A stretch of DNA of 64,000 nucleotides. It comes from Opitutus sp. ER46 (GTDB lineage: Bacteria; Verrucomicrobiota; Verrucomicrobiia; Opitutales; Opitutaceae). Where the stretch lies: assembly GCF_003054705.1 (NCBI RefSeq), contig NZ_QAYX01000025.1, positions 186,001 to 250,000 on the forward strand. The letters are read 5' to 3'. The notes under the pieces are model-generated. The model worked only from the letters and a program-made list of their open reading frames with translations. It had not been told where the DNA came from and did not search any database. Numbering within the stretch: the first letter of the stretch is position 1; each line of letters begins with the position of its first letter. The position numbers and the translations under genes are program-made. Below, piece by piece: positions 1 through 64,000 of this stretch.

Positions 1-158
1 CCGACCGCATCAATGACGAGCGGGACAACCTTGCGCTCGGCTTTGCCGACGAGAACCGGAGCCCCACCTCCGCCGCGACCGCCCGATCCCGACCCGGACT
101 TGGAGCAACCCGCCACGGCAACCAGCAGGGCGGCGGTGGCTACCCTTAAGACAGACAT
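1..158 (-). CDS. RND efflux periplasmic adaptor lipoprotein, N-terminal fragment
   Basis: Only the first 52 codons are in the window; the rest lies off the left edge. The ATG at 158 opens a signal peptide (MSVLRVATAALLVAVAGC) with a clear lipobox (VAGC). A Ser/Gly-rich linker follows, then APVLVGKAERKVVPLVIDAV, the typical start of a membrane-fusion (HlyD/AcrA-like) adaptor. Such a protein would link an inner-membrane RND pump to an outer-membrane channel. The pump gene is expected further left. The family call rests on this short stretch only. Confidence 0.7.
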   Translation of the reverse strand, partial: MSVLRVATAALLVAVAGCSKSGSGSGGRGGGGAPVLVGKAERKVVPLVIDAV

Positions 159-652
159 CGAAGAGACAGAGCGAGTTGGCACTGGGATCATGAAAAAAGG
201 AAAAGGCCGCGACCTGATGGCGCGCGCCCGGCAGGAAGGACGGGTGGAGGGGCTCGAAGTTGCGCGTCTGGAGGGCGGTTTTGCAACTGGAACGGAGTCT
301 CCCCCGGGGTTGGTTGCCAAGCCGCTGGTCGCCAAAGACAGGCGATTGAAGGCGGAGGAATGGAACCAGAAAAGCGCAAACTGGGAGGGCGGGTGGTGGC
401 GTGAGGGGCATCAGGCTTCCCGCCATCCGGCAGGCCGCGCCGCCGGCCTTCTCGGCGCGGAGGGCGCGATCGGGCGGGGGAGCAGGCGCAACTTTTGCCG
501 GCCGGCCCCGACGGCTTCGGACCCGGTGGACGCCTTGTCGGCCTGACAAGCACAGCGGTGGGCTTTGTCCGAGGCAGGGTGCATTTGTCATAGCGCGGCT
601 TTTCCTTGCTTGCGCCCAGACCCGAGATTTCCCTCGGGAGCATTTTGTCCCC
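159..652. other. Divergent intergenic region between adaptor gene and serA
   Basis: This 494-base stretch separates two divergently transcribed genes, so it must hold both promoters. I see no convincing coding region: frames that stay open here have no recognisable product and the usual bias of GC-rich DNA. No clear -35/-10 pair could be assigned for serA. Confidence 0.5.
621..638 (+). promoter_or_regulatory. Small hairpin in serA leader
   Basis: CCCGAG and CTCGGG pair around a 6-nt loop, 14 bases upstream of the serA ATG. The 3' arm overlaps the only purine-rich ribosome-binding-like stretch (GGGAG, 636-640), so it could tune access to the start. No known leader family was recognised; it may be chance. 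Confidence 0.25.
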
Positions 653-2242
653 ATGAAAGTCCTCGTCGCTGACAAGATCTCGCCCAAAGGAGTCGCCTAC
701 CTGCGCCAGCAGTCGGGCTTGGAAGTCATCGAGGCCTATGGCTCCTCTCCGGAGAAGGTTCTGGAACTCGTGAAGGACGTGCACGCGATCGCCGTCCGTT
801 CCGAGACGAAGATCACCGCCGAGGTGTTCGCCGCCGCCCCCTTGCTCAAGGTGGTGGGACGCGCCGGAGTGGGCGTGGACAACGTCGACGTCGAGGCCGC
901 GACCGAACGCGGTGTCATCGTCATGAATACGCCGTCGGGCAACACGATCGCCACGGCTGAGCTCACCTTTACGCACCTGCTGTGTGGCGCCCGTCCCGTG
1001 CCCCAGGCTTCGGCTTCGATGCGCGCCGGCCAGTGGGACCGCAAGAGCTTCTCGGGCATCGAGCTTTTCCGCAAAACCCTCGGCATCGTCGGCCTCGGCC
1101 GCATCGGGGGCGAAGTGGCGAAGCGCGCCCAGGCCTTCGGCATGCGCGTGCTCGCGTTTGATCCTTACCTCGCCCCCAGCCGGGCCAAGGCGATGCAGGT
1201 GGAAGGCGTGACCCTCGACGAACTGCTCCGCCAGTCGGATTACATCACGGTCCACATGCCGCTGACCGACGACACGAAGTACATGATCGACGAGGCGGCG
1301 CTGGCGAAGTGCAAGAAGGGCGTCCGGCTCTTCAACTGCGCCCGCGGCGGCATCATCAAGGAAGCCGCTCTCATCGAGGCGCTGAAGTCCGGCCACGTGG
1401 CCGCCGCCGGCCTCGACGTGTTCGAGGACGAGCCGCTGGCCAAGGACAGCGAACTCCGGAAGATGCCCAACGTGGTGCTGACGCCGCATCTGGGCGCTTC
1501 GACCGCCGAGGCGCAGGAGTCCGTGGGCATCGAGATCGCCGAGCAGATCGCCGACGTGCTCAAGGGCGGCGTGATCCGCAATGCCGTCAACGTGCCGTCG
1601 ATCGACGCCGCGACGATGAAGATTCTCGGGCCCTACATCAACCTGGGCACCAAGCTCGGCACCCTGGTGCAGCAGATCGCGCCGCAGCAGATCTCGATGC
1701 TGTCGATCACGTACTGGGGCAAGCTGCTCGATTCCGACGTCAACGCCGTCACCCGCTCGATCGAGCGCGGGTTCCTGCGCCGGATCAGCGGCGCGGAGGT
1801 CAATTTCGTCAACGCCCCGGCCCGCCTCGAGCGGCTCGGCATTCGTGCCCAGGTGGTGAAGTCCACCCAGGACGCCGGGTACACCGACCTGATCCAGGTC
1901 GAGGCGACGACCGACGACGGGAAGATCTACTCCGCTTCCGGCACGCTCATTGGCAAGGCCAACGAGCCGCGCATCGTGAATATCAACGGGCGCGAGGTTG
2001 AGGTGCTCGCCGACGGCAAGCTCCTCGTCCTCGAGAACATGGACCAGCCCGGCATGGTGGGCGAGGTGGGCACCATCCTCGGCAAGGACGGCGTCAACAT
2101 TGCCGACATGTCCCTCTCGCGTCTCACCCCGGGCGGCACCGCCTATATGGTGGTCCGCGTGGACAGCGAACCGAGCGAGTCCGCCCGCAAGGTCATCAAG
2201 GGCCATCCTGCCATCAAGATGGCGAAGTTCGTCCAGTTGTGA
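653..2242 (+). CDS. serA: D-3-phosphoglycerate dehydrogenase
   Basis: Catalyses the first step of serine synthesis, oxidising 3-phosphoglycerate to phosphohydroxypyruvate with NAD+. The 529-residue product is the long form. It has a 2-hydroxyacid dehydrogenase core with the NAD-binding GLGRIGGEVA near residue 147, catalytic Arg231 (NCARGG), Glu260 and His279 (TPHLGAST). An intervening allosteric domain follows from about 310 to 450, then a C-terminal ACT domain (VLENMDQPGMVGEVGTIL) that usually mediates serine feedback. The frame stays open upstream to 401, but MKVLVADKIS at 653 matches the family start. A perfect palindrome follows the stop. Confidence 0.97.
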   Translation: MKVLVADKISPKGVAYLRQQSGLEVIEAYGSSPEKVLELVKDVHAIAVRSETKITAEVFAAAPLLKVVGRAGVGVDNVDVEAATERGVIVMNTPSGNTIATAELTFTHLLCGARPVPQASASMRAGQWDRKSFSGIELFRKTLGIVGLGRIGGEVAKRAQAFGMRVLAFDPYLAPSRAKAMQVEGVTLDELLRQSDYITVHMPLTDDTKYMIDEAALAKCKKGVRLFNCARGGIIKEAALIEALKSGHVAAAGLDVFEDEPLAKDSELRKMPNVVLTPHLGASTAEAQESVGIEIAEQIADVLKGGVIRNAVNVPSIDAATMKILGPYINLGTKLGTLVQQIAPQQISMLSITYWGKLLDSDVNAVTRSIERGFLRRISGAEVNFVNAPARLERLGIRAQVVKSTQDAGYTDLIQVEATTDDGKIYSASGTLIGKANEPRIVNINGREVEVLADGKLLVLENMDQPGMVGEVGTILGKDGVNIADMSLSRLTPGGTAYMVVRVDSEPSESARKVIKGHPAIKMAKFVQL

Positions 2243-2246
2243 CGTC

Positions 2247-2266
2247 AGGCCCGCCGCGGCGGGCCT
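2247..2266 (+). terminator. Perfect 20-bp palindrome after serA
   Basis: AGGCCCGCC and GGCGGGCCT pair across a central GC, five bases after the serA stop codon. A pyrimidine-rich but not pure-T stretch follows. Probably ends or attenuates transcription between serA and plsY. Confidence 0.5.
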
Positions 2267-2305
2267 GTCTGTTTCCCGCTTCACCTTCACCCGCCACCCG
2301 TCGCC

Positions 2306-2959
2306 ATGCTTACCCCCCTGCTGCTCGCCGCCGTCGTTGGCTACCTCCTGGGCTCGCTTCCCTTCGGTTACCTCGTGGCCCGCGCGCACGGGGTGAACAT
2401 CTTCGAGGTCGGCTCGAAGAACCCGGGCGCCACGAACGTGCGTCGCGTGCTCGGCAGCCGCGCCGGCAACATGGTCTTCGCGCTGGATGCGGTGAAGGGT
2501 GCGCTCGCGACGGCCGCGCCCTGGGCCTACTGGTATCTCAGCCGTGAGGCCACGCCGGGGAGCACGCTTGGGCCGCTGTCGCTCACCAACCTCGAGGCGG
2601 CCGGACTCGTCGGCGCGTTTCTTGGCCACAGCTTTTCCTGCTTCACGCGTTTCCGCGGAGGCAAGGGCGTCGCCACGGGCGCCGGCGGCTTCGCGGTGCT
2701 GTTCCCGCTGGGCGTCCTGATCGCGCTCGTCGTCTGGCTGCTGAGCCTTGCGATCTGCCGGTACGTCTCGGTGTCCTCGATGCTCGCGGCCATCGCCCTG
2801 CCAGTCGCCGCGTTCTTCCTCGGACAGCCGGGCATCATCCTCGGCGCGTCCGTGCTGATCGCCGTGCTTGTCGTCGTCTGGCACCGCACCAACCTCGCGC
2901 GCCTCGCGGCTGGCACCGAGAGCAAGGTCGGGCAAAAGCCCGCCGCCCCGAAATCATGA
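2306..2959 (+). CDS. plsY: Glycerol-3-phosphate acyltransferase (acyl-phosphate dependent)
   Basis: Inner-membrane enzyme that transfers an acyl group from acyl-phosphate to glycerol-3-phosphate, making lysophosphatidic acid for phospholipid synthesis. The 217-residue product shows the PlsY signatures GSLPFGYLVAR near residue 16, GSKNPGATNVRR near 37-48 and RGGKGVATGAG near 115, and several membrane segments. The stop overlaps the hom start by four bases (ATGA), so the two are probably co-translated. Confidence 0.95.
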   Translation: MLTPLLLAAVVGYLLGSLPFGYLVARAHGVNIFEVGSKNPGATNVRRVLGSRAGNMVFALDAVKGALATAAPWAYWYLSREATPGSTLGPLSLTNLEAAGLVGAFLGHSFSCFTRFRGGKGVATGAGGFAVLFPLGVLIALVVWLLSLAICRYVSVSSMLAAIALPVAAFFLGQPGIILGASVLIAVLVVVWHRTNLARLAAGTESKVGQKPAAPKS

Positions 2960-4272
2960 GCGACTCTATGACAGTGAACATCGGCATCTGTGGCCTGGGC
3001 ACGGTGGGGCAGGGCGTGTGGAAACACCTGACTGCCAACCGGGCCGACCTGGAACGCCGCGTCGGGGTGAAACTGAACCTCGCCCGCGCGGCCGTACGCG
3101 ATCTGCGCAAGACGCGTGCGGTGAAGATTCCCGCGGCCAAGCTTACGGATGACTCGTTCTCGATCGCCAACGACCCGTCCATCCACATCGTCTGCGAACT
3201 GATTGGCGGCACGAAACTCGCCCGCGAGGTCACGCTCACCGCGCTGCGCCACGGCAAGATCGTCGTCTCCGCCAACAAGGCGCTCATCTGCGAACACGGC
3301 GCCGAGATCATCAGCACCGCTCGCAAGCACGGCGGCCATTTCTTCTTCGAGGCCTCCGTCGCCGGCGGCATCCCGATCATCAAGGCCATCCGCGAGGGAC
3401 TCGTCGCCAATCATTTTCCCCGGATCTACGGCATCCTCAACGGCACGTGTAACTACATCCTCACGCAGATGGAGGACCAGGATGCGCCTTACGCCGACGT
3501 CCTCGCCGAGGCGAAGCGGCTCGGCTACGCCGAGGCTGACGAATCGCTCGATGTCGACGGCTGGGACACCGCGCACAAGGCCGCCGTCCTCGCCTGGCTC
3601 GCCCACGGTCGCTGGGTGAAGACCGACCAGATGATCGTCGAAGGCATCTCCCGCATCACGCCCGCCGACTTCAAGAACGCCTCCGTTCTCGGCTACGGCA
3701 TCAAGCTCCTCGCCGTCATCACCCGCGACTTCAAGCGCGACGAGCTCTCGGTCCGCGTGCATCCCACGCTCCTGCCTGAGGGCAACGTGATCGCCAACGT
3801 CAGCGGTGTCTTCAACGCGGTCTCCGTCACGGGCGACGTGGTCGGCACCACCTTGTACAGCGGTCGCGGCGCCGGCCAGGACGCCACCGCGAGCGCCGTC
3901 ATCAGCGACATTGCCGACGCCGCGTCGCTCCTGAAGCACGGCAAGGGCGCCCACCTCCTCGGCGAGGCCGACGAGTCCGTTCCCACCTGCCGGCTCGCGC
4001 CGCCCGAGAACATCCGCTGCCGCTACTACCTGCGGCTCACGGTCAAGGATGAGCCCGGCGTCCTCGCCCGCGTTGCCTCCGTCATGGCCCGCCACCGGAT
4101 CAGCATCGCGAGCGTCATTCAGAATCCTTCGGAATACTCGGGCGCCGCTTCGCTCGTCCTCACGACGCACGAGAGCAACGAGCGTGCGATGCAGCGCACC
4201 CTGCGTCAGCTCAAGGCGCTCGGCAGCGTGCTCGAGGATCCGGTCCTTCTTCGGATCGGAGACTTCGAGTGA
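2956..4272 (+). CDS. hom: Homoserine dehydrogenase
   Basis: Reduces aspartate semialdehyde to homoserine, the branch point to threonine and methionine. The 438-residue protein starts with a Rossmann motif (GICGLGTVGQGVW, from residue 8), has NKALI and the catalytic region GILNGTCNYIL, and ends in an ACT domain (YYLRLTVKDEPGVLARVAS, from about 355) typical of threonine-sensitive enzymes. It overlaps plsY by four bases and is followed by lysC, so an aspartate-family block is clear. Confidence 0.97.
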   Translation: MSDSMTVNIGICGLGTVGQGVWKHLTANRADLERRVGVKLNLARAAVRDLRKTRAVKIPAAKLTDDSFSIANDPSIHIVCELIGGTKLAREVTLTALRHGKIVVSANKALICEHGAEIISTARKHGGHFFFEASVAGGIPIIKAIREGLVANHFPRIYGILNGTCNYILTQMEDQDAPYADVLAEAKRLGYAEADESLDVDGWDTAHKAAVLAWLAHGRWVKTDQMIVEGISRITPADFKNASVLGYGIKLLAVITRDFKRDELSVRVHPTLLPEGNVIANVSGVFNAVSVTGDVVGTTLYSGRGAGQDATASAVISDIADAASLLKHGKGAHLLGEADESVPTCRLAPPENIRCRYYLRLTVKDEPGVLARVASVMARHRISIASVIQNPSEYSGAASLVLTTHESNERAMQRTLRQLKALGSVLEDPVLLRIGDFE

Positions 4273-4313
4273 TCCCGCCCCGCACCCAGCTCCCATCTCC
4301 AACGCCCGCTCCC

Positions 4314-5525
4314 ATGGCTCGTATCGTCCAGAAATACGGCGGCACCTCAGTCGGTGACGTCGAACGCATCAAGAAGGTCGCGGAACGCATCAAGGCGATC
4401 CGCGCCGAAGGCAATGAACTCGTCGTCGTCGTGTCGGCCCGCGCCGGCGTGACCAACGAGCTCATCGCGCGCGCCAAAGCCGTGTGCGACCTGCCCAGCG
4501 ATCGCGAACTCGACCAGCTCCTCGCCATCGGCGAACAGGAGACCATTGCGCTTACCGCCATGGCCCTGCACGGCATCGGCGTGCCCGCGATCAGCTACAC
4601 CGGCGCCCAGGCCGGCATCACGACCGACACGGTTCACACCAAGGCCAAGATCAAGGATATCGACGCCAGCGCGCTCGAGAAGGACCTCTCGGCTGGCAAC
4701 GTCATCATCGTCGCCGGCTTTCAGGGCGTGAACGACGAGGGCCAGACAACCACGCTCGGCCGCGGTGGATCCGATCTCACCGCCATCGCCCTCGCGGCCG
4801 CCATCAAGGCCGACAAGTGCGAGATCTACACCGACGTCGATGGCGTCTACACCGCCGATCCGCGCGTCGTGAAGACCGCCCGCAAGATCGAGGAGATCAG
4901 CTACGACGAGATGCTCGAGCTCGCCTCGTCCGGCTCCAAGGTCATGCAGTCCCGCTCCGTCGAGTTCGCCGCCAAGTACAACGTCGTCTTCGAAGTTCGC
5001 TCCTCCTTTAACCACAATCCAGGAACCATCGTGAAAGCAGAAGTCGCCTCCATGGAGAAAGTCCTCGTTCGCGGTGTCGCCGTCGACAAGGACCAGGCCA
5101 AGGTCGTCGTCAGCAACATCACCGACAAGCCCGGCTCCGCCGCCCGCGTCTTCCGCGCGCTGGCCGACGCTTACGTCAATGTCGACATGATCGTGCAGAA
5201 CATTGGTCGCGCCGGCGTGGCGAACCTGACGTTCACGGTGCCGCAGACGGAGACCCAGAAGGCGGTCCGCGCGCTGGAGCCCATCGTGAAGGACCTCGGC
5301 GGTACGGTGTCCATCTACGAGCAGGTCGCCAAGCTCGCCGTTGTCGGCGTCGGCATGCGCACGCACTCCGGCGTCGCCGCCACGCTCTTCCAGACGCTCG
5401 CCGATGCTGGGATCAACATTCAGCTGATCAGCACCTCCGAGATCAAAATTGCCGTCGTCATCGCCCTCGACAAGGCCGACGAAGCCGCCCGCCTCGCCCA
5501 CAAGGCCTTCGGGCTGGACGCCTAG
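4314..5525 (+). CDS. lysC: Aspartate kinase
   Basis: Phosphorylates aspartate, the first step toward lysine, threonine and methionine. The 403-residue protein starts at MARIVQKYGGTSVGDVERIKK; the KYGGTSV motif binds substrate, and RGGSDLTAIALA and TDVDGVYTADPR are kinase-core motifs. Two ACT repeats occupy the C-terminal 160 residues. Upstream codons in frame are not family-like, so ATG 4314 is chosen. An in-frame ATG at 5052 (MEKVLVRGVAVDKD) sits where some relatives start a separate regulatory beta subunit, but it has no strong ribosome-binding site here. Confidence 0.97.
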   Translation: MARIVQKYGGTSVGDVERIKKVAERIKAIRAEGNELVVVVSARAGVTNELIARAKAVCDLPSDRELDQLLAIGEQETIALTAMALHGIGVPAISYTGAQAGITTDTVHTKAKIKDIDASALEKDLSAGNVIIVAGFQGVNDEGQTTTLGRGGSDLTAIALAAAIKADKCEIYTDVDGVYTADPRVVKTARKIEEISYDEMLELASSGSKVMQSRSVEFAAKYNVVFEVRSSFNHNPGTIVKAEVASMEKVLVRGVAVDKDQAKVVVSNITDKPGSAARVFRALADAYVNVDMIVQNIGRAGVANLTFTVPQTETQKAVRALEPIVKDLGGTVSIYEQVAKLAVVGVGMRTHSGVAATLFQTLADAGINIQLISTSEIKIAVVIALDKADEAARLAHKAFGLDA

Positions 5526-5543
5526 CCCGCGGGCCGGGCTAGG
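5521..5543 (+). terminator. Hairpin spanning the lysC stop
   Basis: CCTAGCCCG and CGGGCTAGG form a perfect 9-bp stem with a 5-nt loop; the stop codon TAG lies inside the 5' arm. There is no T tract. It abuts the heptamer array that follows. Confidence 0.4.
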
Positions 5544-5545
5544 CC

Positions 5546-5601
5546 GGAAGCCAGAGGCCAGAAGCCAGAGGCCAGAAGCCGGAAGCCGGAAGATGGAAGA
5601 C
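5546..5601 (+). repeat. Left 7-bp tandem array (GGAAGCC/AGAGGCC/AGAAGCC)
   Basis: Eight consecutive heptamers run without a gap from 5546 to 5601: GGAAGCC, AGAGGCC, AGAAGCC, AGAGGCC, AGAAGCC, GGAAGCC, GGAAGAT, GGAAGAC. The following coding start looks built from the same material (CCAGAAGC, AAAGCCGG). A longer array of the reverse-complement unit lies on the other side of the four-helix-bundle gene. Confidence 0.9.
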
Positions 5602-5603
5602 GG

Positions 5604-6074
5604 ATGGCCCAGAAGCGAACGCTAAAGCCGGAAACTAAAACAGTACGCTCGATGAGTTCATCACCCGACAGGACGGGAAACCCGCCGATCCGGCACTTCA
5701 CGGATCTGCGGGTTTGGCAGAGGGCGTACGAACTCGGCCTCCAGGTGTTCGAAGTGTCGAGGCGGTGGCCGGTGGAAGAGCGCTTTGCGCTGACCGATCA
5801 AGTGCGGCGATCTGCCCGTTCCGTCAGCGCCTGTATCGCGGAAGCTTGGGGAAAGCGCCGTTACGAGGCTCACTTCGTGAGCAAGCTGACGGATGCCGAT
5901 ACCGAGCTCCTGGAAACCGAAAACTGGCTCATGTTTGCCCGAGCGCACCAATACCTCCCGCCTGAGGGTTTTGACTCACTCTACTCGTTGATGCGGGAAA
6001 TAGGTCCAGGGCTCGGCGCGATGATGAGGAATCCCAGTCCGTTCATAATCGCGGCAGATCACGGCGGCCATTGA
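5604..6074 (+). CDS. Four-helix-bundle protein (S23 / 23S rRNA intervening-sequence family)
   Basis: The 156-residue product contains IRHFTDLRVWQRAYELGLQVFE near residue 29, then RFALTDQVRRSARSVSACIAEAWGKRRYEAHFVSKLTDADTELLETENWL split over the second and third helices. That is the TIGR02436-type four-helix bundle once found in 23S rRNA intervening sequences; its molecular role is not established. The first 16 residues (MAQKRTLKPETKTVRS) look like translated repeat, so ATG 5652 may be the true start. Inverted heptamer arrays flank the gene, and it interrupts the lysC-thrC amino-acid block, suggesting insertion. Confidence 0.85.
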   Translation: MAQKRTLKPETKTVRSMSSSPDRTGNPPIRHFTDLRVWQRAYELGLQVFEVSRRWPVEERFALTDQVRRSARSVSACIAEAWGKRRYEAHFVSKLTDADTELLETENWLMFARAHQYLPPEGFDSLYSLMREIGPGLGAMMRNPSPFIIAADHGGH

Positions 6075-6117
6075 ACACCAATATGTCCCTTTTTCTGGCT
6101 TTTACGCTCAGACCTCT

Positions 6118-6222
6118 GCCTTCGGCTTCGGGCTTCCGGCCTCTGGCCTCCGGCTTCCGCCGCCCGTCTTCCGGCCTCCGGCTTCTGGCGTCCGGCCTCC
6201 GGCCTCTGGCTTCTGGCTTCTG
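6118..6222 (+). repeat. Right 7-bp tandem array (GCTTCCG/GCCTCTG/GCCTCCG)
   Basis: Fifteen uninterrupted heptamers from 6118 to 6222, mostly GCCTCCG, GCCTCTG, GCTTCCG and GCTTCTG, with one degenerate unit (CCGCCCG). They are the reverse complement of the units at 5546-5601, so the four-helix-bundle gene lies between inverted arrays. The array ends six bases before the thrC ATG and therefore forms most of the thrC leader. Confidence 0.9.
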
Positions 6223-6228
6223 ACATAT

Positions 6229-7593
6229 ATGCGTTTTCTCTCTACACGCGGGCAGACGCCCTCGCTTGGGTTCTCGGATGCGGTGGCCACGGGGTTGGCG
6301 CCCGACGGCGGGTTGTTCCTGCCGGAATCGCTGCCGGACTTCAGCGGCAAACTCTCCGCGTTCGAGCGGCTCAGCTATCCCGAGCTCTGCTTCGAGTTCA
6401 TGCGGGTGTTCGCCACCGACATCCCGCCGGACACGCTCCGGCAGATCGTCGCGGCGAGCTACACAAAGTTCTCCGACCCCGCGATCGCCCCGCTGAAGCC
6501 GCTGGCGAAGAATCTGTACGTGCTCGAGCTGTTTCACGGCCCGACGCTCGCGTTCAAGGACTTCGCCCTGCAGCTCCTGGGCAACCTCTACGCCCACCAG
6601 TGCCGGGTCCGCCGCGAGACGATCAACGTCCTCGGCGCGACCTCGGGCGACACCGGCGCCGCCGCCATTCACGGGCTGATCGGCCGCCCGGGCACCGCCA
6701 TTTTCATCCTCTACCCGGATGGCCGGGTCTCGCCGCTCCAGGAGCGCCAGATGGCCTGCACCGGCGCGGAAAACGTTTTCGCGCTCGCCGTTGACGGCAC
6801 GTTCGATGACGCGCAGGCGGCCCTGAAGGAGGTCTTCGGCGACCAGGGGTTCCGCACCCAGCACCGCCTCTCCGCGGTCAACTCCATCAACCTCGCCCGC
6901 GTGCTGGCGCAGTGCGTGTACTACCTCCACGCCTGGCTGCGGCTCCCGGCGGCGGAACGGGGCAACGTCGAGTTTGTCGTGCCCACCGGCAATTTCGGCA
7001 ACGTGCTCGCGGGCTGGATGCTGCAGAAAATGGGCGTGCCGATCCGCGGCTTCCGCGTCGCCACGAACCAGAACGATATTCTCTACCGGCTGTTCACCAC
7101 CGGCGAGTACCGCGTGGGCGCGGTGCATCCGAGCCTCGCGCCGTCAATGGACATCCAGGTCGCCTCCAACTTCGAGCGCTTCATCTACTTCGCCGTCGGC
7201 CGCGAGCCGGCCCGCGTGCGGCAGGTGATGGACACCTTCAAGCAGACCGGGGCGTACACGTTCGAGCGGTTCAATCGCGACACCTTTACCTCCACCCGCT
7301 GCAGCGACGGCGAGATTCCGGGGATCATCCAGCGCGTGCACGCGGCCTACGGTTACGTGGCCGATCCGCACACGGCCTGCGCGTTCAAGGAGATCGCGCC
7401 GGACCGCGTGAGCGTTGTGCTCTCAACGGCCAGCCCGGCGAAGTTTCCCGACACCATCCGCAGCGCCATCGGCGTGGAGCCGACGCATCCGAGCCTCGAG
7501 GCGCTCAAGTCGAAGCCGATCGTGAAGCACAAGCTCCAGGCGACGCCCGCCGCGATCCGGGCCTTCATCCACGCGCACGCCGTGGGCGCGTGA
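6229..7593 (+). CDS. thrC: Threonine synthase
   Basis: PLP enzyme converting O-phosphohomoserine to threonine, the last step of the pathway begun by lysC and hom. The 454-residue length fits the long form. MRFLSTRGQTPSLGFSDAV is the usual N-terminus; the PLP lysine is Lys110 in HGPTLAFKDFALQLLGN; GATSGDTGAAA near residue 139 and VPTGNFGNVLAGW near 248 are cofactor-phosphate and active-site loops. The ribosome-binding region is displaced by the heptamer array, leaving only ACATAT before the ATG, so initiation may be weak. Confidence 0.97.
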   Translation: MRFLSTRGQTPSLGFSDAVATGLAPDGGLFLPESLPDFSGKLSAFERLSYPELCFEFMRVFATDIPPDTLRQIVAASYTKFSDPAIAPLKPLAKNLYVLELFHGPTLAFKDFALQLLGNLYAHQCRVRRETINVLGATSGDTGAAAIHGLIGRPGTAIFILYPDGRVSPLQERQMACTGAENVFALAVDGTFDDAQAALKEVFGDQGFRTQHRLSAVNSINLARVLAQCVYYLHAWLRLPAAERGNVEFVVPTGNFGNVLAGWMLQKMGVPIRGFRVATNQNDILYRLFTTGEYRVGAVHPSLAPSMDIQVASNFERFIYFAVGREPARVRQVMDTFKQTGAYTFERFNRDTFTSTRCSDGEIPGIIQRVHAAYGYVADPHTACAFKEIAPDRVSVVLSTASPAKFPDTIRSAIGVEPTHPSLEALKSKPIVKHKLQATPAAIRAFIHAHAVGA

Positions 7594-7688
7594 GCGGCGG
7601 GGCGGGGCGCGTTGCGCGCGCTGACGTTTGCGCCGACGCCTGATCGAGGCCACTCGTGTTTCGCAGGCGGCCAACTTGGCGGCACGCC

Positions 7689-8696
7689 TCAGTTCGCCTG
7701 CGCGCCGCGCACCTTCTTTTCCTCTGCCATCAGTTTCCGGATGAGCTCCCTCGCTTCCTCTCGCGTGGCCGGTCGGATCACCTCCACGTCCGCCGGGAGC
7801 GCAAACGTTTCGAGTGGCAGCTCGTCGATACGCTCCTCGGTGTTCGGCTGCGCCTCGGGTTGTTTCTCCATCTCAGAGATCTGCTTCCCGTCGGAGTTGT
7901 AGAACTTCGACGTCAGGATGGCATGCCGCGCCGGGTCGATGACGTACACTTCACGCACCGGCAGGAACGCCCCGATGCCACCCTTCGCGGCCAAGACCGT
8001 GTTGACCAGGACGCGCTTGGCGAACGAGAGCTCCTTCTTCGCCTTGGCCAGTTCGGCGTCCACCTTCTCCTTGATGAACCGTTGTGCTTCGGGGCCGAGT
8101 TCACGGGTCACGCGGAGGCGCGGCTGGCCGTTTTCGGTGAAGCGCTCTCCGCTGACCGTCGCCTCCTCCACGAACTTCTTCATCTGGTCGACCTCCGGTC
8201 GCGCCGACCCTTTGGCCTTCTGCGCAGCATCACCGGACTTCACGCCGGGCGCGGCGGTCGCAGGGCGAAGCACCGCCTTGTTTCCGAGAATCTGCCAGTG
8301 GCCTTCCTCGTTGGTCAGCGCGATGCGCTTCTGGGGTTGGTCGGGCTGAGCATCGTACACGGTTACCGTCTCTGTCCGGGTGAACGTCGGCTGACCGGTG
8401 CGCCGGAGCGTGAGCGTGGTGGTCGTAATTGTGGCGCCGCCTTCCTTGTTCTTCCGGGAGACGACGCGCCGGAAGCTGCCAGGCTCGCTCGCCCGGTTCT
8501 GGGCGCGGCGCAGTTCCTCCTTCGCTTCGGCGGGCGTCAACGGAGTCGGCGCGGAGATCGCCGCCGCAGGCGCTTCCGCCGGGGCCGACGCCGCGGTTGC
8601 GGCCGCAGGCGGGAGAATCAGCGCGGCCAACGCGAGCGAGGCTGGCAACAGGCTCATACGGCGCGAGGCGGGGGCAGGGCGGCGGGGTGAAAGCAT
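7689..8696 (-). CDS. Secreted protein of unknown function
   Basis: The 335-residue product from ATG 8696 starts MLSPRRPAPASRRM, then a hydrophobic stretch (SLLPASLALAALILPPAAA) and TAASAPAEAP, a probable Sec signal peptide. A later ATG at 8657 would give a shorter signal. The mature part is charged and soluble, with TRTETVTVYD, a helical KEKVDAELAKAKKELSFAKR region near residue 210, and a C-terminal EEARELIRKLMAEEKK helix. I do not recognise a family. It is convergent with thrC and divergent from cimA. Confidence 0.7.
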   Translation of the reverse strand: MLSPRRPAPASRRMSLLPASLALAALILPPAAATAASAPAEAPAAAISAPTPLTPAEAKEELRRAQNRASEPGSFRRVVSRKNKEGGATITTTTLTLRRTGQPTFTRTETVTVYDAQPDQPQKRIALTNEEGHWQILGNKAVLRPATAAPGVKSGDAAQKAKGSARPEVDQMKKFVEEATVSGERFTENGQPRLRVTRELGPEAQRFIKEKVDAELAKAKKELSFAKRVLVNTVLAAKGGIGAFLPVREVYVIDPARHAILTSKFYNSDGKQISEMEKQPEAQPNTEERIDELPLETFALPADVEVIRPATREEARELIRKLMAEEKKVRGAQAN

Positions 8697-8887
8697 GTCT
8701 GGGTGACCCATGCAGGGTTGTTTTGTTGCAGCCACTTCGGACGCGCGCGAGGCCGAATGTGGGGCGGACGGGAGCGGGGCACGGACGTGCGATCGCGGTC
8801 GGGAAAAACCTGCGTCATCCACCCCGCCGCAGCCAAAAGCTCCCTTGCCAGTCGACGCTCTGGAGGACAACCCTGCGGGCTGCCCAC

Positions 8888-10480
8888 ATGAGTTCCGCGG
8901 TCAAAATTTACGATACGACCCTGCGCGACGGCACGCAGGGGGAAGGCATCAGCTTTTCGGTCACGGACAAACTGCTCATTGCGGAGCGACTGGACCAGTT
9001 TGGCGTCGACTACATCGAGGGCGGCTTCCCCGGCTCGAACCCGCGCGACATCACGTTTTTCCAGGAAGCGCAGAAGCTGAAGCTCAAGCACGCCCGGCTG
9101 TCGGCCTTTGGGTCCACCCGGCGGGCCGGCCATCCTGCCACCGAGGATCCGCAACTCCGCACCCTCCTGGACAGCGGGATGCCGGTCCTCGCGATCGTGG
9201 GCAAAACGTGGAAGCTCCACGTCACCGAGATCCTGCGCACCACGCTCGAGGAGAACCTGGCGATGATTGAGGACTCCACGCGTTACCTGGTGGCGGAGGG
9301 GCGCGAGGTCATCTACGACGCCGAGCACTTCTTCGACGGCTACAAGGACGACTCCGAGTACGCGCTGCGCACGCTGGCCGCGGCCATCCGGGGTGGGGCG
9401 GCCAACCTGACGCTTTGCGACACGAACGGCGGCACGCTCGTCGATGACTTCAAGACGATCGTCGCGCGCGTCGTGCAGGAATTCGGCTCCGACAAGGTGG
9501 GCGTCCACTGCCACAACGACAGCGGGCTCGCGGTTGCACTGACGCTTGGCGGCGTCGTGGCGGGCGCGTCGCTCGTGCAGGGCACGATGAACGGCTACGG
9601 CGAGCGCGTGGGCAACGCGGACCTGACGACGGTTCTGCCCAATCTCTGTCTGAAGATGGGCCGCACCGCGCACTGCGCGACGAACCTGCGGCAGTTGCGC
9701 GACCTGTCCTTGTTCTTCGACGAGCTCGCGAACCTGCGGCCGAACCCCAAGGCGCCGTTCGTCGGCCTCTCTGCCTTCGCCCACAAGGGCGGGTTGCATG
9801 CCAACGCCGCCCAGAAGGTGGCGCGCAGCTACGAGCACATCACGCCGGCGCTCGTCGGCAATCGCACGCGGGTCCTTGTGTCCGACATGGCCGGGCGCAC
9901 CAGCCTCATCCTGAAAGCGCGCGAGTTGGGCGTCGACCTCGACGAAAAGCGCCCCGAGATGAAGGCGCTGATCGACGAGCTGAAGGAGAAGGAATTCCAC
10001 GGCTACGAGTACGAAGCGGCGGACGCCTCCTTCAAACTGCTCGTCGCGAAACACCTTGGACAACGGCGTACGTTCTTCGACGTCGAGACCTACCGCGTCA
10101 TCATCGAGCGTCACGGAGCCCAGCTCTGGGCCGAGGCGACGGTGAAGCTCCAGGTCAACGGCGAGTGGATGCACACGGTCGCGGAGGAAACCGGCCCGGT
10201 CGGCGCGCTCGACAAGGCGCTTCGGCTCGCGCTGGAGAAGCACTACCCGCAGCTCCACGCGATGCAGTTGCGCGATTACAAGGTCCGCATCCTCGAGGGT
10301 AACGCCGGCGCCGGTTCGCGGACGCGCGTCCTGATCGAGAGCGGTGACGGCCAGCGCATCTGGGGCACGGTTGGCGTGAGCGACAATATCATCGACGCCA
10401 GCTGGGAAGCCCTCCGCGAGTCGGTCGAGTACAAGCTGTCACAGACCGCGACGACCGAGCTTCACGGCGCGAAGCCGTAA
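8888..10480 (+). CDS. cimA: (R)-citramalate synthase
   Basis: Condenses acetyl-CoA with pyruvate to citramalate, a threonine-independent entry to isoleucine. The 530-residue protein has the DRE-TIM metallolyase start KIYDTTLRDGTQGEGISFS, the metal ligands HCHNDSGLAVA near residue 206, GTMNGYGERVGNADL, and a C-terminal LeuA-type regulatory domain (from about 400). YDTTLRDGTQGEG and the overall length favour CimA over 2-isopropylmalate or homocitrate synthase. ATG 8888 (MSSAVKIYDTT) is the family start; the frame is open further upstream but not family-like. Confidence 0.93.
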   Translation: MSSAVKIYDTTLRDGTQGEGISFSVTDKLLIAERLDQFGVDYIEGGFPGSNPRDITFFQEAQKLKLKHARLSAFGSTRRAGHPATEDPQLRTLLDSGMPVLAIVGKTWKLHVTEILRTTLEENLAMIEDSTRYLVAEGREVIYDAEHFFDGYKDDSEYALRTLAAAIRGGAANLTLCDTNGGTLVDDFKTIVARVVQEFGSDKVGVHCHNDSGLAVALTLGGVVAGASLVQGTMNGYGERVGNADLTTVLPNLCLKMGRTAHCATNLRQLRDLSLFFDELANLRPNPKAPFVGLSAFAHKGGLHANAAQKVARSYEHITPALVGNRTRVLVSDMAGRTSLILKARELGVDLDEKRPEMKALIDELKEKEFHGYEYEAADASFKLLVAKHLGQRRTFFDVETYRVIIERHGAQLWAEATVKLQVNGEWMHTVAEETGPVGALDKALRLALEKHYPQLHAMQLRDYKVRILEGNAGAGSRTRVLIESGDGQRIWGTVGVSDNIIDASWEALRESVEYKLSQTATTELHGAKP

Positions 10481-10591
10481 GCGCCCAGCCGCCGGATTCC
10501 TCCCTGCCTTCTTCGCTCTCGCATCGGCCCCCGTGCCGCACGGTGAGCCGCCGCGCCCGTCCCCGCCGAGTGATCCGCCAACCTCCCATCT

Positions 10592-10693
10592 GTGACGCGG
10601 TGACGCTGACCCCGTGGGGCAAAAAGTGACGCGGTGACGCCCTGACCCCATTTTTTTCCCCCCCGAGACGGGGTCAGGCCGTCACGGCGTCAC
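10592..10693. repeat. GTGACGC-type repeats forming a long hairpin between cimA and ispA
   Basis: Two direct copies of a ~23-nt unit (GTGACGCGGTGACG then CTGACCCC) lie at 10592-10613 and 10626-10649. An inverted copy (GGGGTCAGG then CCGTCACGGCGTCAC) lies at 10670-10693. The second and third pair over 24 positions with two mismatches, around a 20-nt loop holding T7 and C-rich runs. It separates convergent genes and may terminate both. A related fragment is at 62716-62738. Confidence 0.8.
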
Positions 10694-10722
10694 AAGGAGA
10701 GTAGCGATGCCGAGCTGCCGTC

Positions 10723-11607
10723 CTACTTCGCCCGGCCCACGAGCGAGTCGACGAGAGCGACGAGGAACCTCGTGTCTCCTGGGAGCGAGCGGAGCGCGGC
10801 GAGCGCGACATCGGTCTGCTCGCGCGCCATCTGCCGCGAGGCGTCGAGCCCGTAGAGCTTAACGTACGTCGTCTTCCCGGCCTTTGCGTCCTTACCCGCC
10901 GTCTTGCCCAGCGTCGCGCTGTCGGCGGTGGCGTCCAGGACGTCGTCGACGATCTGGAACGCGAGGCCGAGACCGCGTCCCGCGCGCCGCAGCGTGGCTT
11001 GCGCCGCCGCGTCGGCGCCACCGACGAGCCCGCCCATGACGAGCGCGGCTTCAAGCATCGCGGCCGTCTTGTTGAGGTGAATGAACTCGAGCTCGCCAGC
11101 CGTCGCGTCGGCCTTCTTTTCCGCGAGCAGGTCCTCCATCTGGCCGCCAATCAGCCGGCGGCTCCCAGCCGCGTCGGCGAGTTCGGCGACAAGCGCCTGC
11201 GCGAGCGGCGGCTGCGCTGCATACGCGGTCGCGAGCAGGGCAAAGGCATGCGTCAGCAACGCGTCGCCCGCCAGCAGGGCCGTGGGCTCGTCGAACGCCC
11301 GGTGCGCCGTCGGCCGGCCACGCCGCAGGTCATCATTGTCCATGCAGGGCAGGTCGTCGTGGATCAGCGAATAGGTGTGGATGCACTCCACCGCCACCGC
11401 GGCGGGCAATGCGGTTTCGTCCTTGCGTCCAAACAGCTCGGCGGTGGCGAGGACCAGGACAGGCCGCAGCCGTTTGCCGCCGGCTTCGAGGCTGTAGCGC
11501 ATCGCGGCGTGCAGCCGCGCCGGGCGGGTCTCGCGAGAGGGGAGGTGAAGATCGAGCCCGCGTTCCACCCGCGCGATGTACTGCTTGAGTTCCGATTCGA
11601 AGCCCAT
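10723..11607 (-). CDS. ispA: Polyprenyl (farnesyl/geranylgeranyl) diphosphate synthase
   Basis: Builds C15-C20 isoprenyl diphosphates from IPP and allylic primers, feeding undecaprenyl carrier and quinones. The 294-residue product has GGKRLRPVLVLA near residue 43, the first Asp-rich motif DDLPCMDNDD near 84 (with the CxxD-type spacing of bacterial FPP synthases), GGQMEDL, and the second motif FQIVDDVLD near 219. Product chain length cannot be fixed by eye. It is transcribed toward cimA. Confidence 0.93.
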   Translation of the reverse strand: MGFESELKQYIARVERGLDLHLPSRETRPARLHAAMRYSLEAGGKRLRPVLVLATAELFGRKDETALPAAVAVECIHTYSLIHDDLPCMDNDDLRRGRPTAHRAFDEPTALLAGDALLTHAFALLATAYAAQPPLAQALVAELADAAGSRRLIGGQMEDLLAEKKADATAGELEFIHLNKTAAMLEAALVMGGLVGGADAAAQATLRRAGRGLGLAFQIVDDVLDATADSATLGKTAGKDAKAGKTTYVKLYGLDASRQMAREQTDVALAALRSLPGDTRFLVALVDSLVGRAK

Positions 11608-11767
11608 GGCGGTTCTTCGGTGGGCGAAAACCGCCGCGGGCGCAACCTCGCCGCGGTCGAGCGCCGAAGTGGCAACGATTGGCAGTTGTTGGCGGCCGGG
11701 CGTTTGACTCCGAAACGAACCTCGCCATGGAGGGCGGTCAGTCCTACAAAACGCGTTTTTTCCAGAG

Positions 11768-12058
11768 ATGCCTACCTACGATTACGCCTGTCCGAAGTGT
11801 GGTCACACGTTCGAAGCCTTCCAGTCGATGAAGGACGCGCCGCTCAAGACGTGCCCCAAATGCAAGAAGACGGGAGTGAAACGACTGCTCGGCGCCGGTG
11901 CTGGCCTCATCTTCAAGGGCTCGGGCTTCTACATCACGGACTACAAGAAGAGCTCCGGCAGCGTGACGTCCACGAACGGATCCGCCAAGAGCTCGGAATC
12001 GAAATCGACAGCCAGTGGCGGCGGCGCTAAGTCATCCGCAGCCCCGAAATCGTCATGA
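11768..12058 (+). CDS. FmdB-type zinc-ribbon protein
   Basis: The 96-residue protein starts MPTYDYACPKCGHTFEAFQSM and has a second CPKCKK pair, forming a CxxC...CxxC zinc ribbon, then RLLGAGAGLIFKGSGFYITDY, typical of the FmdB/CxxC_CXXC_SSSS family. The tail is Ser/Lys-rich. Family members are small and mostly uncharacterised, with a proposed regulatory role. The stop overlaps the next gene's ATG (ATGA). Confidence 0.9.
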   Translation: MPTYDYACPKCGHTFEAFQSMKDAPLKTCPKCKKTGVKRLLGAGAGLIFKGSGFYITDYKKSSGSVTSTNGSAKSSESKSTASGGGAKSSAAPKSS

Positions 12059-12732
12059 GTAAAATCGATCGCGCCGTCCACGGCCCCGGCTGGGGCGAAG
12101 TCATCCTGGGAGCCGTCCTCAGTCTGATCCTGGGTATCGCCCTCGGCGCGATCCTCCTGATTCTCCGTCCGGTCGTGGTGGCCAAGGAGCTGCCCAAGGA
12201 GCCGGTGCCGGGGAAGACCTATTTCGTGGAAGGCCAGCGCGGTGACGTGGCCCGTGGCAAGGCGGTCCTCGCCCGGCGCGAAGCCCTCGCGCGCGGCGAG
12301 CCCATTCGCCTCACCGAGGCCGACGTCAACGGCCTGATCCTCGCTCTCGCCCCGGCCACGCCGGCCGCCAAACCCGGCGCGCCCGCCGCGGCGCCGAGCA
12401 ACGAGACCCTGGCCGCCGGCACGCCCAACGTGCGCATTCGCGATGGCGTGGTGCAGATCGGGGTGCCGGTCACGGTCAACGCCCTCGGTTTCCAGCAGAA
12501 GCTGATCGCGCAGGCGCGGGGCGGCTTCGTGAAGCGGGGCGACGTTTTCGTTTACGATCCCAGCGAGATCTACCTCGGTTCCTGCCCGGTGCAGCGGCTG
12601 CCCTTCCTGGCCAGCTATGTCCGCCGACAGGTCGCGGCCTCGCAGTCTGTCCCCGAGGATGTCGTCATGGCGTGGTCCCGCCTCACCCGTGTTACGGTGG
12701 AAAAGGACACGCTCGTTCTGGCGATGCAGTAA
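12055..12732 (+). CDS. Membrane-anchored protein of unknown function
   Basis: The 225-residue product has one N-terminal membrane span (VILGAVLSLILGIALGAILL, from residue 16), and the rest is predicted outside the cytoplasm. It includes YFVEGQRGDVARGKAVLARREAL, an Ala/Pro-rich linker near 102-115, and a conserved-looking C-terminal half (VRIRDGVVQIGVPVTVN, YLGSCPVQRLPFL). No family recognised. It overlaps the zinc-ribbon gene by four bases and precedes murJ, so it may act in envelope assembly; that is only context. Confidence 0.8.
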   Translation: MSKIDRAVHGPGWGEVILGAVLSLILGIALGAILLILRPVVVAKELPKEPVPGKTYFVEGQRGDVARGKAVLARREALARGEPIRLTEADVNGLILALAPATPAAKPGAPAAAPSNETLAAGTPNVRIRDGVVQIGVPVTVNALGFQQKLIAQARGGFVKRGDVFVYDPSEIYLGSCPVQRLPFLASYVRRQVAASQSVPEDVVMAWSRLTRVTVEKDTLVLAMQ

Positions 12733-12843
12733 CCCGGGTTGGGGCGAAGCGGTGTTGGCACCAAACGCAGGGACCGACGCCCGCGTGCGGGCTGGGCACC
12801 GCAGCCTCGCCTTCGCTGCCACGTCCGCCCACGCTGCCCGGCC

Positions 12844-14436
12844 TTGTCCAAAAACCTGAAGAACATCGGCTTGGTGTCCGGCCTCACCCTGACGTCCCGC
12901 GTGCTGGGGCTCGTCCGGGAGAGCGTCACGGCCGCCTTCTTCGGCACGTCGGCGCTGATGTCGGCCTTCGTCACAGGCCTGCAGTTGCCCAACCTGTTTC
13001 GACGGTTGTTGGCGGAGGGGGGGCTGACGGCGGCGTTCGTGCCTACGCTGAACGAGCAGCTTGAGCGTCGGCAGCGCGAGGGCGCCTTCGAACTCGTCAA
13101 CAAGGTGTCCAGCTGGCTGTTGCTCGTCACGAGCGGGGTCGTCGCGGTGGCGATGCTCGTCTTCAGCCAGGACAGCCTGATCCGCAGCGTGGGCCAGACC
13201 TTGGGGGCGGGACCGGACGCGGTCGACCGCTGGGTCGATGCCGCGCATTTCACGGTCATCCTTTTCCCGTACCTCCTGTTCGTGTCGCTCGCGGCGGCAT
13301 TCAGCGCGGCGCTGCAGTCGCTGCACCGGTTTCTCGAGCCGGCGCTTTCGCCGATCTGGCTCAACCTCTCGATCATCGGCCTGCTCGCGGGATCGGCCTA
13401 TGTCGCCCGAGGCCATCCCGAGGACCAGATTCTCTGGCTGACGGCCGGCTGGTTGATCGGCGGTTTTCTGCAGATGCTCGTGCCGGCTCTGGCGTTGCGG
13501 CGGGAGGGCTGGCGGCCGCAGCTGGACCTGGGCGTGAACGAGCCGCTGCGCGCCATGGTGCGGCTGATGGTGCCGACGCTGTTCAGCTCGTCCATCTACC
13601 TGGTGAACATGACGGCGTCCCGGTACATCGGGCTGTCGCTGAACGACCAGGCGGTGGCGGTCCTGAATTACGCGCAACGGATCATGGAACTGCCGATTGG
13701 CGTGTTCGCCGTGGCGGTGGCGACGGTCGTGTTTCCGCTGATCTCGCGCTTCGCGGCGGCCGGCGACCATGCGAACCTCGCGGCGTCGTACCGCAAGGGC
13801 ATGCGGCTCATTCTCCTGATCAACATCCCGGCGGCCGTGGGGCTGGGGATCCTCGCCACGCCGATCATTCGTGTGATCCTGCAGCACGGCGAGTTTGGCC
13901 ACGGCGACACCGACCTGATGACTCCCGTCCTGATCGCGAACGCGCTCGGGCTGCCGTTCCTCTCCTTTGCGAGTCTTGCGCTGCGGGCCTTCTACGCGCA
14001 GCGCGACACGGTGATCCCGGTGCACGCCGCGCTCCTGAGCTTCTCGGTGAACATCGTGCTGAGTCTCGCGCTCATGCGGCCGTACTCGATCGTCGGCCTC
14101 GCGATCGCCAGCAGTGCGGCGGCCGCGGTGCAGGCCATCTATCTCCAGTGGCATCTCGCACGGAAGCAGGACGGCCTGGCCTTCCACCATCTTGCGGGCG
14201 ACCTCTGGAAGATCGTGTTCGCCGCGGCGGTCATGGGCGTCGTCGTCTGGGCGGGTTGGTGGGCGAGGGGAGTGTTCCTGCCCGCCAGCCGCACGCTCGA
14301 TGTCGGCGGGATGGCGGTGGTGATTGCTGTCGGGATCCTGGTTTACGGCGGGCTGGCTTGGCTCCTGCGCGTGGAGGCGCGGGAGGACGTCGATGCGCTG
14401 CTCGGCCGGTTCCGGCGCAAATTCGGCCGGGGTTGA
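12844..14436 (+). CDS. murJ: Lipid II flippase MurJ
   Basis: Polytopic inner-membrane protein that flips lipid II for peptidoglycan synthesis. The TTG at 12844 gives 530 residues starting (M)SKNLKNIGLVSGLTLTSRVLGLVRE, matching MurJ N-termini; another TTG at 12739 would add 35 unrelated residues. QLPNLFRRLLAEGGLTAAFVP is the MurJ signature with conserved charged residues, and about 14 hydrophobic segments follow. It fits with the dcw cluster elsewhere in this window, but is not part of that operon. Confidence 0.92.
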   Translation: MSKNLKNIGLVSGLTLTSRVLGLVRESVTAAFFGTSALMSAFVTGLQLPNLFRRLLAEGGLTAAFVPTLNEQLERRQREGAFELVNKVSSWLLLVTSGVVAVAMLVFSQDSLIRSVGQTLGAGPDAVDRWVDAAHFTVILFPYLLFVSLAAAFSAALQSLHRFLEPALSPIWLNLSIIGLLAGSAYVARGHPEDQILWLTAGWLIGGFLQMLVPALALRREGWRPQLDLGVNEPLRAMVRLMVPTLFSSSIYLVNMTASRYIGLSLNDQAVAVLNYAQRIMELPIGVFAVAVATVVFPLISRFAAAGDHANLAASYRKGMRLILLINIPAAVGLGILATPIIRVILQHGEFGHGDTDLMTPVLIANALGLPFLSFASLALRAFYAQRDTVIPVHAALLSFSVNIVLSLALMRPYSIVGLAIASSAAAAVQAIYLQWHLARKQDGLAFHHLAGDLWKIVFAAAVMGVVVWAGWWARGVFLPASRTLDVGGMAVVIAVGILVYGGLAWLLRVEAREDVDALLGRFRRKFGRG

Positions 14437-14522
14437 ACGGCCCCCCCCCGTGTTCGTCGTAGCTCCGCTGACGGAGAATTATTTGGCCTTTGCCCGCCGG
14501 CAGGTTGGATTGTCCGGCGTTG

Positions 14523-15494
14523 ATGAAGCTGAAACTCGACTGGTTCCTGCTCGGCATGGCCGGCGCCGTGGGGCTGGCCTGGCTCGCTCCGGGGCCCGGT
14601 GCCGACGGCGGCTGGCTGCATCCCGAACTGCTCACCAAAGCCGGGATCGCGCTGATCTTCTTCCTGCACGGGCTCGCCCTCTCGTTTGCCTCGCTGCGCA
14701 GCGGTGCGCTCAACTGGCGGCTCCACGTCGTCGTCCAGGCCTGCACCTTCCTGCTGTTTCCGCTGATCGGGCTCGGGCTTGTCGCCGGGTTGGACGGCCG
14801 GATCTCGGCGGACCTGACGCTGGGGCTCTTCTACCTTTGCGCGCTGCCCTCAACGGTCTCCTCCTCGGTCGCCCTCACGGCCGCGGCACGTGGCAATGTG
14901 GCGGGCGCGCTCTTCAACGCCACGCTCTCGAGCCTCCTCGGGGTGGTGCTCACGCCGCTCTGGATTGCGCTCGTCATGAAGACTTCCGGCCACACGCAGC
15001 CGCTCGGGCCGGTGATCATGGACCTCGTGCGGTGGCTGGTGCTGCCGCTGGCGGCGGGCCAACTGCTCCGCCCCTGGCTCGGCGCCTGGGCGACACGCCA
15101 CAAGGCGGGGATCAACGTCGCTGACCGCGTCACGATCCTGCTGCTCGTGTACACCTCGTTCTGTGACTCCTTCCAGCAGGGCGTCTGGACCGGGCATGGC
15201 TTGCTCCAACTCGTGGCCATGCTTGTGTTCTGCACGGCCTTGTTCGCGCTCGTGATGGTGATCACCGGCAGCGCCTCGCGCGCGCTGGGCTTCACGTGGC
15301 CGGATCGGATCGCGGCGATGTTCTGCGGCTCCAAGAAGACCCTGGCCTCCGGGGTGCCGATGGCGAAATTGATCTTCGGGGCGCATCCGGGAATCGGCCT
15401 TATCCTGCTGCCGATCATGATCTATCACCCCCTGCAACTTGTGATCTGCGGGGTCCTGGCCCAGCGTTGGGCCAAACGAGGAGGACCCGCATGA
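14523..15494 (+). CDS. Bile acid:sodium symporter family transporter
   Basis: The 323-residue protein has about ten hydrophobic segments. FFLHGLALSF near residue 53, LPSTVSSSVALTAAARGNVAGALFNATLSSLLG near 108-140 (the paired crossover-helix region) and FCGSKKTLASGVPMAKL near 270 are typical of the YfeH-like branch of the BASS superfamily. Substrate unknown. ATG 14523 (MKLKLDWFLLGMAG) is the family start. The stop overlaps the next gene (ATGA). Confidence 0.88.
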   Translation: MKLKLDWFLLGMAGAVGLAWLAPGPGADGGWLHPELLTKAGIALIFFLHGLALSFASLRSGALNWRLHVVVQACTFLLFPLIGLGLVAGLDGRISADLTLGLFYLCALPSTVSSSVALTAAARGNVAGALFNATLSSLLGVVLTPLWIALVMKTSGHTQPLGPVIMDLVRWLVLPLAAGQLLRPWLGAWATRHKAGINVADRVTILLLVYTSFCDSFQQGVWTGHGLLQLVAMLVFCTALFALVMVITGSASRALGFTWPDRIAAMFCGSKKTLASGVPMAKLIFGAHPGIGLILLPIMIYHPLQLVICGVLAQRWAKRGGPA

Positions 15495-15784
15495 ACCCGA
15501 AGGATCAGCCGCCGATCAAGATCGAGCACAACGAGGCCGGGCACCGATTTGAAACCACGGTGGATGGCCATCTCTGCGTCGCGGATTACGACCGCCGCGA
15601 CGGCGAGATCGTTTTCACCCACACCTACGTGCCGCCGGAACTGCGCGGGCGCGGCATCGCCGAGCAACTCGTCCGCACCGCACTCGAGCACGCCCGCGAT
15701 GAAGGGTTGCGCGTGGTGCCGGAGTGCTCCTACGTCGCGGTGTTCCTGCAGCGGCACCAGGAATACGCCGCGCTGTTGTCGTAG
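15491..15784 (+). CDS. Small GNAT-fold N-acetyltransferase (YjdJ-like)
   Basis: The 97-residue protein reads RFETTVDGHLCVADYDRR, then TYVPPELRGRGIAEQLVRTALEHARDEGLRVVPECSYVAVFLQRHQEYAALL. RGRGIAEQLV is the acetyl-CoA pyrophosphate loop, and CSYVAVFLQRHQEY is typical of the minimal PF14542-type GNAT. Substrate unknown. Overlaps the transporter gene by four bases. Confidence 0.88.
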   Translation: MNPKDQPPIKIEHNEAGHRFETTVDGHLCVADYDRRDGEIVFTHTYVPPELRGRGIAEQLVRTALEHARDEGLRVVPECSYVAVFLQRHQEYAALLS

Positions 15785-15823
15785 GGCGTCGGAGAAATTT
15801 TCGAAATCCCGCTTGCAATAGAC

Positions 15824-15839
15824 AAGTAGTCAACTATCC
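15824..15839. promoter_or_regulatory. Probable TetR operator upstream of the repressor gene
   Basis: AAGTAGTCAACTATCC contains the inverted pair TAGT-CA-ACTA. An identical 16-mer lies at 16561-16576 ahead of the efflux genes, and both are preceded by similar sequence (ATAGAC / ATAAGACT). The copy is 10 bases before the tetR ATG, so binding would give autorepression. A TTGCAA at 15813-15818 could be a -35 element with the operator covering the -10. Confidence 0.75.
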
Positions 15840-15848
15840 ATCTTCGCC

Positions 15849-16484
15849 ATGGGCAGAACGTCAGACGCCGACGAGCGGTTAATGGCCGCAGCACTCGACC
15901 TCATCTGGGAGGAGAGCTACGGCGGCGTGACCATTGACGACATCTGCAAGCGAGCGGACGTGAAGAAGGGCAGTTTCTATTACTTCTTTGAGTCCAAGGC
16001 TCATCTCACCGTCGCCGCCTTGGAGCGGCTCTGGCGCGATGATTGGAAGCCAAAGATGGATGCCTGCTTCTCGCCCGAGGTGGATCCGTTGGAGCGACTC
16101 CTCACCTATCTCGACGGCATCCACCTCAAGCATGCGACGAGCTTCGCCCGTACCGGCAAGGTGCTGGGCTGTCCGGCATGCTCGGTGGGATCCGAGGTGT
16201 GCACGCAGGAAATCGATGTGAGCGCCAAGGTGCGCGAAATTGTCGGCCGCAAGCGGCGCTACTTTGAGTCCGCCATCCGCGAGGCCATGGCCCAGGGGAC
16301 GATCGCCCAAGGCGATCCTGTCGCCAAGGCGCTGGCGTTTGCGTGTTTCATCGAGGGCGCCGTCAGCCAGGCGCGCATTCTGAACGACCCCGAGGTGCTC
16401 AAGTCGCTTCGCGGTCCTGCGCTGGCCCTGCTGGAGGCAAAACAGTCTCCGGCTGCCGCTGCCGCCCCTGCTGTCACCCGCTGA
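15849..16484 (+). CDS. TetR/AcrR-family transcriptional repressor
   Basis: The 211-residue protein has an N-terminal helix-turn-helix (GVTIDDICKRADVKKGSFYYFFESKAHL, residues 26-53) and a C-terminal ligand domain. The segment GKVLGCPACSVGSEVCTQEID near 108-128 corresponds to the GCP-loop common in AcuR/NemR-like repressors but has three cysteines, which could allow redox or electrophile sensing; that is inference. Matching operators precede it and the adjacent efflux operon, so the likely role is to repress both until an efflux substrate binds. Confidence 0.92.
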   Translation: MGRTSDADERLMAAALDLIWEESYGGVTIDDICKRADVKKGSFYYFFESKAHLTVAALERLWRDDWKPKMDACFSPEVDPLERLLTYLDGIHLKHATSFARTGKVLGCPACSVGSEVCTQEIDVSAKVREIVGRKRRYFESAIREAMAQGTIAQGDPVAKALAFACFIEGAVSQARILNDPEVLKSLRGPALALLEAKQSPAAAAAPAVTR

Positions 16485-16521
16485 TTCGTCGCTCTGCTGC
16501 CCGATCAGCGTCTTATCCATC

Positions 16522-16544
16522 GCCCGATTCCGGGCCCTTTTTTT
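16522..16544 (+). terminator. Rho-independent terminator after tetR
   Basis: GCCCG and CGGGC pair around an ATTC loop, and seven T residues follow at 16538-16544. It would end the tetR transcript just before the second operator. Confidence 0.65.
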
Positions 16545-16560
16545 CGCCTGATATAAGACT

Positions 16561-16576
16561 AAGTAGTCAACTATCC
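16561..16576. promoter_or_regulatory. Second TetR operator, ahead of the efflux operon
   Basis: Exact repeat of the 16-mer at 15824-15839 (AAGTAGTCAACTATCC), 23 bases before the small ORF at 16600. Two identical sites, one before each transcription unit, are strong evidence for control by the adjacent TetR protein. Confidence 0.78.
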
Positions 16577-16599
16577 CACCTTCGTCCGTCCCACCGACC

Positions 16600-16845
16600 A
16601 TGAATACTCGCACCATCCCTTTCCCTTCCGCCCGCCCGGCGTTTGGCCGGACTCGGCGCGCCGACTTTTCTCCCATCCGCTCCCTGCGCGCGAAGGCGCC
16701 GCCTACGGACCTGCCTGACCCGGCGGCCGACACCCGCATCGCGATCGAGCCGGTGGCGTGGCCGCGTCCTGAGGTGACCCGCCCTGCCTGGCATCGCGGC
16801 GCGCTCGACCGCATGCAGCCGGAGCTCACCCGGTTCCGGGACTAG
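16600..16845 (+). CDS. Small basic ORF at the head of the efflux operon
   Basis: An 81-residue reading frame starts 23 bases after the operator: MNTRTIPFPSARPAFGRTRR, then a Pro/Arg-rich tail ending TRFRD. There is no signal peptide or membrane span. It is the first start codon in the operon leader, so it could be a true small protein or a leader peptide. Composition is close to random GC-rich coding, so confidence is limited. Confidence 0.4.
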   Translation: MNTRTIPFPSARPAFGRTRRADFSPIRSLRAKAPPTDLPDPAADTRIAIEPVAWPRPEVTRPAWHRGALDRMQPELTRFRD

Positions 16846-16939
16846 TTCCCTCTGCCCGATTGCCGCTACTCCTTTGTCCGGCGTTCGACCACCCCGCGGC
16901 CGCCTCTTCCTTCCCCCCGTTTCTTTCCTTCCACATCCC

Positions 16940-18193
16940 ATGAACGCCGAAACTACCACTCCCTCGGTTCGTCCCCATCCGCCGCGTCGCCGACGACTTC
17001 TGTTCGCCGTCGCCGGCCTGCTGCTCGCCGGTTCCTTCACCGGCTACGTTGCCATTCACGCCTCGCCTTCCGGCGACGCCGCACCCGCGACGCCGCCGCC
17101 CGCGCCGAAGGTCACCGTCGCGCCCGTCGAGCAGAAGGTGATCACGCAGTTCGAGGAGATCACGGGTCGCGTGGACGCCGTCGAAACCGTCGACCTGCGC
17201 GCCCGCGTGTCCGGCCATCTTGAGGCGGTCGCCTTCCAGGCCGGCCAACTCGTGAAGCAGGGCGACGTCCTTTTCCGCATCGATCCGCGTTGGTACCGCG
17301 CGCAGTTCGAACTGGCCACGGCCCGGGTCGACGAGGCCCGCGCCCATGCGGAAAGCGCCGACCGTGAGGCGCACCGCGCCGAGGGGCTGCTCAAGGCGGC
17401 CGCGATCTCGAACGAGGAGGCCGACGCCCGTCGCTCCCGCGCCCTCGAGGCTCGCGCCGCGCTCGCCTCCGCCACCGCCGCGCTCGCCACCGCCCAGCTT
17501 GACCTGGAACACACCGAAGTCCGCGCTCCGATCGCTGGTCGCATCAGCCGCGCCTACGTCACCCAGGGTAACCTGGTCTCCGGCTCGCCGGGCAACGCCA
17601 CGCTGCTGGCCACGCTCGTCTCGGTCGGCGACGCCTACGTCTACGCCGACCTCGATGAGGCCACCGTGTTGAAGTTCAACCGGCTCGCCCGCGAGAACCG
17701 GCTGCCCACCGAGAACGGCCGGATCCCGGTCGAGCTCCAGCTGGCGGACGAAGCGGGGTATCCGCGCCGCGGCTACATCGAGTCGGCCGACAACCGGCTC
17801 AACGCCGCCACCGGTTCCCTCGTCCTGCGGCTCGTGTTCTCCAACCAGGACAACGCCTTGCTGCCCGGACTCTTCGCTCGCGTCCGCATCCCGGTCAGCG
17901 CCCCGGAGCGCGCCCTCCTGATCAGCGAGCGCGCCGTGGGTACCGACCAGGGGCAGAAGTACGTGCTCGCGCTGCAGGCGGACAACACCGTGGCCTACCG
18001 CACGGTGCAGCTCGGCGCCGCCATCGAGGGCAAACGCATCGTCCGCGACGGCCTGCGCCCCGGCGACCGCATCGTGGTCAACGGCCTGCAACGCGTGCGT
18101 CCCGGGATGACCGTCTCGCCGGAGCTCGTCGCCGCCGCCCCCACGCCGGCCCCGGTCGCTAACGCGAGCGCCACCCGCGTGGCGGTCCGCTGA
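16940..18193 (+). CDS. RND efflux periplasmic adaptor subunit (AcrA/MexE-like)
   Basis: The 417-residue protein has an Arg-rich start and one N-terminal hydrophobic span (LLFAVAGLLLAGSFTGYVAI) with no lipobox cysteine, so it is probably anchored by that span. The order is barrel-sandwich start (VTVAPVEQKVITQFEEITGRV), lipoyl half (GQLVKQGDVLFRIDPRWYRAQ), coiled-coil hairpin (residues ~125-190), second lipoyl half (TEVRAPIAGRISRAYVTQGNLV), then beta-barrel and membrane-proximal domains. YRAQFELA and DEAGYPRRG are typical of the MexE/MexC-like branch. It links the RND pump below to the outer-membrane factor. Confidence 0.95.
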   Translation: MNAETTTPSVRPHPPRRRRLLFAVAGLLLAGSFTGYVAIHASPSGDAAPATPPPAPKVTVAPVEQKVITQFEEITGRVDAVETVDLRARVSGHLEAVAFQAGQLVKQGDVLFRIDPRWYRAQFELATARVDEARAHAESADREAHRAEGLLKAAAISNEEADARRSRALEARAALASATAALATAQLDLEHTEVRAPIAGRISRAYVTQGNLVSGSPGNATLLATLVSVGDAYVYADLDEATVLKFNRLARENRLPTENGRIPVELQLADEAGYPRRGYIESADNRLNAATGSLVLRLVFSNQDNALLPGLFARVRIPVSAPERALLISERAVGTDQGQKYVLALQADNTVAYRTVQLGAAIEGKRIVRDGLRPGDRIVVNGLQRVRPGMTVSPELVAAAPTPAPVANASATRVAVR

Positions 18194-18468
18194 GCGCTGT
18201 CCGGCCGCTGGCCGTTCGTTCGTTGCTTACCAACCGGCCGACCTAGGCCGGCGCCGGGCGCGCCTTGCGCTCCCGTTCTCCCGTCCCCGACCGCCCGCGA
18301 TCACCGTCGCGGCGGTCGCCCGGGCCACCGTGCTCTCTGACTCGGCGGGCCGCGCGCCCGCATCCCTTTTCACCGCTGCTACCACCGGCGGCCGGGCCTC
18401 CCTGCGCCTCGCCGTCCCGCCTTTTCGCTCCGCGCGCCGACCCCCGGTCGGCCCGGACCTGCGCTCCC

Positions 18469-21400
18469 ATGAATTTTTCCGATTTCTTCATCCGCCGCCC
18501 GATTTTCGCGGGCGTGCTCTCGATCATCATATTCCTGGTCGGCGCCATCTCGCTCACGCGCCTGCCGATCAGCGAGTACCCCGAGGTGGTCCCGCCGACC
18601 GTCGTCGTGCGCGCCGTCTATCCCGGCGCGAATCCCAAGACCATTTCCGAGACGGTCGCCGCGCCGCTCGAGCAGGCCATCAATGGCGTCGAGAACGCGC
18701 TCTACATGTCGTCCCAGGCGACGAGCGACGGCGTCATGACGCTCACGATCACGTTCAAGATCGGCACCAACCTGGATAACGCCCAGGTCCAGGTGCAGAA
18801 CCGCGTCTCGCAGGCGCAGCCGAAGCTGCCCGAGGAGGTGCGCCGGCTCGGCGTCACGACGACCAAGACCTCGCCCGACCTCCTGATGGTCGTGCACCTG
18901 TTCTCCCCGGACAACCGCTACGACGACATCTATGTCCGCAACTACGCGACGCTCCAGGTGCGCGACGTTCTCGCCCGGCTCGAAGGCGTGGGCCAGGTGC
19001 GCGTGTTCGGCTCCGGCGACTACGCGATGCGCGTCTGGCTCGATCCCAACAAGGTTGCCGCCAAGGGCCTCACCGCCTCCGAGGTGGTCGCGGCGATTCG
19101 CGAGCAGAACGTCCAGGTTGCCGCTGGTGCCGTTGGCCAGCAGCCGACTTCGAGCCCGGTCGACACCGAGCTGCTCGTGAACACCAAGGGCCGTCTCGCC
19201 ACCGAGGAGGAATTCGGCGCCATCGTGATCAAGAACGGCGCCCACGGGGAGCGCGTGCAGTTGCGCGATGTCGCGCGCATCGAGCTCGGCGCCTCCGAGT
19301 ACGCGCTGCGTTCTCTCCTCAACAACAAGGCCGCCGTCGCGCTGCCGATCGCCCAGCTGCCGGGCTCCAATGCCATCGCGACCTCCGACGCCGTCCGCGC
19401 CACCATGAAGGAGCTGGCGAAGGGCTTCCCGCAGGGCCTGAGCTACGAGATCGTGTACGACCCGACGGTCTTCGTGCGTAACTCCATCTCCGCCGTCGTG
19501 CACACGCTCATCGAGGCGATCCTGCTCGTCGTGCTCGTGGTGATCCTGTTCCTGCAGACCTGGCGCGCCTCGATCATCCCGCTGGCAGCCGTCCCGGTCT
19601 CGCTGGTCGGCACGTTCGCGGTGATGCACGCGCTCGGCTTTTCCATCAACGCGCTCTCACTGTTCGGCCTCGTGCTGGCGATCGGCATCGTCGTGGACGA
19701 CGCGATCGTCGTGGTGGAGAACGTCGAGCGAAACATTGCGCTCGGCAAAACTCCGCTCGAGGCCACGCGCCAGGCGATGCGCGAGGTGACCGGTCCGATC
19801 ATCGCCACCGCGCTCGTGCTTTCCGCCGTGTTCATCCCGACCGCGTTCATCAGCGGGCTCACCGGCCAGTTCTACAAGCAGTTCGCCATCACGATCGCGA
19901 TCTCGACGGTCATCTCGGCGTTCAACTCGCTCACACTCTCGCCGGCCCTCAGCGCGCTGCTCCTGCGCGATCACCATGCGCCGAAGGACTGGCTCACCCG
20001 GCAGATGGACCGCTGGCTCGGCTGGTTCTTCCGGCCGTTCAACCGGAGCTTCGAGTGGGCTTCGCACCAATACTCGCGCGGCGTCGCCCGGCTCCTCCGG
20101 CTGTCGTTCATCGCCCTGGCCGTGTACGCGGGCCTGCTCGTCCTCACCGCCGTATCCTTCCGCAAGATTCCCACCGGCTTCGTGCCCACGCAGGACAAGC
20201 AGTACCTCGTCGCGTTCGCACAGCTGCCGTCGGCCGCCTCGCTCGAGCGCACCGACGCCGTCATTCGCCAGATGAGCGACATCGCGCTCAAGCATCCCGG
20301 CGTCGCCAACGCGATCGCGTTCCCCGGCCTCTCGATCAACGGCTTCACCAACTCGCCCAACAGCGGCATCGTGTTCGTGGCGCTCAAGCCGTTCGAGGAG
20401 CGCCGCGGCAAGGAGCTCTCCGGCCAGGCCCTCGCGCAGCAGTTGCAGGCCAAGTTCAGCCAGATCCAGGACGCCTACATCGCGATCTTCCCGCCGCCGC
20501 CCGTGCAGGGCCTCGGCACCATCGGCGGCTTCAAGCTGTACGTCGAAGACCGCGCCGACCACGGGCTGGATGCGCTCTACAACGCCACGCAGGGCGTGAT
20601 CAACAAGGGCTATCAGACGCCCGGCCTCACCGGCCTGTTCTCGAGCTTCACGATCAACACGCCGCAGCTCGAGGCAGAGGTCGATCGCGCCAAGGCCAAG
20701 GCGCAGGGCGTGCCGCTCCAGAACGTTTTCGAGACGATGCAGATCAACCTCGGCTCGCTCTACGTGAACGATTTCAACCGCTTCGGCCGCACCTACCAGG
20801 TCGTCGCCCAGGCCGATGCGCCGTACCGCTCGCGGCCGGAGGACATCCTGCGCCTCAAGACGCGCAACGCCGCCGGCCAACTCGTGCCGCTCGGCTCGGT
20901 CGTGAAGGTGTCGGACAGCTACGGCCCCGATCGCGTCATGCGCTACAACGGCTATCCCGCGGCCGAGATCAACGGCGCGCCCGCCCCGGGCTTCAGCTCC
21001 GGCCAGGCGGAGGAGCTGATCCAGAAGGTGGCCGACCAGACGCTGCCGAATGGCATGGCGCTCGAGTGGACGGAGCTGACGTTCCAGAAAATTCTCGCGG
21101 GCAACGCCGGGCTCTGGGTTTACCCGCTGAGCATCCTCCTGGTGTTCCTCGTGCTCGCCGCCCAGTACGAGAGCTTCCGCCTGCCGTTCGCCGTGATCCT
21201 CATCGTGCCGATGGCGCTGTTCTCCGCGATGGTCGGGCTCTGGCTCACCCGCGGGGAGAACAACGTGTTCACCCAGATCGGCCTGATCGTGCTCATCGGT
21301 CTCGCGGCCAAGAACGCCATCCTGATCGTCGAGTTCGCACTCAAGCGGCGCGAGGAAGGGGAGAGTATCACCGACGCCGCGCTCGACGCCGCCCGGCTGC

Positions 21401-21636
21401 GCCTGCGGCCGATCCTCATGACGTCGATCGCGTTCATCGCGGGCGTCTTCCCGCTCGTCGTGAGCCACGGCGCCGGCGCCGAAATGCGCCAGGCCATGGG
21501 CATCGCGGTGTTCGCCGGCATGATCGGCGTCACCTTCTTCGGCCTCTTCCTCACGCCCGTGTTCTACGTCGTCCTCGAGAAGCTCGGCCTGAAGAAGCCC
21601 GCGCCCGTCGCCGTCCCGGCCCCGCAAGGCGCGTAA
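18469..21636 (+). CDS. RND multidrug efflux pump, HAE1 (AcrB/MexF-like)
   Basis: Proton-driven inner-membrane pump of 1055 residues, the normal length. MNFSDFFIRRPIFAGVLSIIIFLVGAI is the typical first span. VYPGANPKTISETVAAPLEQAINGVE and the large periplasmic loops are intact. GIVVDDAIVVVENVER near residue 403 carries the paired Asp residues of the proton relay, and GLAAKNAILIVEFA near 945 marks the second repeat. ATG 18469 is chosen over upstream in-frame codons that encode unrelated Arg/Pro-rich sequence. Confidence 0.97.
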   Translation: MNFSDFFIRRPIFAGVLSIIIFLVGAISLTRLPISEYPEVVPPTVVVRAVYPGANPKTISETVAAPLEQAINGVENALYMSSQATSDGVMTLTITFKIGTNLDNAQVQVQNRVSQAQPKLPEEVRRLGVTTTKTSPDLLMVVHLFSPDNRYDDIYVRNYATLQVRDVLARLEGVGQVRVFGSGDYAMRVWLDPNKVAAKGLTASEVVAAIREQNVQVAAGAVGQQPTSSPVDTELLVNTKGRLATEEEFGAIVIKNGAHGERVQLRDVARIELGASEYALRSLLNNKAAVALPIAQLPGSNAIATSDAVRATMKELAKGFPQGLSYEIVYDPTVFVRNSISAVVHTLIEAILLVVLVVILFLQTWRASIIPLAAVPVSLVGTFAVMHALGFSINALSLFGLVLAIGIVVDDAIVVVENVERNIALGKTPLEATRQAMREVTGPIIATALVLSAVFIPTAFISGLTGQFYKQFAITIAISTVISAFNSLTLSPALSALLLRDHHAPKDWLTRQMDRWLGWFFRPFNRSFEWASHQYSRGVARLLRLSFIALAVYAGLLVLTAVSFRKIPTGFVPTQDKQYLVAFAQLPSAASLERTDAVIRQMSDIALKHPGVANAIAFPGLSINGFTNSPNSGIVFVALKPFEERRGKELSGQALAQQLQAKFSQIQDAYIAIFPPPPVQGLGTIGGFKLYVEDRADHGLDALYNATQGVINKGYQTPGLTGLFSSFTINTPQLEAEVDRAKAKAQGVPLQNVFETMQINLGSLYVNDFNRFGRTYQVVAQADAPYRSRPEDILRLKTRNAAGQLVPLGSVVKVSDSYGPDRVMRYNGYPAAEINGAPAPGFSSGQAEELIQKVADQTLPNGMALEWTELTFQKILAGNAGLWVYPLSILLVFLVLAAQYESFRLPFAVILIVPMALFSAMVGLWLTRGENNVFTQIGLIVLIGLAAKNAILIVEFALKRREEGESITDAALDAARLRLRPILMTSIAFIAGVFPLVVSHGAGAEMRQAMGIAVFAGMIGVTFFGLFLTPVFYVVLEKLGLKKPAPVAVPAPQGA

Positions 21637-21696
21637 CGGTTCCGGTGAACGGCGGCGCTTCGCGGCCGTTCGCCTCCCTCCCGACCTACTCACACC

Positions 21697-22914
21697 ATGA
21701 AGAAACTACTGTGGCTCGCCGTCGGCACCTTCGCCATCGGCACCGAAGGCTACGCGATCGCCGGCCTGCTGCCTTCGGTGGCGGCGGACGTGGGCGTGAC
21801 CGTGCCGGTGGCCGGGCAGTTGATCACGGCCTTCTCGCTCGCGTTCGCCCTCGGTTCGCCGCTGCTGGCGGTCGTGACTGGCAACATCGAGCGCCGGCGG
21901 GTTCTGCTCACCGCGATTGCGGCATTCGGCGCCTTCAACCTCCTGGCCGCTGTGGCGCACACGTACGCGATCCTGTTTGTCGCCCGCGTCGGCATGGCGC
22001 TGGCCGCGGCCGCCTTCATGCCCGCCGCCAGCGCGTATGCGGTCGCGACCACCCCGGCCGCGCGCCGCGGGGAGGCGCTCTCGGTGATCTACAGCGGGCT
22101 GACGCTCGCGATGCTCGCGGGCGCGCCGATTGGCGTGCTGGTGGGCGGCCGGCTCGGCTGGCGCTTCATCTTCCTCGCGGCTGCAGCGGTGTCGCTGCTG
22201 ACGCTGGTCGGACTCGCGGCGACGCTCGTGCGCGGCGCGGCGACTCACTCCGCCACGCTGCGTGAGCGGCTCGCGGTGGCGCGCCGACCCGCCGTGCTGC
22301 ACGCACTCCTGCTGACGGTCGTCGTCATGACCGGCGTATTCACCCTCTTCACCTACATCGCGCCCTTCGTGCGGCAGGCGACGGGAGTCACGGGCGACGG
22401 GGAGGCAATTGTCTTCCTGCTCTTCGGCATCGGCGCGACGATCGGCAACCTGCGCGCCGGCCGGCTCGCGGATCGGATCGGCCCTTTCCCCGTGCTCGTT
22501 GGCGGACTGGTCGGCCTGAGCGCGACGTACGCGCTGCTCTCCGGCGTCGCGGTGTTCGCGGCGCCGCAACTGGCCTGGTGGCTCATCCTGCCGGCGCTCG
22601 CGTTCTGGGGCGTGTTTGGGTTCGCGGTCGGATCCGGTCAGCAGGTTCGCCTCGCATCGATCCAGCCGCGCCTCGCGCCGATCACACTCTCGCTCAACGC
22701 CTCCGCCGGTTACATCGGCGTCTCCCTGGGCGCGGTGCTCGGTTCTCTCGTTGTCGCGCGCGGCGCCATCGCCGATCTCGGCTGGGTGGCGGCCAGCTGC
22801 GAAGCCGCCGCGCTGGGCCTGCTGTTACTCACCCGGCGCTCGTTCCCGCGTCGGAAGACCGCGCCTGATGATGAACCACTGCCCGAACTCGCCCGGGCTC
22901 CCGTCGGCGAATGA
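21697..22914 (+). CDS. MFS drug:H+ antiporter (DHA1 / AraJ-like)
   Basis: The 405-residue protein has 12 predicted spans. GTFAIGTEGYAIAGLLPSVAADVGVTVPVAGQLITAFSLAFALGSP is the first-helix pattern of the AraJ/CmlA-type family (split here over residues 10-54), and GNIERRRVLL is the loop 2-3 motif. GLTLAMLAGAPIGVLVGGRLGWR is the antiporter motif C region. Placed between the RND pump and the outer-membrane factor, it adds a single-component exporter to the same TetR-controlled locus. Confidence 0.93.
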   Translation: MKKLLWLAVGTFAIGTEGYAIAGLLPSVAADVGVTVPVAGQLITAFSLAFALGSPLLAVVTGNIERRRVLLTAIAAFGAFNLLAAVAHTYAILFVARVGMALAAAAFMPAASAYAVATTPAARRGEALSVIYSGLTLAMLAGAPIGVLVGGRLGWRFIFLAAAAVSLLTLVGLAATLVRGAATHSATLRERLAVARRPAVLHALLLTVVVMTGVFTLFTYIAPFVRQATGVTGDGEAIVFLLFGIGATIGNLRAGRLADRIGPFPVLVGGLVGLSATYALLSGVAVFAAPQLAWWLILPALAFWGVFGFAVGSGQQVRLASIQPRLAPITLSLNASAGYIGVSLGAVLGSLVVARGAIADLGWVAASCEAAALGLLLLTRRSFPRRKTAPDDEPLPELARAPVGE

Positions 22915-22972
22915 GCGCGTCCGCTTTCAAACTTGAACTTCGCGGCCGGCGCCAGCCGGCCCAATTCCTCCC

Positions 22973-24487
22973 ATGACCCTCCCACGTTTCTCCCTTCTCT
23001 TCCCGGTGGCGGTCTCCGCCACGAGTTTCGCGGCGCTGCCGGCCGTCGGCCCCGACTATCATCGTCCCGACGCTCCCCGGGTCGCGCAGTACCGCGATGC
23101 CGAGCCGCTCGGCGGCGCGCTCTGGAAGGCGGCCGCTCCCGCCGAGGACCAGGCGCGCGGCGCCTGGTGGCGCGTGTTCGGCGATCCCACGCTCGACCAG
23201 CTTCAAGCCCGCGCGCTCGCGGCCAACCAGTCCCTCCGTGTCGCCGCGGCGCGGCTTGACCAGGCGCGCGCGGCGGCAGGTCTTGCGCGCAGCAACTACT
23301 GGCCGCAGCTGGCGGTCGACGGCTCCTTCACCCGCGAACGCCAGTCGCGCACGACGGAGAACGTCCAACCCGAGGCGGTGGCCTCCACGTATCGCCTGCC
23401 GCTGGTGGCGTCGTGGGAGATCGATCTCTTCGGCCGCGTGCGACGGTTGACGGAAAGCGCCCGCGCCGAAGCGGAGGCCAGCGCGGCCACGCTGGAATCG
23501 GTGCGGCTCGCGCTGACCGCCGAGGTGGCGACGACTTACTTCAGCTGGCGCGCGTTTGACCGCGAACTGGCGCTCCTGCGGGACACGGTGCAGTGGCGCC
23601 GCCGCGCGCTCGATCTGGTGCAAGCGCGCCTGCAGGGCGGGACGGCGGCCGAGGCCGACGTTGCGCGGGCCGAGACCGAACTTGCGACCGCGCAGGCGGA
23701 CGCCGCCGAGTTGGCGAACCGCCGGGCCTCGCTCCTGTACGCGCTGGCGGTGCTCGTGGGAGAACCCGCGAGTGCCTTCGAAGTGACGGCGACGCCCGCT
23801 GCGCTGCTCCCGCCGAGCGTGCCCGCGGGCCTGCCGTCGGAACTGCTGGAGCGCCGGCCCGATGTGGCGGCGGCCGAGCGCGCCCTGGCCGCGGCCAACG
23901 CGCGGATCGGCGTGGCCAAGGCCGCGTTCTTCCCGGCGATCTCGCTGACCGGCGGGGCGGGGTGGGCGAGCGGCGACGTCGACACGCTCTTCAAGACGGA
24001 CTCACGCCTCTGGTCGATCGGCCCGCGGCTTTACCTGCCGATCTTCCAGGGCGGCCGGAATCGCGCGAATCTCGAGCGCAGCCAGGCGGCTTTCGAGGAG
24101 GCGGTGGCGCAGTTCCGCCAGCAGGTGCTGGTGGCGTTTCGCGAGGTGCAGGATGCGCTCACGGCCAACCGGCTCCTCGCGGAGCAGGCGGAGGCGCAGG
24201 AGCGCGCGTTGCGCTCCGCCCAGCGCGCGGTGCAGCTCGCGCAGGTGCGTTACGATGCCGGCTTCGTCTCGTACCTGGAAGTGATCGACGCCCAGCGCAC
24301 GGCCTTGGCGATCGAGCGGCGCTCCGTGCAACTCGGCGCGACGCGTCTCAACGCGAGCGTTGCGCTCATCAAGGCGCTCGGCGGCGGCTGGGGTCCGGCC
24401 ACACCGGCCACCGTCTTCGCCCCGGTGCCGCCGGCGGAGGGCATCAAGGTCGCGTCGGTCAACCACGTCGCGGAGGCCCGGCCATGA
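22973..24487 (+). CDS. Outer-membrane efflux factor (NodT/OprM-like)
   Basis: The 504-residue TolC-family channel has two repeats of the outer-membrane efflux domain. VGPDYHRPDAP, WWRVFGDPTLDQL, SLRVAAARLDQARA, SWEIDLFGRVRRLTESARAE, LPSELLERRPDVAAAERALAAANARIGVAKAAFFP and RYDAGFVSYLEVIDAQRT are all family hallmarks. Unusually, the position before VGPDY, where most relatives have a lipoprotein cysteine, reads SFAALPAVGPDY with no Cys. The protein should therefore be cut by signal peptidase I and not lipidated. The last bases overlap the next small ORF. Confidence 0.95.
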   Translation: MTLPRFSLLFPVAVSATSFAALPAVGPDYHRPDAPRVAQYRDAEPLGGALWKAAAPAEDQARGAWWRVFGDPTLDQLQARALAANQSLRVAAARLDQARAAAGLARSNYWPQLAVDGSFTRERQSRTTENVQPEAVASTYRLPLVASWEIDLFGRVRRLTESARAEAEASAATLESVRLALTAEVATTYFSWRAFDRELALLRDTVQWRRRALDLVQARLQGGTAAEADVARAETELATAQADAAELANRRASLLYALAVLVGEPASAFEVTATPAALLPPSVPAGLPSELLERRPDVAAAERALAAANARIGVAKAAFFPAISLTGGAGWASGDVDTLFKTDSRLWSIGPRLYLPIFQGGRNRANLERSQAAFEEAVAQFRQQVLVAFREVQDALTANRLLAEQAEAQERALRSAQRAVQLAQVRYDAGFVSYLEVIDAQRTALAIERRSVQLGATRLNASVALIKALGGGWGPATPATVFAPVPPAEGIKVASVNHVAEARP

Positions 24488-24579
24488 TCACGCTGCTCAT
24501 CCTCCTCATGGCGCTCGTGCTGTTCGTGACCTGGGATACCGACTCGGAGCCGCCAACCGGCGGCTTGCGGGACCAATGA
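24484..24579 (+). CDS. 31-residue single-span membrane peptide
   Basis: The ATG overlaps the outer-membrane-factor stop (ATGA). The peptide is MITLLILLMALVLFVTWDTD followed by SEPPTGGLRDQ: one hydrophobic helix of about 17 residues, then a short polar tail. The overlap suggests translational coupling as the last gene of the efflux operon. Small membrane peptides such as AcrZ bind RND pumps in other bacteria, but this one shows no obvious similarity; the link is inference from position. Confidence 0.6.
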   Translation: MITLLILLMALVLFVTWDTDSEPPTGGLRDQ

Positions 24580-24642
24580 ACACCGCGCCTGACCACCGAA
24601 AGATCCTCGCGGACGGCTTCCCGGCGCCGGGTCGCCAACGGA

Positions 24643-24701
24643 GATAACTAGCCAAATCTGGCTAGTTATCGCGGATAACACGCCAAATCTGGCGTGTTAT
24701 C
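24643..24701. terminator. Two tandem perfect hairpins with compensated stems
   Basis: Hairpin 1 (24643-24670) is GATAACTAGCCA, loop AATC, TGGCTAGTTATC. Hairpin 2 (24674-24701) is GATAACACGCCA, loop AATC, TGGCGTGTTATC. Each has a perfect 12-bp stem. The two differ at two stem positions, and both differences are matched on the opposite arm, so pairing is preserved. They follow the efflux operon and precede a new gene, so termination or mRNA-end protection is likely, though there is no T tract. Confidence 0.8.
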
Positions 24702-24806
24702 TCGCGTCGCCAACGCGTCGGGGCCGGGCCGGTCGGCGCTCCGGCGCACCTGCCGCGCCATTGCTTCGTCCTGCCTGACGCGGCAAGCATGCCGCCTTCC
24801 AGCCTC

Positions 24807-26646
<1,840 letters not shown>

Positions 26647-26737
26647 CCGGCGCGGCCCGAGCGTCGTCAACCGAAGCGCGGCTGGCGGCGGCGGCCTTGC
26701 CCGCGGCGCGCCGCCGGGTATCGTGCGCTGCAACCCC

Positions 26738-27118
26738 ATGATACGCTTCTTCCTGCTGTTGGTGTTCCTGGTGGCCGGCTGTGCCACGACGCGGCTCGAA
26801 TCGCTGGCCCTGCTGCAGGGCCAGACCGAGGCGCGGATGTTCGACGGCCGCGAGGACCGCGGCGGCACCGCGGGTAAGGCGGTCTCCATCGTGGGACTGC
26901 CGGAGATCATGACTCGGGCGACGTGGGACAGCCGCCGGTTCATCCACAAGGGTGGCCACTGGCTGCGGTTCGCGAACGGCACGGAGGTCTTCATTCCGCT
27001 TGGTTTCGAATTCTTCCAGGTCAAAGGCGTCCCCGGATCGTACGTGGTCCGCCCTGAAGACGTTCCGGCATACAACGCGGTCCGGGAGCGCATGTACCGC
27101 GCGTACCGGGCGCCGTGA
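26738..27118 (+). CDS. Lipoprotein of unknown function
   Basis: The 126-residue product begins MIRFFLLLVFLVAGCATTRLES, a strong lipoprotein signal with the lipobox VAGC. The mature region (QGQTEARMFDGREDRGG, HWLRFANGTEVFIPLGFEFFQV) suggests a small beta-rich domain. I do not recognise a family. It stands alone between two oxidoreductase genes. Confidence 0.75.
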   Translation: MIRFFLLLVFLVAGCATTRLESLALLQGQTEARMFDGREDRGGTAGKAVSIVGLPEIMTRATWDSRRFIHKGGHWLRFANGTEVFIPLGFEFFQVKGVPGSYVVRPEDVPAYNAVRERMYRAYRAP

Positions 27119-27236
27119 CGCCGCGGCCGGTTTCCGGTGCATTGGAAATCTGGTTACGCCGCAGCCGGGCGAGCGCTTGAGCCAAGGATCGCGTTTCGCC
27201 CGGCGCGGGTTATGAGTGTGGGCCCTCTTTTTTCCC

Positions 27237-27890
27237 GTGTCCTTCACCCTCTCACCTGAAGCTCTCCTGGAAGCCCTCCACTGGCGCTACGCCACGCGGA
27301 AGTTCGATGCCGCGCGCAAAATCGCGGCCGCCGATTGGCATGCGCTCGAGCAGTCGCTCGTGCTCGCGCCGTCGTCCATCGGCCTGCAACCGTGGCGGTT
27401 CTTCGTGGTCACCGATGCCGCGGTGAAGGAGCGGCTGATGGCGGCGGCGTGGCGGCAGGTGCAGGTGGTGGACTGCTCGCACTTCGTCGTCTTCGCGGTG
27501 CGGCGCAATCTCGGCGCCGACCACGTCGCGCGGCACGTGGCGCGGATGGCCGAAGTCCGCGGATTGCCGATCGAGTCCCTCGCGAAGTTCCGCGACATGG
27601 CCGTGGGCAATCTCGACCAGGCGCGGGCGGAGGGCCGGCTGGACAAGTGGCAGGAGCACCAGCTCTACATCGCGCTCGGCCAGTTCCTCGCCAGCGCCGC
27701 GGTCCTCGGCATCGACACGTGTCCGATGGAGGGCTTCGAGCCCGCCAAGTTCGACGAGATTCTCGGGCTGAAGGGCACGGAATTCGCGAGCGTCGTCGCG
27801 TGCGCGGCGGGCTATCGGGTTCCGGATGAGCGCTACGCGCTGATGAAAAAGGTGCGGTTCCGGACCGAGGACGTGATCGTGCGCGTGTAG
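27237..27890 (+). CDS. NAD(P)H-dependent nitroreductase (NfsB-like)
   Basis: FMN enzyme of 217 residues from GTG 27237, the same length as E. coli NfsB; an upstream GTG at 27216 is possible. HWRYATRKFDAARKI near residue 13, LVLAPSSIGLQPWRFFVVTD near 44 and LGQFLASAAVLGIDTCPMEGFEPAKFDEILGL near 150 are family motifs. Cytoplasmic, since there is no signal peptide. Confidence 0.9.
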   Translation: MSFTLSPEALLEALHWRYATRKFDAARKIAAADWHALEQSLVLAPSSIGLQPWRFFVVTDAAVKERLMAAAWRQVQVVDCSHFVVFAVRRNLGADHVARHVARMAEVRGLPIESLAKFRDMAVGNLDQARAEGRLDKWQEHQLYIALGQFLASAAVLGIDTCPMEGFEPAKFDEILGLKGTEFASVVACAAGYRVPDERYALMKKVRFRTEDVIVRV

Positions 27891-27937
27891 CACGATCGCC
27901 GGTCGCACGGCCCGGGCGTCCGATACGACCGGCGCGG

Positions 27938-28519
27938 TCAGCCGAGGACGAGCGCGCGCTCGCGGACGTCGAGTTCGCGCCAGGCCCCGGCGGCGAGATC
28001 GCCGAGCTGGAATTCTCCGATGCGGACGCGGAGGAGCCGCAGGGTGGGGTGGCCGATGGCGGCCGTCATGCGGCGGACCTGGCGGTTCTTGCCCTCGATC
28101 AGCTCGAGCGAGAGCCAGCAGTCCGGCACGTTCTTCCGCTCGCGAATCGGCGGATCCCGCGGCGGGAGCGTGGGCGCCGGCTCCAGGCGGCGGGCGCGAC
28201 ACGGGAGCGTGCGGAAATCGCGGAGGTCGAGGCCGCCCCGCTCGAGCCGGGCGAGGACTTCGGCGGAGGGAATGCGTTCGACTTGCGCCCAGTATTCGCG
28301 GCGGTGCGCGTGCGCCGGATCGAGCAGCCGGTGATTGAGCGCGCGTTCGTCGCTCAGCAGCAGCAGTCCCTCGGAGTCGGCGTCGAGCCGGCCGAGGGCG
28401 TAGACGTTTTTCGGCAGACGGAAGTCCGCGAGCGTGCGCCAGCGCGAGCCGGGCTCAGGTGTGAATTGCGACAGGACGCCGTAGGGTTTGTGAAACGCGA
28501 TCAGCAAGTCGGCGCACAA
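27938..28519 (-). CDS. rluE: 23S rRNA pseudouridine synthase (RluE-like, RsuA family)
   Basis: The 193-residue protein lacks the S4 domain, as RluE does. LLIAFHKPYGVLSQFT is the family N-terminus and LGRLDADSEGLLLLSDE holds the catalytic Asp. LSLELIEGKNRQVRRMTAAIGHPTLRLLRVRIGEFQLGDL (residues ~138-178) is the RsuA/RluB C-terminal signature. It starts with TTG at 28519, since no ATG is in a fitting place. It is divergent from the dehydrogenase gene. Confidence 0.9.
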   Translation of the reverse strand: MCADLLIAFHKPYGVLSQFTPEPGSRWRTLADFRLPKNVYALGRLDADSEGLLLLSDERALNHRLLDPAHAHRREYWAQVERIPSAEVLARLERGGLDLRDFRTLPCRARRLEPAPTLPPRDPPIRERKNVPDCWLSLELIEGKNRQVRRMTAAIGHPTLRLLRVRIGEFQLGDLAAGAWRELDVRERALVLG

Positions 28520-28661
28520 GGTGCAGGGGCGAACCGCCGGGTTCCAAGTGTGAAGTGCGGCGGCGCTCCTCCGCGTTGCGGCGACTCCTACGCGGCGAAC
28601 CGCGAAATTCCCGAGCGGCGACGGATTTGCGGCGGACCGGGGATTGGGTTACTTCGTCCGC

Positions 28662-29657
28662 ATGCGTTGTGTGCAACTCCCTGCGGTTAACCAGCTCCAC
28701 GTCGTCGAGGTTCCCGACCCCCGCCCCGGACCGGGCGAGGCGGTGGTGGCGGTGCGCGCGGCGGCGCTGAATCATCGCGATGTGTGGATCAAGGCGGGAC
28801 AGTACGCGGGGTTGAAATGGCCCTGCATCCCGGGCTCGGACGGCGCGGGCGTCGTGACGGAAGTGGGAGACGGAGTGGACGCGACCTGGCGCGGTCGCGA
28901 GGTGATCATCAACCCGAGTCTCGAGTGGGGAGAGAACGAGGCGGCGCAGGGGGCGCGCTTCTCCATCCTTGGTCTGCCGCGGGAAGGCACGCTCGCGCAG
29001 AAGGTCGTGGTGCCGGCTCCGCAGCTCACGGCCAAGCCGGCCCATCTGTCGTGGGAGGAGGCGGCGGCGTTGCCGCTCGCCGGGCTCACGGCGTATCGGG
29101 CGCTGTTCTCGCGCGCGCAGGCGCAGCGCGGCGAACGCGTGCTCATCAGCGGCGTCGGCGGGGGCGTGGCGCTGTTCGCGCTGCAGTTTGCCGTGGCGGC
29201 GGGCGCGGAGGCGTGGGTCACCTCGAGCTCCGACGCCAAGATCGAGCGGGCCGTCGCGCTCGGCGCGAAGGGCGGGTTTCGCTACACCGACGCGGACTGG
29301 GCGTCACGCGCGGTGAAGGAGACCGGCGGCTTTCACGTGATCATCGACAGTGCCGGCGGCGCGGAGTTTGGGCGGCTCGTGGACGTGGCGGCGCCGGGCG
29401 GCCGTATCGCGTTTTACGGGGCGACGCGCGGCGATCCGCCGACGCTGCCGATGCGCAAGATCTTCTGGCGGCAGGTCTCGCTGCTCGGGACGACCATGGG
29501 GTCGCCGGCGGACTGGCGGGCGCTCGTCGCCTTCGTGGAGCGGCAGCAGATCCGGCCGACGGTGAGCGAGGTGTTTCCGCTGGAGCGCGCGGCCGAGGCG
29601 TTCGCGCTGATGGAGCGCAGCGCGCAGTTCGGGAAAATCGTGGTGACGATGCCGTGA
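28662..29657 (+). CDS. Medium-chain zinc-type alcohol dehydrogenase / quinone oxidoreductase
   Basis: The 331-residue MDR protein has a GroES-like N-terminal domain (ALNHRDVWIKAGQYAGLKWPCIPGSDGAGVVTEVG) and a Rossmann domain (VLISGVGGGVALFALQFAVAAGAEAWVTSSSDAKIERA). The catalytic zinc Cys of classical ADHs is replaced in NHRDVW, and the structural-zinc cysteines are absent. It is therefore more like the YogA/quinone-oxidoreductase branch. ATG 28662 is chosen; an upstream TTG adds only six residues. Confidence 0.9.
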   Translation: MRCVQLPAVNQLHVVEVPDPRPGPGEAVVAVRAAALNHRDVWIKAGQYAGLKWPCIPGSDGAGVVTEVGDGVDATWRGREVIINPSLEWGENEAAQGARFSILGLPREGTLAQKVVVPAPQLTAKPAHLSWEEAAALPLAGLTAYRALFSRAQAQRGERVLISGVGGGVALFALQFAVAAGAEAWVTSSSDAKIERAVALGAKGGFRYTDADWASRAVKETGGFHVIIDSAGGAEFGRLVDVAAPGGRIAFYGATRGDPPTLPMRKIFWRQVSLLGTTMGSPADWRALVAFVERQQIRPTVSEVFPLERAAEAFALMERSAQFGKIVVTMP

Positions 29658-29717
29658 CGGGGCGGCGCGGGCGCGGCGCACGGATTTCGCGCCCGGGGCA
29701 TGGCCCGCGCGCCGACG

Positions 29718-29915
29718 CTAGGCCACGGCTGTCAGCGCGGCACCGGCGAGCACCTCGTCCTCGGCCTCAAACCAACAGCGCAGGTCGTCGGGCGGAAGCC
29801 CGAGTGCCTGTCGCGCGCGGGCCAGTTCGTCCGCACGCCGCGCGACAAGGATTTCGATTTCGAGCAGATCAGACTCGTGGTGAAGGGCGGTGGGTGTGGG
29901 CGTTTCGTTTTTCAT
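29718..29915 (-). CDS. Small DUF2934-like protein
   Basis: The 65-residue product MKNETPTPTALHHESDLLEI continues as a helical EILVARRADELARARQALG segment and LPPDDLRCWFEAEDEVL. The pattern (I..RA.ELA...G.P..D...W..AE.E) resembles the DUF2934 motif, but the match is short. Function unknown. Confidence 0.55.
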   Translation of the reverse strand: MKNETPTPTALHHESDLLEIEILVARRADELARARQALGLPPDDLRCWFEAEDEVLAGAALTAVA

Positions 29916-30050
29916 GGTCCTGACGGAGGCATGGAACAGCGCGGGGCGGCGCCCGGTTCCGTGCGGAGCCGAAGGAATTCAGGCGGCGCGAAAGATTTTT
30001 CCGGTAACCCTGGCGCGGCGCCTGCGTCGCGTTGGAGCCGCGTCGCGGTG

Positions 30051-30581
30051 CTATCGCTCGACGTCGCCGAGCGTCGCGCCAACGGGGACGACGTGAAACG
30101 CGCCCGCGGACAGTCGTGAGCCCGCGCGCGTCACCTCCCAGCGCGTGTTCTCCGCGAACGCGTACCCCGTTTCCGTTCGCACCGGGTCGCGCATCACGGC
30201 GACGCGGCGCGGCACTCTCGGTTCGGCCAGGGCGCCGAAGTCGAAGGCGGTCGCGGGATTGTTGGCGCGCGCCGGCAGCAGTCGGTCACCGGCGGGATCG
30301 TACACCCAAAGTCGCTGGTCGGCGCACGCGAGAACGGCGACGGCGTGGCCCTGGCCCGTGGCCAGGTTCTGCACGGCCACCACCCATGCGGGGGCGCCGT
30401 AGGCTTCCGCCCAGTGCGTCGCCACGGCCGCTGCTTTGGGCAGGCAATCGACGCGCGCGTCGCGAAAGTACGCTGCCTGTCGATTGATTGGGCCCACCAC
30501 GACGCCGATATCGGAGACCGGGTCCGGCGCGGGAGGGAGTTGAAGAAGGCCCGAGACCAGGATCAGAGCCAGCACGTGCAC
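30051..30581 (-). CDS. Secreted protein with possible transglutaminase/papain-like Cys-His-Asp triad
   Basis: The 176-residue product starts at GTG 30581 with a hydrophobic leader (MHVLALILVSGLLQLPPAPD). DCLPKAAAVATHWAEAYGAP near residue 45, GQGHAVAVLACADQRLWVYDPAGDRLLP near 77 give Cys, His and Asp in the order and spacing of transglutaminase-like cysteine proteases. A single-domain secreted enzyme of this kind is plausible, but the similarity is by pattern only. Confidence 0.6.
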   Translation of the reverse strand: MHVLALILVSGLLQLPPAPDPVSDIGVVVGPINRQAAYFRDARVDCLPKAAAVATHWAEAYGAPAWVVAVQNLATGQGHAVAVLACADQRLWVYDPAGDRLLPARANNPATAFDFGALAEPRVPRRVAVMRDPVRTETGYAFAENTRWEVTRAGSRLSAGAFHVVPVGATLGDVER

Positions 30582-31049
30582 CGGTCCCCGGGGAAGCGGC
30601 GCGGGGTGGGCGCAGTGGCGATGGAAGCAGCCGAATCCCGCAAGCGAGCTGCCTGCAGGAGATTGGCTTTAGAGTTGGCGAACGAAATCACGGCGCGCGG
30701 GGGTATGCAGCTCCGGCTACGGATGCCAAGCCGATCGCGCCGTTTGCGTCCTGTTTACGTCCCATAAACGCCGCCGATCCGGGCAATGCAGGCCACTGGC
30801 GGATCGTGGAGCAGCCGGTTGGCAACATCGCGAATCCCGGGCTCGTGTGGGGCCAAATGGGAGGGATGCAGGCGGGGAAGTCTTTTCCCCATCGCGGAGT
30901 GGGTGCGGACCCACCCGGTTGCCTCGGAGGTGACGGTCTGTGCCTAGCTTGTGAATAAGTTTTCGGGGGCACGGATGTGTCTATTCTTGACCTGGGTGGG
31001 GAAAAGTGGGTTGAAATGGGGCACTTTGGGGCGGCTGGACGTCCCGTAC
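30582..31049. other. Intergenic region upstream of mraZ
   Basis: This 468-base stretch between a divergent secreted-protein gene and mraZ has no convincing coding region. It contains a small hairpin (GTGGGT-GCGG-ACCCAC, about 30899-30914), a possible -35 TTGACC at 30987-30992 and the MraZ box. It should hold the main promoter of the dcw cluster. Confidence 0.5.
30997..31031 (+). promoter_or_regulatory. MraZ box: four TGGGN repeats at 10-bp spacing
   Basis: TGGGG (30997), TGGGT (31007), TGGGG (31017) and TGGGG (31027) are separated by exactly five bases each. This is the known MraZ operator pattern of direct TGGGN repeats, one per helical turn. It lies 19-53 bases upstream of the mraZ ATG, so MraZ probably autoregulates the dcw cluster from here. 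TTGACC just upstream may be the -35 element. Confidence 0.85.
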
Positions 31050-31502
31050 ATGGCGCAAGCAGGCAAAGCTTTCTACACGGGCCTCTTTAGGCACACGATG
31101 GACGACAAGGGTCGGATCACGATCCCGTCGGCCTGGCGTGCTGCGCACGCAGAGAGCGACGCCTTCCTGGCGACCCCGCATCCCGATGGTTACGTGGCGA
31201 TTCTGCCGCCCTCGGAAGTGGAGCGCCTGCATGCGAAGATTTCGGAGTTCAAGCTGAGCGATGCGGCGGCGCAGGCGTTTGCGGCGCGTTTCTTTTCCCA
31301 GACGCAGAGCATCTCCTTCGACAAGGCGGGCCGGATCGGCCTCAGCGCGGAACTGCTGAAGCACGCCGGGATCGAGAAGGACGCCGTGCTCGTCGGCTCG
31401 CTGACCAAGTTTAGCATCTACAGCCCGTCGCGCTGGCAGCAGGAGGAAGCGCGGACCGCGGGCGAAAACTTTGGCGACCTTATGCGTCGCCTCGACATCT
31501 GA
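31050..31502 (+). CDS. mraZ: Transcriptional regulator MraZ
   Basis: DNA-binding regulator of the division and cell-wall cluster. The 150-residue protein has two AbrB-like SpoVT/MraZ domains: YTGLFRHTMDDKGRITIPSAWR near residue 9-30 and QSISFDKAGRIGLSAELLKHAGI near 89-111, with the paired D.KGR and D.AGR loops that define the family. ATG 31050 gives MAQAGKAFYTGLF; the open frame further upstream would run through the MraZ box. Confidence 0.96.
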   Translation: MAQAGKAFYTGLFRHTMDDKGRITIPSAWRAAHAESDAFLATPHPDGYVAILPPSEVERLHAKISEFKLSDAAAQAFAARFFSQTQSISFDKAGRIGLSAELLKHAGIEKDAVLVGSLTKFSIYSPSRWQQEEARTAGENFGDLMRRLDI

Positions 31503-31504
31503 TC

Positions 31505-31747
31505 ATGATCCGCACCGCCAAAGACAAACCGGCCGCGGATCGTCAGCCCGTGCGCCGGACGCCCAGCAGCGCATCCGCCGCGGCGCGCCAGAGCTTTCCC
31601 GTCTGGGTCGACGCCGGGGAGACCCCGACCACCCAGCCCTCCGCCCGCGGCGCCACGCCGCGGGTGCGTGCCGGCCTCGTGCTCCGTTCCGTGAGCAAGG
31701 ACCAATCCGTTGAGAGGAGTGTGCCGCATGGCTCCCGCTCTCGATGA
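31505..31747 (+). CDS. Small ORF between mraZ and rsmH
   Basis: An 80-residue frame starts two bases after the mraZ stop and overlaps the first 20 bases of rsmH. The product is Arg/Ser/Pro-rich ([20 protein letters not shown] at the start, VPHGSRSR at the end), with no signal peptide, span or known domain, and no clear ribosome-binding site. It may be a small protein or just open GC-rich spacer. Confidence 0.35.
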
Positions 31748-32684
31748 TCTCCCGGGCACGAAAATGACTCCCGGCCACGAGCCTGTGCTGCTGCGCGAGG
31801 TCATGGAGTACCTCGCCCCGCGCGCCGGCGGCCGCTACCTCGACTGCACGTTCGGCGGGGGAGGGCACACGCGCGCGCTGCTGCTGGCGCATCCCGAGAC
31901 GCACGTCATCGCGCTCGATCGCGACCCGGCCGCCGGTCCGCGCGCCGCCGTGCTGCGCGAGGAGTTTCCCGGCCGCTTCGCGCTGGTTGACCGTGACTTT
32001 GGCGCGCTGGCCGAGCTGCCGCTCGAGCACTTCGACGGCATCCTCTTCGACCTCGGCGTCTCGTCGTTCCAACTCGATGAAGTCGAACGCGGCTTCTCGT
32101 TCCGCAACGACGCGCCTGCCGACATGCGCATGGACCCGCGCGCCGGCGTTCCCGCGAGCCGCTGGCTCGAGACCGCGACCGAGGAGATGCTCGTCCGCGC
32201 CATCCGCGACTACGGCGAGGAACTGCACTGGCGCCGCGTCGTGCGTGCGATCCTGGCCGCGCGTGGCTCCGGCGCGCTTGCCCGCACCGCCGCGCTGGCC
32301 GAGCTGATCGCCGAGGCGATTCCCGCCCGCGACCGCCACACCTCGAAGATTCATCCCGCGACGCGCGCCTTCCAGGGCATCCGCATCGCGGTGAACGATG
32401 AACTCGGCGCCATCGAGCGCGCCCTGCCCGCCGCGTTCGCCAAGCTCCTCCCCGGCGGCGTCCTTTGCGTCATCAGCTTCCACTCCCTCGAGGACCGGAT
32501 CGTGAAGCAGTATTTCCGCCGCCAGTGCGGCCAGCCCGAGAGCGCCAGCGACAGCACGCCGCAGGACCTGCGCGTGAAGCTCGCGGATCCGCTCACCCGT
32601 CGCCCCGTGGGCCCCGCTGCCGACGAGATCGCCCGCAATCCCCGTAGCCGCTCCGCGAAGCTCCGCGCGCTGCGCAAGCTCTGA
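31728..32684 (+). CDS. rsmH: 16S rRNA m4C1402 methyltransferase
   Basis: SAM-dependent N4-methylation of cytidine 1402 of 16S rRNA (formerly MraW). The 318-residue protein has [32 protein letters not shown] (SAM motif I), [38 protein letters not shown] and [18 protein letters not shown], all diagnostic. AGGAG at 31715-31719 is eight bases before ATG 31728 and decides the start; ATG 31764 is the alternative. Confidence 0.96.
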
Positions 32685-32698
32685 ACCCTTTCTGCCCC

Positions 32699-33226
32699 AT
32701 GAAGCCTTTTGATTCCCAGGCATACGTGAACCAGCTGCTCGTCGGACTGCTGGTCACCATCGGCTTTGGCGGTTCCGTCGGTCTCGGCACCGTCTGGATG
32801 CGGCACCAAATCTCCGTCGTCGCCGACCACAACGCTGCGCTCGTGCGGCAGATCAGCGACGTCGAGCGCCAGATTGCCGACACCAGCGCGCTGGTCGAGG
32901 AGGCCATGAGCCCGCAGGTTCTCCGGGCTCAGAATGACAGCATGCGCCTGGGGCTCGCCGAGATCACCCAGACTCAGATCCAGCCGGTGATCGGCGATCC
33001 CGCCCGCCGCCTCGTCGCCCGGGCCAGCCGCCGCGCGTTCGAGCGCGAGGCGCTCGAGTCGTCCGTCCCCCGCTTTCAACTGACGCTCCAACCCACGACG
33101 ACCGCTCCGGCGACGGCCGGGATCAGCACGCCGTCGTCCGTCTCCTTTGGCCTGCCGGCCGTGCCGCCGGCGGATGCCGCGACCTCCGCCCGGCCCGGTG
33201 CGGTGAAATTCGCGTTCACACCCTAG
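32699..33226 (+). CDS. ftsL: FtsL-like division protein
   Basis: The 175-residue bitopic protein has one span near residues 13-34 (QLLVGLLVTIGFGGSVGLGTVW). A periplasmic coiled-coil-prone segment follows (NAALVRQISDVERQIADTSALVEEA), then a Pro/Ala/Ser-rich tail. Sequence similarity to FtsL is too weak to see, but the position between rsmH and ftsI, the topology and the coiled coil make an FtsL role likely. The tail is longer than in typical FtsL. Confidence 0.65.
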   Translation: MKPFDSQAYVNQLLVGLLVTIGFGGSVGLGTVWMRHQISVVADHNAALVRQISDVERQIADTSALVEEAMSPQVLRAQNDSMRLGLAEITQTQIQPVIGDPARRLVARASRRAFEREALESSVPRFQLTLQPTTTAPATAGISTPSSVSFGLPAVPPADAATSARPGAVKFAFTP

Positions 33227-33229
33227 TCG

Positions 33230-35323
33230 ATGTCCCGCGGCTTCGCCTCCAACTATCGCATCGTCGTCCTCGCGGCCGCTCTCCTCAGCTGCTTCGTGGT
33301 GGTGGGCGTGCGTCTGGTGCACCTGCACGTGATCAACCGGGACGAGCTCCTCCGCAGCCTCGCGCAGGCCCGGCGGCAGACGGCGCGCGATGTGGCCCGC
33401 CGCGGCGACATTTTCGATCGGAGCCGTGACGTGCGCCTGGCGACCAGCCGGCCGATGATTCGCGTGGCGGTCGATCCGATGCTCGTGCGGCCGGAGGACA
33501 AGGCCAAGCTCCCGCGCCTCGCGCAGCTGCTCAACCTTCCGCTCGCCGAGGTCACCCGCAAATTCGAGACCCAGTACCGCCGCATCGCGACGTCCGCTGC
33601 TCCGGCCAACGCCACCACCTCCGGCGCGCCGGCGGCCAACGCGCTGCTCAACCTGAACTTTGCCGCCGCGAGCGCCGCCACCGCCAAGACGGCCGAGGCC
33701 GACGAGGGCGACCCCGCCTTCGATCCTGAGTTTGCCAAGTCCATCGTGGCCCGGAACTCGGTCGTGCCCACGGCGCCCAATGATCCCGAAGTCGCGAATG
33801 GCGAGGACGAGGAGCCGGCGCCGGGGAATACCCTGCCAGGCCACCGCGCGATCCGCTACATGCCGCTGAGCGACGCCGTCTCGGAGTCCACCTTTGCCGA
33901 GATCGAGAAGCTCGGCATCCGCGCCATCTGCCCGCCCGAGCGCCGCTACGCCCGCGTCTATCCGCACAACGAGCTGGCTGCGCATCTCGTCGGTTTCGCC
34001 AACCGCGTCGGTGACGGCGCGTTGGGCGTCGAGGCTTTCGCCGACCTCTACCTCCACGGCCAGGATGGCTGGCGCGAGGGCGAGAAGGACGGCCGCCGCC
34101 GCGAAGTCGCGCGTTTCCGCACCCACGACCTGCCGCGTTCCGACGGCTACTCCGTGGTGATGTCGATCGACGCGACCGTGCAGGACATCATCGAGCGCGA
34201 GCTCGACCAGATCGCCCGTACCTACGAGCCGCTCAAGGCCACCATCATCGTGAGCGAGCCGGCGACCGGCTTCATCCTCGGGATGGCCAACTACCCGACC
34301 TTCAACCCGAACGAGTACGGCCGCGTGCCGAAGTCGGAGATGAACCGCATGAAGAACATCGCGGTGACCGACACCTACGAACCCGGCTCGGTGTTCAAGA
34401 TTGTCGCCGCCTCCGCCGCGCTCGAGGAGCGCCTCGTCAGCCCCGACACGCAGTTCAACTGCTCGATCGAGCGCATCTGGTACCGCGAGAAGAACGTGAA
34501 GATGCCGCAGGAGGATCATCATTTTGACCATCCGCTCTCCGTCGCCGAGATCATCTCCCGTTCCAGCAACCGCGGCGCCGCCCAGCTTGCGATCAAGGTC
34601 GGCGAGGAGAAGTTCGAGGAGTACGCCCACCGCTTCGGCTTCGGCGAGCGGCTCGGCTTCGCCTTCGGCGGCGAAGAGGACGGCATCTTCAAGCCCCGCA
34701 AGGACTGGCGCCCGATCGACATCACCCGCATGGCGATGGGGCATTCCATCGCCGCCACGGCGCTCCAGATGCACCAGGCGATGAGCGTCATCGCCAATGG
34801 CGGCGTCCTGATGCGCCCGCAGGTGATCCGCGAGATCCGCGACACCGAGAATCACGAGATCTACCGCTACTGGCCGCAGCAGATCCGCCGCGTGATCTCG
34901 CCGCAGACGGCGCGCACGATGGCGCTGATGCTCAAGGGCGTTGCGTCGCCCGGCGGCACCGCCGCCACCGCCGCCATCAAGATCGGCGACGACGACTATG
35001 AGGTCGCCGGCAAGACCGGCACCGCGCAGAAGTACGTCCCGGTGACGCTCCCGAGCGGCCGCACCAAGCTGATGCCCTCGAAGAAGAACCACGTCGTGTC
35101 CTTCGTCGGCTTCTTCCCGGCCAGCAACCCGCAGGTGATGATCTCGGTGATCGTGGATGACGCCGACCACCGCTGCCGCAATGGCGTGGCCTACGGCGCG
35201 CAGATCGCGGCCCCCGTTTTCAAGAGCATCGGCGAAAAGCTCATTCCCATTCTTCCCATTACGCCACCCAACCAGCGCGCGAGGGTCGATGTCCTCGCCG
35301 CCATTCCAGGAGTCCAACGGTGA
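33230..35323 (+). CDS. ftsI: Penicillin-binding protein 3, septal transpeptidase
   Basis: Cross-links septal peptidoglycan. The 697-residue protein has a short cytoplasmic start, one span (residues ~10-30), a pedestal domain, and a transpeptidase with the SxxK serine in YEPGSVFKIV, the SxN motif in SRSSNRG and the KTGT motif in AGKTGTAQK. It is about 100 residues longer than E. coli FtsI; an Ala/Asp-rich insert with little predicted structure lies near residues 122-200. The stop overlaps a GTG that could start murE. Confidence 0.95.
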   Translation: MSRGFASNYRIVVLAAALLSCFVVVGVRLVHLHVINRDELLRSLAQARRQTARDVARRGDIFDRSRDVRLATSRPMIRVAVDPMLVRPEDKAKLPRLAQLLNLPLAEVTRKFETQYRRIATSAAPANATTSGAPAANALLNLNFAAASAATAKTAEADEGDPAFDPEFAKSIVARNSVVPTAPNDPEVANGEDEEPAPGNTLPGHRAIRYMPLSDAVSESTFAEIEKLGIRAICPPERRYARVYPHNELAAHLVGFANRVGDGALGVEAFADLYLHGQDGWREGEKDGRRREVARFRTHDLPRSDGYSVVMSIDATVQDIIERELDQIARTYEPLKATIIVSEPATGFILGMANYPTFNPNEYGRVPKSEMNRMKNIAVTDTYEPGSVFKIVAASAALEERLVSPDTQFNCSIERIWYREKNVKMPQEDHHFDHPLSVAEIISRSSNRGAAQLAIKVGEEKFEEYAHRFGFGERLGFAFGGEEDGIFKPRKDWRPIDITRMAMGHSIAATALQMHQAMSVIANGGVLMRPQVIREIRDTENHEIYRYWPQQIRRVISPQTARTMALMLKGVASPGGTAATAAIKIGDDDYEVAGKTGTAQKYVPVTLPSGRTKLMPSKKNHVVSFVGFFPASNPQVMISVIVDDADHRCRNGVAYGAQIAAPVFKSIGEKLIPILPITPPNQRARVDVLAAIPGVQR

Positions 35324-35424
35324 TCGGCTATCTCACCTTCAATCCCACCCTCATTCACGCGTTTCAGCCGCGTCCGGCGAAGCGCACCCGTCGTGAAGCA
35401 CTCGCGGTCAGCCGCGTTTTCAAA

Positions 35425-36918
35425 ATGGCACCGAAAATTTCCGACTACTTCCACGAAGGCGAGATCGTCGCCGTGAAGGGCACCCTCGACCGGCCCATCT
35501 CGGGCCTGGCCATCGACAGCCGCCGCGTCGTCCCGGGCATGATGTTCTTCGCGCTACCCGGCCACCGGACCGACGGCGCCAGCTACATCGACGAGGCCAT
35601 CAGCCGCGGCGCCGTGGCGGTCGTGACGTCCAGCATGCCGGTGCATCCTCCGGGCAAGGCGACCATCATCCAGGTGGCCGACGCCCGTGCCACCCTCGCC
35701 GCCGTCGCGCAGCGCTACTACAAGTTCCCGGACCGCGACCTGAGCGTCATCGGCGTCACCGGCACCAACGGCAAGACGACCGTCACCCATCTCCTGCAGC
35801 ACTTTCTCGGCGGCGACCAGCGCGTCGGCCTGCTCGGCACGATCAACTACGACTTGGGCGCCCGCACCGTGCCCGCGTTTCGCACCACGCCGGAGGCGCT
35901 CGATGTGTTCGGCATGCTCGGCCAGATGCGCGACGCCGGCTGCCGCCAGGCCGTGATGGAAGTCAGCTCGCACGGCATCGACCAGCACCGCGTGCGCGGG
36001 CTGCAGTTCGGCGCGGCGGTGTTCACCAATCTCACCCGCGACCACCTCGACTACCACAAGACGCTCGACGCCTACTTCGAGGTGAAGTCCCGCCTGTTCA
36101 CCGGCAAGACCGGCTCGCTGCCGAAGGTTTCGGTGGTGAACCTCGACGATGCCTACGGCGAGAAGCTCGCGGCGGAGCTCGCCGCGGAGGTGCCCGGCAC
36201 CCGGCTCGTCACCTACGGCGAGCACCCCGACGCGCAGGTGCGCGCGGAGCAGGTCCAGCTCAACTTCAAGAACTCCACCTTCCGTCTGGTATGGCCGGGC
36301 GGCAGCATGGACATCGATTCGCCGCTCATCGGCCGCTACAACGTCAGCAACATGCTGGCGGCGATCGCGACCGCGTGGGGCCTCGGCCGCGACCCGGTCG
36401 TGTTTCTCGCCCGCCTGCGCGCCTTCAAGGGCGTGCCCGGCCGCATGGAGCGCATCGAGGCCGGCCAGCCGTTCAACGTGCTGGTCGACTACGCCCACAC
36501 CGACGACGCGCTGCGCAATGCGCTCGGCATGCTGCGCGCGATCACCCCGGGCCGGCTGCTGGTCGTGTTCGGCTGCGGCGGCAACCGGGACCGCACCAAG
36601 CGCCCGCTCATGGCCCGCGCGGTGCAGGACTTTGCCGACATCGCCTTCGCGACGGCGGACAACCCCCGCACCGAGGCCCTCGCCCAGATCTTCGACGACA
36701 TGCGCGCGGGCGTCACGGCGCCGGAGAAGTTCACCTGGATCGATGACCGCCGCCGGGCGATTTCCCTGGCGCTCGACATGGCCAAGCCCGGCGACTGCCT
36801 CCTCATCGCCGGCAAGGGGCACGAGAGCTACCAGGAGTTTGCCGACACCGTTTTCCCCTTCGACGACCGCCACGTGGTGCGCGAGCTGATCGGCATCAAG
36901 GCGGTGAAGGTGTCCTGA
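35425..36918 (+). CDS. murE: UDP-MurNAc-L-Ala-D-Glu:meso-diaminopimelate ligase
   Basis: Adds the third residue of the stem peptide. From ATG 35425 the protein has 497 residues, close to E. coli MurE (495). DSRRVVPGMMFFALPG binds the uridine part; GVTGTNGKTTVTHLL is the ATP P-loop; LTRDHLDYHKTLDAYFEVKSRLF carries the carbamylated-lysine region; and DNPRTEA is the motif that selects meso-diaminopimelate, so the peptidoglycan should be DAP-type. A GTG at 35320, overlapping the ftsI stop, would add 35 residues unlike other MurE proteins. Confidence 0.95.
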   Translation: MAPKISDYFHEGEIVAVKGTLDRPISGLAIDSRRVVPGMMFFALPGHRTDGASYIDEAISRGAVAVVTSSMPVHPPGKATIIQVADARATLAAVAQRYYKFPDRDLSVIGVTGTNGKTTVTHLLQHFLGGDQRVGLLGTINYDLGARTVPAFRTTPEALDVFGMLGQMRDAGCRQAVMEVSSHGIDQHRVRGLQFGAAVFTNLTRDHLDYHKTLDAYFEVKSRLFTGKTGSLPKVSVVNLDDAYGEKLAAELAAEVPGTRLVTYGEHPDAQVRAEQVQLNFKNSTFRLVWPGGSMDIDSPLIGRYNVSNMLAAIATAWGLGRDPVVFLARLRAFKGVPGRMERIEAGQPFNVLVDYAHTDDALRNALGMLRAITPGRLLVVFGCGGNRDRTKRPLMARAVQDFADIAFATADNPRTEALAQIFDDMRAGVTAPEKFTWIDDRRRAISLALDMAKPGDCLLIAGKGHESYQEFADTVFPFDDRHVVRELIGIKAVKVS

Positions 36919-36938
36919 CGCGCTTCTCCTCGAGCGAC

Positions 36939-38417
36939 ATGCCTGCATTCTCGGCCCAAGACCTCGCGACCTGGACGGGTGGACGTTGGACGACGCCGCC
37001 CGCGGGACCGCTGGCGCGCGCCGGCTTCTGCGTTGATTCGCGGCAGCTGCGGGCCGGGCAGGTGTTCGTGGCGATCAAGACGCCCAAGCGGGACGGACAT
37101 GATTTTCTCGGCGCGGCGGCGGCGGCCGGCGCGGATGCGGCGATCGTCGCCGCGGCCAATCCCGAGATGGCGCTGCCGCAGCTCGTGGTTGCCGATCCCG
37201 TGGGCGCGTTCCAGGCGATCGCGCGGGAGCATCGGCGGCGCTTCCGGGGGCGGGTCGTGGGTATTTCTGGCAGTGCGGGCAAGACCTCCACCAAGGAACT
37301 GCTCGCGCTCCTCCTCGGTGGCAGTGCATTCGGCGTTACCGCCACCGAGGATCATTCTTCGACGTCGGGCTCCGGCGCGGCGGCGTTCACCGGCCGCGTG
37401 CTGGCGACGCAGGGCAACCTCAACAATCACCTCGGGGTGCCGCTGACCCTCACGCGGCTGGACTCCGACGCGCACGATTTCGCGGTGGTCGAGGCCGGCA
37501 TCAGCGCGCCCGGCGAGATGCGGCCGCTGGCCGGGATGATCGAGCCCGACGTGGCGCTGATCACGCTGGTGGCGCCCGCGCACACGCAGGAACTCGGCGG
37601 GTTGGAGGGCGTGGCGCGCGAGAAGGCGCAATTGCCCGCGGCGGTGCGCACCGCCGGCGTGGCCGTGTTCTCGCGGGAGACCGCGCGGTTCCCGGCCTTC
37701 CGTGAGCTGGGCGTCGGCACCATGGTGATCGAGCGCGCCGACGTGCTGCGTCCCGCGGCGGCGCCGAAGGACACTGTCTATTTCACGCTCACACAGCGGG
37801 CGGACCAGACCGCGGTGGCGCTGGCGTATGGCGTGCCGCCCCCGCTGGCGTTCACCTTCCGGCGCGTGTCCGACGGCATGGCGCAAAACGCCGTGCTCGC
37901 CATCTGCACCGCGCTCTGGCTCGGCGTGCCGGCCGCGGTGATCCAGGCGCGCCTGGGCGCGTGGCAGCCGGCCCCGTTGCGCGGCGAGATCCGGCACGAA
38001 CACGGGCGGCTGTTGTACGCTGACTGCTACAACGCGAACCCGGCATCGATGGTCGACGCGCTCGAAGTCTTTGCCGCGATCGCGCCGGCGCACGAACCCC
38101 GGCTGTTTGTCCTTGGGTGCATGGAGGAACTCGGCGACGAGTCGCCGCGCTACCATCGCGAGCTCGGCCGCGCGCTGGAACTCCGGCCCGACGACCAGGC
38201 GTTCATCATCGGCACGCACGCGCAGGAGGTGATCGAAGGCGCCGTGGAGGCGGGGACGCCCACGCGGCAGCTGCACGTGGCGGCGTCGGCGAAAGCCATC
38301 GCGGACTCGGTCCGCTGGTGGCGGGGCGCGGTGTTCGTGAAGGGCAGCCGCCGGTATCAACTCGAACAGGTCTTTGCCGCGGAGGAGGGGAGCCCGGCCG
38401 CCGCGGGCGCGCACTAG
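36939..38417 (+). CDS. murF: UDP-MurNAc-tripeptide:D-Ala-D-Ala ligase
   Basis: Adds D-Ala-D-Ala to complete the pentapeptide. The 492-residue protein has GFCVDSRQLRAGQVFVAIKT near residue 29, the P-loop GISGSAGKTSTKELLALL near 108, and an NLNNHLGVPLTLTRL segment diagnostic of MurF. DCYNANPASMVDALEVF and LGCMEELGDESPRYHRELG mark the C-terminal domain. The order murE-murF-mraY is the standard dcw order. Confidence 0.95.
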   Translation: MPAFSAQDLATWTGGRWTTPPAGPLARAGFCVDSRQLRAGQVFVAIKTPKRDGHDFLGAAAAAGADAAIVAAANPEMALPQLVVADPVGAFQAIAREHRRRFRGRVVGISGSAGKTSTKELLALLLGGSAFGVTATEDHSSTSGSGAAAFTGRVLATQGNLNNHLGVPLTLTRLDSDAHDFAVVEAGISAPGEMRPLAGMIEPDVALITLVAPAHTQELGGLEGVAREKAQLPAAVRTAGVAVFSRETARFPAFRELGVGTMVIERADVLRPAAAPKDTVYFTLTQRADQTAVALAYGVPPPLAFTFRRVSDGMAQNAVLAICTALWLGVPAAVIQARLGAWQPAPLRGEIRHEHGRLLYADCYNANPASMVDALEVFAAIAPAHEPRLFVLGCMEELGDESPRYHRELGRALELRPDDQAFIIGTHAQEVIEGAVEAGTPTRQLHVAASAKAIADSVRWWRGAVFVKGSRRYQLEQVFAAEEGSPAAAGAH

Positions 38418-38422
38418 TCGAC

Positions 38423-39538
38423 ATGCTTTCCTACCTGGCAGATTTCGAAGCCTACTTCGGGCCGCTGCGGCTGCTGAAGTACCACACCCTGCGGACGGCG
38501 CTCGCGGCGCTCACCGCGCTGGCGATCGGCTTCGCGATCGGCCCGTACCTGATCCGAAAGTTCCGTGAGCTGAAGTTCGGGCACGGCTACATCGACGACC
38601 GGACGGGTGCGCTGGGCGCCACCTATTTCGACAAGAAGCACACGCCGACGATGGGCGGGCTCATCATCTTCCTCTCGGTGTTCGTCAGCTCGGTGCTGTG
38701 GGCGCGGCCCAATGTGTGGGCGTTCGTCGCGCTGTTCGTTTACGCCGCGCTGACCGTCCCGGGCTTCCGCGACGACTACCTCAAGGTCGTGCACAAGAAC
38801 CGCAACGGCATCGCCTCCTGGGAGAAGATCGGGTGGCAGACGCTGGCGACGCTGGGCGCGCTGGGCGTGCTGCTCTGGCACCCGGACAGCGGCCAGAAGA
38901 TCCGCGAGCTGTGGGTGCCCTTCGTGAAGCACGCGGTCATGGCGCAGATGCCGTGGTGGCTGCTGCTCGCGCTGATCTACCTCTGGGTCGTCGGCTTCAG
39001 CAACGCGATCAACCTGACCGACGGCCTCGACGGCCTCGCGGTCGGCTGCACGATCACGGTGGCGCTGGTGATGGGCGTGATGGCGTACGTGGCGGACCAC
39101 GTGAGCCTCGCCGAGTACCTGTTGACGAGCCATGTGCCCGGTGCTGGTGAACTCACGGTGATCTGCGGCGCGCTGATCGGCGGCTGCATGGCGTTTCTCT
39201 GGTACAACTCGCATCCGGCGGAGGTGTTCATGGGCGACACCGGCTCGCTGGCACTGGGCGGGTTGCTCGGCGTGATCGCCTTCATGATCCATCAACCGCT
39301 GACGCTGGTGATCGCCGGCGGCGTGTTCGTGATGGAGCTGCTCTCCGTGGTGCTGCAGGTGGGCTGGTTCAAGTTCACGAAGCACCGCTTCGGGGAAGGG
39401 CGCCGCATCTTCCTGATGGCGCCGATTCACCATCACTTCCAGAAGCGCGGCTGGCCGGAGACCAAGGTCGTGCTCCGCTTCTGGGTCCTGTCGCTCGGGT
39501 TCGCACTGGCGAGCCTGGCGACCCTCAAGCTTCGCTGA
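38423..39538 (+). CDS. mraY: Phospho-MurNAc-pentapeptide translocase
   Basis: Polytopic enzyme making lipid I from UDP-MurNAc-pentapeptide and undecaprenyl phosphate. The 371-residue protein contains KKHTPTMGGLIIF, FRDDYLKVVHKN with the catalytic Asp pair, NAINLTDGLDGLA, EVFMGDTGSLALGG and APIHHHFQKRGWPETKVV, all MraY signatures, with about ten spans. ATG 38423 (MLSYLADFEAYF) is family-like. Four bases separate it from the murF stop region. Confidence 0.96.
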   Translation: MLSYLADFEAYFGPLRLLKYHTLRTALAALTALAIGFAIGPYLIRKFRELKFGHGYIDDRTGALGATYFDKKHTPTMGGLIIFLSVFVSSVLWARPNVWAFVALFVYAALTVPGFRDDYLKVVHKNRNGIASWEKIGWQTLATLGALGVLLWHPDSGQKIRELWVPFVKHAVMAQMPWWLLLALIYLWVVGFSNAINLTDGLDGLAVGCTITVALVMGVMAYVADHVSLAEYLLTSHVPGAGELTVICGALIGGCMAFLWYNSHPAEVFMGDTGSLALGGLLGVIAFMIHQPLTLVIAGGVFVMELLSVVLQVGWFKFTKHRFGEGRRIFLMAPIHHHFQKRGWPETKVVLRFWVLSLGFALASLATLKLR

Positions 39539-39539
39539 C

Positions 39540-39743
39540 ATGAACTCCCTCCTGCGCGACCTGCACCGCTCCTCCGCGCCCCGGCTGACCTCCGGCCTGC
39601 CGGCCCGTGCCCTGCCCGCGTTCGGGCGGTCGACGCCCTCGCGTTCCAGCCTGCCCGTGGTGAGCAACCGCGCCTTCATCGGCGCCTGGATGATGCGCCG
39701 CGACCGGCTCGCCGCCGCGGCCCAGTTGACGCGCGGCAACTGA
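39540..39743 (+). CDS. Small basic ORF between mraY and murD
   Basis: A 67-residue frame begins one base after the mraY stop and ends 22 bases before murD, filling the gap exactly. MNSLLRDLHRSSAPRLTSGL is followed by a basic, Arg/Ser/Ala-rich segment and AFIGAWMMRRDRLAAAAQL, possibly an amphipathic helix. No known domain. The tight spacing supports a real gene; the bland composition argues for caution. Confidence 0.45.
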   Translation: MNSLLRDLHRSSAPRLTSGLPARALPAFGRSTPSRSSLPVVSNRAFIGAWMMRRDRLAAAAQLTRGN

Positions 39744-39765
39744 CCCTCTCGATCCGGCTTCACGC

Positions 39766-41103
39766 ATGGCCTTCGCTCCGTCCACGTTCCTCTCCGCGCT
39801 GCTGGAGCGCCCCGTCGCCGTCTTCGGCGCGGGCGTGAGCGGCGACGGCGTGCGCGCGCTGCTTGGTGCGCTGGGGGCGACGGCGCAGGTGTACGACGCG
39901 AAAGGCATGGCGTTCGACGCCGCGGCGGCACGGGCGCACAAGCTCGTGGTGTTTTCGCCCGGCTTCGTGCCGGACCATCCCTGGTTGGTGGCGGCGCGCG
40001 GCGCTGGCGCAACCTGCCTCGGGGAACTGGACTTTGCCGCCCTGTGCTGGCGCGGGCGGATCCTCGCGGTCACCGGGACCAACGGGAAGACCACGCTGAC
40101 CGAGTTTCTCACGCACGCGCTGCAGACGGCCGGGTTCGACGCCGTGGCGACGGGCAACATCGGCCATTCGTTTTCGGCCGTGGCGGCGGAACGGGCGGGC
40201 GGCACGCCAGAGACGATCGCGGTGTGCGAGGTGAGCTCATTCCAGGCGGAGACCATCGAACACCTGCAGGCGACGAGCACGCTGTGGACGAACTTCGCCG
40301 AGGATCACCTCGAGCGGCATCCGTGGCTCGAGGCGTACTTCGCGGCCAAGTGGAACCTCGTGGCGCACACGCAAGCGAAGGACGCGACGCTCGACCGGCC
40401 CAACTTTGCTCCCGGCGCCTTTATTGGGAGTTCGGTGCAGCATTTCGCCGGCAAGTTCGGCTGCCCGACGGAAGGCGTGAACGCGGTGGCGACGATTGGC
40501 GTGCCGATCGATGAACGCCTCGTCGGCACGGTGTTCGGCGACTATCCGCAGTGGGAGAACTTTTTGCTCGCCAAAGCTTGGTGGCGAGAAGCGCGGCTGG
40601 ATGAGGCTCAGCTCATTTCGGCCGCGCGCACTTTCAAACTTGGCCGCCACCGCCTCGCGCGGGTGGCCGAGATCGAGGGCGTCACATTCTGGAACGACTC
40701 GAAAGCCACGAACTTCCACGCCGTCGAGGCTGCGCTCGGCCGCTTCACCGCGCCGGTCGTGCTTATCGCCGGCGGCAAGGCGAAGGGCGGCGATCTCGGC
40801 GGTTTCGTGCGTCGCCTGGCCGGGCGGGTTCACCACGTGGTGCTCATCGGCGCCACGGGCGCGGAGCTGGCGCGGCACTGTGCGGCCGCGCACGTGCCGC
40901 ACACCAGCGCCGAGACCCTGGCCCGGGCGGTGCCGCTGGCCGCGCAACTGGCGCCCCGCGGTGGCCATGTCTTGCTCAGTCCCGCGTTCGCCAGTTTCGA
41001 CCAGTTTCGCAGCTATGAGGATCGCGGGGAGCAGTTTGAAAAACTGGTGGAAACGCTCGCCGCCACGCCCGCGGTCACGAAGGCCGCGCGCGACCCAATT
41101 TGA
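39766..41103 (+). CDS. murD: UDP-MurNAc-L-Ala:D-Glu ligase
   Basis: Adds D-glutamate, the second stem-peptide residue. The 445-residue protein has an N-terminal Rossmann-like start (VAVFGAGVSGDGVRALLGAL), FSPGFVPDHPWLVAAR, the P-loop AVTGTNGKTTLTEFL near residue 101, EVSSFQAETIEHL, and WNDSKATNFHAVEAALGRF and LLSPAFASFDQFRSYEDRGEQF near the C-terminus. These last two are hallmarks that separate MurD from MurC/E/F. Confidence 0.96.
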   Translation: MAFAPSTFLSALLERPVAVFGAGVSGDGVRALLGALGATAQVYDAKGMAFDAAAARAHKLVVFSPGFVPDHPWLVAARGAGATCLGELDFAALCWRGRILAVTGTNGKTTLTEFLTHALQTAGFDAVATGNIGHSFSAVAAERAGGTPETIAVCEVSSFQAETIEHLQATSTLWTNFAEDHLERHPWLEAYFAAKWNLVAHTQAKDATLDRPNFAPGAFIGSSVQHFAGKFGCPTEGVNAVATIGVPIDERLVGTVFGDYPQWENFLLAKAWWREARLDEAQLISAARTFKLGRHRLARVAEIEGVTFWNDSKATNFHAVEAALGRFTAPVVLIAGGKAKGGDLGGFVRRLAGRVHHVVLIGATGAELARHCAAAHVPHTSAETLARAVPLAAQLAPRGGHVLLSPAFASFDQFRSYEDRGEQFEKLVETLAATPAVTKAARDPI

Positions 41104-41151
41104 GATAGCATTCCCGTTCGCAACGCTCCACAACCGACCTCCATTCCTCCC

Positions 41152-42087
41152 ATGAAAGTCCTGAAGATTTTCGGCATCGTCGTGGGCATTCACCTGGCCG
41201 CCCTGATCCTCTGTGTCGCCATCCCCGGCTGCAGCTCCACGAGCAAGCCGGCACCCGCGCCCGAGGACACCGCCATGCACACCGACGCCGCGCCCGCGAT
41301 CGCGGTGCCGCCCGCCACGCCGACGCCGGTGGGTGACGCCGGTTCCGGCTACGGACCATTGCCTGCGGCTGGCTTCGACCCGAACGCCCCTGCGGCGTAC
41401 GCGGGCGGCTCCTCCGCCGGCGGCGTACGCTTCATGCCGACGCGGCCCAACACGCCCGCCGCCTCCGCGGTCCAGGCCGCCCCGGTCGAGAACGTCACGC
41501 CCGCCACCACCTACACCGTGAAGGCCGGCGACAATCTCTGGGAACTCGGCAAGCGCTTCCGCACCGACTACCGGGAGATCGCCGCGGCCAACAACATGAA
41601 GGCCGGGGCGGTGCTGCATGAGGGCCAGAAGCTCCTCATCCCCAAGAAGAGCTCCACCGCCAAGTCTGCGTCCGCTGCCAGCGTCCCCGCCGCCGCTCCG
41701 GCGCCGACTTACAGCGCGCCGGCTCCGAAACCCGAATCCGCCAAGTCCGCCTCCGGGGAGGTCACTCACGTCGTGCAGCCCGGCGAGACCATTGGCGCCA
41801 TCGCCCGCAACTTCGGCGTCAGCGCCAAGGAACTGGCGTTGCACAACAACATCACCGACCCACTGAAGCTCCGCGCCGGCACCACGCTCAATATTCCGTC
41901 CGGCACCGGCTGGCGCTCTGTGTCCAGCAAGTCGGGTTCCGCCGCGCCGGCACCCGCGCCGCAGACGCCGAAGGAGATCCCCAACATTCTCGAGCAGGAA
42001 CAGCCGGCGCCCGCGGCGCCGACCGAGACCTCGAGCGTGCCGGTGATCAAGATCGACGAGAACTCGGCCACGCCGCCGCAGCCCTGA
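41152..42087 (+). CDS. LysM-domain lipoprotein within the dcw cluster
   Basis: The 311-residue protein starts with a hydrophobic signal and AIPGCSS, a probable lipobox (Pro before Gly-Cys is unusual). A long Pro/Ala linker follows, then two LysM domains: TYTVKAGDNLWELGKRF...LLIPK near residues 121-165 and THVVQPGETIGAIARNFGV...LNIPS near 208-252. The tail is Pro/Ala-rich. LysM binds peptidoglycan glycans, so this lipoprotein probably contacts the wall at the division site. No catalytic domain is seen. Confidence 0.9.
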   Translation: MKVLKIFGIVVGIHLAALILCVAIPGCSSTSKPAPAPEDTAMHTDAAPAIAVPPATPTPVGDAGSGYGPLPAAGFDPNAPAAYAGGSSAGGVRFMPTRPNTPAASAVQAAPVENVTPATTYTVKAGDNLWELGKRFRTDYREIAAANNMKAGAVLHEGQKLLIPKKSSTAKSASAASVPAAAPAPTYSAPAPKPESAKSASGEVTHVVQPGETIGAIARNFGVSAKELALHNNITDPLKLRAGTTLNIPSGTGWRSVSSKSGSAAPAPAPQTPKEIPNILEQEQPAPAAPTETSSVPVIKIDENSATPPQP

Positions 42088-42196
42088 GGTGCCGGATCCC
42101 GTGATCTTCCGCCCGATCGTCTCCCCGGTTCGCCCCTTGGCCCCAACGTGCCGGGCCACGCCCTGCGGCGTGGTCCGCCTCGGCTGACCCGACTTC

Positions 42197-43375
42197 ATGG
42201 CCAACGAACGGCGCACTGCCCGCTCTCCCGCCCGCACCTTCTTCAGCCCCGCCACCATCATCGTCGTCTGCGCGCTGGGGCTGACGCTGCTGGGGCTCAC
42301 CGTCCTGTTCAGCGCCAGCGCGGCGTTCCGCAACAAGGCGGGCGTGGAGGTGCCGTATCTCTACCTGCAGAAGCAGTTCTTCGGCGTGATGATCGCGACC
42401 GTCGTCTGCATCTTCGTCAGCCGCCTCGATCTCGACTACGTGCGGCGTTACGCCTGGTGGATCGCCGGCGCCGCGTTGCTGCTCCTGGCGATCGTCCTGA
42501 TTCCCGGCATCGGGATGAAGGTGAAAGGCTCGAGCCGCTGGCTGGGTTATGGGCCGGTGCGGCTCCAGGTCTCGGAACTCGGCAAGTTCGCGCTGGTGTT
42601 CTGCCTGGCGCACTACCTGGCCCTGAACCAGATGCGGATCGGCGAACTGCGGCGCGGCTTCGTCCTGCCGCTCCTGATCGTCGGCGGCTTCGCCGGGTTG
42701 GTGCTTTGCGAGACGGACATGGGCACGGCCGCGCTCATGATCTTCGTGGGATTTGCGCTGCTGTTTCTGGCGGGCGCGCGCTGGCGCTATCTGCTGCCGA
42801 CCATCGGCCTGGCGCTGGGCGGCTTCGTGGTGATCGTGCTGCATTCGCCGAATCGCCTCCGCCGCATCATGGCGTTTCTCGATCCCGAAGGCACCCGGCT
42901 CTCGGCCGGCTACCAGAACTGGCAGGCGCTGCTCGCGTTCGCGTCGGGCGGCATCGACGGCGCCGGGCTCGGCCAGGGCCGCCAGCAGCTGAACTACCTG
43001 CCGGAGGCGCATACGGACTTCATCTTCTCGATCATCGGCGAGGAACTCGGGCTCTGGTTCACGCTCGGGGTGGTGCTCACGTTCATCCTCATGCTCGTGG
43101 CCGGCCTGTTCCACCTGCGCCGCGCGCCGAATCTCTTCCAGTACCTGCTCGTCGCGGGCTGCCTGATGCTCATGTGCGTGCAGGCGATCGTGAACCTCGG
43201 AGTCGTCACCGCCCTGCTGCCCAACAAGGGCATGCCGCTGCCTTTCATCAGCGCCGGATTGTCCAACCTCATGCTGATGGGGCTGGTGGTCGGCATCATC
43301 ATCAACACCCAGCGGAACTGGGGCCGGGCGGTGCTGCCCGACAACGCGGGCGGCATGCGGGAGGTCCTCGCGTGA
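42197..43375 (+). CDS. ftsW: SEDS septal peptidoglycan glycosyltransferase
   Basis: Polymerises septal glycan strands with FtsI. The 392-residue protein has ten spans. LTVLFSASAAF, KGSSRWLGYGPVRLQVSELGKFALV (with the conserved SE.K region), ETDMGTAALMI, GYQNWQALLAFASGGIDGAGLGQGRQQLNYLPEAHTDFIFSIIGEELG (with the catalytic Asp in EAHTDFIFS) and LPNKGMPLPFISAGLSNL are the diagnostic loops. Position between murD/LysM and murG favours FtsW over RodA. Confidence 0.96.
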   Translation: MANERRTARSPARTFFSPATIIVVCALGLTLLGLTVLFSASAAFRNKAGVEVPYLYLQKQFFGVMIATVVCIFVSRLDLDYVRRYAWWIAGAALLLLAIVLIPGIGMKVKGSSRWLGYGPVRLQVSELGKFALVFCLAHYLALNQMRIGELRRGFVLPLLIVGGFAGLVLCETDMGTAALMIFVGFALLFLAGARWRYLLPTIGLALGGFVVIVLHSPNRLRRIMAFLDPEGTRLSAGYQNWQALLAFASGGIDGAGLGQGRQQLNYLPEAHTDFIFSIIGEELGLWFTLGVVLTFILMLVAGLFHLRRAPNLFQYLLVAGCLMLMCVQAIVNLGVVTALLPNKGMPLPFISAGLSNLMLMGLVVGIIINTQRNWGRAVLPDNAGGMREVLA

Positions 43376-43430
43376 GCGCGGGGCGCGCCCCGACCCTAGC
43401 CTCAGCCGCTTCTTTCCTCACCTCTCAATC

Positions 43431-44594
43431 ATGAGCTTCTTCGTCATCTCCTGTGGTGGTACGGGCGGGCATCTGTCGCCGGGGATCGCGTTGGCCGAGG
43501 CGCTGGCGAGCCGCGGGCACGAGAGCGTGCTCCTCGTCAGCCAGAAACGCGTGGACGCCCGGCTGATGGAAAAGTACCCGCAGCTGACCTTCGCCCGCAT
43601 GCCGGGCAGCGGCTTCGGCTGGAAGCCCGCGACCCTCGCCCGGTGCGTGGCGTCGCAGTCGCGCGCCTTCCTGTTCTGCCTGCATCTCCTGCGCCAGGGC
43701 CGGCTCTCCGACGCACCGGCGGGCACGGGCCGGAAGCGGCGCGTGGACGGCGTCTTTGGCTTTGGCGGTTTCACCTCGGCGCCGCTGGTCATGGCGGCGC
43801 GCGCGCTCGGGATCCCGGCTGTGCTGCACGAGGCCAATCGCGTGCCGGGCCTGGCGGTGCGCACGCTCGGCCGCCTCGCCACCCGCGTCTATTTGCCGCC
43901 AGGCGTGGAGCTCCCGGCGATCCGCGCTTCGATCACGCGTCACGTCGGCCTGCCGGTGCGGGCGGAAATCCAGAAGGTGCCGGCGGCCACGGCGCGCCGG
44001 GAGATCGGACTCGATCCCAACCAGCGCGTGCTGGTGGTGCTCGGCGGCAGCCAGGGTTCCAGCCCATTGAACGACTGGACGCGCCAGAACCTCGAGGCGC
44101 TCGCGGCCGAGGGCATCCAGGTTTACTGCGTCACCGGCCTCGGCAAGGGTACGGCGACGGAGGTGACGCTGAAGTCGGCGAGCGGGGCGCCCGTGCGCAG
44201 CCGCTTCGAGGCGTTCAGCGATCGCATGGCGGTGCTGATGTCGGCCGCGGACCTCGTGTTGTCCCGCGCCGGCGCCGGCACGATCGCCGAGCTGATCCGC
44301 TGCGAGGCGCCGGCCATCCTGGTTCCCTATCCGCAGGCGGCGGACGACCATCAGCGCGCCAACGCGGTGTATTTTGAGCAGCAGGGCGGCGGGCTCGTGG
44401 TGCCGCAGACGCGGCTGGGCGACCTGCGGGCGGAGGTGCTCGACGTGATCACGAACGACTGGCTGCTGCGCCAGTTTCGCGGCAACCTCCGGCGCATGGA
44501 CCGGGCGAACGCGCTGGATCTCATCATTTCCGATCTCGAGGAGATCACCGCCGGAGCCCAGGCCGGTAACCCGATTTCGGTGGTGCCGGCATGA
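43431..44594 (+). CDS. murG: GlcNAc transferase making lipid II
   Basis: Adds GlcNAc to lipid I on the cytoplasmic face. The 387-residue GT28 protein has ISCGGTGGHLSPGIALAEAL (the GGTGGH loop), GFGGFTSAPLVMAARALGIPAVLHEANRVPGLAVR, VLGGSQGSSPLND, and SRAGAGTIAELIRCEAPAILVPYPQAADDHQRANA for UDP-GlcNAc binding. The stop overlaps the murC-murB start by four bases. Confidence 0.96.
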   Translation: MSFFVISCGGTGGHLSPGIALAEALASRGHESVLLVSQKRVDARLMEKYPQLTFARMPGSGFGWKPATLARCVASQSRAFLFCLHLLRQGRLSDAPAGTGRKRRVDGVFGFGGFTSAPLVMAARALGIPAVLHEANRVPGLAVRTLGRLATRVYLPPGVELPAIRASITRHVGLPVRAEIQKVPAATARREIGLDPNQRVLVVLGGSQGSSPLNDWTRQNLEALAAEGIQVYCVTGLGKGTATEVTLKSASGAPVRSRFEAFSDRMAVLMSAADLVLSRAGAGTIAELIRCEAPAILVPYPQAADDHQRANAVYFEQQGGGLVVPQTRLGDLRAEVLDVITNDWLLRQFRGNLRRMDRANALDLIISDLEEITAGAQAGNPISVVPA

Positions 44595-46921
44595 CGGCGC
44601 GACCCGACAACGGCGTCGCGCGGCCCGCGCTCTTCGGGCACCCGGTCACCCGCCTGCATTGCGTCGGCGTCGGTGGCATGGGCGTGGGCCCACTGGCCAT
44701 CTATCTCGCGCGGCTGGGCTTCACGGTCAGCGGTGAGGACGATGCGCTGACCCCGGAGATGCGCGAGCAGCTGGGGCGCGCGGGCGTGACGGTCGGGCCG
44801 ATGCCGGGCGATGCGGAGCTGCTCGTCTATTCCTCGGCGATCGCGCCGGGGCACCCGGCGCGGGTGGCGGCAGACGCGCGGCAGGTGCGCGGCGTGCGCC
44901 GCGGCGAGCTCCTGGCGGAAGTGACGCGCGGGCGGAAACTGGTGGCGGTGTGCGGCTCGCACGGGAAGACCACGACCACCGCGATGCTGATCACGGCGCT
45001 GCGGGCGGCGGGCTTTCCCGCCGGCTATGTGCTCGGCGGACTCTTTGCGGATGGCACGGCGCCGGCGGAGGCCGGAAGCAACGCCTGGGTGATCGCGGAG
45101 ATCGACGAGAGCGACGGCACCATCGGCGCGTTCTCGCCGGAGATCACGGTGGCCGTGAACCTCGATTGGGATCACCCCGACCATTACCGCAGCGCGGCGG
45201 ACATCGAAGGTGCGTTCCTGGGCCTGTTTGCCCGGACGCGCGGGCACGTGCTCGTGTCGGACAGTTGCGCGATGAGTGCGCGGGTGCGGGAGCGGCTGAC
45301 GGGAGGCACGGCGGACGTCCGGACCTTCGGGCCGCACGGGGATTTCCTGGGGGCGGTCGTGGCGGAAGCCGACCGGCACATGACTCTGCGGCTCGAGGGC
45401 CGATTCACCTTGCGCGAGGCTGAGGTGCGCGCGCGGGGGGCGTTCAACGCGGCGAACGCGACCGCGGCGCTGGCGGCGGCGCAACTGATGGGCGCGGCGA
45501 CGTCGCGCGCGGCCCTGGTGGCGTATCCGGCGGTGCGGCGGCGGCAGGCGATCCTGGAGAGCAGCGACATCACCGTGCTTGAGGATTACGCGCATCATCC
45601 CGCGGAGATTCGCGCGCTCCTCACGAGCCTGCGGACGCGGGCCGGCCAGGGGCGGCTGGTAGTGGTCTTTCAGCCGCACCGGCACAGCCGGACGGCCCAG
45701 TTCCTCGCGGAGTTCGCCGACGTGCTCACCACGGCCGACCTGCTCTGCCTGCTCGACGTGTATTCGGCCGGAGAGAAGCCGGTCCGCGGCGGCACGACCG
45801 AGCACCTGGCGGCGGCGGTGCGGAAGGCGCGGCCGGACCTGCCGGTAACGTATTGTCCCAAGCACCCGGCAGGGGCGCTGGCGGCGCTGACCCGGGACGT
45901 GCGCGCGGGTGATCTCGTGGCGTTTGTCGGCGCCGGCGACATCGACCGGCTGGCGCGGCGCTGGCTGGAGAGCCGGCGGGGGGAAGATCGCTGGGATGCA
46001 TTCTTTGCGGCGGAGCAGCCGAAGCTGGCGGCGGCCACGAAGTTCAAGCGCGAAGAGCCGCTCGCGGGCCGCACCACCATCCGCATTGGCGGCGCGGCGC
46101 GGCTGTACGCGGAGCCGGCGTCATTGGCCGACCTGCAGACCCTGCTGCGCGCGGCGGCGGCGGCGGGCGTTCCGGTCTTTCCCCTCGGTCGCGGCTCGAA
46201 CCTCCTCGTGCCGGACGACGGCGTGCACGGGCTGGTGATCTCGCTGGCGCACGAGGTCTGGACGAAGTTTGAGGCGCAGCCCGACGGCAGTGTGTGGGCG
46301 GGAGCGGGGCTGCGGCTGAAGAACCTGTGCGGCCTAGCGGCGAAGGCGGGGCTGCAGGGCTTCGAATTTCTCGAGGGTATTCCCGGGAGCGTCGGCGGCG
46401 CGCTGCGCATGAACGCCGGCGCGATGGGCGGCTGGATGTTCGACGTCGTCGAGGAACTGCAGCTGATCACGCTGGCCGGCGACGTGCAGACGCTGGCCAA
46501 GCCCGCGTTGCACGTGGAGTACCGCGACTGTGCGGAACTGCACGACGCCATCGCGCTCGCGGCACGGCTGCGGCCGGCGGCGCCCGCGGCGGCCGGCGCC
46601 ATTCGCCAGCAGATGGATGCCTACGCCAGGAAGCGGCATGAGTCGCAGCCGCGGGAGCCGAGTGCCGGCTGCGTCTTTCGCAATCCACCCGGCAACTCCG
46701 CGGGCCGGCTCATCGATGAATGCGGGCTGAAGGGTGAGCGGGTGGGGGATGCGGAGGTCTCGCCGGTACATGCCAACTTCATCGTGAACCGCGGCCATGC
46801 CACCAGCGCGGACGTGCTGGAACTGGTGCGGCGGGTACGGGCCCGCGTGCGGGCCGCCCGAGGCGTGGACCTGCACCCGGAGGTCCTGCTGTACGGCAAG
46901 CGCTGGGACGACGTCCTGTGA
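44591..46921 (+). CDS. murC-murB: MurC-MurB fusion: UDP-MurNAc:L-Ala ligase and UDP-GlcNAc-enolpyruvate reductase
   Basis: One 776-residue protein joins two pathway steps. The MurC half (residues 1-~470) has LHCVGVGGMGVGPLAIYLARLGF, VYSSAI, CGSHGKTTTTAMLI and LEDYAHHPAEIRALL. The MurB half (from ~485) has GRTTIRIGGAARLYAEP, PLGRGSNLLVPDDGVHGLVI, FEFLEGIPGSVGGALRMNAGAMGG, and SAGCVFRNPPGNSAGRLIDECGLKG. The residue usually Ser in SAGSVFKNP is Cys here. It overlaps murG by four bases. Fused MurC-MurB proteins are known in Verrucomicrobiota. Confidence 0.95.
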   Translation: MTARPDNGVARPALFGHPVTRLHCVGVGGMGVGPLAIYLARLGFTVSGEDDALTPEMREQLGRAGVTVGPMPGDAELLVYSSAIAPGHPARVAADARQVRGVRRGELLAEVTRGRKLVAVCGSHGKTTTTAMLITALRAAGFPAGYVLGGLFADGTAPAEAGSNAWVIAEIDESDGTIGAFSPEITVAVNLDWDHPDHYRSAADIEGAFLGLFARTRGHVLVSDSCAMSARVRERLTGGTADVRTFGPHGDFLGAVVAEADRHMTLRLEGRFTLREAEVRARGAFNAANATAALAAAQLMGAATSRAALVAYPAVRRRQAILESSDITVLEDYAHHPAEIRALLTSLRTRAGQGRLVVVFQPHRHSRTAQFLAEFADVLTTADLLCLLDVYSAGEKPVRGGTTEHLAAAVRKARPDLPVTYCPKHPAGALAALTRDVRAGDLVAFVGAGDIDRLARRWLESRRGEDRWDAFFAAEQPKLAAATKFKREEPLAGRTTIRIGGAARLYAEPASLADLQTLLRAAAAAGVPVFPLGRGSNLLVPDDGVHGLVISLAHEVWTKFEAQPDGSVWAGAGLRLKNLCGLAAKAGLQGFEFLEGIPGSVGGALRMNAGAMGGWMFDVVEELQLITLAGDVQTLAKPALHVEYRDCAELHDAIALAARLRPAAPAAAGAIRQQMDAYARKRHESQPREPSAGCVFRNPPGNSAGRLIDECGLKGERVGDAEVSPVHANFIVNRGHATSADVLELVRRVRARVRAARGVDLHPEVLLYGKRWDDVL

Positions 46922-46931
46922 ACCCTTTCGT

Positions 46932-47867
46932 ATGAAATCTCCGATTCTGGCCGTGTTTGCGGGTGGTACGTCTTCCGAGCGCGAAGTCTCGCTCGGATCG
47001 GGACGCGCGAGCGCCCTGGCGTTGAGCCGGTCGTTTCCGACCCGGTTCTTCGAAATCAACGCCAATGCCCTGCCCGCAGGGCTCGATCCGCGCCGCCACG
47101 TCGTCTTCTCGACGCTGCACGGCACCTTTGGCGAGGACGGCGGCATGCAGTCGCTGCTCGATGCCGCCGGGGTGCATTACGCCGGCTGCACGGCGGCGGC
47201 GAGCGCGCTGACGATGGACAAGACGCGGACGAAGCAGGCGGCGGCGGCCCGCGGCGTGCCGGTGATCGAGGGTATCCATTTCAACGCGACGGCGAAGCCG
47301 ACGGCCGACCAGGTCGTGGCGAAGCTGGGCGAGGTGCTCGTGATGAAACCGAATGCGGAAGGGAGCAGCGTGGGGCTGAGCCTGATCGCGAACCGGGCCG
47401 AGCTGGCGGCGAAGCTGGCCGAGGCGACGCGGGGCGAGTGGCTGATCGAGCGCCGCGTGTTCGGCCGGGAGCTGTCGGTCGGCGTGCTCGGCGGCAAGGC
47501 GATGGGCGTGGTGGAAATCCGGCCGAAGTCGGGCGTCTACGACTACCAGAGCAAGTACACGAAGGGCATGACCGAGTACCTGGCGCCGGCGCCGCTCGAG
47601 GCGGCGACGACGCGCGCCGTGCAGGCGGCGGCGGAAACGGCGTTCGCCGCGTGCGGCTGCCGCGACTACGCGCGCGTGGACTTCATGCTTTCGGGCCCGA
47701 CGGCCTTTTATTTGCTGGAAATCAATACGCTCCCCGGCATGAAGGAAACCAGTCTGCTGCCGATGAGCGCACGCTGCGCGGGACTTGATTTCACGGCATT
47801 GGTTCGGGAGCTGGTTTCGCCGGCATTGCAGCGTTTTCAAGGAGCGGCGGGCGCATTGCGTTCGTGA
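46932..47867 (+). CDS. ddl: D-alanine:D-alanine ligase
   Basis: ATP-grasp enzyme of 311 residues that makes D-Ala-D-Ala for MurF. LAVFAGGTSSEREVSLGSG, LHGTFGEDGGMQSLLDAAGVHYAG, MDKTRTKQAAAARGVPV, VMKPNAEGSSVGLSLI, EIRPKSGVYDYQSKYTKGMTEYLAP and LLEINTLPGMKETSLLPMSA are all diagnostic. The Tyr in YDYQSKYT fits a D-Ala-D-Ala (vancomycin-sensitive type) ligase. GTGA couples it to ftsQ. Confidence 0.96.
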   Translation: MKSPILAVFAGGTSSEREVSLGSGRASALALSRSFPTRFFEINANALPAGLDPRRHVVFSTLHGTFGEDGGMQSLLDAAGVHYAGCTAAASALTMDKTRTKQAAAARGVPVIEGIHFNATAKPTADQVVAKLGEVLVMKPNAEGSSVGLSLIANRAELAAKLAEATRGEWLIERRVFGRELSVGVLGGKAMGVVEIRPKSGVYDYQSKYTKGMTEYLAPAPLEAATTRAVQAAAETAFAACGCRDYARVDFMLSGPTAFYLLEINTLPGMKETSLLPMSARCAGLDFTALVRELVSPALQRFQGAAGALRS

Positions 47868-48901
47868 ACCGAGACCCTCTTCAACCTCCAGCCACCCGTA
47901 CCTGGCGCGACATTCCGCAGCCGGTGGTGCCGCGCGCCATGTCGCCGGAGGGCAAGTGGCGGCTGGCCAAGCAGGGCCTGCGGCTCGCGGGCGGCGTGGT
48001 GATCGCCGCGCTGCTCGGCTGGGGCGGCTGGCTCGTCGTGGCCTCGCTGCGCGAGGACGCGCACGCGCTGCCGGCCGTCGCGCGGGCGACGCCGATGAAG
48101 CTGCCGGAGCTGCACACCGATGGCGTCCTCGACCATGCGTGGCTGGCGCGGACGCTCGGGCTCCCGAAGCAGGTCTCCTTGCTGGAACTTGATCTCCACG
48201 AGCTGCGGGGCCGGCTGCTCGCCGATCCCCAGGTGGCGAGCGCGGCGCTGATGCGGGAATTTCCCGACCGGCTGATCGTGCGGCTCACGGAGCGCACGCC
48301 CGTGGCGCGGGTGATGACCGATTGGCAGGGGCAGAAACGGCCGATGCTGGTGGCGCGCGACGGCGTGCTCTACGCCGGCACCGGTTATGAACCCGCGGTG
48401 ATCGAGACGCTGCCCTGGCTCGATGGCGTGAAACTCACGCCCGAGGAAGGCCGGCTGCGGCCGATCGCGGGCATGGACGTCGTGGCCGACCTGCTTGGCC
48501 GGGCTCGGCTCGAGGCGGAGCACCTCTACATGAACTGGTCGATCGTCTCGCTGGCCCATCTCGAGCTCGACCGGCGCATCGAGGTCCGCACGCGCGACGG
48601 CATCGTGATCCAGTTTTCCACGACCGACGGGTTTTTCCGGCAGCTGGTGAAACTGAACTACATCATGGACGAACTCACCGCGCGGGCGCCGGGCGCGCGC
48701 GCGACGATCGACCTGTCGCTGGGGCAGGATGTGCCCGTGATGGTTTTCCCGACCGACCCTGCGCTCGCCGAGAAGGAGCGCCCGGTGGTGCCGGCGACGC
48801 CGCGGCCGCAGGCCTTCCCCGGCACGTTCGAGACGCGCTCCACGCCGACTTTGTTTTCTTTGCCCCCTCAACCACCGAAGAGGTCCAACCGTGAGTTCTA
48901 G
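47864..48901 (+). CDS. ftsQ: Cell division protein FtsQ
   Basis: Bitopic divisome assembly protein. It starts with GTG at 47864, overlapping the ddl stop by four bases. The 345-residue product has a cytoplasmic tail, one span near residues 42-62 (RLAGGVVIAALLGWGGWLVVA), a POTRA-like domain (LLELDLHELRGRLLADPQVASAALMREFPDRLIVRLTERTPVAR, residues ~105-150) and a C-terminal FtsQ beta domain. The tail is Pro-rich. It overlaps ftsA by 11 bases. Confidence 0.92.
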   Translation: MNRDPLQPPATRTWRDIPQPVVPRAMSPEGKWRLAKQGLRLAGGVVIAALLGWGGWLVVASLREDAHALPAVARATPMKLPELHTDGVLDHAWLARTLGLPKQVSLLELDLHELRGRLLADPQVASAALMREFPDRLIVRLTERTPVARVMTDWQGQKRPMLVARDGVLYAGTGYEPAVIETLPWLDGVKLTPEEGRLRPIAGMDVVADLLGRARLEAEHLYMNWSIVSLAHLELDRRIEVRTRDGIVIQFSTTDGFFRQLVKLNYIMDELTARAPGARATIDLSLGQDVPVMVFPTDPALAEKERPVVPATPRPQAFPGTFETRSTPTLFSLPPQPPKRSNREF

Positions 48902-50096
48902 AACCATGTTCATTGGTGCCGTTGAGATCGGTACGTCGAAAATCACCGTCCTGGTGGGCGAGTACACCGGTCGCGAGCTGGCCATCATCGGCCGCGGCGA
49001 GTGTTCGTCGCGCGGCGTGATCAAGGGCGCCGTCGTCGACTACAAGGCCGCGAGCGAGTGCACGCACAGCGCGCTCGAGCAGGCGGAGCGCGATGCCGGC
49101 GAGCGAATCAACGCAGTCTTTCTGGCCCAGACGGGCGGGCACCTCGAAGGCTTCTACAACGAGGCGGCGGTGAACGTGAAGGCGTCGGACAACATGATCG
49201 ACTCCGCCGACATCCGTACCGTGTGCGACCTCGCGAAGTCGAAGGAGCTGCCGGCCGGTCGCATGGTGGTGCACAATATCCGCCGGCCATTTCGCGTCGA
49301 CGGCCGCATCGTGCCGGGCAGCCCCGAGCACCTCGTGGGGCAGCGCCTGGAGGTCGGGTACTGGACGGTTCACGGCCAGGAGCAGCGCCTGGCGGACAAC
49401 ATCCACGTGATTCGCGGCTTCAACCTCGAGGTGCGCGAGCTGGTCCTGGCGTCGCTGGCGTCGGGCCACATGGTGACGACGGCCGAGGAACGACAGCACG
49501 GCGTGCTGGTGCTGGATATCGGTGCGGGCACAACGGACTACGTGCTGTACCGCAACGGCGCGGCGCACGTGACGGGCGTGCTGCCCGTGGGCGGCACGCA
49601 CCTGACGAACGACCTGAGCATCGGCCTGAGGCTGACCGAAGGGCAGGCGGAGAAGCTGAAGCTGCGGTTCGGGCGCGCGAACGTCGTGACGCGGGACCGG
49701 GCGCAGAAGGTCTGGCTCGACGGCAATTTCGCGATCGGCGACCGGCAGTTCTCGCAGCAGGCGATCGAGCAGATCACCGCGGCGCGCATCTGGGAGCTGC
49801 TGGAGGTCGTGAAGAAGAAGCTCGGCAACGGCTTCACGCCCGAAACCTGCAGCGCCGGCGTGGTGCTGACGGGCGGCACGGCGAAGCTCGGCGGCATCAC
49901 CGACACCGCCGCGAAGGTGTTTGGCGTACCGGCGCACCTGGGCGAGACCCCCACGTGGGTGAGCGAGAACCTGCGCGACCCGAGCTACCACACCGCCCTC
50001 GGACTCCTCTATTACGGGATCAGCGCCAAGGCCGACCTCGGCCCGGCCAATCGCCGCGGGAGCGGCTTTCTCAAGCGGCTGTTTGCGAGCTCCTGA
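48891..50096 (+). CDS. ftsA: Cell division protein FtsA
   Basis: Actin-like membrane tether for FtsZ. The 401-residue protein has [17 protein letters not shown] (phosphate 1), the 1C subdomain region near residues 90-165, [19 protein letters not shown] (phosphate 2) and [22 protein letters not shown] (adenosine). It ends in a basic, amphipathic [12 protein letters not shown], the usual membrane-targeting helix. It starts at GTG 48891, inside ftsQ; ATG 48906 is possible. Confidence 0.95.
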
Positions 50097-50098
50097 CC

Positions 50099-51382
50099 AT
50101 GAATCTGAACGAACTTCCCCTCGAGCACGGGATGCTCGCCGACAAGAACATCGCCATCAAGCTGGTGGGCGTGGGCGGCGCGGGCGCGAATGCGGTCGAC
50201 CGGCTCAAGATGGAGAACCTCGAGCGGCTGCAGCTCGCGGTGATCAACACCGACCACCAGGCGCTCTCGAGTTCGCCGGTGGAGGCCAAGGTGCTCATCG
50301 GCATGAGCGTGACGCGCGGCCTCGGCGCCGGCGGCGATCCTGATCTGGGCCGCGAGGCGGCGGAGGCGGACCGCGAGAAGATCGCGACCGTCGTGAAGGA
50401 CTGCGACCTGGTTTTCCTGGTGACGGGAATGGGCGGCGGCACCGGCAGCGGCGCCTCGCCGATCGTGGCGGAGATCGCGGCCGAGTCCGGCGCGCTGGTC
50501 ATCGCGTTCGTCACGATGCCCTTCAGCTTCGAAGGCGGCCGGCGCCTGAAGCAAGCCGAGGAGGGCCTGCGCGCGCTGCGGCAGGTTTGCGACGCGGTCA
50601 TCCCGCTGCCGAACGACATCCTCCTGCAGGAAGCGGCGGAAGGGGAGACCGTGCTGGATTCGTTTGCGCGCGCCGACGAGTGGATCGGCCGCGGCGTGAA
50701 GTCGATCTGGTCGATGCTCTTCAAGACTGGGCTGATCAACCTGGACTTCGCGACGCTACGGCAGGCGTTTCAGCACCGCGGGGGCAAGACCCTCTTCGGG
50801 CTGGGCGAGGGCGCGGGCGAGAACGCCGTCGCGGACATGCTGGCGAGCCTCAAGCTTTGCCCGCTGCTGCACACCCCGGAGTTTTCGCGCAAGGCCGACC
50901 GCCTGCTCGTGAACATCGCCGGCGGCGCCGACCTGACGCTGCCGAAGGTGAACGAGATCATGACGGCGATCACCGAGCAGTTTGGGCGCGACTCGCACAT
51001 CATCATGGGCGCGGTGATCGACGAGAACCTCGCCGGCCGCGTCGAGGTGTGCGTGATCGGCACCAGCGACATGGGCGGTCGTTCGCTGCCGCCGCGTCGT
51101 CCCGTGGCGCAGGGACGGAACCGCGCGCCGGTCGCGACGCCGGAGATGCCGAAGGGAGAGGAGTCGGCTCCCAGTGACCAGGGGCTGCTGCTCGACGACG
51201 GCGCGCCGGCGAAACCGGTGGCCGCGGGCAAACCGGGTGCCAAGCCGACGTCGCAGGAGGAATTTGGTTTCGGAGAGGTGGAGAGCCGCGGCTATTTCGA
51301 GAAGACGGAACGCAATCTTTTCGACGGCCAGGATCTCGACGTGCCGACCTACCTCCGCCGCGGGATCAAGATTCAGCTGTAA
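50099..51382 (+). CDS. ftsZ: Cell division GTPase FtsZ
   Basis: Tubulin-like GTPase forming the Z ring. The 427-residue protein has [17 protein letters not shown] near residue 20, the GTP loop [17 protein letters not shown] near 109, [13 protein letters not shown], and the T7 region [15 protein letters not shown] variable linker runs from ~340 to 405. [16 protein letters not shown] at the end is the conserved tail that binds FtsA. It is the last dcw gene, two bases after the ftsA stop, and a strong hairpin follows immediately. Confidence 0.97.
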
Positions 51383-52251
51383 TCGCCGCGGCCAAGCCGC
51401 GGCGATTGGCGCCAGACGACATTGCTGCCCAGTGGGTACCCGGAGCGTTGGGCGACGATCTCGCACTTGACGCGGAACAGGCAGAAGAGGGGCGCGGAAA
51501 CTTCGCTCAATGTCTCAAAGTTTCCCTGACCTTTCGCAATGATCAGGTCGGCGTTATGGAAGTGGCGCCGAAATGAGGCGGAGCAGCTGGATAGCCAGGT
51601 GCCGGGGATGGCTGCGCCGCTGTCAATGATCTCAGCGAATGGAATGAGGCCGGCGACTTGTGCGTCGGCCCGCGTGGCATCGTTGAGCACCGGACCTCCG
51701 CGGACCGCGACGGTGACGCAGCCGCGAGGAAGCTGGGCGATGAGGACACGATCGAAGATGATCTCGCCCGCGTTGTCGGCCAGGTAGAGGATCCGGCGAG
51801 CCTGCGCGGCGGCGACGCAAAAGGCGTCCAACTCACCGGCCAGCGGAGTGTCGATCGCTGAGGCCAGGACGGCGTGCACCTCTGATTCAGTGAGCCCACT
51901 CTTGGCGCCGAGATCGATCACGTTGGCGGCAATGGCCAACGCGGTCGCGGCTCGGAGCGGATCGGGCGCGGCGCAGACGGCATGCTCCAGCGCTGGCAGG
52001 GACGATAACGCCAGCTCGTTGTAGTGGGCCTTCAGCTCTCGATAGGGGTCGGCGCAGCCGGTGATCTCCCTGACTTGGGCTTGGATTTCCGCTGCCAGGA
52101 CCGGAGGCGGTCGCGAGAAATCCAACGAAGTCGCTGCGAGCAAGATCTCGCGTGCCATCGATTCACGGGCGGAGGCCGAGGAACTGCAGAGCGCCGCTGC
52201 AGTGAAAGATTGCCGGAGTAGGCAGGGGATGCACGCGAGCGTTGATTTCAC
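51373..52251 (-). CDS. DUF89 / ARMT1-like metal-dependent phosphatase
   Basis: The 292-residue protein matches the DUF89 family: N-terminal CIPCLLRQS, ILYLADNAGEIIFDRVLIAQL near residue 155-175 (with conserved Asp and Asn), and NADLIIAKGQGNFETLSEV near 235. Family members are damage-control phosphatases acting on sugar phosphates and related metabolites; ARMT1 is a human homologue. Substrate here is unknown. Its last 10 bases overlap ftsZ on the other strand. Confidence 0.88.
   Translation of the reverse strand: MKSTLACIPCLLRQSFTAAALCSSSASARESMAREILLAATSLDFSRPPPVLAAEIQAQVREITGCADPYRELKAHYNELALSSLPALEHAVCAAPDPLRAATALAIAANVIDLGAKSGLTESEVHAVLASAIDTPLAGELDAFCVAAAQARRILYLADNAGEIIFDRVLIAQLPRGCVTVAVRGGPVLNDATRADAQVAGLIPFAEIIDSGAAIPGTWLSSCSASFRRHFHNADLIIAKGQGNFETLSEVSAPLFCLFRVKCEIVAQRSGYPLGSNVVWRQSPRLGRGDYS
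51381..51407. terminator. Perfect 12-bp hairpin after ftsZ
   Basis: AATCGCCGCGGC and GCCGCGGCGATT pair around a CAA loop; the stem begins inside the ftsZ stop codon. The same bases encode the C-terminal residues of the convergent DUF89 gene, so this hairpin serves as dcw terminator within an opposing reading frame. Confidence 0.65.
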
Positions 52252-52260
52252 GGCATCCCG

Positions 52261-52701
52261 TCAGGTTGACATGAATTTGGCCCGTGCGTGTGCGCATACT
52301 GCGCCGCTCTGGCAGACCTCGGCCTCGAGCTGGTAGAGCGGCGGGTAGGCGTTCGTGAGCCAGGCTCGGACCGACACCGTGCAGCCAATTGTCACCGGCT
52401 GCCGGTACCGAACGTCGAGTTCTCCCGTGCGGGCGACGACGTTTCGGGCGAAGAGCGCGTGGACCATGGCGCTGTCCAGGGCGGTGGCGATGAGTCCGCC
52501 GTGAAGGATTCCATCGTAGCTTTCGTAGCCGGCGGGAGTGACCCAATCGGCGCACACCGTGCCGTCAGGCTGCAGGCGGAACCTCAATCCCAGGCCACCG
52601 GCGTGACGTGGACGGCACGCAAAGCACCGCGCGTGTTCGCGAGCACAGAGCGCCGTGAGCCAGGATTCACTGGCCGCAGCATCCGTGGTGGTGGTCGCCA
52701 T
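52261..52701 (-). CDS. PaaI-type hotdog thioesterase
   Basis: The 146-residue protein from ATG 52701 has CFACRPRHAGGLGLRFRLQPDG, then ESYDGILHGGLIATALDSAMVHALFARN, the hotdog helix with HGG typical of acyl-CoA thioesterases, and VRYRQPVTIG. The CFACRP start with paired cysteines is common in 4HBT-domain proteins of this subgroup. Its 5' end overlaps the NifX-like gene by 35 bases. An upstream start at 52737 would lengthen the overlap. Confidence 0.85.
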   Translation of the reverse strand: MATTTTDAAASESWLTALCAREHARCFACRPRHAGGLGLRFRLQPDGTVCADWVTPAGYESYDGILHGGLIATALDSAMVHALFARNVVARTGELDVRYRQPVTIGCTVSVRAWLTNAYPPLYQLEAEVCQSGAVCAHARAKFMST

Positions 52702-53146
52702 GGTCGTGGTGTTGATGATGGCCGTGTGCTCCCTCACAGCCGTTTGGGCCGGCGGCCAATGTGCCGTTGAGCCAGGCTTGCGCGAGCAGCGCCGGGGTGT
52801 CCACGGGGACTCCGGTAATGACGGCGACGCCGGCGGCGGCCATTCGTTCCTGCGCGCCGCGGCCCATGCCGCCCGCGAGGAACACTTTCACCCCGGTGCG
52901 GCCGAGCCAGTCGGCCCATCCGCACGGCTCCGGCATGGGAGGGACGGCGGTTCTCGCAGCCAGGATTCGATGCTGGGAGGTGTCCACCGTGAAGAGCCCG
53001 ACCTGGGCGGCGGCGCCGAAGTGCGGCGAGAAGTCCCCCGTGGCGGTGAGTGGGAGCCCGATGACCACGGAGGCGGCCTCTTCGTTGTTCGTGGTGGGCG
53101 TGGCGTCGCGGGAAACGACTCGCCGTGGAGTGGCTGGATTCTGCAT
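52667..53146 (-). CDS. NifX/NifB-like dinitrogenase iron-molybdenum cofactor domain protein with His-rich tail
   Basis: From ATG 53146 the 159-residue protein has a PF02579-type domain: VVIGLPLTATGDFSPHFGAAAQVGLFTVD, then VKVFLAGGMGRGAQERMAAAGVAVITG. The C-terminus is extremely His-rich (GAHGHHQHHDHGDHHHGCCG), a probable metal-binding tail. Such proteins occur with DUF134 regulators and the orange-protein complex; a DUF134 gene is divergent 74 bases away. There is no nitrogenase gene here, so the role is likely metal or cofactor handling. ATG 53191 is an alternative start. Confidence 0.85.
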   Translation of the reverse strand: MQNPATPRRVVSRDATPTTNNEEAASVVIGLPLTATGDFSPHFGAAAQVGLFTVDTSQHRILAARTAVPPMPEPCGWADWLGRTGVKVFLAGGMGRGAQERMAAAGVAVITGVPVDTPALLAQAWLNGTLAAGPNGCEGAHGHHQHHDHGDHHHGCCGQ

Positions 53147-53220
53147 AGTCGAAGGGAAAATGAGCCTGGAGAGTAATGAGCGTATGCCCATAAACTCTTC
53201 GGGCAAGCGCCAACTTTCCC

Positions 53221-53538
53221 ATGCCTCGTCCACCTTGTCCCCGCTGCATTCGCCACACGCCTCCGAGCGATTATTTCAAGCCGGCGGGCATTCCATTGCG
53301 CGAACTGCGTGAAATTATCCTCGCGCCTGACGAGATGGAGGCAATCCGGTTGGCCGACTTTGAGGACCTGTACAACGTCGAGGCGGCGGTGAAGATGGGC
53401 GTGTCCCGCCAGACATTCGACCGGATTGTTGGCCGTGCTCGCCGGAAGATCGCCGAGGCGCTGGTGCAAGGCCAGGCGCTGCGGATTGAGCGGCCCGCAA
53501 AAAGCGGCCGGGTGACTGACCCGGCCCTCGGTGATTGA
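53221..53538 (+). CDS. DUF134 family helix-turn-helix protein
   Basis: The 105-residue protein MPRPPCPRCIRHTPPSDYFK is followed by LREIILAPDEMEAIRLADFEDLYNVEAAVKMGVSRQTFDRIVGRARRKIAEAL, the DUF134 signature with a sigma-70 region-4-like HTH. It probably regulates itself and the divergent NifX-like gene. The 74-base gap holds TGCCC and GGGCA inverted half-sites (about 53186-53206) that may be its operator. Confidence 0.93.
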   Translation: MPRPPCPRCIRHTPPSDYFKPAGIPLRELREIILAPDEMEAIRLADFEDLYNVEAAVKMGVSRQTFDRIVGRARRKIAEALVQGQALRIERPAKSGRVTDPALGD

Positions 53539-53559
53539 AGCGCGCTCACGGTCTGAATC

Positions 53560-54063
53560 ATGGAATCGACGATGAGGTTCTGCCCCATAGGTACCATCCG
53601 GACCGGGTTTGCGCTGCCGCAGGGCACGCCGGTTCAGGGTGCGTATGCCGGGGGGGCAACGGGCACGGTGGAACTCCTGCCTGAGTTCGTGCCCGGCCTG
53701 AAGGATCTCGCGGGGTTCGACCGAATCTGGCTGCTCTACTGGCTCGACCGCACGGCGCCGCCTCAGCTCGAGGTGGTGCCGTATCTCGATTCGAAGCCGC
53801 ACGGAGTCTTCGCCACGAGGTCGCCCTGCCGACCCAACGCAATCGGCATGTCCGTCGTCCGACTGATGGGCGTCGAGGGTGCCACCCTGTGGGTCGCGGA
53901 CGTGGACATGCTCGACGGAACGCCGCTGCTGGACATCAAGCCCTACGTGCCGGCGTTTGACGTCTTTGCGGTGGAGCGAGTGGGCTGGTGCGAGGGCATC
54001 ACCAAGCACACGTGCAAGACGGCGGATAACCGGTTTGCCCCGGTTTCGCCCACAACGGGGTGA
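53560..54063 (+). CDS. trmO: tRNA t6A37 N6-methyltransferase TrmO (TsaA-like)
   Basis: The 167-residue beta-barrel protein matches the UPF0066/TsaA family: FCPIGTIRTGF, GTVELLPEFVPGLKDLAGFDRIWLLYWLDR, PHGVFATRSPCRPNAIGMSVVRL and DMLDGTPLLDIKPYVP. The RSPxRPNxIG motif binds SAM. It is shorter than E. coli TrmO and lacks a C-terminal domain. ATG 53572 (MRFCPIG) is an equally good start. Confidence 0.9.
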   Translation: MESTMRFCPIGTIRTGFALPQGTPVQGAYAGGATGTVELLPEFVPGLKDLAGFDRIWLLYWLDRTAPPQLEVVPYLDSKPHGVFATRSPCRPNAIGMSVVRLMGVEGATLWVADVDMLDGTPLLDIKPYVPAFDVFAVERVGWCEGITKHTCKTADNRFAPVSPTTG

Positions 54064-54131
54064 CGCCCGTCCCGGTTCGCTTCCGGCTACGAGGCGAAGC
54101 GACGGGCGCCCTCTGGGGGGCGCTCTGACTC

Positions 54132-54695
54132 TTACGCCATCACTCCGTCGCTCCCTGGTTCCACGCGCTCGAGCGTGAGGAACGTGTACTGGAAGTGTTC
54201 GTCGCGGCTGAGGCGGCGGTCGAGTTCGCGCCAGGGAAGCTGGCGCCATTCGGGAAAGTAGCGGTCGCCTGGAACCTCCGCGTGAACGAGCGTGACGTGC
54301 AGCCGCATCGGGCGGCGCAGCGCAAGCGTCTCCTTAAAGATCCGCTCGCCGCCGCAGACGAAGATTTCGCCGGGGATTGTCTCGGCAACGGCCAGCGCCT
54401 CGCTCAGCGAGCGGGCGGGAATCGGAAAACTGCAACCCTGCCGGCGGGCTTCAGCGCGCGAGAGTTCGACCGGGTCCGCGACGAGGGGGCGGCTCGTGAG
54501 GACGATCGGCTGGCGCTGATCGCGCGTGGCGTCGGGCCAGGTGTCGAACCCGATGCGTCCCATCACGCAAACCTGCCCCGCCGTGAGCCGTCGGAAATGC
54601 TCGGCATCCTCCGGAATCCGCCACGGCAGCTTTCCGTCACGACCCATGACCCGGTTCTCCGCGCAGGCGACGATGAGGTTGAGGAGTTTCGTCAC
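54132..54695 (-). CDS. folA: Dihydrofolate reductase
   Basis: Reduces dihydrofolate to tetrahydrofolate with NADPH. The domain reads LNLIVACAENRVMGRDGKLPWRIPEDAEHFRRLTAG, VMGRIGFDTWP, PIVLTSR, EIFVCGGERIFKETL and ends QYTFLTLERV. The Asp/Glu after PW(R)IPED is present. GTG 54695 gives 187 residues starting MTKLLNLIV; a GTG at 54710 is also possible. Codons further upstream read through low-complexity repeat and are not family-like. Confidence 0.93.
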   Translation of the reverse strand: MTKLLNLIVACAENRVMGRDGKLPWRIPEDAEHFRRLTAGQVCVMGRIGFDTWPDATRDQRQPIVLTSRPLVADPVELSRAEARRQGCSFPIPARSLSEALAVAETIPGEIFVCGGERIFKETLALRRPMRLHVTLVHAEVPGDRYFPEWRQLPWRELDRRLSRDEHFQYTFLTLERVEPGSDGVMA

Positions 54696-54770
54696 GGTTT
54701 TCGCCAACACGAGAACCGAAGGGCGCGGGGTGAGGGAAGGGAAAAGTGGGGGCCGGGGGGGCCTTGGAAG

Positions 54771-54867
54771 TCTTTCTCTTACTCTTCCTCTTTCTCTTTC
54801 TCTCAATTCGGCCGGTGGGCGTCAGTGTGCGCGCATTGAGCGAAAGTGCAGGAGAAAGAGTAAGAGG
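54771..54867. repeat. Polypyrimidine run with inverted partner
   Basis: CTCTTACTCTTCCTC at 54776-54790 pairs with GAGAAAGAGTAAGAG at 54852-54866 with one mismatch, around a ~61-base loop. The pyrimidine run extends 54771-54804. It lies just upstream of the dihydrofolate reductase gene and downstream of the GIDE-LemA stop. Confidence 0.6.
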
Positions 54868-54879
54868 TGAATGCCGCGC

Positions 54880-56169
54880 TCACTCCACCAACCGCATTTT
54901 CACGCTGGCGCGTTCGAAGCTGGCGGCGGCGAGGAGTGGCTCGGGCTGCATGCGGGCGAGCGCGGCGACCCAGCGGTCGGGAAGGCGCTCGAGCCGCGTG
55001 GCGAACTGGGTGGCGATGTCGTTGTAGTACGTCCGCGCGAGCGCGATGCGCTGCTCCGTCTCCACGAGCGTGCGATGCAGCTGGGCGAAACCCTCCTGGG
55101 CCACGAGCTCGGGATAACGTTCGACCACGGCGCGAATCGTGCCGGCGACGCCCTCGAAGTCCGGCCCCGCCACGCCCGGGCGGGTCGCGGCGAGCTGGGC
55201 CCGCAGCGCGGCGACCGCGGTTTGCGTGGTGGCCTCATGGCTTTGGAGCGCGGACACAACGGCGACGACGCCGGGAATCAGATCGTTGCGCCGCTTCAGC
55301 TGCACATCGATGAGCGACCAGCCCTGGCGCACGCGTTGGCGGAGCTCGACGAGGCTGTTGAACACCATCCAGGTCCAGGTGAGTCCCCACGCGGCGAGGT
55401 AGATCGCGATCGGGACGGGCAACGGCAGCACGCCGCCGTTCTGCAGCAGGAAGCCGGCGACGCCGGCCGCGAGCAGCCCGATGACCCACCAGAACCACGA
55501 CCAGCCCGCCTTGCCGCGCTGCACGCTTTTCTCAGCGCGCACGCTGATGAGGTACATGGCGGCGTCCTTGGCCGCTGCGATCTCCGGCGCAACGACGTCC
55601 TGCCGCTCCCGCGCCTGGCCGACGATGTACAGCGGCCGGTGCAGGGGGATTGCCGTCTCGACGAAGCGGCGGCGGTGCTGTGAGTTCGGCACGGCGCCCT
55701 CCGGGCCCTTGCCGTAGTAGAGGGGATGCCCGAGCCCGACGGTCTCCTCGAAGACCGTCGCGGGCTCGAGCGTCGCCTTCTCCGGGCGGATGAGCACGGC
55801 CCCGGTGTCGTCGCGCAAATAGAAGTCCCGTGTCTCTCCGCCGCTCGCGACCGACCGCCAGCCGCTCTCCGTGCGCGTGCGCGTCTGGGACCGGCCCTTG
55901 CTGTCGGTGTATGTCTCAACCACGGTTCGCGACCAGTGCTCCGAAACGTCGTACGCGTAATGTACGCACGGTTCCTCGCTGAGAAAGCTGCGCAGCGGAG
56001 CCTCGGACTCGGCGGTGCCGGCGAGCTCCACGAGGCCGATGAAGACACCCTGTGTCTTCGAGGTGGGCAGGTCCGCCAGGAGCCGCTGTTGCCGGCGCAG
56101 CCGCAGGCTGAGCCACAGCGCAATCAGGGCAACCAGAGCGGATACGAGGATTGGGGTGAGATCCGACAT
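54880..56169 (-). CDS. GIDE-LemA membrane protein
   Basis: The 429-residue protein has an N-terminal span (LVSALVALIALWLSLRL), then a GIDE-like region (GLVELAGTAESEAPLRSFLSEEPCVHYAYDV, YLRDDTGAVLIRPEKA, residues ~45-200). Two spans lie near 228-275. The C-terminal half is LemA-type: FNSLVELRQRVRQGWSLIDVQLKRRNDLIPGVVAVVSALQSHE and RIALARTYYNDIATQFATRLERLP. GIDE is the domain of the mitochondrial ligase MUL1; no RING is present here. Function unknown. Confidence 0.85.
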   Translation of the reverse strand: MSDLTPILVSALVALIALWLSLRLRRQQRLLADLPTSKTQGVFIGLVELAGTAESEAPLRSFLSEEPCVHYAYDVSEHWSRTVVETYTDSKGRSQTRTRTESGWRSVASGGETRDFYLRDDTGAVLIRPEKATLEPATVFEETVGLGHPLYYGKGPEGAVPNSQHRRRFVETAIPLHRPLYIVGQARERQDVVAPEIAAAKDAAMYLISVRAEKSVQRGKAGWSWFWWVIGLLAAGVAGFLLQNGGVLPLPVPIAIYLAAWGLTWTWMVFNSLVELRQRVRQGWSLIDVQLKRRNDLIPGVVAVVSALQSHEATTQTAVAALRAQLAATRPGVAGPDFEGVAGTIRAVVERYPELVAQEGFAQLHRTLVETEQRIALARTYYNDIATQFATRLERLPDRWVAALARMQPEPLLAAASFERASVKMRLVE

Positions 56170-56179
56170 GGGGAAAAAA

Positions 56180-56259
56180 GGCTGAAGGACTGAAGGGCTG
56201 AAAGGCTGAAGGATGCGAAGGCTGAAGGACTGAACGCTGAAGGCTGAAGCTGGAAGGAT
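56180..56259 (-). repeat. GGCTGAA short-period array upstream of the GIDE-LemA gene
   Basis: About eleven 7-9 bp units (GGCTGAA, GGACTGAA, GGGCTGAA, AGGCTGAA, GGATGCGAA and variants) run from 56180 to 56259. Read on the minus strand, it is a TTCAGCC array ending TTCAGCC, TTTTTTCCCC, then the start codon at 56169, the same layout as at 25541-25575. Confidence 0.8.
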
Positions 56260-56333
56260 GAGAGCGGAAGAGCGAAGGCGTGGTGCGTTCAGGACATCCT
56301 ATCCGCGATTCGCGGAGCCCTTGGTGCCTTGCC

Positions 56334-56368
56334 GCCTAAAGCCTACCGCTTACCGCCTACAGCCGACT
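56334..56368 (+). repeat. GCCTACC heptamer array upstream of ald
   Basis: Five heptamers in tandem: GCCTAAA, GCCTACC, GCTTACC, GCCTACA, GCCGACT. It lies 68 bases upstream of the alanine dehydrogenase ATG, on the sense strand in the same pyrimidine-rich orientation as the arrays before thrC and the flavin oxidoreductase gene. Confidence 0.65.
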
Positions 56369-56436
56369 TCACCCTTCGCCCTCAGGGTCAGCCGCTTGCG
56401 TCTTGTGAAACGGCAAATGCTGGGCATCGTCAGCGC

Positions 56437-57525
56437 ATGACAATCGGTGTCCCCAAAGAGATTAAAATCGGCGAGACGCGTGTCTCGATGACCCCCAGCC
56501 TGTGCCGCCGCTGCGTGATGCTCGGCGCCAAAGTCCTCCTCGAAAAGGGGGCCGGCCTCACCGCCGGATTCACGGATGCGGAGTACCGCGAGGCTGGAGC
56601 CACGATCGTCGGCGATACGGCGCGCGTGTGGCGCTCCGCCGATCTGATCCTCAAGGTGAAGGAGCCCCTCGAGGCCGAGTTTGAGCTGATGCAGGAAGGG
56701 CAGACGCTCTTCACGTACCTGCACCTCGCGGCCGGTCCGGAGCTCGCGCAGCAATTGTTGAAGAAGCGCATCCTCGGCATCGCCTACGAGACGGTTGAAG
56801 GCCTCGACGGCAGCTTCCCGCTGCTGAAGCCGATGTCCCAGATCGCCGGCCGGCTCTCGATCCAGATCGGCGCGTATTTCCTGCAGTCGCAGCATGGCGG
56901 CTCGGGCGTGCTGCTCGGCGGCGTGCCCGGCACGATGCCCGGCCAGGTGGTGGTGCTCGGCGCCGGCAACTCCGGTGCTCACGCCGTGCAGATGGCGGTG
57001 GGTATGGGCGCGCGGGTGACGGTGCTCGATCTGGACTCGCGGAAACTCGAGGCGATGGACACCGAGTACCGCGGGCGCGTCGTGACGCTTCTGGCGAATC
57101 CCTCGAACGTGGAACAGGAGGTCGCGCGGGCCGACCTCGTGATTGGCGCGGTGCTCATCCCGGCGGCGAAGGCGCCGACGGTTGTGACCAAGAAGATGGT
57201 CGCGACCATGCGCCCCGGGAGCGTCATCGTGGACATTGCGATCGACCAGGGCGGCTGCATCGAGGGGATCGAGCCCACCTCGCACGAGCAGCCGGTGTAC
57301 GCGGAGCGGGGCGTGATTCACTACGCGGTGCCGAACATGCCCGCGCTGGTGGGCCGCACCTCGACGCTCGCGCTGACGCAGGCGACGGAGCCGTTCGTGA
57401 CCACGCTGGTGCGCAAGGGCGTGGAGATCGCGCTCGACGAGAACAAGGGCCTCGCACTCGGCGTGAATACGCGCGACGGCAAGATCACCAACGCCGCCGT
57501 GGCCAAGGCGCTCGGCGCGGCTTAA
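56437..57525 (+). CDS. ald: Alanine dehydrogenase
   Basis: Interconverts L-alanine and pyruvate plus ammonia using NAD. The 362-residue protein starts MTIGVPKEIKIGETRVSMTP with the substrate residues; LKVKEP and YLHLAAGPELAQQLL are conserved. MPGQVVVLGAGNSGAHAVQMAVGMGARVTVLD is the Rossmann loop near residue 167. HYAVPNMPALVGRTSTLAL is the C-terminal signature. ATG 56437 fits the family; the frame upstream runs into the heptamer array. Confidence 0.95.
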   Translation: MTIGVPKEIKIGETRVSMTPSLCRRCVMLGAKVLLEKGAGLTAGFTDAEYREAGATIVGDTARVWRSADLILKVKEPLEAEFELMQEGQTLFTYLHLAAGPELAQQLLKKRILGIAYETVEGLDGSFPLLKPMSQIAGRLSIQIGAYFLQSQHGGSGVLLGGVPGTMPGQVVVLGAGNSGAHAVQMAVGMGARVTVLDLDSRKLEAMDTEYRGRVVTLLANPSNVEQEVARADLVIGAVLIPAAKAPTVVTKKMVATMRPGSVIVDIAIDQGGCIEGIEPTSHEQPVYAERGVIHYAVPNMPALVGRTSTLALTQATEPFVTTLVRKGVEIALDENKGLALGVNTRDGKITNAAVAKALGAA

Positions 57526-57555
57526 CTCTCGTTTTTGCCGGCGCAAAAACGAGAG
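57526..57555. terminator. 13-bp hairpin right after ald
   Basis: CTCTCGTTTTTGC and GCAAAAACGAGAG pair perfectly with a CGGC loop, starting directly after the stop codon. T5 in one arm and A5 in the other suit termination in either direction. Confidence 0.7.
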
Positions 57556-57604
57556 AAGGGGCCGGGCAGAGAGTTGGCGGATCCGAGCCCCCTGAGGCAC
57601 GAAA

Positions 57605-57631
57605 AAGCGCGGGCCAAAGGGGCCCGCGCTT
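57605..57631. terminator. GC-rich hairpin between ald and ppi
   Basis: AAGCGCGGGCC and GGCCCGCGCTT form a perfect 11-bp stem with an AAAGG loop; A6 precedes it. It would act on the minus-strand transcript of the cyclophilin gene. Confidence 0.6.
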
Positions 57632-57659
57632 GAAAGAGGGTCGCTCTCTTCCGCCCGTT

Positions 57660-57691
57660 CTTTCGTTTTTGCCCGCGGGCAAAAACGAAAG
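57660..57691. terminator. Perfect 32-bp palindrome before the ppi stop
   Basis: CTTTCGTTTTTGCCCG is followed immediately by CGGGCAAAAACGAAAG, a perfect palindrome with no spacer. The core TCGTTTTTGCC is shared with the hairpin at 57526. It lies 15 bases from the end of the convergent cyclophilin gene. Confidence 0.7.
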
Positions 57692-57706
57692 GGCAACGAC
57701 GAAAGC

Positions 57707-58237
57707 TTAGGCCGGGATCGGGATGATCTTCACGCTCTCGACCTCGACGCGGTCGATCGGGGTGCTCTTCTCGCCGCCGCCGCCGGACTTGGTCGGGACG
57801 TTGGCGATCTGCTCGAGAACTTCGTCACCGGAGATCAGCTTGCCGAAGGCGGTGTACTGGCGGTCGAGGAAGCGGGCGTCGCCGTGGCAGATGAAGAACT
57901 GGCAGCCGGCGGAATCCGGATGCGCGGCGCGGGCGGCGGAGATGACGCCGCGGACGTGCGGACGGTCACTGAACTCGGCCTTCACCTTGTAGCCCGGATC
58001 GCCGGTGCCGGGGATGCCGTGGGCGTCGGGCTTGGTGTTGGGGCAGCCGCCCTGGATCATGAAGCCCTTGATGATGCGGTGAAACGCGGTGCGGTCGTAG
58101 AACCCCTGGCGGGCGAGCTTCTTGAAATTCTCGACGTGCTTGGGGGCGACTTCGGGCCAGAAGCCGATGGTCATCTCACCATACGAGGTCTTGATGACGG
58201 CGACTTCCTGGGTGGCGGGAGTGGATGGGTTGCTCAT
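57707..58237 (-). CDS. Cyclophilin-type peptidyl-prolyl isomerase
   Basis: The 176-residue protein has no signal peptide, so it is cytoplasmic. VIKTSYGEMTIGFWPEVAPKHVENFKKLARQGFYDRTAFHRIIKGFMIQGG carries the catalytic Arg in FHRIIKGFMIQ. RGVISAARAAHPDSAGCQFFICHGDARFLDRQYTAFGKLISG completes the cyclophilin core (sequence split over residues 17-68 and 96-137). Catalyses cis-trans isomerisation of prolyl bonds. Confidence 0.95.
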   Translation of the reverse strand: MSNPSTPATQEVAVIKTSYGEMTIGFWPEVAPKHVENFKKLARQGFYDRTAFHRIIKGFMIQGGCPNTKPDAHGIPGTGDPGYKVKAEFSDRPHVRGVISAARAAHPDSAGCQFFICHGDARFLDRQYTAFGKLISGDEVLEQIANVPTKSGGGGEKSTPIDRVEVESVKIIPIPA

Positions 58238-58377
58238 TCGAAACGCCCAGAAAGTGGCGGCGCCCGAGGGGCGGCAAGCGCCAAAATACCGGCCTTCCTT
58301 GGCGGGGCGGACCGGACAATCTCCGAGCTAGACTCCACGCCCTTGACTCGAAACGCTGTCCGACCTCCTTCGCTCCC

Positions 58378-58938
58378 ATGACCTTCGACGAGTCGCTTGC
58401 AGAGTCCGTCCGAACCTTCCAGGCGCTGGCCACGATCCGTCCCGCGATCGATCGCGCCAACGAACTGATCCTCGCGACGCTGCGGCGGGGCGGAAAGCTG
58501 CTGATTTGTGGCAACGGCGGCAGCGCGGCGGAGGCGGCCCACTTCGCCACGGAGCTGGTCGGCCGCTATGCGAAGACGCGGCGCTCGCTGCCGGCGATCG
58601 CGCTGTCGTCAGACGGCTCGCTGCTGTCCTGCATCGGCAACGATTTCGGCTACGACGAGGTGTTCTCGCGTCAGATCGCCGGGCTCGCGCAGCTGGGCGA
58701 CCTGGTTGTGGTGCTCACCTCGAGCGGCAACTCGGGCAACATCGTCGCCGCGCTGCACGAGGCGAAGCAGCGCGGGCTCGAGAGCATCGCGTTCCTTGGT
58801 CGCGGGGGCGGCAAGGCGAAGGGGCTGGCGACGTGCGACCTCATCATGCCAGGCCAGCGGGGAGCGTCGGCGCAGGAAGCGCACCTGTTCCTCATCCATC
58901 ATTTCTGCGAGCAGATCGACGCCGCGTTTCCGGCCTGA
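58378..58938 (+). CDS. gmhA: Sedoheptulose-7-phosphate isomerase (GmhA-like SIS protein)
   Basis: The 186-residue protein has one SIS domain: LLICGNGGSAAEAAHFATELVGRY near residue 41, LVVVLTSSGNSGNIVAALHEAKQRG near 110, and AQEAHLFLIHHFCEQID with the active-site His near 165. Length and GNGGSAAEA/TSSGNS motifs fit GmhA, which makes D-glycero-manno-heptose 7-phosphate for LPS heptose. Other SIS sugar isomerases cannot be excluded. Confidence 0.9.
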   Translation: MTFDESLAESVRTFQALATIRPAIDRANELILATLRRGGKLLICGNGGSAAEAAHFATELVGRYAKTRRSLPAIALSSDGSLLSCIGNDFGYDEVFSRQIAGLAQLGDLVVVLTSSGNSGNIVAALHEAKQRGLESIAFLGRGGGKAKGLATCDLIMPGQRGASAQEAHLFLIHHFCEQIDAAFPA

Positions 58939-58974
58939 GCGGGCGCGTTGATCCGCGCGGCAGATCCATCGCCC

Positions 58975-60060
58975 ATGCGCCTCCGCCGGCTGAGCCTGCA
59001 CCACTTCCGCAACGTGGGCTTTGCGGCGCTCGATCTGGCCGGGCGGCAGCAGTGCTTCGTCGGCGCCAACGGCCAGGGGAAAACGAACCTCCTGGAGGCG
59101 ATCGGCTACCTGACGGCGCTGCGGTCGTTTCGGGCGACGGACAACAAGGTGCTGATCGCGCACGGCCAGACCGGCGCGGCGATTGCCTGCGTCGTGGACC
59201 ACGAGCGGCTCGGCGACACGCACGTGACGATCAAGCTTCGCGCCGACGGGAAGGAAGTGTGGTGCGACCAGACGCGGATCACGCGGCTGGCAGATTACCT
59301 CGGGCGGTTCCCAACGGTGGTGTTTTCTTCGCAGGACATCCTGCTGATCCGCGGCGCGCCGACGCTGCGGCGGCGCTGGCTGGACCTCACGCTGGCGGCG
59401 ATGGACGCTGACTACCTGCGGGCGCTGACCGGCTACATGCGGGCGCTGGCGGAGCGCAATGCCCTGCTCAAAAGCGGGCGCGTCGTGGATGCGGAGCTTG
59501 CGGCGTTCGAGCAGGCGCTGGCGCCGGCGGCCGTTGAGTTGATCGCGCGGCGGCAGGCGGGGGTGGAGGAGCTGAACCGCTCGATGCAGGCGGCGTATGC
59601 GGGACTTTGCGACGCCGTTGAGCCGGCGGGCATGACGTACCAGCCGAGCTTTGCGGAACCATCGGTGGAGGCGTTTCTGGCGCGACTGGAGTCGGGCCGC
59701 GCGCGGGATGCGCAATTCCGGTCGACGCTGGTCGGACCGCACCGTGACGACGTTGGGTTCACGGTGAAAGGCACCGCGGCGAAGGACTTCGCGTCGGAAG
59801 GCCAGCAACGCTCGCTGGTGCTGGCGCTGCGGCTGGCGCAGTCCGCGTGGTTTCAGGCGCGGAGCGGCGTGGTGCCGGTGCTGCTGGCGGACGACGTGCT
59901 CGGCGAACTGGACCCGCAACGCCGTCGCCGTTTCTGGGCTGCGATCCCGGAGACCGCGCAAGTGATCGCGACCGGCACGCACCTCCCGGATGCAGAACTT
60001 GGCACGTGGCAGGTCTTCGACGTGAAAGCCGGGGACGTGACCGCGGCTGTCGCCGGGTGA
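58975..60060 (+). CDS. recF: DNA recombination/repair protein RecF
   Basis: SMC-like ATPase that loads RecA at gapped DNA. The 361-residue protein starts [21 protein letters not shown], has Walker A in [19 protein letters not shown] near residue 33, [23 protein letters not shown] near 115, the signature [18 protein letters not shown] near 265 and Walker B in [20 protein letters not shown] near 300. It lies apart from dnaA and gyrB, at least within this window. Confidence 0.96.
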
Positions 60061-60184
60061 GATTGGAAAAAAGTGAGAGTGGGAGTGGGCGGCGCCAGCG
60101 CCGCGCGAAGTTGGGTGAGATGCGTGAGTCTGCAGAAACAGAGCTGACGGAGGTAGGAGAACAGCGAAGGCACCCAGACATGTG

Positions 60185-60245
60185 ACCGCGAAAGACGCGA
60201 ACGGGCGCGAAAATCGGGGGCGAGCGGGATTGCACCGCGCAAGCG
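60185..60245 (+). repeat. 61-nt direct repeat, left copy
   Basis: ACCGCGAAAGACGCGAACGG and the following GCGCGAAAATC...GGATTGCA region recur at 62830-62890 in the same orientation with about seven mismatches. The two copies bracket higBA and two secreted/unknown genes. Confidence 0.85.
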
Positions 60246-60360
60246 GAGTACCGGGCGCTTGGAACTGCGCGACGAAGGCTCGGAGTGGGCCACGCCACGC
60301 GTTATCTGCGGTTCGGATAATCCGCTTGACGGATCCTCTGCCTGGGACACGTTCCGGCGT

Positions 60361-60642
60361 GTGATCAAAAGCTTTGGGAGCGATGAGACCGCCAAGCTTT
60401 GGAACGGGGTGCGCTCACGTCGTTTGCCCTCGAATATCCAGCAGCGGGCACTCACGAAGCTTCAATTGATCAATGCCGCCGTCGAACTCGAGTTCCTTAA
60501 AATGCCGCCTGGAAATCGCCTCGAGTCGCTGAGTGGAACACGCAAAGGACAATACAGCATCCGCATTAACGACCAGTGGAGAATCTGCTTCCGGTGGACT
60601 GGCACTGATGCCGAACACGTTGAAATCATAGACTATCATTGA
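60361..60642 (+). CDS. higB: HigB/RelE-type toxin
   Basis: mRNA-interferase toxin of a type II pair. From GTG 60361 the product has 93 residues, the usual HigB length: [84 protein letters not shown] is the family core. The open frame upstream to 60259 is not family-like and starts within the repeat region. Three bases separate it from higA. Confidence 0.93.
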
Positions 60643-60645
60643 CTC

Positions 60646-60945
60646 ATGCCTGCGAAACTCACCATGGCCCATCCGGGCACGATCCTGCGGGACGAGTTCT
60701 TCGTGCCGCTTGGCATCACACAACTTGCCGCTGCGAAGGCGACCGGGATCCCGCAGAGCAGGCTCAGCGACATTCTGGCGGGTCGGCGCTCGATTTCGGC
60801 TGATACGGCTGCCCGACTTGGGCGCTTCTTTCAGGTCGATCCTCGAAACTGGCTCAACCTCCAGGTCTCCTATGACCTTTGGCTGGCCGAGCGGAAGCAC
60901 GCTCGTGCCCTCGCGCGCGTGCATCCCTTGAAGCTGGTCGCGTGA
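60646..60945 (+). CDS. higA: HigA antitoxin
   Basis: The 99-residue HTH protein neutralises HigB and probably represses the pair. HPGTILRDEFFVPLGITQLAAAKATGIPQSRLSDILAGRRSISADTAARLGRFFQVDPRNWLNLQVSYDLWLA is the HigA/VapI pattern, with the HTH near residues 26-48. The toxin-first order is characteristic of HigBA. Confidence 0.95.
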   Translation: MPAKLTMAHPGTILRDEFFVPLGITQLAAAKATGIPQSRLSDILAGRRSISADTAARLGRFFQVDPRNWLNLQVSYDLWLAERKHARALARVHPLKLVA

Positions 60946-60970
60946 CGCGCTGGCGCGCCAGTGCTGAGAT

Positions 60971-61351
60971 TCAGTCGGTGGCCGGGGCGCGCCAGGGGTC
61001 CACGCGGAGGAAGTCGCTGCGAGCGACTTCATAGCTGCGCGAGACTTTGAGGAGAAGAAGACTCGCAGCCCCCCGGGCCCGCAGGAGCACCGGCTGAGGC
61101 GCCAGCGCCGGGTCGAATGTGCGGAAGCGTATGCCCATCCCGACGTCGGTCACCTTTGCCACCCCCGCGACGCGAAAGGCGGCCCGGAGCTTGATCGTGA
61201 TCTCTTCGAACCCGCGCTGGGCTTTGTTCACGCGAAAGAGCGCCTGAAATTTGTCCGACGACAGCTCGGCGTATGTCCCCCTGAGCGGAAGCTCGAAGAC
61301 GATCGACGCGGCATCCTCTGCGAAAACCCTGACGTCGCTCACATCCACCAA
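60971..61351 (-). CDS. Protein of unknown function overlapping the PDZ-like gene
   Basis: The 126-residue product (MVDVSDVRVFAEDAASIVFE, KFQALFRVNKAQRGFEEITIKLRAAFRVAGVAKVTDVGMGIRFRTFDPAL) has no signal peptide and reads as a small mixed alpha/beta domain. No family recognised. Its start overlaps the upstream gene's stop region by 13 bases, so the two are probably co-translated. Confidence 0.6.
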   Translation of the reverse strand: MVDVSDVRVFAEDAASIVFELPLRGTYAELSSDKFQALFRVNKAQRGFEEITIKLRAAFRVAGVAKVTDVGMGIRFRTFDPALAPQPVLLRARGAASLLLLKVSRSYEVARSDFLRVDPWRAPATD

Positions 61352-62625
61352 GCTCGACCGCCCGGCAGCTCACCGAGGATCGCCTCGGCGCTGCGCGACT
61401 CATCGCGCCAACGCTGGAGGTGAGCCGATTTCGGCCGCTTGCCGTCGACACCGACGAGTACCGTCCGCTGTGCGGGAGGCTGGGAGGGATCCACGCGCAC
61501 CGTCGTCTCGAGTTCGTCGCCAAACGCCCGTGCCGCTTCCGTGTACGCCCAGCGGTCCTCGTCCATTCCGACCTTCCCGAGCGCATCCGAGAAGAGCGCG
61601 CGCTGCGCATCGTCGGCGCGCGGCAGCTTGAGAAACGACTCCGATGGCGCGGCGGCAGTCTCTGCCGCCTGCTTGCCGAGGATGGCAATATCCTCCGCCT
61701 GCCCGGACAACGGTTCGAACGGCCACCGACCGGAAACCCTGCCGACCTGCGTGAGCCAGAACACCAGCTCCGCCTCGAAGCGGCTGCGCACCTCCTCGTC
61801 GGACAAGGTCGCGTCCTGCTTCGCCTTCTTTGCGGGACGGCACGACGCCTTTTCGAGCGCACCCGAGGGCGAGGTCAAAAACAGGCTGTGTCCCAGCGCA
61901 GGCGACTTTTGCTCTCGGATGATTTCCGTTCGCCCTCGCTGTTGCGTGACCCAGATCCGGTGCGTCGCCGAAGGCTGAACGATGCGCCACTCGTAACCGA
62001 GCACCGGCGCGAGGTAGCGCGGTTGCACGCCAAAAAAGGTTTCCGCCCGCAGCACCGACCAGATGCCGTTATCCAGGACATCCCGGGCGCGGTCTGAAAG
62101 TGGCCCGGGTTCCTTTACCTCCGCCGGGACGCGACCCTCCGGAGCCGTCCACGTCTTGCTGCCCCAGTGCGGAGCCGGCGATGGAATGGTCATGGTGACA
62201 ACTCGCCGGTCCTTCGATCCCGGTGCATGGACCCCGAAAGACCAAGTGACGTTCGTCTTTCCGGCGGCGAGCGCCGCCCACTTTCGGTCCTGCGTCTTCG
62301 CCAGTCCGATCAGGGCAAAAATAGAGCGACGCTTGCCGTCCACCTTGGTGATCAATTCGCTCGGGCGCAGGCCAGCCTTTGAGGCCGCGGTGTTCGGAAA
62401 GACCTCCGCGATCATGGCGTACGACGTACCGGGAATCGCCAGCTGACCCGTGACCCGAAAGCCAAACTCTTCGAAGCGGTCCGCCTTCACGTTGAAGGCT
62501 GCCAGGGTGGTTACGTCCTCGATCTCGTCACCCGGCGTGGGCTCCGCCGCGGAACCGTGCCAGCCTGCGGCAACCAATGCGAAAAGGACCAACCCGACGC
62601 GAACCGGTTTCGATGTGCCCCACAT
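61339..62625 (-). CDS. Secreted PDZ-like domain protein of unknown function
   Basis: From ATG 62625 the 428-residue product has a signal peptide (VRVGLVLFALVAAGWHGSAAE). A PDZ-like segment follows: FGFRVTGQLAIPGTSYAMIAEVFPNTAASKAGLRPSELITKVDGKRRSI, near residues 52-102. No protease domain follows; the rest (WRIVQPSATHRIWVTQQRGR, EAELVFWLTQVGRVSG, then a charged tail) is unrecognised. It may be a surface or periplasmic scaffold. It lies between the 61-nt direct repeats, with the overlapping unknown gene downstream. Confidence 0.7.
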   Translation of the reverse strand: MWGTSKPVRVGLVLFALVAAGWHGSAAEPTPGDEIEDVTTLAAFNVKADRFEEFGFRVTGQLAIPGTSYAMIAEVFPNTAASKAGLRPSELITKVDGKRRSIFALIGLAKTQDRKWAALAAGKTNVTWSFGVHAPGSKDRRVVTMTIPSPAPHWGSKTWTAPEGRVPAEVKEPGPLSDRARDVLDNGIWSVLRAETFFGVQPRYLAPVLGYEWRIVQPSATHRIWVTQQRGRTEIIREQKSPALGHSLFLTSPSGALEKASCRPAKKAKQDATLSDEEVRSRFEAELVFWLTQVGRVSGRWPFEPLSGQAEDIAILGKQAAETAAAPSESFLKLPRADDAQRALFSDALGKVGMDEDRWAYTEAARAFGDELETTVRVDPSQPPAQRTVLVGVDGKRPKSAHLQRWRDESRSAEAILGELPGGRAWWM

Positions 62626-63611
62626 GGCTGCTTTGTGAGTGGTATTGGCGCAACGAGTTCCGTGAATTCCGGGTAGATCCGCGGAAACCCGATGCGGATC
62701 TATCCAGAGAACCATGTGACACCGTGACGCCCTGAGCCTGCTCAGTTGCGGGCCCGTTTGGATGCAATCTGAACACCGATACACGGACCAACAGGTAGGT
62801 CCGAAAACAACCAAGGCGCCGGATAGCTAACCGCGAAAGACGCCAACGGGCGCGAAAATCTGGAGCGAGTCGGATTGCATCGCGAAAGCGCGGAACGGGA
62901 TGAGGTTGCCGCGTGAAGTCACAGCTGGCCGATGGCGGTGAGATCGGGCAGCAAACAGCGTAATGCATCGCATACTCCTTTTCGTCATCGCGAAACACTC
63001 CGGAGACGTCGACCGTCGGCGCCAAAGTGGTCGCCGTTCGTTCAACCTCTAGGATTTCTGACAGCAGTGAAGAAGAAAGCCTTTGATGCTATCGCTGCGT
63101 CGCGGCGCTGGCGGCGCGCGACCAGCCGGCGCCTGAACAAGATGACGCCGAGGAATAGATCGCATTCTTAAGTCGCCGGCTGGAGAACAGGCCGGCAGAA
63201 CGCACCAAGCCAAAACGCGAAGTCGCGTGCCGCTGACATTGCTGATCTCGCCCCGCACGCGGGCGGAGGGCTGAGTCGGCTGCACGTCGGGCTTCGCAGA
63301 GTGCGTACCGACGCCCTGGGTGTCAGCGCCCACGTATGCTCTTGATGGGATCAGCAGCTTTACCGCGGCACAGAGCGCGTTGGTGAGCGATTTCGGGCGG
63401 GTGTATCGGCGAACGAACCCGCATAAGGATCCGCGCGAACGAGGCGAAGTCAGGGTTCAGTAACCGCGCAAATGCGAGGTCACGAAGCCAAGCAGCCCAC
63501 TTATAGATATAGGTATCCAGCTGAATAATCGGAGTTGTCTCTAAATATCGATATGCTCTACCTTAGCAGTGTCGCCAAACCACGGCCGTGTTGCCATCTT
63601 CCCCTCATCTC
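62626..63611. other. Non-coding or degenerate region with repeats and a composition shift
   Basis: Nearly 1 kb without a gene I can support. It contains a GTGACGC-type fragment (62716-62738), a CTGAG/CTCAG hairpin (about 62732-62748), a GGACC/GGTCC hairpin (about 62786-62803) and the right 61-nt repeat (62830-62890). Short open frames from 62930 to 63480 on both strands resemble nothing known and may be gene remnants. From about 63480 the sequence turns A+T-rich. Confidence 0.5.
62830..62890 (+). repeat. 61-nt direct repeat, right copy
   Basis: ACCGCGAAAGACGCCAACGG onward matches 60185-60245 in the same orientation with about seven mismatches. It lies upstream of the PDZ-like gene's start. 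Confidence 0.85.
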
Positions 63612-64000
63612 GTGAATCGAAATATTGCTCTCGAGCGTGCAATTGGAGATCTGGAAGTCTTGCTGTCAAAGACCGAGGTCGGCGAAGCAGATTTTCAGCG
63701 CTTCTTTGAGGCACACACTTGTGCTTTTGAGGCGCTAGGGTATAGCAGCTTCATTCCTCACGTTCGGCTGAGGACTTCGCAAGGGGATCTCATCCCCGAT
63801 TTTTTGGTCCGACGGGTCGATGGTACGTATGAGATCTGTGACATAAAGACTCCCGGCGAGAGAGTTTTGAAGAGGGTGAAGAACCGCACTGAGTTCTATG
63901 CAAAGATATCCACAGAATACGCTGGGCAGTTGCGATGCTATGGCGAGTTTTTCGATGACCGGGCGAGCACCATACTATTTGAGAAAGAATATGGAATAGT
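63612..64000 (+). CDS. Shedu-like (DUF4263) PD-(D/E)xK nuclease, N-terminal fragment
   Basis: A frame from GTG 63612 stays open to the window edge, 129 codons (GTG 63588 is an alternative start; a stop lies at 63564). It reads ...DFQRFFEAHTCAFEALGY, then PHVRLRTSQGDLIPDFLVRR, VDGTYEICDIKTPGERVL, and AGQLRCYGEFFDD. LIPDFLV followed by a beta strand and D-I-K gives the PD...(D/E)xK nuclease core. The upstream F..AH region and downstream Q...Y..FF match the layout of Shedu/DUF4263 immune nucleases. Base composition is much less GC-rich than neighbours, suggesting acquisition. The end and any partners lie outside. Confidence 0.55.
   Translation, partial: MNRNIALERAIGDLEVLLSKTEVGEADFQRFFEAHTCAFEALGYSSFIPHVRLRTSQGDLIPDFLVRRVDGTYEICDIKTPGERVLKRVKNRTEFYAKISTEYAGQLRCYGEFFDDRASTILFEKEYGI

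Follow-up and report, generated by a model that had tools for sequence, protein, structure and literature searches.

A putative Shedu nuclease with its catalytic domain first in an inserted segment of the Opitutus sp. ER46 genome

Background

Solved structures are available for type I Shedu proteins (8ti8, 8ti9 and 8tia; 8ps4 and 8ps5), which we take to be from B. cereus and E. coli, and the architecture of type II is reportedly defined in Gu et al. 2025. The account that follows draws on portions of the papers cited. Types I and II have been named and type I has been described (PMC12409362). In published Shedu proteins, an extra domain regulates the nuclease (PMC12904381, PMC12137116), and specificity has been ascribed to diverse N-terminal domains (PMC12904381, PMC12137116, PMC12409362). 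The E. coli SduA protein is a homotetramer whose N-terminal clamp engages the ends of DNA and thereby permits nicking, always at the same distance (PMC12904381), and disruption of either the GHKL ATPase or the nuclease lysine abolishes the anti-phage activity of VcSduA (PMC12137116).

Here we describe a gene at the right edge of a 64,000-nt stretch of Opitutus sp. ER46 DNA (contig NZ_QAYX01000025.1, positions 186,001 to 250,000), which is referred to below as the window. We consider it probable that this gene encodes a complete, horizontally acquired single-gene Shedu nuclease (DUF4263, PD-(D/E)XK) with an N-terminal catalytic domain and a C-terminal regulatory or sensor domain, which would act against phages by a proposed autoinhibition.

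Results and discussion

The gene and its base composition

An initial annotation, made from the letters of the window, had read a truncated Shedu-like nuclease in the last open frame from the motifs PDFLV, YEICDIKTP and QLRCYGEFFDD, all of which are present there in the order stated. The frame (63588-63998) reaches the right edge of the window uninterrupted, and extension to the right on the same contig, as had been proposed, gave a complete protein of 418 aa, from GTG 63588 to a stop codon at window-equivalent 64844. The truncation is an effect of the window edge alone. Translation might instead begin at a second GTG, at 63612.

The coding sequence has a GC content of 47.9 % against 67.7 % for the window, and a value as low as this was found in three of 1555 sliding windows (1257 nt each, across 79 kb), which bears out the A+T-richer setting remarked on in the annotation. 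At third codon positions the GC fraction (GC3) is 0.52, compared with 0.86 in recF and 0.89 in TauE. The features of the region are collected in Table 1.

Table 1 Features of the inserted segment and its left boundary in the window
Feature	Position in window	Strand	Remarks
recF-like gene (Pfam SMC_N), left boundary of segment	58948..60060	+	
Window part of inserted segment	60061..64000	.	from recF stop 60060 to TauE/SafE ATG, taken at window-equivalent 65012
HigB-like toxin gene (PF05015, 62.2 bits)	60361..60642	+	GTG 60361 likely start
HigA-like HTH antitoxin gene (HTH_3, 41.1 bits)	60646..60945	+	
Small ORF overlapping end of 61339..62622 gene	60971..61351	-	no PADLOC match
PDZ-like protein gene, function unassigned	61339..62622	-	PDZ matches below Pfam cut-off; secreted look by eye
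Window part (codons 1-137) of putative nuclease-first Shedu protein	63588..64000	+	full gene, L002:2588-3844
Start of SduA_C/DUF4263 match	63684..64000	+	aa 33-179, end beyond window

An inserted segment between recF and TauE/SafE

A segment of 4951 nt (4.95 kb) lies between the stop codon of the recF-like gene and the ATG of the TauE/SafE gene. Within it lie the Shedu gene, a small ORF and the genes for HigB, HigA and a PDZ-like protein. The HigB-like toxin gene is followed by the HTH antitoxin gene, as in a HigBA pair. The annotation had the nuclease sitting next to a toxin-antitoxin pair; the pair is present, and two opposite-strand ORFs intervene, so that the description is loosely true. 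The Shedu and HigBA genes may be functionally linked. No partner gene for the nuclease was recognised beside its single ORF. A stretch 43 % identical to the PDZ-like protein is found elsewhere in one genus-mate (G018:C13).

When TauE was searched for in the genus, all 27 genomes matched, one of them (G020) weakly (E 1.5e-4), and 16 were examined for the empty site. In 14 of these 16 genomes recF and TauE/SafE are adjacent (tblastn matches at most 49 nt apart). None of the 16 has HigB, HigA, the PDZ-like protein, the small ORF or Shedu between the two genes (tblastn, E 1e-5, 6.5-7.5 kb each, with the last 74 aa of HigB as its query). In two of the genus-mates (L059 and L062), recF and TauE are separated by a different small gene, one ORF of about 190-200 aa. 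Judged from these arrangements, genes may have been inserted repeatedly at the recF-TauE junction. Neither a tRNA nor an Rfam family over the gathering score was detected in 18 kb of locus L002 (right junction included, left not), and no integrase was noticed. We infer that the segment was acquired horizontally, in one or more events.

An intergenic repeat of 81 nt (core ACCGCGAAAGACGCNAACGGGCGCGAAAAT) is present at window positions 60174-60254 and 62819-62899, in copies that are 80 % alike and that bracket HigBA and the PDZ-like gene. It occurs in at least 36 places in the host genome (40 of 56 candidates scored), some of them as tandem units of about 310 nt, and the core was present in 15 of the 16 regions that were inspected. 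By eye, most inspected regions lie between ordinary genes. At one place (L089:924-1373; G000:C19, about 88.4-88.9 kb), two copies in opposite orientation flank a 129-aa PD-(D/E)XK protein (PF13366, 123.5 bits). With repeats around both this protein and HigBA, the repeat adjoins accessory-type genes, at least there.

Family membership and active-site residues

The PF14082 search that had been recommended for the extended protein gave a match to SduA_C (PF14082, DUF4263) of 30.5 bits (hmmscan, complete protein; E = 4.8e-7, aa 33-179), above the Pfam curated cut-off of 27 bits. In PADLOC, 11 SduA profiles matched at E up to 10, the best with 58.4 bits (E = 1.7e-16), and no match was obtained in NCBIfam or PHROGs. 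At the level of sequence, membership of the 418-aa protein in the Shedu family, which had been proposed by motif, is supported by Pfam, PADLOC and residue conservation in agreement.

Twelve Shedu nuclease domains, including that of the window protein and leaving aside L019 (G159) and L021 (G425), were aligned, and six columns are identical in all of them (E33, D71, K87, P89, Q114 and G150). E33, D71, D85-x-K87 and Q114 fit the conserved columns of a PD-(D/E)XK active site, those of solved SduA included. At position 85 the window protein has Asp and the other 11 of the 12 rows have Glu; Asp would be compatible with the (D/E)xK motif. The profile of the 12-row alignment matches the solved Shedu chains 8ti8, 8ti9 and 8ps4 at E-values of at most 1.3e-32, with the same residues aligned. 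Chain 8ti9 has Ala at the aligned Glu position, which suggests an active-site mutant. The nuclease is predicted to be catalytically active.

Two short frames, G159 (L019, 259 aa) and G425 (L021, 218 aa; both lengths stop to stop), also exceed the SduA_C cut-off. Both have Glu at the position of the active-site Lys of other Shedu proteins, and these Shedu-type proteins are possibly inactive or work differently.

The Asp for Glu in (D/E)xK, the non-ATG start and the roughly 1 kb upstream without an assigned gene could point to a decaying remnant, that is, an acquired gene that has lost its function. We regard this as most improbable, as the 418 codons are uninterrupted and the residues shared by every Shedu domain in the alignment have been kept.

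Domain order and a relative in UBA6056

The nuclease occupies about residues 10-195 of the 418, with about 225 residues after it. The initial annotation had anticipated an extra N-terminal domain. This is not what the complete gene contains, where nine residues precede the nuclease and an in-frame TAG lies eight codons 5' of GTG 63588, so that in this frame the product has no N-terminal domain. The N-terminal regulatory domain that stands ahead of the nuclease in type I Shedu is absent from the window protein.

When 14 Shedu proteins were aligned, the flanks before and after the nuclease block were 9 and 224 residues in the window protein and 13 and 166 in one relative; the other 12 have 24-285 residues before and 0-36 after the block, with the nuclease last or alone. 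The comparison omits L014 (H23), L022-L026 (other PF14082 matches) and L018 and L020 (repeats of L005 and L004), and reads L017, L019 and L021 from stop to stop.

The relative, the one found with the same order, is a 365-aa protein (P0002, L008:7953-9050) of Verrucomicrobia bacterium UBA6056. It is 28 % identical to the window protein over aa 13-252 and is likewise nuclease-first, with a shorter C-terminal part. In a tree of the nuclease block the two proteins form one group with support 96/97. Their end branches are long (1.37 and 1.19), and the two nucleases are therefore distant relatives.

The UBA6056 protein matches 22 PADLOC SduA profiles, of which two, PDLC00378 (287 positions) and PDLC00398 (289 positions), are nuclease-first. 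It aligns with positions 7-192 of the former and 30-187 of the latter, which places the nuclease near the start and leaves just 95 and 102 profile positions after the match. The window protein matches PDLC00378 at E 1.6e-5, its best stretch (aa 145-225) running some 30 residues beyond the nuclease block, and PDLC00398 weakly (E 0.015). As these two profiles are already nuclease-first, the domain order is not unprecedented in the defence library.

Distribution

The window protein matched one of 95 relatives and one of 27 same-genus genomes, in each case its own genome. Within the phylum, three of 387 genomes matched, namely its own, UBA6056 (G270) and one with a canonical Shedu (G310). A two-row profile of the window and UBA6056 proteins matched two of the 288 genomes of UBA6056's class (UBA6056 itself and a canonical Shedu, G479) and one of the 384 of the host's class, which was the host; the relative, phylum and class samples overlap. 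The PF14082 family itself was found in at least nine of the 387 phylum genomes at E up to 0.001 and over the cut-off in at least six. This tally is a lower bound because the six-frame search missed, at its first look, the Shedu ORF of the host genome (0 of 1), which hmmscan passes.

With the window protein alone, none of 32 pattern matches in genome_contigs and none of seven in viral_contigs was confirmed, and plasmids and phages gave no match at E 1e-5. At E up to 10, 13 plasmid records appeared, covering parts of aa 7-232 only. The two-row alignment (A1) gave one confirmed match out of 131 in genome_contigs, which was UBA6056, and none out of 69 in viral_contigs. When the UBA6056 protein was the query, none of three matches in viral_contigs was confirmed and no phage record was found; 59 plasmid records were, and among the 20 matches listed none covers 80 % of the query. 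Eight plasmid matches were inspected (H1-H4 and H21-H24), seven of which are nuclease-last; match H23 (L014), an ORF of 188 aa, has transposase genes on either side. An Azospirillum lipoferum plasmid carries an intact 408-aa Shedu-like ORF (L013:2134-3360) at a place where the PLSDB table has no gene.

Low GC content, insertion between recF and TauE and patchy distribution fit a mobile defence gene. A PD-(D/E)XK nuclease of Shedu ancestry could also have a job outside defence, in DNA repair or in the maintenance of an element. The segment does adjoin a recF-like gene, and HigBA is the sole further defence locus recognised in it, with PADLOC scans covering the nuclease and the two opposite-strand ORFs. 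However, the patchiness (1 of 27 genomes in the genus and 3 of 387 in the phylum, one of the three with a canonical Shedu) speaks against such a job, as do the low GC content and the insertion, and we hold this alternative to be rather remote. An anti-phage role for the Shedu protein is the more plausible one.

The C-terminal part

When the C-terminal parts of the window and UBA6056 proteins were searched in isolation, neither matched any PADLOC profile. In Pfam the best match of the window part had an E-value of 0.069 and the UBA6056 part had none, and no solved structure was matched by the UBA6056 part. At E up to 1 there was no plasmid match for either part and no phage match for that of the window protein. 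A glutamine-deamidase family (OspI/ORF169b) appeared for the last 70-80 residues or so in Pfam and the PDB, at E-values of 0.069-0.68, below the cut-off, and was taken as chance.

Compared with each other, the two C-terminal parts gave a BLASTP E-value of 0.42 and an hhalign probability of 1.2 %. Over their whole length, the local alignment score was reached by 28 of 1000 shuffles and the global score by one of 1000. The likeness is carried by the first 57 or so residues after the nuclease (3 of 1000 local, 1 of 1000 global), a boundary chosen post hoc from where the full-length match ended. For the remainder, the scores were reached by 201 of 1000 (local) and 40 of 1000 (global) shuffles, so that the local score does not support homology, and nothing in the UBA6056 protein corresponds to the final 68 residues of the window protein (312 and 486 of 1000). 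By these scores the resemblance between the two C-terminal parts is weak.

AlphaFold, run on a two-row alignment, gave for the UBA6056 protein a model that is strand-rich past the nuclease, with a mean pLDDT of 36; its C-terminal part alone also had a mean pLDDT of 36. By eye, the window part resembles a LamG/concanavalin-like domain in its motif order (WHH..LRVDG..IGS..LSERKIEE). As candidates for LamG, the parts scored -1.3 bits (window; reached by 52 of 500 shuffles) and -1.9 bits (UBA6056; 232 of 500) against a profile of eight domains from the host's own genome, the hhalign probability was below 1 %, and Pfam Laminin_G was absent at E up to 10.

From the by-eye LamG likeness and the low-confidence strand-rich model comes the idea of a beta-sandwich, which the LamG sequence tests did not support. 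We give little credence to the proposal that nuclease-first Shedu proteins form a branch whose trigger module has shifted to the C-terminus and represents a novel type of sensor, perhaps a beta-sandwich that recognises a glycan or protein of the phage rather than a DNA end.

The C-terminal part might instead serve in oligomerisation or in holding DNA, with no sensing of signals, the specificity then residing within the Shedu-like nuclease domain. Short Shedu-type frames with little besides the nuclease (G159 and G425) would suit such a role, though Glu replaces Lys in both. So would the fast divergence of the C-terminal part between the two relatives, but a sensor would fit that divergence equally well. 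In published Shedu proteins, moreover, the extra domain regulates the nuclease (PMC12904381, PMC12137116, as far as the portions consulted go), and we think the structural role unlikely.

Proposed mode of action

Under the preferred reading, a Shedu nuclease governed by its C-terminal domain, that domain would keep the nuclease inactive until it meets a phage-linked signal, which could be a DNA end, a DNA modification or a phage protein; the nuclease would then cut phage DNA. Autoinhibition and sensing are proposed here by analogy with described Shedu proteins, and phages would be both the targets and the source of the trigger.

Comparison with known Shedu systems

In the portions surveyed of the Shedu literature (PMC12904381, PMC12137116, PMC12409362 and PMC12948488, a set apart from the primary structural papers), no description of a nuclease-first Shedu was found. 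Its novelty is provisional and is judged with the definition of type II outside the comparison.

VcSduA (type I-D) likewise unites the DUF4263 nuclease and a distinct regulatory domain in a single chain, but its regulator is an N-terminal GHKL ATPase (PMC12137116, in the portion consulted), and the window protein has no GHKL Pfam match. With the solved type I proteins (8ti8/8ti9/8tia and 8ps4/8ps5) the window protein has in common the DUF4263 nuclease domain and the conserved residues. In those chains, however, the nuclease is C-terminal (residues 200-377 of 382 and 218-404 of 411), behind an N-terminal part; in the window protein the order of catalytic and regulatory parts, as predicted from its sequence, is the reverse of that in type I. 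A nuclease-first Shedu offers a natural test of how the core behaves without an N-terminal sensor. A variant that lacks an N-terminal domain and bears an unrelated domain at its other end would demonstrate that control of one nuclease core is possible from both termini.
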